Position numbers and translations under genes: made by a program | DNA from: a virus | Length of the DNA: 23,360 nucleotides | Strand: one strand, 5' to 3' | IMG/VR virus record: IMGVR_UViG_3300036945_000501 | Location: 1-23,360 of that record | The notes under the pieces: generated by a model | The model's input: only the letters and a program-made list of their open reading frames with translations | What the model was told of the DNA's origin: nothing | Databases searched by the model: none | Shown here: piece after piece, positions 1 to 23,360 of the stretch | Position numbering within the stretch: position 1 is the stretch's first letter | Layout of the letters: each line of letters starts with the position of its first letter

Positions 1-620
1 GTCAGCGCATCCGCTGTGCCGCCGGCCAGGCCGCCATATGCGATCCGCTGCGTTTCAAGCCCGGTCAGGAACGCCGTGCTGCTCGCCACGTTCAGCAGCG
101 TCTCGACAAAGGCGCTCACCGTGAGAGAACCGACCGTCACCACTTCCGCCGCGGTCGGATTGCCGCTGGCGTCGAACAGCAGATATTTGCTTGCGCGGTC
201 CACCGACGAAGGCAGCGTCAGCCCGGTTTCCGTCTTCGGCACAAGAAGCCCACGGCCATAGTCGCGCACGACTTCTTGCACAATGGCCGTCAGCCGATCG
301 ACCATCGTCTCGATACTGTCGGCAGGCAGCGGCCCATAGGATTGCAGGTCCGTGGATTGCGTCTGCGCCGTCACGCGGCGAATGGTCCATGTCCTCCCTG
401 ATGCCGGCGCGGCTACGGCCGTTACCGTGCCCGTGCTGCCGTCGCCCCCCGTCACCGTGTAGTCAGTCGTGAGCGTCTTGACCGTCTCGACGCCGGTTGC
501 CGTGACCCGCTCGATAACCTCCAACTCGGAGGTTTCAAAGAAATCGTAGGTGACGGGAAACGCCGTGGTTGCGCCATCGCAGGTATAGGCGACTACGCTT
601 GCGGTTGTGGCGATGGTCAT
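1..620 (-). CDS. Tail fibre protein, N-terminal part (cut by window edge)
   Basis: This leftward reading frame starts at the ATG at 620-618 and is open to the left edge, so only about the first 206 residues are visible. The N-terminus has the pattern of podovirus tail-fibre attachment domains: a short beta-rich opening (YTCDGATTAFPVTYDFF), a 'DYTVTGGDGSTGTVT' strand pair, 'GRTWTIRRVT', then a helical stretch ending in 'DRLTAIVQEVVRDYGRGL'. In T7-like phages this region binds the fibre to the tail, while the missing C-terminal part recognises the host. A Shine-Dalgarno-like GATGAGGT lies about 8 nt upstream and overlaps the end of the preceding ejection-protein gene, whose stop is only 4 bp away. 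The assignment to a tail appendage is firm; receptor specificity cannot be judged from this part. Confidence 0.85.
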   Translation of the reverse strand, partial: MTIATTASVVAYTCDGATTAFPVTYDFFETSELEVIERVTATGVETVKTLTTDYTVTGGDGSTGTVTAVAAPASGRTWTIRRVTAQTQSTDLQSYGPLPADSIETMVDRLTAIVQEVVRDYGRGLLVPKTETGLTLPSSVDRASKYLLFDASGNPTAAEVVTVGSLTVSAFVETLLNVASSTAFLTGLETQRIAYGGLAGGTADAL

Positions 621-624
621 GGCG

Positions 625-3600
625 TTACCTCATCTCGGGCGGTAGCGAGCGATCGACGCTCGGCATGGGCGCGCGCGGCGTGCGTGGGATTGGTGTTGTC
701 GGCGGCCCGGCACGCTGTTGGCTGCGCTGGTCCGCGCGCTGGGCGACGTATCGGGCTAGGTCGCGATGCTCGCGGAGCACCTGTTGCCGCGCCGCATCGC
801 GGAACGCCGTCACGGTGCGGTTTATCAGCCGCGCCCGGGAACCTTCTTCGCCATCAGTTCCGGCGCGGTATTCCGCCCCGCGCGGCCCGCGGCCTTCGAT
901 CATCTCGGCCAGCGCATCGTGCAAGCCCTTGTCGCCAAACATCGGAACGCGAGCGTCCTGCCCGAAAAGCACCCGGAGCCGGTCAAGCGCCTGCGGGAAA
1001 TCGCGCATGTTGACCGGCGTCCCGTTGAACGTCTGCGCCCGCCTCATGCCTTCGACATTCATGTTGAGACGCGCCATCTCGATATCTACCGGATCGTTGC
1101 GGACGTTCTGCATCCGCATGGGCGAAATGGCAGACACAGCCGCCGCAAGCTGTTCTGACCCGGCCATGGATTCCAAGCCGTGCCGCAACGGCCGCCCCCA
1201 AAAATCGCGGCGCGGCGTCAAGCCACTCGACAGCCCCGGAACCCGCGCACGGATGCGGTCTAAGATGTTCATCGCCTCGCGCTGGTAGGGATCGAGCGCG
1301 CGCGTCGCCGCGGCCATGGCGCCAGGTGCCGCAAAGGATTGGATCGTGTTCCCGATCAGCCTTTCTGCATTCGGCTGGCGTGTGTTCAGCGCGTCGGTAA
1401 TGTTCGCCACGCCCTGCATGAATGAGCGGTTGACCACCGCGCGCCCCACCATCACGACAAGCGCGTTGCTCAGTTCTTGGAACTCGTCGATTTCTTCCGG
1501 CTCGATATCCGCGCGCCGCACCATGTCGGCAACATCGGCCGCCATGCCCATAACGAAGCCGAACGGATCAAGGCGGTTATAGGACACCCAAGCATCGCCA
1601 ACGCGAATGGAATAGGGCTGATGCGCCCGCTGCCAGATTTCGCGCTCGCCTGGATCATCCGGCCCGCCGCCTGTGACGCTGCCGGCATCGGCCCATGTAA
1701 ATGCGCTCGCCAGCAGCATGGACCCAGTTGCCACGCGCGCAAGGGCCAGGTCGCGACGCGCTCCCCCGGCAGCCACGTCCGCGCGCCATGTGCCAACGAT
1801 GGGCGCGAATGGCGTGCGCTCGAAGCCATAGGAGAAGATGTTGGCCGGCGTGCGAACGAAGGGCAGGACGATCGACGCGGCGAGGTTCCACCCAGCGCTA
1901 TCCGTCGTGCGGAGTTGCATCAGGGCTTGCGTGATCGGTCCCGCTTCGCGGTTGAATGTCGCGTATAGCGCCATGTCGGCAGCCGCAACCCGGACGTGCT
2001 CAGGCGGATCGCGCATCACTCGGGCCATCTCGGCGCCAAGGGCTTGCGGCGTAGCCTGCTCATTCCTCGCGGCAAGGCGCCCGTAGGATTCCCGCAGCGC
2101 GCTTGCGTGCAGTTCCATGCGGTATAGCATGGACTTGAAGAAGGCATCTTCCGCGCCCATCGATCGCCCCGGCGCAGACACAACAGAATGACCGATGAAG
2201 TCCAGCGCGCGGCCGAGGCCTGACCCGGCATCCGCGCCCCATGCCTGCGACGAAATCGCCCCCTGCCGAGGCAAGTCCTGCCGGCCGATCATGGCGGCAA
2301 CCTCGGCGCCATCGTCCAGATATGTGCGACGCATGAGGCGCAACGCATCCCCGAACCCGGAAACCATTCCATACAGCATGGCGACGGATTCGCCGGGCAT
2401 CACGCCCTGCCCTCCTGTCGCACCACGACCAGCCGCCACACTCGATGCCACGCTGCGCTCGATGACGCTCAGATACAGGTTGAGCGCATTGCCCGTCATA
2501 TTCGTGATATGCGTTGCCGGAGAGGAAAGTAGCGCGTTGATCCAGACTTGTTGGATCGCCTCCAGGCTTCGCCCCGCCCATCCGCGGTTGACGAAAGCCC
2601 CGAGCGCGGGCGCCAGTTGCTCGGCCGGCAGATTGTTGCCCAACATCGCCAAACGCCGCGCCATCGCAGCCGACACGTCCGCCCCGCCGGATTGCTCCAT
2701 CAGGTCGGAAATCATCCGCATCTGATCGCGGCCGGATGCCGACGGAATTGCCCACGCCTGCAACGCGCGCGCCGTCTCCGTCCGCGCGCCCAATACTTGC
2801 GCTTGGATCGCGTAGTGAACCGCCATCATCCGGCGGAACGCCGCCTGTTCGAGCGGCCCGGCGCCGGGCGCTGCTGCTGCCCGCGCCGCCGCAAGCAACT
2901 GCTCTCCGCTCGCCGTGTAGAGGTTCCGCGCCGCAAGCGCCGTCTCGGCGTTGAGAGGCTGCCCGCGCTGCCGGGAAAGCAAGTCCTCAACCGTCAATCC
3001 GAGTTGATCGGCAAGCCGGCGCGTCTCGGCATTCGTCTGGACGCCGCGTTGCGCCTCTGAAATCGTGCCTCGGAAGGATTCCGCCATGTCGCGGATTACG
3101 CCTTGCACATCATCCGGCGTCGCGATGCGGCCCCAGTTGATGAACACTTCCGGCGCTTCCTGCCGGCCCGACAGGACGCCGCCGGTTGCCATGTCATCAG
3201 CCACGCCCACCAGCGCGCGCGGCGCATCTGGACCGGCTTCACGCGCGGCTTGTTCGCCAGCGTTCACCCGCGCCGCGGCGTCGCCTCGCCGCACTTCAAA
3301 CAGCGGGCGCGCATCGTCGCCCACAATCATCAGATCACGCGCGGGCGAAGCCGGAACGCCGGCCGCTTCCGTCAAAGTCTGCGGAGGCAATGGTGCTGGC
3401 GTCGGCCCGCCGGCCGGAACGCCCTGCGATGCACGCCTGGCCGCGAAGCCCGCCCTCGCCGCCCTCAGAACCGCGATCGCCCCGTCCACCGCCGCGCCAG
3501 TCGCGCTTCCGACTACCGCATTCCGCATCCGGTTCAGCGCCGCGTCGTCATCCGGCGCCGTCGCAAGAAACTCTGTGATGACAGGGACCGGCATCCCGAC

Positions 3601-4539
3601 CTGGCGCGCCACGGACAAGAGGTTTGCCTCGTCGGCTTCGTTGTAGAAGAAGTCCGCAATCGCGCCGGCCGCCGCCGCACGCTGCGCCGTCCGCATAGCG
3701 CCGCCACCCTGCAACACGCCGACACGGCGCAACACCCGCTGCCCGCGCAGAAAGCCCGACACGAACTGCGACAACTCATGCACGACCCGCCCCGTGCCCG
3801 TGCTCGGCGCCGGGATCGGATTGTTGCGTTCAATCGTCTGAGCGATGGCTTCACCAGGATTACCCGCCCATCCCGCCGGGCGAGGCTGCCCAGGGTCCGG
3901 CCGCGCGGCACCCGTCAGATAGTTGGCAACATCGTCAGCCGCGCGGAAGCTTTCCCTAACTGCCGCGACCATGCCTCCGGGAACCTGCATGAACCCATCT
4001 GCGCCATGCCGCATAACCGTGCCCACGCTTCGCAGCATCCGAGCGCCCCATCCCGGGCCGTCTGGCAACGGTGCAACTATCTCCGGTTCCGGTTGTTCTG
4101 TTGTAGCGGCCTGCGCCGCCCCCCGCTGCCGCCGCGCGGGCGGCTCCCTTGGGGAAACCTCGGCGACCTGCTGCCTACGGCGCTGTCTCTCCCGCACTGC
4201 GGCAACCGTGCGGTCAATCTCGGCTTGCGCGCGAGCGTTCTGATATGATGTCCCCAGGTCTTCGCTGGGCAGCGACGGCGTCTCTGGATCATCAGTCTGC
4301 GCCGCGGGCGCGCCGGATGTTTCCGCTTGCCCGCTTCCCTCGGCCATGGCCGGCGCTGTCTCTGACGCATCCTCGCGAGGAAACACGTCAATGACGATCG
4401 CGCCAGTCTCGGGGTCACGCGGAGCCGGTTCCTCTGGTTCAACTGCCGGTCCACCCGGAACCTGCGGCAGATTGATTTCAGGGCCGGGAAGCTGCGCGGC
4501 CTGTTCCGGCGTCAGTGTTACAACGCTGCTGCCGCTCAT
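625..4539 (-). CDS. Large internal virion (DNA-ejection) protein, T7 gp16-position
   Basis: A 1304-aa protein, the largest in the window. The ATG at 4539 is chosen because it forms an ATGA overlap with the stop of the gene before it; an in-frame start 12 codons upstream would overlap that gene further. Residues 1 to about 165 are Pro/Glu/Gln/Ala-rich and probably disordered. The rest is mostly helical and Ala-rich, with several hydrophobic Gly/Ala stretches, an 'SSPATHITNMTGNALNLYLS' segment and later 'PYSIRVGDAWVSYNRLDPFG'. These resemble segments of very large phage proteins that carry polyvalent-protein domains. Its size and its place after the gp14- and gp15-like genes and before the tail fibre match gp16, which is ejected into the host and helps form the DNA channel. 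I saw no clear N-terminal lytic transglycosylase signature of the kind T7 gp16 has. Confidence 0.75.
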   Translation of the reverse strand: MSGSSVVTLTPEQAAQLPGPEINLPQVPGGPAVEPEEPAPRDPETGAIVIDVFPREDASETAPAMAEGSGQAETSGAPAAQTDDPETPSLPSEDLGTSYQNARAQAEIDRTVAAVRERQRRRQQVAEVSPREPPARRQRGAAQAATTEQPEPEIVAPLPDGPGWGARMLRSVGTVMRHGADGFMQVPGGMVAAVRESFRAADDVANYLTGAARPDPGQPRPAGWAGNPGEAIAQTIERNNPIPAPSTGTGRVVHELSQFVSGFLRGQRVLRRVGVLQGGGAMRTAQRAAAAGAIADFFYNEADEANLLSVARQVGMPVPVITEFLATAPDDDAALNRMRNAVVGSATGAAVDGAIAVLRAARAGFAARRASQGVPAGGPTPAPLPPQTLTEAAGVPASPARDLMIVGDDARPLFEVRRGDAAARVNAGEQAAREAGPDAPRALVGVADDMATGGVLSGRQEAPEVFINWGRIATPDDVQGVIRDMAESFRGTISEAQRGVQTNAETRRLADQLGLTVEDLLSRQRGQPLNAETALAARNLYTASGEQLLAAARAAAAPGAGPLEQAAFRRMMAVHYAIQAQVLGARTETARALQAWAIPSASGRDQMRMISDLMEQSGGADVSAAMARRLAMLGNNLPAEQLAPALGAFVNRGWAGRSLEAIQQVWINALLSSPATHITNMTGNALNLYLSVIERSVASSVAAGRGATGGQGVMPGESVAMLYGMVSGFGDALRLMRRTYLDDGAEVAAMIGRQDLPRQGAISSQAWGADAGSGLGRALDFIGHSVVSAPGRSMGAEDAFFKSMLYRMELHASALRESYGRLAARNEQATPQALGAEMARVMRDPPEHVRVAAADMALYATFNREAGPITQALMQLRTTDSAGWNLAASIVLPFVRTPANIFSYGFERTPFAPIVGTWRADVAAGGARRDLALARVATGSMLLASAFTWADAGSVTGGGPDDPGEREIWQRAHQPYSIRVGDAWVSYNRLDPFGFVMGMAADVADMVRRADIEPEEIDEFQELSNALVVMVGRAVVNRSFMQGVANITDALNTRQPNAERLIGNTIQSFAAPGAMAAATRALDPYQREAMNILDRIRARVPGLSSGLTPRRDFWGRPLRHGLESMAGSEQLAAAVSAISPMRMQNVRNDPVDIEMARLNMNVEGMRRAQTFNGTPVNMRDFPQALDRLRVLFGQDARVPMFGDKGLHDALAEMIEGRGPRGAEYRAGTDGEEGSRARLINRTVTAFRDAARQQVLREHRDLARYVAQRADQRSQQRAGPPTTPIPRTPRAPMPSVDRSLPPEMR

Positions 4540-6053
4540 CGCCGTGCATCCTGTTGGCGCAGCACAAACCGCCACGAATTCAACGCGCGCGCATGACGCG
4601 ACGCATCGGCGTTGGACAGCCTGCCCGCGTCTAAATCGTTCACCAGAGCCTCTTCCGCCGCGTCGATGACGGTTTCGTCCACGCCATCAGGCCATCCAGC
4701 AAAGCCATATGGTTCCGGCAGAGACGCCCGCCCCTGCGCCACTGCCGCCGGGCGATGCACTCCGGCAATATCCTGCGCCGCTTGCCGCGTTTCGGCTGCC
4801 GTCGCGCGAGGATTAGCCGCGGCCCATTCATCGAAGTCTGCCAGGGCAGGCCCGCGCGCACGCGCCATGCCGATATCTTCCGGCCCGTCAAACGCCTCGG
4901 CCAGCGCCGCTCGCCCGGCACGATAGGCCCTAACCTCCGCGGTATCTCCCTGCGCCCGCTCATTCACCTGCATTAAAGCCTGATAGCGCCCCGGCGTAAT
5001 GCTTTCGGATGCCAATGCGCGCTCAGCCTCGCGATGGAATGCTTGAGGATCGCCAGTCGCGCCTTCCGTCAGCCGTGCCACGGTTTCGGGATCGTCGGAT
5101 CGAGCAACACGCCCCGACAGAACCTGACGCGCTGCGGTATATGTAGAAGCCGGCAGGATGTTCCGGGACCATTCAAGGTCGCGGTCCATCGCCTCTTGAT
5201 CGCCGCCACCGTCAGCAACGGCGGTATAGATGTTGTTTACCGTCTCTTTCGACTGCGCCCCGGCCTGCTGCCAGGCGCCGCGTTCAACCTGCGTCGCCTG
5301 TGCAATTTCCGTGCGCTCGCGCTCGCCTTCTAGCGCTGTCGCCTCTGCCGCAAAGTCCTGCCGATCCTCGGGCGAAAGCCCAGAATAGCGGTTTGGATCA
5401 AGCAGCAGTTGGCGCGCCGCGCCTGGATTGCGCTGAATTTCACGCCGCACGCGCGCGCGGGACACCGACCGGCCGAACTCGCCTCGCATCCGCTCTGCGC
5501 GGTCTTCGGGAAGCGCGCCGCTTTCCACCCGAGCGCGCAACGCATCATCGAACTGTTCCGCGAGCATCGGAAACCGCGACGGATCGCGGGCAGCTTCCGC
5601 CGCCAGTGTATCGCGCAGATTGATGGTCGCCGCGGTCGCCTGTTGCGTAGCCCGCTGCGCCTGCATCCGTTGAACGTCTGGCGTCTCGCGCGACACCCAT
5701 AGTCGCGCGGTGCGCTCCAAGTCGCGCCGAACCGGCCCGATGCCAGGCATGGTGCCAGCGATTTCCGCCGTCAGGGCGCGCGTGCCTTCGTCCCATAGCT
5801 GGCCCATGCGGACGGGATCGCTTTCGCGCGACACCTCGCCGCGCAACCGCTGCAATCCTTCCGAAAACTGGACGACGCCTTGATGATACGCGGTATCGCC
5901 CGCGACCTCGAAAATCCTAGCGCCCACCGTCGCCATAGTCTCGCCGGCCCGCGCCTGCGCTTGCGGCAACGCCTGCCCGAAGTCCGGGGATATGCGCTGC
6001 TGTAGCGCCGGCTCAACCTGCGTGCGGGGCTGGAATGCGGGGATCGCTGGCAT
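4536..6053 (-). CDS. Internal virion protein, T7 gp15-position
   Basis: A 505-aa, highly charged, Ala/Arg/Glu-rich and largely helical protein without signal peptide or membrane segment. The sequence has long amphipathic stretches, for example the region around 'RYSGLSPEDRQDFAAEA' and the 'WAAANPRATAAETRQAAQDI' segment. Such all-helical proteins form the internal core or ejection tube in podoviruses. It lies between a gp14-like protein (3 bp gap) and the 1304-aa ejection protein (4-bp ATGA overlap), the order seen in T7-like phages. The N-terminal 'MPAIPAFQPRTQVEP' resembles the start of many phage ejection proteins. Assignment is mainly by position and composition; no catalytic motif is visible. 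Confidence 0.65.
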   Translation of the reverse strand: MPAIPAFQPRTQVEPALQQRISPDFGQALPQAQARAGETMATVGARIFEVAGDTAYHQGVVQFSEGLQRLRGEVSRESDPVRMGQLWDEGTRALTAEIAGTMPGIGPVRRDLERTARLWVSRETPDVQRMQAQRATQQATAATINLRDTLAAEAARDPSRFPMLAEQFDDALRARVESGALPEDRAERMRGEFGRSVSRARVRREIQRNPGAARQLLLDPNRYSGLSPEDRQDFAAEATALEGERERTEIAQATQVERGAWQQAGAQSKETVNNIYTAVADGGGDQEAMDRDLEWSRNILPASTYTAARQVLSGRVARSDDPETVARLTEGATGDPQAFHREAERALASESITPGRYQALMQVNERAQGDTAEVRAYRAGRAALAEAFDGPEDIGMARARGPALADFDEWAAANPRATAAETRQAAQDIAGVHRPAAVAQGRASLPEPYGFAGWPDGVDETVIDAAEEALVNDLDAGRLSNADASRHARALNSWRFVLRQQDARR

Positions 6054-6056
6054 GGG

Positions 6057-6593
6057 CTATCGCGACGGCCGCGGAGCATACATGCCCGCAACCCGCCCCG
6101 CTCCGCTCAGCAGAGAACTCGCCGCGTTCAGCGTCCCGGCAGATGCCGCCGCCCGCCCGGAATAAACATCGAGCGTCGCCTGATTGCCATAGCCCTTGGC
6201 CCGCTCCCGCGCCTGCCAAAGCCCTAATTCTTCGTCCAGCTTCGCCTGCCCGGCCAGGTCCGCGACAACCTCAAGCGGCGAGCCGCTGTTGGGATCAACA
6301 CCAGACGCGCCCGCCGCCGCGATGCCCGATGCAATCTGCCGGCGGTGCTGCTGGTTCTGCTGATCCGCCGCGACCGCCGCCGCCTGATTGGTCGAGATGG
6401 CGTTGTTGCGGCTCACCTGCGCGTTGTAGTTGGCAATGTTGCTCTCGGTCTTGCCTCGGTTCTCCGCCGCCATGGCGCTCACCGCAGTGCCAGCAACAGC
6501 CGCAACCGCGCTGATCGCCATAATCGTCGTCGGATCGAAGCACACTCTCGCCCAGCGTGGCGCGTCGCCCCATGTCAGCGGAATGCCCATCAT
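6057..6593 (-). CDS. Internal virion protein, T7 gp14-like
   Basis: A 178-aa protein. The ATG at 6593 is picked because it overlaps the stop of the gene before it (ATGATG overlapping TGA) and gives the usual N-terminus. Around residues 20-40 there is a hydrophobic Ala/Val-rich segment (IMAISAVAAVAGTAVSAMA), followed by an Asn/Gln/Ala-rich helical region and 'SGVDPNSGSPLEVVADLAG', which is typical of gp14-like virion core proteins of podoviruses. In T7 gp14 is ejected first and inserts in the outer membrane, and the early hydrophobic segment fits that. The gene follows the GNAT-like gp13-position gene and precedes the gp15-position gene. Confidence 0.75.
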   Translation of the reverse strand: MMGIPLTWGDAPRWARVCFDPTTIMAISAVAAVAGTAVSAMAAENRGKTESNIANYNAQVSRNNAISTNQAAAVAADQQNQQHRRQIASGIAAAGASGVDPNSGSPLEVVADLAGQAKLDEELGLWQARERAKGYGNQATLDVYSGRAAASAGTLNAASSLLSGAGRVAGMYAPRPSR

Positions 6594-7027
6594 CGCCGCA
6601 CCCTCGCCCACCGCATATGATCGGACCCGTCCGGGCCGTATGCGTGCATCACGCCCTCCGGCACGAAGCCGAGCATGGCAAGCCATCGCTGCGCCTGGGC
6701 AAAGCCCTGCCGCGCGGTCGCATCCACGCGCAGATACCCCGCGCCCGCCAACACCCGCAGAACCGCCCTATGGATCGCCGGCCAGGCTTGCATCGGCACC
6801 TCGCGCGCCAACAGACACCACGCCTCGGCGCGCCCCGGCCAATGCTGCCCAAGCCCCGCAACGCCGATGATCTTGCCGTTGTGCATCGCGGTCCATGCCG
6901 GGCCGCACGCCGCCGCGGTGCAGATCATCTTGCGCCAGTCGTCCAGAGCATCAAGCGCGCGCGCATGAACGTCCTGCGGCTCAATGCCGTCCACATCTTC
7001 CGGCCGAAACTCGCGAACCTCGATCAT
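6590..7027 (-). CDS. GNAT-fold acetyltransferase-like protein, T7 gp13-like
   Basis: A 145-aa protein beginning at the ATG at 7027, which overlaps the stop of the tail tubular B gene (ATGA). It has the layout of a GNAT fold: 'IEVREFRPEDVDGI' at the N-terminus, a central 'AWTAMHNGKIIGVAGL' beta pair, and a C-terminal 'AGYLRVDATARQGFAQAQRWLAMLGFVPEG' stretch of the kind found after the acetyl-CoA loop. Many podoviruses have such a protein just before the gp14-like gene, and T7 gp13 has this fold. The canonical Q/RxxGxG/A CoA loop is not clear, so it may be structural or an assembly helper rather than an active enzyme. Confidence 0.72.
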   Translation of the reverse strand: MIEVREFRPEDVDGIEPQDVHARALDALDDWRKMICTAAACGPAWTAMHNGKIIGVAGLGQHWPGRAEAWCLLAREVPMQAWPAIHRAVLRVLAGAGYLRVDATARQGFAQAQRWLAMLGFVPEGVMHAYGPDGSDHMRWARVRR

Positions 7028-8865
7028 CCCGACACGCTCACTTCCAGCGCCACCGCGAGAACAGTCATCGGCAAACCGTGAAAGCTTTCGATCGTGAAAG
7101 CCGTATCCCAATCCCAATCGGCCGGCGGCGTCCATTGCTTTATACCACTGAAAAGCGGGACCGCTGTATCCATCAGATCGCCCGGCATCCGGAAATCTAC
7201 CGTCTCCAGCGTGCTGCCGTAGCCGACCCTCATCGTCGCGGAATACAGCAGCCGCATCCGCACTTCCGGGATGTGTATTTTCCGCCCGAGCCCGCTGCCC
7301 TGAGCCGCGCCGTCCACGATCGGAAGCAACTTCACACGCGACGTGAACGGCAGCCCGACATGGACCACCTCGGCCGCCGGCGTGTCGATGTAGATGGCGC
7401 CAGCTGTCACCGTGCGGCTGGTCCGCACCGCCCCATCGGCCACAACGCGCACCAATGCACCTTCAAGGTGCGAAAGGCCCGTGACCGAAGTCACCGCCGT
7501 GCCAGAGTAGGTCAGGCCCGCGTCCACATGGAACGCATCGGCCTGGTTCTCCAGATCGCCGCGGAACGGCGCCCCGATTACTTCAATCCAGCGATGCTCC
7601 ACGCCGGCAATATCGCGCCGGACCGCGATGTAAACCTCATCGGTTTTGCCGTCCGCCGAAGGCACGACCGCCACGCTTTCGACTTCGCCAACGTCATCCA
7701 CGCCGCCGAGGATATGCCTGGCCCATGCCCTGACCTGCTGATCCTTGTCATAGGTCAGGGACGCCAGCGCGCCATCCTCGCGCACGGCCCAAATCACCCC
7801 GTCAGGGTTCATCTGGTATGCCACCTCGACGAAGCCATCGCCCGCGATGTGCTGCGAAAGCAGCGTCAGGTCCGCGTTCTGGTATCCATCGGTCGCAAAA
7901 TCGTAGGACAGGTCACGCAATGACCGGCCAGATGCGTCCAGATAGATAGTCGCACTCCCGATCCGGAGCCCTGCCGCATCCTCGCTTGCCGCTTCATCGC
8001 CCTGCCGGCGCGCTTCGCAGTTCGATGGCGTCAGAACCCGATTGGTATTGGACGACGGGCCGAACAGGAACGCCCCGGAAGTCGTGCCCAGCGCCACGCC
8101 GCGCCCACCTGGCGACGCGAAAAGGATCTCTGAAAGTTGGTCATCATCCACGGTCTGAGTGATGCCATTCGTATCCAGCACCACCCCATCGGGATCGCAT
8201 GGCGAGAACTTCTCGTAGTCCCCGACCTCGGACGCCCACACGCTTTGCGGCTTGGCCGTGGAACCCGCAAGGATCAATCGGTTTTGGTAGAAGCATCCGC
8301 ACCGCGGATAGCCGCGGGCCGGCGAGAACTCGCCCAGCTTCCAATGCAAAGCGGCCGTGACGTTGGCGAAGTTTCCATCGCTCGCAACCGCTACCGTGAC
8401 TTGCGTCGAAGATGTGTAAGCCGTGATCGTGCCCCATCCCCAGGCCGCTTTCCCTCGGCCGAGGTATCGCAGCACGCATGTGCCGTCCCGCAATTCCAGG
8501 CTTTCGCCCGTCGGCATGTTCAGGTCGTAGTTTGGCGTCGTGCCGGCCATGCTTGCGGCAGCCGTCGTGCCGGCGCTGATTACGCGATAGAGGCGCTTCA
8601 CGCCGCGGTCATCGGCATACATCACGATTCCGGCCGCATAGGCTGTGGACGCCACCCGCCCGCCGGCCTCATCCTTGATCGCCAGCAGTCGGCCCACATC
8701 CGTTGCTGCGAACGTCGCAGCGCTGGCCGTGACTGTCACTGATCCCGTTGTATTGTTTGGCGTAAGCGTGACTGTGCTATCTCCGGCGCCCCCACCGCGC
8801 ACCGTCTGGACGTTCTCCAGCGTGCCCGATCCGCCGATGCGGAACATGTTGAAGGAGCCGCTCAC
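7024..8865 (-). CDS. Tail tubular protein B-like protein, C-terminal portion (split gene)
   Basis: A 613-aa reading frame starting with GTG at 8865, which overlaps the TGA of the upstream half (GTGA). Residues about 25-160 look like the FCCH-type beta domain found inside phage nozzle (gp12-like) proteins: 'VTLTPNNTTGSVTVTASA', 'ATDVGRLLAI', then 'LYRVISAGTT' and 'RYLGRGKAAWGWGTITAY'. This is followed by the conserved 'LGEFSPARGYPRCGCFYQNRLILAGS' and 'PQSVWASEVGDYEKFS' blocks and a beta-propeller-like region. In podoviruses this is normally one protein of about 800 aa with the portion encoded at 8862-9536. The two parts together would be about 840 aa. The frame relation equals a -1 shift, and the -1 frame is open well upstream of this GTG, so the product may be a separate chain or a frameshift fusion. 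Confidence 0.82.
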   Translation of the reverse strand: MSGSFNMFRIGGSGTLENVQTVRGGGAGDSTVTLTPNNTTGSVTVTASAATFAATDVGRLLAIKDEAGGRVASTAYAAGIVMYADDRGVKRLYRVISAGTTAAASMAGTTPNYDLNMPTGESLELRDGTCVLRYLGRGKAAWGWGTITAYTSSTQVTVAVASDGNFANVTAALHWKLGEFSPARGYPRCGCFYQNRLILAGSTAKPQSVWASEVGDYEKFSPCDPDGVVLDTNGITQTVDDDQLSEILFASPGGRGVALGTTSGAFLFGPSSNTNRVLTPSNCEARRQGDEAASEDAAGLRIGSATIYLDASGRSLRDLSYDFATDGYQNADLTLLSQHIAGDGFVEVAYQMNPDGVIWAVREDGALASLTYDKDQQVRAWARHILGGVDDVGEVESVAVVPSADGKTDEVYIAVRRDIAGVEHRWIEVIGAPFRGDLENQADAFHVDAGLTYSGTAVTSVTGLSHLEGALVRVVADGAVRTSRTVTAGAIYIDTPAAEVVHVGLPFTSRVKLLPIVDGAAQGSGLGRKIHIPEVRMRLLYSATMRVGYGSTLETVDFRMPGDLMDTAVPLFSGIKQWTPPADWDWDTAFTIESFHGLPMTVLAVALEVSVSG

Positions 8866-8980
8866 TCGCCGCCCCCGCCGCCATCGCCGCCGCCATCGCC
8901 ATCGCCGCTGCTGCCGCCGCTGTCGCCGCCCGAATCCCCGCCGGTCCCGCCCGCGCCTGCATCGTCCGTTCCGCCGGTCG
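8862..8980 (-). repeat. GGC/GAT-rich low-complexity linker with G5 run at the frame junction
   Basis: The end of the N-terminal tail tubular B frame is built of GGC, GAC, GAT and AGC codons, ending in GGC GGG GGC GGC GAG TGA. On the coding strand the only five-G run here is at 8876-8872. Reading the -1 frame backwards from the GTG at 8865 shows no stop codon for at least 130 nt, so a -1 slip anywhere in this linker would join the two halves. The repeat is prone to length change, so a simple mutation is also possible. Confidence 0.6.
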
Positions 8981-9536
8981 TAGGAGGCGTCACTGTGCCA
9001 CCGCTCGTGGTCGTGCCGCTGCCCGTCGCCACAGTCGGATTGCCCGTGTTCTCAGACGTATATGGACCGTCCCGAAACACCGCCGTCGTGAGGTTGAACG
9101 TGTCTGTCGCCGTGCGCGAAAGCTTCCGCGTCTCATAGGATTCATGAAAAATATACATCACGTCCACGCTTTGCGTGAACCGCAGTTCCCGGAGCACCGC
9201 AAGCGGATACGGCGTCACCAGTTCCAGCGCCGCCGTGCCCGCCATGACCGCGCCGCGGTTCCGCCAGAACCGCACATACAGATCGCCGAACTCCAGCACA
9301 TAGCCGGCCGCCCGCGTCGGGATGAACGACACCAGCCGCACGCGCGAGGATTCCGTCTTCACCGCGCCGCAGAAATAGGAACCCGTCCTACGCTGCGCCC
9401 CGCCCTGCGGATGAATGACGACGTTCATCAACTCGCGCGCGCCGTTGGGATACCGCTCCAAATCGACGCGGCCGAACAGGCGCGGCGAGAACTCCCCTGC
9501 CGTAAAGTTGGTTTGAAGGTGGCGGCTCCGCGGCAT
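8862..9536 (-). CDS. Tail tubular protein B-like protein, N-terminal portion (split gene)
   Basis: A 224-aa product from the ATG at 9536, which forms a TAATG overlap with the stop of the tail tubular A gene; a GTG five codons upstream is less likely. The N-terminus is typical of nozzle proteins: 'RHLQTNFTAGEFSPRLFGRV', 'ERYPNGARELMNVVIHPQGG', 'YVLEFGDLYVRFWRNRG', 'TPYPLAVLRELRFTQSVDVM' and 'RDGPY'. After about residue 165 the protein turns into a Thr/Gly/Ser/Asp linker ending in an almost pure Gly/Asp tail before TGA. The family usually continues without interruption into the beta-rich part that here lies in the next frame. A run of five G (8872-8876) sits 8 nt before the stop codon, a plausible slippage point. 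Confidence 0.85.
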   Translation of the reverse strand: MPRSRHLQTNFTAGEFSPRLFGRVDLERYPNGARELMNVVIHPQGGAQRRTGSYFCGAVKTESSRVRLVSFIPTRAAGYVLEFGDLYVRFWRNRGAVMAGTAALELVTPYPLAVLRELRFTQSVDVMYIFHESYETRKLSRTATDTFNLTTAVFRDGPYTSENTGNPTVATGSGTTTSGGTVTPPTTGGTDDAGAGGTGGDSGGDSGGSSGDGDGGGDGGGGGE

Positions 9537-10129
9537 TAACCACGATACCACGAAGTCGGCCAGGACCGGCCCATTCGTGCTTCAAGGAACACGTCCGCAT
9601 AGACCTGATCGGGCGAGCCCTCCATGGCGTCCTGCGACCGCGCGCGGCGAACAGCATCCTCGGCCGCCTTGTGCATCGCCTCGAACATGGATTCTTTCTG
9701 CGTCAGCGGCATCGCCAACTCGGCGGCCAGGCGCATGGACAGGGCGAACGAAAACCCGGCCGTGAACAGCGCCGTATTCGTCACCTGCTTGATGTAGAGG
9801 ATGTTCAGCGGCGCGGTCAGGTCGGTCAGGATGGCGCCCGCCTCGACCTTCCACTTGCTTTCCGGATGCGCGTCCACCCGCCACACGCGGAGGCAGTCTG
9901 TCGGCAGGGTATAGGCGTAGTCATAGTCCCATACCGGCGCCGTTGTGCTCGCCGCCAGTTCCACCCGCGTCATCGCGAAATTCCACGGATGCGACGCCAG
10001 CAACTCGTCGCGGCATTCGCTGTAAAGCTGGTTGCACCGGCCTGACTTCGTGTCAGACGCCGAAAGGCTGGTGATCGGGTCCGATCCCAGCCTTGCAAGA
10101 GCACGGTTGCAGATAGCGACTTCGGACAT
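9536..10129 (-). CDS. Tail tubular protein A-like (adaptor, T7 gp11-like)
   Basis: A 197-aa protein from the ATG at 10129. The N-terminus 'EVAICNRALARLGSDPITSL', the following 'SGRCNQLYSECRDELLASHPWNFAM', 'YAYTLPTDCLRVWRV' and the helical 'ALSMRLAAELAMPLTQKESM' region are hallmarks of tail tubular A adaptor proteins, which form the ring between portal and nozzle. The length is the usual one. It lies directly before the tail tubular B gene, with overlapping TAATG. A GAGGGG sequence lies far upstream, and a GC-rich stem-loop separates it from the start codon. Confidence 0.9.
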   Translation of the reverse strand: MSEVAICNRALARLGSDPITSLSASDTKSGRCNQLYSECRDELLASHPWNFAMTRVELAASTTAPVWDYDYAYTLPTDCLRVWRVDAHPESKWKVEAGAILTDLTAPLNILYIKQVTNTALFTAGFSFALSMRLAAELAMPLTQKESMFEAMHKAAEDAVRRARSQDAMEGSPDQVYADVFLEARMGRSWPTSWYRG

Positions 10130-10136
10130 ACGGTGC

Positions 10137-10160
10137 GGGGCCGAGGTTTCCCCCGGCCCC
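10137..10160 (-). other. GC-rich stem-loop just upstream of the tail tubular A start
   Basis: Arms GGGGCCG (10137-10143) and CGGCCCC (10154-10160) are perfectly complementary over 7 bp with a 10-nt loop, in the 38-bp gap between two late genes. There is no T-run behind it, so it is not a classic terminator. The stem ends 7 nt before the ATG at 10129, so it could modulate initiation, mark an RNA-processing site or act as a weak attenuator. Confidence 0.45.
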
Positions 10161-10167
10161 TCCCTGG

Positions 10168-10662
10168 TCAGTCGATCACGTATTGCGTCTCGAAGCAGAG
10201 CGTGCCGGCGCCGGTCGCGGCCGTCGTCAGCGTCATCGCCAGGTCATAGAACCGGCCGGAATCCGCGGACAGGCCCGCATCCTCCCAGACCAGCTTGCGA
10301 CAGTTGGCAATGTCCTTCACCTCGAAAAGCAGGTTCACCGGAAGGATGGTGATCGCCGTCGCGATGCTGGTCGCAGTAGCGTAGGCGTCCACATCCACCA
10401 CGGCGCCGCCATTGCCGGCAATCTGGTAGATGCCGACATCGCCGGCCGCGGAGGTAATCGCGTCGCAGGTCATCCAGATGCCAGTCATTCGCCAGTTGGA
10501 CTTGACGCGGGCGAACCGGTAGATCGACGCGATGCTGTCGGCGGCACCGACCTCGAACGTGGCGACCTGCGATCGCAGTTTGCCTCCGCTGTAGGTGGTG
10601 CCGACAAGCGTGCCGGCGTCGAAGGCGGTGAGGTTGGTGGACTTGAGGGTCACAACAGCCAT
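10168..10662 (-). CDS. Beta-rich virion protein after the capsid gene (possible capsid decoration protein)
   Basis: A 164-aa protein from the ATG at 10662, with a good AAGGA Shine-Dalgarno sequence 9 nt upstream. It lies 28 bp after the major capsid gene and before the tail adaptor. The sequence is rich in Ala, Thr, Val and Gly with alternating beta segments ('AVVTLKSTNLTAFDAG', 'NWRMTGIWMTCDAITSAAGD') and no charged clusters, as in small capsid accessory proteins. I do not recognise the family with certainty. Decoration protein is inferred from position, size and composition. Confidence 0.6.
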   Translation of the reverse strand: MAVVTLKSTNLTAFDAGTLVGTTYSGGKLRSQVATFEVGAADSIASIYRFARVKSNWRMTGIWMTCDAITSAAGDVGIYQIAGNGGAVVDVDAYATATSIATAITILPVNLLFEVKDIANCRKLVWEDAGLSADSGRFYDLAMTLTTAATGAGTLCFETQYVID

Positions 10663-10690
10663 TGTTCAGGTTCCTTCTTGCTGCTGCGGA

Positions 10691-11578
10691 TCAGGCTTCG
10701 GAGCAGAGGATTTCACAGACCTTCTCCTCCTCCAGCCGCACGGCGCCGATGAACATCTGGAAGTAGCCATACCAGCTGAATCGCTTGTCGGCGCGGCGAT
10801 CGACTTCCGCCGTGATGTCCTTGCCGATGGCCAGGCCAATGCCCGTCTTCGCGAAGGCGAAGCACTTGCGATAGCCGGAGCCGTTGGTTCCGAGACGTTC
10901 CGTCCGGATGAACTCGAACCCCATGAAGGTATCAATGTCACCCTTCACGAGAGCCTTGACGGAAGCATAGTCCTCGCTCGTGGCCTCGGTCGTGGCCAGG
11001 AGGTTGGCGATCTGCTTCTGGGCGCACGCGAGATAGAGCTTCTCGCCCGGCTCCACCGCCTCGCCGGCCACCAAGGCGGAACGCGCCTCGATCAACTTGG
11101 AGATGGTCATGCCGGCGTTGCCGGTGCCGGTTCCGTAGGCCCACGAGTTGACCGCAACCGAGTTGGAATTGGTCGCCGTGGTGGTGCCCGTCTCGCCGGT
11201 CGTGGCAGTGCCGAGCGCCGCGGCGATGATGACATCATCCAGCGCGCGCCCCATGGCGTCGCCATGCGTGCGGATGTAGGCGCTGGTCGGATCGGCCAGC
11301 ATCTGCACCTTGTCGATGTTGTCGATGAGGTCGCCCGTCTCGTATCCGGCCAGCGACACCCAACGCCTATTGTGCGGGGTGTTGATGAGCGGACTGTCGC
11401 CGTTGCGATCCGTGATGGCCTGCGCCGCGACGGCGCCGACGTAATCGAAGGAGAAGGACTTGCCGACGCCGGTTTCGACGGTGACGGCGGATCGAAGCCG
11501 CGAGCCATGCTGCTGTGCGCGCAGCATGATGTTGCTGTTGTACTTCTGGACGAAGGCTTCCGTGATTTGGAATGACAC
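10691..11578 (-). CDS. Major capsid protein
   Basis: A 295-aa protein starting at the GTG at 11578 (product VSFQITEAF), preceded by GGAG at about 8 nt. The sequence has the features of podovirus-type capsid proteins: an N-terminal arm ('TEAFVQKYNSNIMLRAQQHG'), 'RRWVSLAGYETGDLIDNIDK', the helical 'RTHGDAMGRALDDVIIAAAL' (typical spine helix), and a C-terminal 'GKDITAEVDRRADKRFSWYG' beta block. The gene follows the scaffold gene, as expected for HK97-fold capsids. It has the only long leader (gap 11579-11833) in the late operon, which fits a need for high or separate expression. No 10A/10B-like frameshift extension is visible after the TGA. Confidence 0.88.
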   Translation of the reverse strand: MSFQITEAFVQKYNSNIMLRAQQHGSRLRSAVTVETGVGKSFSFDYVGAVAAQAITDRNGDSPLINTPHNRRWVSLAGYETGDLIDNIDKVQMLADPTSAYIRTHGDAMGRALDDVIIAAALGTATTGETGTTTATNSNSVAVNSWAYGTGTGNAGMTISKLIEARSALVAGEAVEPGEKLYLACAQKQIANLLATTEATSEDYASVKALVKGDIDTFMGFEFIRTERLGTNGSGYRKCFAFAKTGIGLAIGKDITAEVDRRADKRFSWYGYFQMFIGAVRLEEEKVCEILCSEA

Positions 11579-11764
11579 GGGCGGAACTCCAACCGAGCGT
11601 TACGTTGCTCGACTAGGCTCCCCGAGAATCTTCCGCGCGGTGCGCGTGGCGGTCATCCGGACCCGATGGGCTACCCGGCTATCTCGGCCACACGCGGCGC
11701 AGTCACACGGACCCGCGTCTCGGCTGTTGTGCAGGGCCGCCGCTGCCCTTGACGCTGCCCCGGA

Positions 11765-11779
11765 CGGGAGAAACTCCCG
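11765..11779 (-). other. Short perfect hairpin in the capsid leader
   Basis: CGGGAG-AAA-CTCCCG on the plus strand (6-bp arms, 3-nt loop). No U-tract follows on the transcribed strand, so an intrinsic terminator is unlikely. It could be an RNA stability or processing element upstream of the capsid message. Confidence 0.35.
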
Positions 11780-11802
11780 CTACCCGGCGCGTCTCCGCCA
11801 TA

Positions 11803-11829
11803 TTCCTTCCGATTATGGGTCGGTGTCAA
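11803..11829 (-). promoter_or_regulatory. Candidate leftward promoter ahead of the capsid gene
   Basis: The minus strand reads TTGACA at 11829-11824, then an AT-richer stretch with CATAAT six bases downstream (too close for a -10) and GGAATAT about 17-18 bases downstream (a weak -10). The -35 match is perfect but the -10 is poor. A late or capsid promoter is plausible because the gap lies between the scaffold module and the capsid gene. Confidence 0.3.
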
Positions 11830-11833
11830 TAAG

Positions 11834-12001
11834 TTATGATGCGTCCCCGCGCAGATACTTCTCAAACGCCGTAGCGCATTCCACCACCCGCGCCGGCGCG
11901 CCGGGCGTGATGTGCGGCTTCATGCACTCGACGGCCAGCCTCAGCGCCTCGCGCCGCCGGTCCTCTTCGTAATCCGCCGCAGACCTCGGCCCGGGCTTCA
12001 C
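11834..12001 (-). CDS. Small hypothetical protein between scaffold and capsid genes
   Basis: A 55-aa acidic/basic helical protein. The start is taken as the GTG at 12001, which overlaps the scaffold stop as GTGA, the pattern of most genes here; an ATG at 12040 would give 68 aa but a 43-bp overlap. The sequence 'YEEDRRREALRLAVECMKPH' followed by 'ARVVECATAFEKYLRG' predicts two helices. Small helical proteins of this type are found beside capsid genes in other alphaproteobacterial prophages as far as I recall. Function unknown. Confidence 0.6.
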   Translation of the reverse strand: MKPGPRSAADYEEDRRREALRLAVECMKPHITPGAPARVVECATAFEKYLRGDAS

Positions 12002-12867
12002 GCCGCCGCCCTGCCGCGGTCGCGCGGCTCGTTGCTCCATCCCCAGGAATGCAACTCATCCCACATGCGCCGCGCCTCGCCATGACCAGGGTTCTCCCGG
12101 TCGCCCAGCTTCGCCATGAACTCCTTGTCCTGCCCAAGCGCGCCGATCTTCGCCTGAGCCTCGGCCGGTGTCATAGCGCTGCCGCTCGCATTCCCGCCGC
12201 CGGCCAGGCCAGGCTTTTCCAGCATCAGATCGGCCGCCTGCGATAGCAGTTTCAGCGCGTCCAGATGCCCGCCCACGACCAGCGCGTTGATAGCCTCGAA
12301 CCCGACGCCTTTCTGCTGCGCCAGTTGCTCGATGCGCGATGCCTTCTCGCCATAGGCGCCGCCCCATTCCTCGCGCAGTTTCGCGAGCGCGGCATCCGTG
12401 GCCGCCTGCTGCTGCTGCACGACCAGCGCCTCCATTGCCGGAAGCTTGGCCATGAACACCTCGGCTTGCGCCTTGCTCAGCCCGGCCTCGTGCGCCGCCG
12501 CCGTGAACCATTCCGTCGCCTCGGGCCGCACCGTGTCCGGCGCCTTGATGCCGTAGCCCTCGGGCGTTTCCGGAGCGCCCATGCCCAGCCGCGTCAGGAT
12601 CGCAGCGCGCGTCTCGGCCGGAACATCGCCCTCGCGCGGCAGGCGAAGGACTTCGTTCTTGTCCAGCCCCACCATGCTCGCCGCATTCTTGTAGCCCTTC
12701 GCCAGCGCGCCGACATCGGCCAAATCCTTGAACGTCGGGTCCGTCCGGTATTCCGCCGGAAGCCATCCGCGAGCATCGCCCGCATCGGGCGTTGCGCCGC
12801 CCCCCAGGACCGATCCCGTTGGTGCGGTCGTGGCGGCAGGTGCCGCCTCAGTCTGCGTTTCGCTCAC
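11998..12867 (-). CDS. Capsid scaffolding protein
   Basis: A 289-aa protein starting with GTG at 12867, with a strong GGAGG 9 nt upstream; the start lies inside the end of the Bbp19-like gene. The layout fits podovirus scaffolds: a Thr/Ala-rich N-terminal stretch, 'GWLPAEYRTDPTFKDLADVG', 'LAKGYKNAASMVG', 'PETPEGYGIKAPD', then a long helical region 'EWFTAAAHEAGLSKAQAEVF' with Gln/Ala-rich coiled-coil character. It lies between the portal/Bbp19 and capsid genes. A fused protease is not seen. Confidence 0.85.
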   Translation of the reverse strand: MSETQTEAAPAATTAPTGSVLGGGATPDAGDARGWLPAEYRTDPTFKDLADVGALAKGYKNAASMVGLDKNEVLRLPREGDVPAETRAAILTRLGMGAPETPEGYGIKAPDTVRPEATEWFTAAAHEAGLSKAQAEVFMAKLPAMEALVVQQQQAATDAALAKLREEWGGAYGEKASRIEQLAQQKGVGFEAINALVVGGHLDALKLLSQAADLMLEKPGLAGGGNASGSAMTPAEAQAKIGALGQDKEFMAKLGDRENPGHGEARRMWDELHSWGWSNEPRDRGRAAA

Positions 12868-13156
12868 TGAATACGTCCTCCGTATCGCCCGACCGCAGCA
12901 TCCGCGCCGCGGCGTCAGGGTCGCTGTTGATCATGCGGATGAGATAGATGGCCACGTTCCGCTGGCCTTCGTTGAAGGCGGTGCGGTGCGGGTCGCCGGC
13001 AAACGACGATGCGCCAATCCCGGATGCTCGCATAAGGTCCGCGAGCACGATCTGTCCCGAAGGCCCGGCAAACACTTGCCGATATGCAACCCGGAGCGCC
13101 GCGGCTTCGTGCGCGGCGTCATCACGGGACAGCATTCGCCGGAAGATGGATGTCAA
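12848..13156 (-). CDS. Bbp19-like small phage protein
   Basis: A 102-aa protein. The start is taken as TTG at 13156, overlapping the portal stop (TTGA), with a GGGGGCG stretch upstream; an ATG seven codons later has no visible ribosome site. The sequence 'AYRQVFAGPSGQIVLADLMR' and 'GDPHRTAFNEGQRNVAIYLI' matches the small Bbp19-like family that sits next to portal genes in podoviruses, with the conserved 'F...G...vL.dL' and 'EGqRnv...li' features. Function is unknown; it probably has a role in head assembly. Confidence 0.75.
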   Translation of the reverse strand: MTSIFRRMLSRDDAAHEAAALRVAYRQVFAGPSGQIVLADLMRASGIGASSFAGDPHRTAFNEGQRNVAIYLIRMINSDPDAAARMLRSGDTEDVFSERNAD

Positions 13157-14763
13157 GCAGGCGCCCCCATTTCGGCCATCTGCGCCAGCGCCGCCGTGCC
13201 GTCCTTGGCCGCCGACGCCACGCCCTGAGCCGCCTCAACCTGCATCATCCCGGCCTGCGCCTGCTGACGGCTATCCGCCAGTTCCTGCGCCTCGGCTTCC
13301 GTGCGAATGCTGCTGCCAGGCGCGCCGTAGCGGTCTGCCATGAAACGCGCGGTTTTTGGCAGGTCCACCACGTCCAACACAGACGGATCGGCTTTCGCGG
13401 CCTCGACGATGAACCCCATCCACTTGAGAACGCTGTCCGCATCGGAAGACTTTTGCGCCAGCGCCAGCGGCGATTGATACTCGACTTCCCATTGAATGCC
13501 GGACAGCGCATCCGGCGGAGGCGCGAACAGCCCATTGCGCCACATGATCGCGAACGTCCGTTCGATGATCGGGCCGAGGAATTCCTGTTGCAGCCTCGAC
13601 ACCATCGGCCCGAGAAGCCGCAACTGTTCATCGCGCCGTTGCATGACTTCCGTAGCGGTCATGTTCGGCCGCGTCGGCAGGTTCATCCATGTGACGTAGA
13701 AAAGCTCACGGACGCGCGCCTCTACCGCCTGGATGTATTCCAGCCCAAGATCAGGACGCGCATTGCCGCCAAGCGGCAGGATGCGGTCCTTCATCGCGGC
13801 CGTCGCGTCGTAGTAGTTCAGCGCGCTTGGATTGAGGTTCAGCGGCGACAGGAACCCGTCCGACGGCAGCGCCATGGGCGGGTCAACCGCCTTCGCGAAG
13901 CCCTTGAGGTTCACTTCCTCCATGCGGTTGAGCATCCGCACATCGGGCAGCGCCATCATGCCGGGGCCGAACCCGTAATCCTCGCCCGATCGCCGCGACC
14001 ACCGCGCGAAGGCATACGGGAATTCCAGGAACGTCCCTTCCTCTAGCGTCTCCACGCCTTCGCGCAGCACGTAGCAGGACACGAAATCGCCCTCGGCCCG
14101 CACACCTTCGGGCTTGGGATAGACGGCATGGACGATTTCAAAGCGCTGGTCAGGCGCGACCTCGGCCGCCTTTTTCAACTGCGGCGACTGCGCCTTGGGC
14201 CAGTTCGCAATGATGTTGCGCGCGCTCCACTTGTAGATGCGGAACAGCGTGTCAACCTTGCCCCAGCCGTCCAGCGAGATGAAGCACTCGGATAGGCTGG
14301 TCGTGCGGAACATCGGTCCTGCCTTGCCGGCGTCGCCAATGAACATCGGCCCGCATCCGAACGCGGCGATATCGAGATACGCCTCATGCGCCGACGTGTT
14401 GAACCCGGCCTTTGGCGAGTTAAACCGCGCATACATGCGTTCGGTCGCATCCTCGAACCACTCTTTGACCTCGCTATCCGAATCGGCCATCTGGGCGGCG
14501 CGCATCCCGCCCGGGATGAGCTTGAACCAGCGCAGCGCCGGGCTTGTCAGCATTCCATGCAGCCCGCCGGCAAGCTGCTCATTCGCGCTAACCGGCGTGG
14601 TGTTGAATATCCATCGTTGCCGCGTGCGCGAACCCGCGACGGTATGCGTTGTGAACTCGCGCGACGGCAGCAGGAAATCGGCGACTTCTTGCCAGTGGGC
14701 TTCGGTTGTGGCGCGGTCGGACTTGAGCGTGTCCGCGCGCTTGATAATCTGCGCCGCGTTCAC
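13153..14763 (-). CDS. Portal protein (podovirus head-to-tail connector)
   Basis: A 536-aa protein starting with GTG at 14763 in a GTGA overlap with the gene before it. Clear family features: N-terminal 'HWQEVADFLLPSREF', 'FNTTPVSANEQLAGGLHGML', 'SPALRWFKL', 'LDIAAFGCGPMFIGD', 'SGEDYGFGPGMMALPDVRML', the conserved 'MNLPTRPNMTATEVMQRRDE' helix and 'LGPMVSRLQQEFLGPIIERT'. These mark the T7/P-SSP7-type head-to-tail connector family. The length is normal. The dodecameric portal sits at the capsid vertex, receives DNA from the terminase, and binds the tail adaptor (tail tubular A). Confidence 0.95.
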   Translation of the reverse strand: MNAAQIIKRADTLKSDRATTEAHWQEVADFLLPSREFTTHTVAGSRTRQRWIFNTTPVSANEQLAGGLHGMLTSPALRWFKLIPGGMRAAQMADSDSEVKEWFEDATERMYARFNSPKAGFNTSAHEAYLDIAAFGCGPMFIGDAGKAGPMFRTTSLSECFISLDGWGKVDTLFRIYKWSARNIIANWPKAQSPQLKKAAEVAPDQRFEIVHAVYPKPEGVRAEGDFVSCYVLREGVETLEEGTFLEFPYAFARWSRRSGEDYGFGPGMMALPDVRMLNRMEEVNLKGFAKAVDPPMALPSDGFLSPLNLNPSALNYYDATAAMKDRILPLGGNARPDLGLEYIQAVEARVRELFYVTWMNLPTRPNMTATEVMQRRDEQLRLLGPMVSRLQQEFLGPIIERTFAIMWRNGLFAPPPDALSGIQWEVEYQSPLALAQKSSDADSVLKWMGFIVEAAKADPSVLDVVDLPKTARFMADRYGAPGSSIRTEAEAQELADSRQQAQAGMMQVEAAQGVASAAKDGTAALAQMAEMGAPA

Positions 14764-14969
14764 GGGCCGCCCAGCAGCGACTTGCCTCCGACTGGCGAAG
14801 GCCGGTCGGACGTTGCGGTTAGGACCGTGCTGCTGCGTCCCTTGGCCTGGCCGGCGCGCTGGCGAGCCGCCTGTTCGGCGTCCAGCACCGCCGCGGCGTC
14901 ATTCGTGGGCGGCGGCGCGGGCGGGTCCGGAGCCTTGGGCGACTTGGGCGATGAAAACAGCGCGCTCAT
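14760..14969 (-). CDS. Small conserved phage protein upstream of the portal
   Basis: A 69-aa protein from the ATG at 14969, with AGGAG 7 nt upstream. It has the typical layout of a small podovirus protein that sits before the portal gene: 'MSALFSSPKSPKAPDPPAPP', a short Ala/Glu/Arg-rich helix, then 'GRSSTVLTATSD' and a C-terminal 'GKSLLGG'. The Pro-rich N-terminus is probably unstructured. The role is unknown; it may act in virion assembly. Confidence 0.75.
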   Translation of the reverse strand: MSALFSSPKSPKAPDPPAPPPTNDAAAVLDAEQAARQRAGQAKGRSSTVLTATSDRPSPVGGKSLLGGP

Positions 14970-14978
14970 GTGCGGCTC

Positions 14979-16055
14979 CTATGGACGTGGGGGCGGGCCG
15001 CGCCCGAACGAGTTGGTGCCCGGAGAAAGCCCCGGCCCCATGATGACGCCGACGCCGGGGCCGATGCCTGTGCCACCGCCACCGCCGCCCCCACCGCCGC
15101 CGCTTTGCGTGGCAAGAAACATCGGCGCCACGGTTCCAGGGTTACTGGTCATGGCGTAAGGCCCGGTGATCCACGACGGCGGCCGGCTGCGATAGGGATG
15201 ACTTGCCGGCAGGCTATCCAGCGGCTCAGTGACCGCCGGCTTGTAGCGCCACGCGGCCGAGCCCTCGACAAGCTGGCGTTCCGTGATCGAAAGCGGGCGG
15301 TTGAAAAATATCCACTCCAATACGGTCATCGTTCCGCCGGCGGCTTCCGGGAGAATGATGTTCGTCGGCGTGTTGTCGAAGGTCGCCGCGACGGACGCCA
15401 GATAGAACGAGTTGAATACGGTTTGGATCGCCGCGCCGTTCTGCTCAACATAAAGATGCTGATAGGTCGTGTATGACCACGGCGCCGCGCCATTGCTGGC
15501 GGACTGCCTCGCCGTTGATAGGAACGTATCATAGTTGTACCCGTCAACGTAGTGGGTCAGGGTTTGGCTTCCGTCGCCAATCCGCGCCCAGCCGCCCGAG
15601 CCGCCGTTGAGGTTCAGCACGCAAAAGGCGGAACCTCGCGTCAGCCCCGCCCAGATATTCGCCGCCGTGAAATGCGTGCCGCCGGTGACGCAATAGAGCC
15701 CCGTGATCGCCGCCGTCGATGCCGCCTTGACCCGAGGCATGTTCGGCGCGGTGCCGGCGCTGGTGAGGTTCGAGCCGCCAGTCTGATTGTAGAGGATGTC
15801 CGCATATGCCGCGCTCGCGCCGGCCGCGGCGTCGATCGCCGCCGTGTCCACCAGGCCTTGCGCGGTGAAGTTGATATCGTTGCCCAGAGTTTTCAGGCGC
15901 AGACACGCGCCGTTGTAGATCGACGGCGAGAAGATGCGTCCAGCCCCATATGCGCCGATGACCGCCGAGCGCAGGCTATCCAGGTAGAATGTGGAATTGC
16001 CTAGCTTCTGGACGAAGCCGTTCTTCGTCTTCCGGGGAAGCGAAGGCTTCGGCAT
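14979..16055 (-). CDS. LamG/arabinofuranosidase-like surface (adhesin) protein
   Basis: A 358-aa protein. Residues 25-115 resemble the opening of arabinofuranosidase-B-like concanavalin-type domains in phage tail proteins ('AVIGAYGAGRIFSPSIYNGA', 'LRLKTLGNDINF', 'LVDTAAIDAA', 'ADILYNQTGGSN', 'PNMPRV'). The middle resembles a LamG-type beta sandwich, and 'EWIFFNRPLSITERQLVEG' plus 'LPASHPYRSRPPSW' (about 247-294) is the typical C-terminal signature of phage LamG-like proteins. The tail has ten consecutive Gly (319-328) and a Gly/Pro-rich end. Probable role: binding of a host polysaccharide. Its position between terminase and portal is unusual for a receptor-binding protein. Enzyme activity is not supported. 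Confidence 0.72.
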   Translation of the reverse strand: MPKPSLPRKTKNGFVQKLGNSTFYLDSLRSAVIGAYGAGRIFSPSIYNGACLRLKTLGNDINFTAQGLVDTAAIDAAAGASAAYADILYNQTGGSNLTSAGTAPNMPRVKAASTAAITGLYCVTGGTHFTAANIWAGLTRGSAFCVLNLNGGSGGWARIGDGSQTLTHYVDGYNYDTFLSTARQSASNGAAPWSYTTYQHLYVEQNGAAIQTVFNSFYLASVAATFDNTPTNIILPEAAGGTMTVLEWIFFNRPLSITERQLVEGSAAWRYKPAVTEPLDSLPASHPYRSRPPSWITGPYAMTSNPGTVAPMFLATQSGGGGGGGGGGTGIGPGVGVIMGPGLSPGTNSFGRGPPPRP

Positions 16056-16056
16056 G

Positions 16057-16482
16057 TCAGGTCGCGACCTGCGTATAGGTGGACTTGGACACGATATTCA
16101 AGGATGCCGCCATGCTCACGCCGAGCGACGAATAGACGCCGATCTTGTAGGCTCGGGCCGGCTGCGGCGCGCCGATCAACTGGCCGTATTTGATCGAGGC
16201 GCTTGTCGAGAAGCTGATCGTCCCCAGCAGCGTCGCGGGGTTTTGCGACACGAGATCAGCGTAGTTGGTCGCGTCCTCCATCAAGGGCAGGGCGTGGATT
16301 TCCAGTGACGCCGAGCCCGTGGGCGTGAGCGACGCAAGCTTGACGCTGATATCCATCAGCAGCTTGCCGTCGGTCGTGATGGCTGCGGACAGGGCGCTGC
16401 CCGCCGTCGCCAGCGAGTTGAGCCCCGTGGTGATGATCTGCGTCCAGGTTTCGTCAACCTGGTTGGTGACGACGGCGACCAT
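16057..16482 (-). CDS. Beta-rich putative virion protein
   Basis: A 141-aa Ser/Thr/Ala-rich protein from the ATG at 16482, with GAGGAG 8 nt upstream. It has regularly spaced hydrophobic beta segments ('GKLLMDISVKLASLTPTGSA', 'ARAYKIGVYSSLGVSM') and few charges. It lies in the block of surface-type proteins between the CBM-like and LamG-like genes, one base before the next start. I recognise no specific domain. A structural role, perhaps capsid or fibre decoration, is inferred from context. Confidence 0.55.
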   Translation of the reverse strand: MVAVVTNQVDETWTQIITTGLNSLATAGSALSAAITTDGKLLMDISVKLASLTPTGSASLEIHALPLMEDATNYADLVSQNPATLLGTISFSTSASIKYGQLIGAPQPARAYKIGVYSSLGVSMAASLNIVSKSTYTQVAT

Positions 16483-16494
16483 GATGCGCGCTCC

Positions 16495-16854
16495 TCAGTC
16501 GTAGGCCATGAGGACGCAGGTCAGCACGACCGCGCCGGATTGATTGGTCGCGGCAGCCACCAGCCCCGACCGGACCTTGATCGCCGCCCATCCCGCGAAC
16601 GTGCCTGCCGCGATGCACAGCGCCTGCGACGCCACGCCGGACGTGGCCGGAAACTGCAACTCGCCCGTCGCGTCGAACGCCGGCACGAATGTCCCGTCCG
16701 TTGCCGTGGACACCGCGAAAGACACGAGCGCGGTATCCCATCCGCTCGGCAGGACGATGCCAACAAGATGCATCCCGTTGAGCGCGAGGGCGTCCGATAG
16801 GCTGGCGCCGTCCGCGATGGTGACGGTGGAGGTCATGATGCGGGGCGTCGCCAT
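16495..16854 (-). CDS. Beta-rich putative virion protein
   Basis: A 119-aa protein. The ATG at 16854 is preferred because GGGAGGG lies about 8 nt upstream; a start 7 codons earlier would overlap the previous gene. The sequence 'STVTIADGASLSDALALNGM', 'LVGIVLPSGWDTALVSFAVS', 'DGTFVPAFDATGEL' and a C-terminal 'WAAIKVRSG' resembles small beta-sandwich proteins often seen in phage structural blocks. Distance to the neighbours is 4 bp on one side and 12 bp on the other. Function unknown; probably part of the virion. Confidence 0.6.
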   Translation of the reverse strand: MATPRIMTSTVTIADGASLSDALALNGMHLVGIVLPSGWDTALVSFAVSTATDGTFVPAFDATGELQFPATSGVASQALCIAAGTFAGWAAIKVRSGLVAAATNQSGAVVLTCVLMAYD

Positions 16855-16858
16855 GGCG

Positions 16859-17596
16859 TCAGCCCTCCCGCTCAAGGATGATGGTGGAGCCGGCCGCCTC
16901 GGTTTGGACCTGGCCCGGATCGACTTCGATCAGGCTGGTCGAGACGTTCGCCGCCACCATCCATCGCCGCGAGTTGAGCGGCGAGCCGCGGACCAGCACG
17001 GTTGCGCCGGCCGGAAACTGACCGAGCCCGGCGCCGGAATCCGCGATGGTGCAGAACGCCTGCTTGACGCTGACGGTATCAAAGTCGGCGCTGTTGGTTC
17101 CGGTATTCGTCACCGCGCGAAGGAGGATCGTTATCGCGCCATCGCTCGGCGCCACGAAGTTGGCCGCGTAGGTGCCGGTGCCCGAAACGTCCGAAAGCAG
17201 CGTGGTCCCGGCCGTGGTGGCAGTCACCAGAACCAGCGTGGAATCCGCCGTGCCCACGTCCACAACGACGCTGAACCGGTAGGTGTAGCCTGGCAGGAGG
17301 CCCGTGATGGCCTGGGTCGCGCCGGGATTGGCCACGGCATTCCGTGCAACGCGAAGCTTGGCGCTGGCGACGCTCAGGGTCGCGCTGTTGGCCGCCGTCC
17401 ATCCGGTCGTGACCGTGGCAAATGTGCCGTTGGTGACGGCTTCGGTTCCCGTGTAGGAATCGAAAGACCCGAAACTGATGGTCGTGCCCTTGACCACGAC
17501 GCCCGCGCCGGGCTCTCGCTCAAGGCCGCGGGATAGCGATCGGTTTTCTTGGAGGCTTGCGCTACGCTGGACGTGCGCGTTGACCCGTGTGGACAT
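16859..17596 (-). CDS. Surface protein with CBM-like jelly-roll domain
   Basis: A 245-aa protein. I chose the ATG at 17596 (AAGGGG about 12 nt upstream); an in-frame start at 17644 is possible. Residues about 52-180 have the typical pattern of a CBM4/9-like carbohydrate-binding jelly roll: 'TNGTFATVTTGWTAAN', 'AKLRVARN', 'TQAITGLLPGYTYRFSVVVD', 'GTYAANFVAP' and finally 'ADFDTVSV'. The rest, with 'GATVLVRGSPLNSRRWMVAA' and 'STSLIEVDPGQVQTEAAGS', is beta-rich. It probably decorates the virion or a fibre and binds glycans. It is the first of four such genes in a row. Confidence 0.68.
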   Translation of the reverse strand: MSTRVNAHVQRSASLQENRSLSRGLEREPGAGVVVKGTTISFGSFDSYTGTEAVTNGTFATVTTGWTAANSATLSVASAKLRVARNAVANPGATQAITGLLPGYTYRFSVVVDVGTADSTLVLVTATTAGTTLLSDVSGTGTYAANFVAPSDGAITILLRAVTNTGTNSADFDTVSVKQAFCTIADSGAGLGQFPAGATVLVRGSPLNSRRWMVAANVSTSLIEVDPGQVQTEAAGSTIILEREG

Positions 17597-17783
17597 GAGG
17601 CAGCCGATCCCCTTCCGAGGCCGGCGCAACATCGTGTCGCGCAAAGGTGGTGTCCGGCATGTCTAGCACCAATCGGGCGCGCCTGCCAATCGTTCTTTGC
17701 AGACCCACCCGGCCGAGCGTTTCGCCGGCCGGCCCGGTTAGCTCGATCCAGTCCCCGACCGCGATTGTCCGGATTAGCGCCAT
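17562..17783 (-). CDS. Small CsrA-like protein (tentative)
   Basis: A 73-aa protein from the ATG at 17783, overlapping the end of the small membrane protein. A longer start at 17831 would overlap that gene almost fully. The core 'VGDWIELTGPAGETLGRVGL' then 'GRRARLVLDMPDTTFARHD' can be aligned by eye with the CsrA core (G-x2-V-R-I-G-V-x-A-P-x5-H-R-E), including the Gly, Arg and Pro positions. CsrA proteins bind GGA motifs near ribosome sites and control translation. The C-terminal 20 residues are not CsrA-like and overlap the next gene. The family call is weak and rests on visual alignment only. Confidence 0.45.
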   Translation of the reverse strand: MALIRTIAVGDWIELTGPAGETLGRVGLQRTIGRRARLVLDMPDTTFARHDVAPASEGDRLPHVHTGQRARPA

Positions 17784-17878
17784 GCCATCCCTGTCAGCAT
17801 GACCGCCACGCCCCACCCGGTCAGGAGCCATAGCGCCCGCCAGTTGCTCGCCCGCCTGCGGTCATGGTCGGCCGTCAT
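17774..17878 (-). CDS. 34-aa single-pass membrane protein
   Basis: A very short frame from the ATG at 17878 (ATGA overlap with the stop of the gene before it) to TAA at 17776-17774, inside the beginning of the CsrA-like gene. The product begins with a charged 'MTADHDRRRASNWR', followed by a hydrophobic stretch 'ALWLLTGWGVAVMLTGMAW' of about 19 residues, so it is probably an N-in or C-in membrane peptide. Start coupling and the clear charge/hydrophobic division support a real gene. It is shorter than usual holins, but a lysis or membrane role is conceivable. Confidence 0.5.
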   Translation of the reverse strand: MTADHDRRRASNWRALWLLTGWGVAVMLTGMAWR

Positions 17879-18069
17879 GACGCAACGCGCCCATGGGTTT
17901 CATCCCACCATCGGCGCATCGCGGCATCTTGCGCCCGCCGTTGCACCGCGCACCGATCTTCCCACGCCGCCCGCGCGCGTTGCCATTCCATGAGCGAATT
18001 CGGTCCATGATAGTCGTTGGCGTCAGGCCGGGGTCCAGGGTCCAAGTCGCGCCGGAGGTAATCGCTCAT
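17875..18069 (-). CDS. Small hypothetical protein after the terminase
   Basis: A 64-aa protein from the ATG at 18069, which overlaps the terminase stop (ATGA). It is rich in Arg, Asp and Trp, with 'PDANDYHGPNSLMEWQRARA' followed by a helical 'AVQRRAQDAAMRRWWDETHG'. No membrane segment or recognised domain. Tight coupling on both sides (ATGA twice) supports expression in the late operon. Function unknown. Confidence 0.6.
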   Translation of the reverse strand: MSDYLRRDLDPGPRPDANDYHGPNSLMEWQRARAAWEDRCAVQRRAQDAAMRRWWDETHGRVAS

Positions 18070-19403
18070 CGTGCCCACGGGTCCCATACTGCGGCTTGAC
18101 GCGGGAGCGCCATGGCCATGTTTCGCATCGTCGCTGGGTCCGGCCGGCCGCCGATCCCGCGCGCCAGATACCGCATCGCGTCGGCAGCATGACTGGTCCA
18201 GTCGTGCCGGGGACGAGGCTTGAACACCTGGCCGCGGTCATCCCAATCCCGCCGATACTGCCTCAACGCCTCAATCCCGCGCGCGCACCGCTCGGCGTCA
18301 AAGACGCATTTCGGCAGCATCCGCCGAACCTCGTTGATCCCAGCCTCGATATCCGGCTCGCGATCCAACACCCGCACGCGCGGCAATCCAAGGTCGCGCG
18401 CCGCGTCGGCCAGCGAGCGCCCCGTCTGCATCGTGCCGTGCCCAGCGTCGTGCGGCAGCAGCGTCTCGGCGTAGGCATAGGGCTTGGCCTTCAACTCCCG
18501 GACATACCAGTCTAGCCCCACGCCGGACGCTTCAAGGTAGTCAATCACGCGGACCTCGAACCGCGCCTGCTGCGCGATCCAGATGGCCGTGGAATCGCCA
18601 TAGCCCAAATCCCATGCCGTCACGACCGGGAACGCCGGGTCATAGGGCACGCGCGTGATCCTCTTGTCCGCATCGGCGCGCGCCATCTCGCGGCCGTAGT
18701 AGGCGCCGACGATGGCGGCCTGAAACGAGCATTCGAATTCCTGATCGTATTCCTCCGGCGTCATCTGCTGCCGCGCTTGCATGAGCATCGCTTCGCCGAT
18801 CACGCGCGTCTCGCTGGCCCGGCGCATGTCGGCAAAGGCATTGGGCTCGCCGTCATCCATGGCCTTGAGCGTCTTTTCATAGATTTCACAGAATGCGTTG
18901 CGGCCCTTGGGCGTGCCGATCCACACACACCATCCCTCGCGGCCTGGCCGGGACAGCGCTGGCAACAGCACTTCGCGGAACAGCGATGGCGGCATCTGCG
19001 CCACCTCATCCAGCACCACTCCATCGAGCGTGATGCCGCGGAGCCGATCTGGATTGTCCGCGCCGTAAAGCTGGACGATCGCCCCGTTGGGGAGCGTGAC
19101 GCGCAACTCGGCCTTGTGCACGTCAACACCGGGGATACGCATGGCCAGAGACAGCAGCCGATCCCACACCACATCCTGAGCCTGGACGCGCAACGGCGCG
19201 ATGTAGGCGAAGCGCCGCGGATCGCGCGGATTGGGCGGAAGCGTGCACGCCTCGTGGATCAGTTCCATGAGCGCCCACTCGGTTTTGCCGGACCCGCGAT
19301 GCCAGACCAGCACCGTCCATTGCTTGCGCTGCCGGTGCGCGTTGTCCTGATAGGACCGCGCGGAATAGCCCAGGTCTATGTCAGTCGTTTGCACGAGCAA
19401 CAC
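18066..19403 (-). CDS. Terminase large subunit
   Basis: A 445-aa DNA-packaging motor. ATPase motifs: Walker A-type 'WHRGSGKT' (34-41), Walker B 'GVVLDE' (128-133), and 'GTP' at 163-165 as coupling motif. The nuclease domain shows 'TAWDLGYGDSTAIWI' (Asp265), 'VIDYLE' (Asp288 region) and 'AADAMRYL' (Asp408), the acidic residues of the RNase H-like fold. The first start used is GTG at 19403, 23 bp into the small-subunit gene; a GTG at 19394 is an alternative. It packs DNA into the prohead through the portal and cuts the genome. Confidence 0.93.
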   Translation of the reverse strand: MLLVQTTDIDLGYSARSYQDNAHRQRKQWTVLVWHRGSGKTEWALMELIHEACTLPPNPRDPRRFAYIAPLRVQAQDVVWDRLLSLAMRIPGVDVHKAELRVTLPNGAIVQLYGADNPDRLRGITLDGVVLDEVAQMPPSLFREVLLPALSRPGREGWCVWIGTPKGRNAFCEIYEKTLKAMDDGEPNAFADMRRASETRVIGEAMLMQARQQMTPEEYDQEFECSFQAAIVGAYYGREMARADADKRITRVPYDPAFPVVTAWDLGYGDSTAIWIAQQARFEVRVIDYLEASGVGLDWYVRELKAKPYAYAETLLPHDAGHGTMQTGRSLADAARDLGLPRVRVLDREPDIEAGINEVRRMLPKCVFDAERCARGIEALRQYRRDWDDRGQVFKPRPRHDWTSHAADAMRYLARGIGGRPDPATMRNMAMALPRQAAVWDPWAR

Positions 19404-19707
19404 CGGTCAGGATGCGGATTATTTGCTCGCCGTCAGGGCCGGATTCCCCGCTGGTCGGTTTGCCGAATCCTCTGTCGAGTAAGTCCACCCAAGATTGCCG
19501 CCGAACCGCCGCCGGCACTTTCTTTCCATTGGCCAGGGCTATCAGCCCGCGAATTGCATCTGGCCCAGCGGCTTGCGCTAGACGCCGGACCTCGGCTTGA
19601 GCCTTTGACATGCCTGACGGATTGCCAGACTTTCCGACCTCGAAACGCTTTCCCTCCGGCATAGCCCGTTTAACCGGCTGCTGTCCGCTGTCCCCAGGGG
19701 CGCTCAT
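19381..19707 (-). CDS. Putative terminase small subunit (DUF5681-like)
   Basis: A 108-aa protein from the ATG at 19707 (ATGA overlap). The 'FEVGKSGNPSGMSKAQAEVR' motif is typical of DUF5681-type proteins, which sit directly upstream of terminase large subunits in many prophages. The helical part 'LAQAAGPDAIRGLIALANG' and 'VRRQSWVDLLDRGFGKP' fits a DNA-binding small terminase. It overlaps the large subunit gene by 23 bp. Family name given from memory of the motif; role from its place. Confidence 0.75.
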   Translation of the reverse strand: MSAPGDSGQQPVKRAMPEGKRFEVGKSGNPSGMSKAQAEVRRLAQAAGPDAIRGLIALANGKKVPAAVRRQSWVDLLDRGFGKPTSGESGPDGEQIIRILTGVARAND

Positions 19708-20039
19708 CCTCCGCGATAATCCATGCCGGTGGGCTCACGGCGCGGCGACGGCTGCAACTCGCGGATGGCGGCGGCGCACTCGTCTGCCGCCTGCTCGGCA
19801 GCCGCGTAAGGCGCTGTCGCAAGCGCGCCGTGCGTTTTGGCCGGAAACGCATCACACACATCTGCCGCCGCATCGCGAGCGTCCGCAAAGCCGCGGCGGT
19901 ATGCCTCGGCCTCGCCCGTGGTCAGGTCGCGCAACATCCTCGCCGTATGCGCGTGCCCAGGGAACGGCGAGTTCGGGCCAGCTTTTGCTGCGTCGTCGTA
20001 ATATCGCGCTTGCTGCTCGCGGCGCTCGCTATCGCTCAT
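19704..20039 (-). CDS. Hypothetical protein
   Basis: A 111-aa protein. The ATG at 20039 overlaps the stop of the gene before it (ATGA), while in-frame starts further upstream would lie inside that gene. It has 'ERREQQARYYDDAAKAGPNS' and 'GEAEAYRRGFADARDAAADV', an Ala-rich helical pattern with a Tyr-Arg-Arg-Gly-Phe element seen in other small phage proteins. Function unknown; it lies just before the terminase pair. Confidence 0.6.
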   Translation of the reverse strand: MSDSERREQQARYYDDAAKAGPNSPFPGHAHTARMLRDLTTGEAEAYRRGFADARDAAADVCDAFPAKTHGALATAPYAAAEQAADECAAAIRELQPSPRREPTGMDYRGG

Positions 20040-20329
20040 CCGTTGCCTTTCCGCGCCGCGCGCTCGACCTCGGTTGCCAGTTCGGCAAACCCGGACATGT
20101 TGGCCCGCAAATGCCCGGAACCTGTCTGGATCGAGATTGTCGCGGGCAGCGCCCGCAGGAACGCCGCGACGGCGGCGGCGGCTGGTTCCACGCACGAGGC
20201 GCTCATCACGCCATCACGGAGGCAAACGCACACGTGGCCGCTAGCTTCCGCGTCGCAATCGGCAAGCGCCGCCGCGTGCAGCGCGTCGCGGATCGGATCG
20301 GGCGCGGCGCCGAAAGTTTTTTCGCTCAT
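20036..20329 (-). CDS. Hypothetical protein
   Basis: A 97-aa protein. I selected the ATG at 20329 because AGAGGA lies about 9 nt upstream. An alternative TTG at 20413 overlaps the stop of the preceding gene and would add 28 residues. The product contains several Cys ('DCDAEASGHVCVCLRDGVMS'), an Ala-rich helix and a C-terminal charged helix. I do not recognise it. Confidence 0.55.
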   Translation of the reverse strand: MSEKTFGAAPDPIRDALHAAALADCDAEASGHVCVCLRDGVMSASCVEPAAAAVAAFLRALPATISIQTGSGHLRANMSGFAELATEVERAARKGNG

Positions 20330-20409
20330 CGTGCATTTTCCTCTTGCATGGTGTGCACGCCCAGCACGCCGATCGGACGCCGCCGCCGCCGAGGTCATAG
20401 CCCCGGCGC

Positions 20410-20676
20410 TCAATGCACCGCATCCCCGTCCTGGCGACCGGCCTTGGCCTGGATCAGCGCCATCGTCGCCTCGTCAATGTCCGGCACAAGCTTGTGAACG
20501 CCCGCGTCCACCGCGTCACACACGCGCCGGACCGTCGGTATCTCGCGCTTGGGCGCGACGTGCTCGACCTCGCCGAGCAGCGCAATTACCAGCGTCAGCC
20601 CCTCGACAAAGCCGGCGTTCCACGCGCCGCATAAATCGCAACCGCAGCCGGTTTTGAGGTAGCCGTCCATTCTCAT
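20410..20676 (-). CDS. Small Cys-containing hypothetical protein
   Basis: An 88-aa protein; the ATG at 20676 overlaps the stop of the gene before it (ATGA). A much longer in-frame extension upstream is Arg-rich shadow sequence of neighbouring genes. Near the N-terminus 'LKTGCGCDLCGAWNAGFVEG' holds a CxCxxC cluster that could bind a metal, though a fourth ligand is not obvious beyond Cys53. The remainder is a helical domain. Function unknown. Confidence 0.6.
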   Translation of the reverse strand: MRMDGYLKTGCGCDLCGAWNAGFVEGLTLVIALLGEVEHVAPKREIPTVRRVCDAVDAGVHKLVPDIDEATMALIQAKAGRQDGDAVH

Positions 20677-20864
20677 CGCGCGCACCCTTCGCCGGGAATG
20701 CCGCGCGCGTCCAAAGCCTCGACGACGGCGAGCACGTGCTTTCCCATTTCGCCGCGCTTGTGTTGCTGTCGTGCGGCTTCGATCGGGCCGAGTTGCGTCC
20801 ATTCGGCGGCGCGGGCTGCGATGCGGGCGTGCCAGTCGGGCGGAGTGTCGAGGGGTTCGATCAC
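20673..20864 (-). CDS. Small hypothetical protein
   Basis: A 63-aa protein starting with GTG at 20864 in a GTGA overlap with the previous stop. It contains 'PPDWHARIAARAAEWTQLGP' and 'KHVLAVVEALDARGIPGEGC', predicted mostly helical. No recognised domain. Support comes from start/stop coupling on both sides. Confidence 0.5.
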   Translation of the reverse strand: MIEPLDTPPDWHARIAARAAEWTQLGPIEAARQQHKRGEMGKHVLAVVEALDARGIPGEGCAR

Positions 20865-21076
20865 GTCCGTTTTTCCTTTGGAGGCGCCATTCCCGGTTTA
20901 TGTTCGCCGCACCAGTCGTTGTCCGATGTGTATTCCCACGCGACGGAATCGCGACAGTCCGCTTTTTGTTCGTCGGTCGCCCATCGCGGCGGCGGCGCGT
21001 GGCGGCGACATTCCCCAACGCCTCCGACCGGCTCCCACCAAAACCGGCAGTTTCCGCATTGTGGCGCGCGGCTCAT
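20861..21076 (-). CDS. Small Cys-rich putative zinc-binding protein
   Basis: A 71-aa protein from the ATG at 21076 (ATGA overlap). It has 'PQCGNCRFWWEPVGGVGECR' and later 'SDNDWCGEHKPG', i.e. a CxxC pair followed by two single Cys, the pattern of small zinc-ribbon proteins common in early regions of alphaproteobacterial prophages. It may bind DNA or another protein; the partner is unknown. Confidence 0.65.
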   Translation of the reverse strand: MSRAPQCGNCRFWWEPVGGVGECRRHAPPPRWATDEQKADCRDSVAWEYTSDNDWCGEHKPGMAPPKEKRT

Positions 21077-21585
21077 GCTGCGACCTGGGCGCGGAGTTGG
21101 GCGGCGCGGTATGCTGCGGCCATGTTGCCCTGTGCGGCGGCGGCGTCGTAGGCGGCGAGGAGGTGGTGCGGGGCGAGATAGGCCGGTCCGGCGCTGGGTC
21201 TGTCGCGCTCATGGCGATCGGCGATCTCGGCTTTGAGGGCGGCGACCTTGGCGCGGTTAGCCTCGATTTGCTCGGGGGTTGGGCGCTCGGGAGGGGCCGG
21301 TTCGGGAGGCGGCAGGGCGGCGGTTGCGGATCGCATGAAAGCCGCGTGGCGCTTGTCGGCTGTGAATATTTCGGCGATGTCGGCGACGGACGGCCAGAAC
21401 TGCCATGCGGCCATTGCGTCACGGCGGCGGGTTGGGGTGAGCCATTCGGCGTAGATGGCCAGGGCGTCGGCGCAAGCGGCTGCTCGGGCTGTGATTTCGC
21501 TGCGGTCGGGCGGGTTGCGGACGGAAGCGGCGATGGGTGCGAGGAACCGCAGCCAATCCTCGGTTGTGGCATATCGGCCGGTCAT
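21073..21585 (-). CDS. Hypothetical protein next to the replication gene
   Basis: A 170-aa protein from the ATG at 21585, overlapping the stop of the DUF1376 gene (ATGA). It is helical, with 'AWQFWPSVADIAEIFTADKR', a Pro/Glu-rich linker ('PPPEPAPPERPTPEQIEANR') and an Ala-rich C-terminus. The position after a replication initiator-like gene, and the short N-terminal helical domain with a long tail, would suit a helicase loader or accessory replication protein, but no AAA+ motif is present. Function unknown. Confidence 0.6.
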   Translation of the reverse strand: MTGRYATTEDWLRFLAPIAASVRNPPDRSEITARAAACADALAIYAEWLTPTRRRDAMAAWQFWPSVADIAEIFTADKRHAAFMRSATAALPPPEPAPPERPTPEQIEANRAKVAALKAEIADRHERDRPSAGPAYLAPHHLLAAYDAAAAQGNMAAAYRAAQLRAQVAA

Positions 21586-22346
21586 TGCAGGCTGTCCTTT
21601 CCGTTCAGGAAACCGTGCAGATAGTCAAGTTTTCCGGGCTTTTCCGGCGCCACGTCGCTGGGCTCATCGAGCCATCGGCCGGCGTTGAGCCACGTTGCGG
21701 GATGGGGGATGAAATTGCGATCCGTGGGCCATTGCGCGGCGTTGAGGCCGGCGGCGATTTCCTCGACGGATGCGCGTTTCATGGCCGATGTCCACGCTCG
21801 CCGGGCGGCGTGCTTGCCGACCTTGCGGGGGTATGCTGCCCAAAAGTCGTCAAAGCCGCAAGCGGATTTTGGCCTCGCCGCGACTAGCGGTGAGGGAGAC
21901 CCCGAAGGGGTCGGTTCTCTTTCTTTTTCTTCCTTCTGTGAAGGTGAAGGTGAAGGTGCATCACTTTGCGATGCGTTTGCCAATGGCTCCGCTATGCGTT
22001 TGCCATGCGTTTGCCATCGCTTTGCGGCCCCGATTGCGCCCGCCTTGCTACGCTCTTGCGTGATGGTTGCCGCCCTCGCCCGCTCGCGCTCAAGCCTCGG
22101 GTTACGGTAGCAGTCTCCGTCCAGATCGAAGAACGCCATCACCGCATCACGCGCGTCGCGCCATTCCTTCGGCGAGCACCGCGCCATGGCTGCCAGGCGC
22201 TTGTCATCTGCGGGTAGTGCTCCGTCCCGCGTCCAAGCCTGCATTAGCAGCAGCAAATATGCGCCGTGCTCAGTCGCCGTTAGGTGCCCCGTATCCTGGA
22301 GATAGTCGGCCACGTAGAGCGGCATCCATACGTCTGCGGAACTCAT
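21582..22346 (-). CDS. DUF1376-type phage replication protein
   Basis: A 254-aa protein from the ATG at 22346 (ATGA overlap). Residues 5-90 match the DUF1376/YdaU pattern: 'WMPLYVADYLQDTGHLTATE', 'HGAYLLLLMQAW', 'ALPADDKRLAAMA', with 'YRNPRLERERARA' closing the domain. A Ser/Pro/Glu-rich linker (about 128-160) leads to a conserved C-terminal 'FDDFWAAYPRKVGKHAARRA' and 'FIPHPATWLNAGRW' (165-225), typical of phage replication O-like proteins. Probable role: origin recognition or primosome assembly. The DNA for residues 108-129 carries a direct-repeat array, as iterons lie within lambda O. Confidence 0.8.
   Translation of the reverse strand: MSSADVWMPLYVADYLQDTGHLTATEHGAYLLLLMQAWTRDGALPADDKRLAAMARCSPKEWRDARDAVMAFFDLDGDCYRNPRLERERARAATITQERSKAGAIGAAKRWQTHGKRIAEPLANASQSDAPSPSPSQKEEKEREPTPSGSPSPLVAARPKSACGFDDFWAAYPRKVGKHAARRAWTSAMKRASVEEIAAGLNAAQWPTDRNFIPHPATWLNAGRWLDEPSDVAPEKPGKLDYLHGFLNGKDSLQ
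21911..21958. other. T-rich tract and GAAGGT repeats next to the iteron-like array (possible unwinding element)
   Basis: The plus strand has a nearly pure pyrimidine stretch (21914-21937), about 60 percent A+T over 28 bases in an otherwise GC-rich genome. It is followed by three tandem GAAGGT units (21940-21957). It encodes the Ser/Pro/Lys/Glu linker of the replication protein. The position directly beside the repeat array suggests a DNA-unwinding element. Confidence 0.45.
21960..22027. repeat. Direct repeats with 11-bp period inside the replication gene (candidate origin iterons)
   Basis: Three exact copies of ATGCGTTTGCCA lie at 21971-21982, 21994-22005 and 22005-22016, the last two sharing one base. 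Degenerate copies fill the array at 21960-21971, 21983-21994 and 22016-22027. Because the period is 11 bp, the copies are read in different codon frames (Trp-Gln-Thr, Gly-Lys-Arg, Ala-Asn-Ala), so protein selection does not explain the repetition. A T-rich tract and GAAGGT repeats follow at 21911-21958. Confidence 0.7.
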
Positions 22347-22543
22347 GCTGCGCGCCTCGTGCGGTAATAGGATTCAGCGATTGACACCTCGGCGGCGGCG
22401 CGCTCAAGCACTTGAGCCTCGACCGCCATCTGCAACAGGTCCGCGACAAGCGCGCGCTTGTGCGGCGCCGTCAGGCGTTGGCCGGTGCGCGTGATGTGGT
22501 CGAGCAGCGCGGCATTCGCGCGGAGCCGATCGCATAGGGTCAT
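22343..22543 (-). CDS. Small helical hypothetical protein
   Basis: A 66-aa protein. The ATG at 22543 overlaps the stop of the nuclease gene (ATGA); an in-frame ATG five codons upstream is less likely. The sequence 'TLCDRLRANAALLDHITRTG' and 'ALVADLLQMAVEAQVLERAA' predicts a helical bundle. Coupling to the nuclease upstream and the replication gene downstream suggests a replication or regulation role, but no domain is recognised. Confidence 0.6.
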   Translation of the reverse strand: MTLCDRLRANAALLDHITRTGQRLTAPHKRALVADLLQMAVEAQVLERAAAEVSIAESYYRTRRAA

Positions 22544-22965
22544 CGTGCGAAGCTCCACCCTTCGGATTCCAGCGCGCGGACTGCCTCATCCTGCGACCGC
22601 ACGACATGGACTGTCCATCCCTGTTTTGCCAGGCGGGCGTGCATCTCGATTTGCGCGGGCGATAGCCGGCCGATTGCCGACTTGACCTCGATCAGCGCGT
22701 GCTTGCCGTTGCGGTAGATCAGCAGGTCCGGCGCTCCGGCGGTCAGGCCGGTTGCCTTCATGTGGCGCCCGCCGATGACGGTGCGCTTGCCCTCGTTGGG
22801 AATGGACATGACCAGACAGCCGAGCCATTGGAGGCGCGCGCGTATGGCGATCTGTATCTGCGCCTCGGACAGCACCGGCTTGCGACTGCCGCGGGGCTTG
22901 GGGCGGCGCGGGGCGTCTTCGGCAAGGACCGCCTCAATCAGTAACGCGGATGCTGGGCCGGTCAT
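22540..22965 (-). CDS. VRR-NUC domain nuclease
   Basis: A 141-aa protein from the ATG at 22965. It shows the PD-(D/E)xK arrangement of VRR-NUC nucleases: 'MSIPNEGKR' (53-61), 'TAGAPDLLIY' with Asp80, 'ALIEVKSAIGRLSPAQIEMH' with Glu93, Lys95 and Gln105, and a C-terminal 'GWTVHVVRSQDEAVRAL'. Stand-alone phage VRR-NUC proteins are thought to act as Holliday-junction-type or other structure-specific nucleases in recombination and replication. It is the first gene of the leftward operon, 50 bp from the divergent gene. Confidence 0.88.
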   Translation of the reverse strand: MTGPASALLIEAVLAEDAPRRPKPRGSRKPVLSEAQIQIAIRARLQWLGCLVMSIPNEGKRTVIGGRHMKATGLTAGAPDLLIYRNGKHALIEVKSAIGRLSPAQIEMHARLAKQGWTVHVVRSQDEAVRALESEGWSFAR

Positions 22966-23015
22966 GGTGCAAAATACCCGTTGACATGCAGGGCCATTGG
23001 CCCTAGGTTGTGGAC
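22966..23015. promoter_or_regulatory. Divergent control region between leftward operon and rightward genes
   Basis: For the plus strand: TTGACA at 22981-22986, a 17-bp spacer, then TAGGTT at 23004-23009 as a weak -10, placing the start of transcription near the ATG at 23016 (leaderless). A perfect palindrome lies in the spacer. For the minus strand: TATTTT at 22976-22971 is a possible -10 for the nuclease gene, but no good -35 is seen at the right distance. No clear Shine-Dalgarno sequence is visible for either gene. Confidence 0.5.
22990..23004. promoter_or_regulatory. 15-bp palindromic operator-like site
   Basis: AGGGCCA-T-TGGCCCT is a perfect inverted repeat with 7-bp arms and a single central base. 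It lies between the -35 and -10 of the rightward promoter and touches the -10. A dimeric repressor bound here would block that promoter and could affect the divergent one. I saw no second copy in the gap. Confidence 0.55.
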
Positions 23016-23222
23016 ATGAGCAAGCAACCGATCCCCTCCCTTCCCTCCAACGCCATCGGCTTCGTAGCCGTTCGCGCTGATCGCCCGGAGCGCCTGGCGC
23101 TTTTCCGGGCCGACGGCACCCTGAGCAACAGCTTCGCGCAGGATGATACCATGGAGGCGGTCGCGGCCGTGCTGGCGTCCAAGGGACTGCGCCTGATCGA
23201 AGGCGGCGCCGTTGTCCGCTGA
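23016..23222 (+). CDS. Small hypothetical protein, first rightward gene
   Basis: A 68-aa protein from the ATG at 23016; an in-frame GTG two codons upstream is possible. The sequence 'AIGFVAVRADRPERLALFRA' followed by 'DDTMEAVAAVLASKGLRLIE' suggests a beta pair and a helix; no helix-turn-helix is evident. The neighbour downstream starts inside its last codons. Because it is the first gene of a divergent unit ending in a helix-turn-helix gene, it may take part in the early regulatory switch. Function unknown. Confidence 0.6.
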   Translation: MSKQPIPSLPSNAIGFVAVRADRPERLALFRADGTLSNSFAQDDTMEAVAAVLASKGLRLIEGGAVVR

Positions 23223-23360
23223 CCAGTTCGCCGCCGCCATTGCCGCGCTCGGCTGGTCGCAGGTCGAGGCGTCGCGGCAGTTGGAAGTGGATGACCGCAC
23301 CGTGAGGCGCTGGCTTGCGGGCGATCGCGCCATCCCCGGCCCGGTGCGCGTGGCGCTACG
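23212..23360 (+). CDS. Helix-turn-helix regulator, N-terminal part (cut by window edge)
   Basis: A frame open to the right edge. The only start after an in-frame stop is TTG at 23212, with GAAGG about 8 nt upstream; it overlaps the end of the previous gene by 11 bp. The visible 49 residues contain 'ALGWSQVEASRQLEVDDRTV' followed by 'RRWLAGDRAIPGPV' (about 12-45), a clear helix-turn-helix of the kind in XRE/YdaS-like phage regulators. It probably binds DNA as a repressor or Cro-like protein, and the palindrome at 22990-23004 is a natural candidate site. The rest of the protein lies outside the window. Confidence 0.7.
   Translation, partial: MSADQFAAAIAALGWSQVEASRQLEVDDRTVRRWLAGDRAIPGPVRVAL

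Follow-up and report, generated by a model that had tools for sequence, protein, structure and literature searches.

Does a cluster of short direct repeats inside a phage gene mark the place where replication begins, and is it read there by the protein that the gene encodes? The question is raised by an array of repeats of about 11 bp that lies within a DUF1376-type gene in a stretch of viral DNA of 23,360 nucleotides, referred to here as the window. Our analysis indicates that this part of the window is very probably a phage replication origin situated inside its own initiator gene, in the manner of lambda ori and of the plasmid pSK41, and we infer that the initiator binds the array, that an adjacent segment melts and that replication starts here. 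The features on which this reading is based are collected in Table 1.

Table 1. Features in and beside the putative initiator gene of the window (L001 is the nearest relative of the initiator).
Feature	Position	Strand	Description
Putative replication initiator gene	21582..22346	minus	DUF1376 (PF07120), PHROG matches, AlphaFold2 model
Iteron array	21960..22026	minus	Six head-to-tail units of ~11 bp, gene-strand consensus GGCAAACGCAT; from TRF and exact 12-mers
Exact iteron TGGCAAACGCAT, copy 1	22005..22016	minus	
Exact iteron TGGCAAACGCAT, copy 2	21994..22005	minus	1-base overlap with copy 1
Exact iteron TGGCAAACGCAT, copy 3	21971..21982	minus	
Hexamer array, CACCTT x3.5	21938..21958	minus	Encodes SPSPSP; TRF period 6
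Polypurine tract AGAAGGAAGAAAAAGAAAGAGAA	21915..21937	minus	Locally A-rich; candidate unwinding element
Hairpin GACCCC-TTC-GGGGTC	21898..21912	minus	Stem in L001: GAAACC-TTC-GGTTTC
Second hairpin CCTCACCG..CGGCGAGG	21873..21895	minus	Perfect in L001
Next gene, 170 residues	21073..21585	minus	4-bp overlap (ATGA) with the initiator gene

The iteron array and its flanking elements

The array occupies positions 0.42-0.51 of the length of the initiator gene. Read in register on the gene strand, from 22026 down to 21960, its units are CGCAAAGCGAT, GGCAAACGCAT, GGCAAACGCAT, AGCGGAGCCAT, TGGCAAACGCAT and CGCAAAGTGAT, five of them 11 bp and one 12 bp in length, and the GGCAAACGCAT iterons are contiguous 11-bp direct repeats without dyad symmetry. 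TRF called the array at 21965-22017 with a period of 11, and the three exact 12-bp copies, which read ATGCGTTTGCCA on the plus strand, were found where a reading of the sequence alone (hereafter, the sequence-only reading) had placed them; no further copy of ATGCGTTTGCCA at 0 or 1 mismatch is present elsewhere in the window. Because the start spacings of the exact iterons are 23 and 11 bp, they fall in three different codon frames of the minus-strand gene, as that reading had also stated. A triple of exact 12-mers within 60 bp occurs once in the window; 100 dinucleotide shuffles produced none, and of 5000 codon shuffles of the initiator gene that preserved the protein, 3 contained one. Neither chance nor the peptide accounts for the array.

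Following the iterons along the gene are a hexamer array, a polypurine tract and two hairpins. The GAAGGT repeats that had been reported beside the iterons correspond in position to the hexamer array, which exceeds the expectation from codon shuffles. The T-rich tract reported next to them is also present, although its description as an A+T-rich segment holds only locally: it is a short purine tract of 23 bp with ~70% A+T inside a gene of 62% G+C, the 27 bp surrounding it are 89% purine, and A+T content in the window peaks elsewhere, near 9131. The tract resembles the high-AT region of lambda in its place and in the A-richness of its sense strand. We place little weight on the hairpins, because their folding energy is ordinary (z of -1.3 as DNA and -0.7 as RNA) and the homologues show a modest excess of hairpins (p 0.05 in 17 of 96 genes); set apart from this is the comparison with L001, in which the stem of the first hairpin is preserved via two double changes.

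In-frame hexamer arrays are found right after the iterons in about one-fifth of the homologues. The hexamers of the window and of L003, L010, L012, L017 and L094 are CACCTT, AACCAG, AGTCAG, ATACAG and AACAGG, and the repeated codon pair in the homologues' arrays is above the codon-shuffle expectation. Such arrays may represent a separate element of the origin.

It could be argued that the iterons form an incompatibility, copy-control or partition site and that the true origin is another sequence nearby. Plasmid iterons do double duty, and the window is a 23-kb genome fragment, with the rest of the genome unseen. Against this, the window contains no other array with helical spacing and three exact copies, and the layout, which includes a purine tract and a hairpin, matches a complete origin. 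We regard this alternative as very unlikely.

The putative initiator protein and its downstream neighbor

The putative initiator is a DUF1376 protein of 254 residues. Its assignment to this family from the sequence alone was upheld by a match to PF07120 at E 3.6e-23 (82.2 bits, relative to a curated Pfam cut-off of 30.1), and it matches PHROG 9327 (primosomal protein, E 6e-48) and PHROG 270 (replication initiation). DUF1376 was the only family returned by Pfam at E 0.01, with no match to the lambda O family or to RepA_N (PF06970) as a sequence profile. The AlphaFold2 model (mean pLDDT 78.5, mostly above 90 in the domains and below 50 in the linker) confidently predicts a winged-helix N-terminal domain, corresponding to DUF1376 (about residues 7-118), that ends in a long helix; residues 125-162 are predicted to form a disordered linker and residues 164-228 a small helical C-terminal domain. 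The iteron array codes for residues ~107-129, where the long helix ends and the linker begins, and the remainder of the linker is encoded by the hexamers, the purine tract and the hairpins.

A Foldseek search with the model gave zero matches at E 0.001. When structures were re-ranked with VIA-align, RepA_N-type initiator domains occupied ranks 1, 5, 7 and 9 (4pql, 5kbj with DNA, 4pt7 and 4pta) and the DnaD N-domain rank 22, with Z of only 5.1-6.5. The initiator N-domain may be akin to the RepA_N/DnaD fold, a kinship that is suggestive only because the structural matches fall below Z 8.

Many transcription regulators are also among the fold matches, and a winged-helix protein bound to phased repeats would look identical if the array were an operator, through which a phage regulator, be it the DUF1376 protein or a different one, controlled transcription or timing while replication started elsewhere. 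An intragenic site ~300 bp past the start codon would be an odd location for an operator, however, and its position in the linker is kept across many genes and matches that of lambda ori and of the pSK41 origin. In addition, the family is catalogued as primosomal or replication initiation. An operator therefore seems an unlikely function for the array, and we retain the interpretation of the locus as an origin.

The gene that overlaps the initiator gene downstream is present in L001, with ~80% identical DNA, and had no family match in Pfam, PHROGs or PDB sequences. In relatives, the neighboring genes are annotated as helicase loader, DnaC-like or replication protein P, and the window gene is a candidate new helicase loader by its position only.

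Constraint on the DNA of homologous genes

The sequence-only reading had proposed that the conserved object is the DNA and not the peptide, and this proposal held in several tests. Out-of-frame near-repeats were counted in the 240 bp before the C-domain of 96 dereplicated homologous genes and compared with 30 codon shuffles that kept each protein and its codon usage. The linkers contained 415 out-of-frame repeat events relative to 133 in the shuffles, and the repeat spacings peaked at 10/11 bp (94 observed, 14 shuffled) and at 22/23 bp (77 observed, 13 shuffled), giving 171 versus 27 for these spacings together. The excess was located mainly at -210 to -30 bp relative to the C-domain and was absent within the C-domain itself. 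While 43 of the 96 homologues were above all 30 shuffles, about half failed the strict repeat test.

An exact search of viral contigs with the doubled iteron GGCAAACGCATGGCAAACGCAT gave zero matches, so that no close relative carries the exact array of the window. For this reason, the comparison of synonymous sites proposed in the sequence-only reading was run in a sister clade, made up of 24 prophage genes that have one common array. Codons for the same residue, compared pairwise among these genes, were identical at a frequency of 0.94-0.95 within the repeats and of 0.41-0.69 outside them; the expectation from codon usage is 0.45-0.49. This result, the excess over codon shuffles, the reading of one word in three frames and the occurrence of a low-similarity N-domain and array beside a similar C-half all point to a constraint that acts on the DNA.

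These data also bear on the idea that the repeats arise incidentally, from the linker peptide or from slippage in a low-complexity linker that is tolerant of tandem duplications, in DNA that is unread by protein. Such an origin of the repeats would agree with the disorder predicted for the linker by AlphaFold2 and with the in-frame hexamers, which encode SPSPSP-type peptides. It would not account for iterons that are mutually out of frame, for a large excess over codon shuffles with peaks at helical-turn spacings, for synonymous sites that are frozen only in the repeats of the sister clade or for the recurrence of identical words in divergent genes, and we consider it extremely improbable.

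A test for clustering flagged lambda O, the positive control, at its known origin, and the earlier comparison of the window with lambda O/ori is sound as one of layout. The same test was positive (p 0.01-0.05) for phiAX1, the Rac gene ydaU and 683R6, and gave no detectable array for RHph_TM3_3_3, Azospirillum phage Cd, DB virus 2 and ppBeUSDA76-2. The array is not universal among DUF1376 homologues; in some of the negative genes an array may be present but too degenerate to be picked up, and others may have an origin elsewhere. The sequence-only reading had named relatives that keep the protein without the repeats as evidence against it, and here care is needed: L001 lacks the word of the window and possesses another 11-bp array, and some named DUF1376 genes are without a detectable one.

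Apparent exchange of the N-domain and iterons

L001 is 66% identical to the window initiator overall; the C-domains are 92% identical and the N-domains 62%. Their DNA is 83-87% identical in the upstream nuclease gene and ~80% identical in the first ~60 bp of the initiator gene; identity drops to 38-62% across the iterons and most of the N-domain and climbs to 90-97% within the hexamer array and beyond it, immediately after the iterons. At the position of the window array, L001 has a different, CCAAGCATGCC-like 11-bp array, which by comparison of the two sequences fits a change of specificity. L001 and L165 have in common a CAAGCATGC-type word and N-domains of the same family, joined to unrelated C-domains. 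The overall pattern is as if the N-domain and the iterons had been exchanged as one cassette.

Covariation of the whole N-domain with the iteron word was sought and did not come out cleanly: the window and L001, whose N-domains are 62% identical, have words that differ, and L001 and L165, whose N-domains are 52% identical, use words of one type. In addition, GCAAACGC is common to N-domains that are highly diverse.

Several related genes display other rearrangements. In the DUF1376 genes of rhizobial prophages (L168-L192), the N-domain and iterons are kept and are followed by at least four unrelated C-terminal domains, suggestive of repeated recombination right after the origin. L193 and L197 are DUF1376 genes without the linker that continue into HNH-nuclease-like sequence, possibly through insertion of a homing endonuclease in the initiator gene. 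In the window, a 71-residue ORF (22343-22558) lies between the VRR-NUC gene and the initiator gene; it is missing from L001, whose flanking nuclease gene is ~85% identical.

Iteron words in viral contigs

A DNA-only scan of 2.9 million viral contigs for GCAAACGC present twice at an 11-bp period yielded at least 120 loci, and 58 of the 120 listed were in ORFs similar to the homologue N-/C-domain set. Among the matches listed, the word was read in all three frames, at a median ORF position of 0.47, and Pfam assigned 41 of the 119 covering ORFs to DUF1376 and 20 to Lin1244_N (DUF4373), genes of the latter family bearing the identical word at the same period. Twelve of the 119 listed ORFs were head-tail connector genes, in which the word encodes an in-frame peptide, and these were rejected as initiators.

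At a 14-bp period, GCAAACGC was found at 29 loci over all 2.9 million contigs, none of them in the initiator family. The permuted word CGAACAGC at an 11-bp period was found at 47 loci, 13 of which were in the family and proved to be tandem arrays, e.g. of GCGAACAGCTA repeated. It was consequently rejected as a neutral control, being the iteron word of another branch, and its family arrays mean that other branches use other iteron words. In L303, L370, L373 and L392, the iteron word lies opposite to the coding strand of the initiator, and thus the orientation of the iterons relative to the gene is not fixed. L352 contains, at 11110-11418, a long array of CATAGCAAACGC-like units that no family ORF covers; these may be iterons located outside any initiator gene.

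A model for initiation

By analogy with lambda and pSK41, the DUF1376 winged-helix N-domain would read the 11-bp iterons, and the presence of one iteron per helical turn would place a number of protomers along the same DNA face. This nucleoprotein complex would strain the adjacent hexamer and polypurine segment and cause it to open. The C-domain, held on its disordered linker, might then recruit the helicase-loading machinery, supplied either by the host or by the product of the overlapping downstream gene. The N-domain and the iterons would constitute a single exchangeable specificity cassette, with the C-domain being swapped separately.

We lean slightly toward a more general proposal, according to which there is a broad class of phage initiators, having DUF1376, Lin1244_N or other N-domains and many kinds of C-domain, whose origin consists of lineage-specific iterons of 11-bp period in the linker DNA, whose N-domain and iterons behave as a cassette, and in which the hexamer array, read in frame, forms an origin element of its own, involved in unwinding or in entry of the loader. 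Both DUF1376 and Lin1244_N occur widely in phages, neither family has been given a function, and origins have been mapped in few phages. Should the rule hold, a single gene would reveal the origin, along with a candidate iteron word, in many genomes of phages and prophages, and the role of DUF1376 and Lin1244_N proteins as iteron-binding initiators would become testable. Recombination between N-domain/iteron cassettes and C-domains would also offer a model for changing replication specificity while the host-facing domain is kept.

Comparison with known systems

The DUF1376 and Lin1244_N phage proteins share the N-domain family of the window initiator. The Pfam entry describes DUF1376 as being of unknown function, and no origin described for DUF1376, DUF4373 (Lin1244_N) or YdaU was found in the literature searched. 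In the Rac prophage of E. coli, ydaU is a DUF1376 gene with phased TGTTCAAACA-like repeats in its linker (p 0.03); it is followed by ydaV, a putative ATP-binding gene, and the homologous gene of phage 683R6 is annotated as DnaC-like. The C-domain and the iteron word of Rac ydaU differ from those of the window. The Rac prophage has an active origin, oriJ (PMC3945230); no literature placing oriJ inside ydaU was found.

In lambda, the iterons lie in gene O, within the linker between the DNA-binding N-domain and the P-binding C-domain (PMC6022878). The window is like lambda ori in that its iterons are inside the initiator gene, in DNA that codes for an interdomain linker, and are followed by an A-rich segment and then a palindrome, and the 4-bp overlap of the initiator gene with the next gene is like that of O and P. 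In contrast to the four 18-bp dyad iterons of lambda, which are 20-24 bp apart, those of the window are 11 bp long, contiguous and without a dyad; a hexamer array separates them from the purine tract, which at 23 bp is weaker and shorter than the 39-bp tract of lambda, and the initiator is not in the lambda O family.

Origins inside initiator genes are known in principle from lambda and from plasmids of the RepA_N type; what appears to be undescribed in the literature searched is this protein family, the 11-bp form of the array and its breadth across phage initiators. In the RepA_N plasmid pSK41, the origin is central in rep, in DNA that encodes a dispensable linker, and the origin repeats are bound by a winged-helix N-domain (PMC5703833). 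Between the staphylococcal plasmids pPR9, a chimera, and pSK41, the N-domain and origin have been replaced while the C-domains are >97% identical (PMC5703833). The window differs from the RepA_N plasmids in the lack of a PF06970 match, its weak fold match (Z ~6), its phage context and its other C-domain family. Its array is likewise central in the initiator gene, at a position that is the same across the family, and the window and L001 exhibit the same pattern as pPR9 and pSK41; the pSK41 RepA_N plasmid may be the nearest described parallel.
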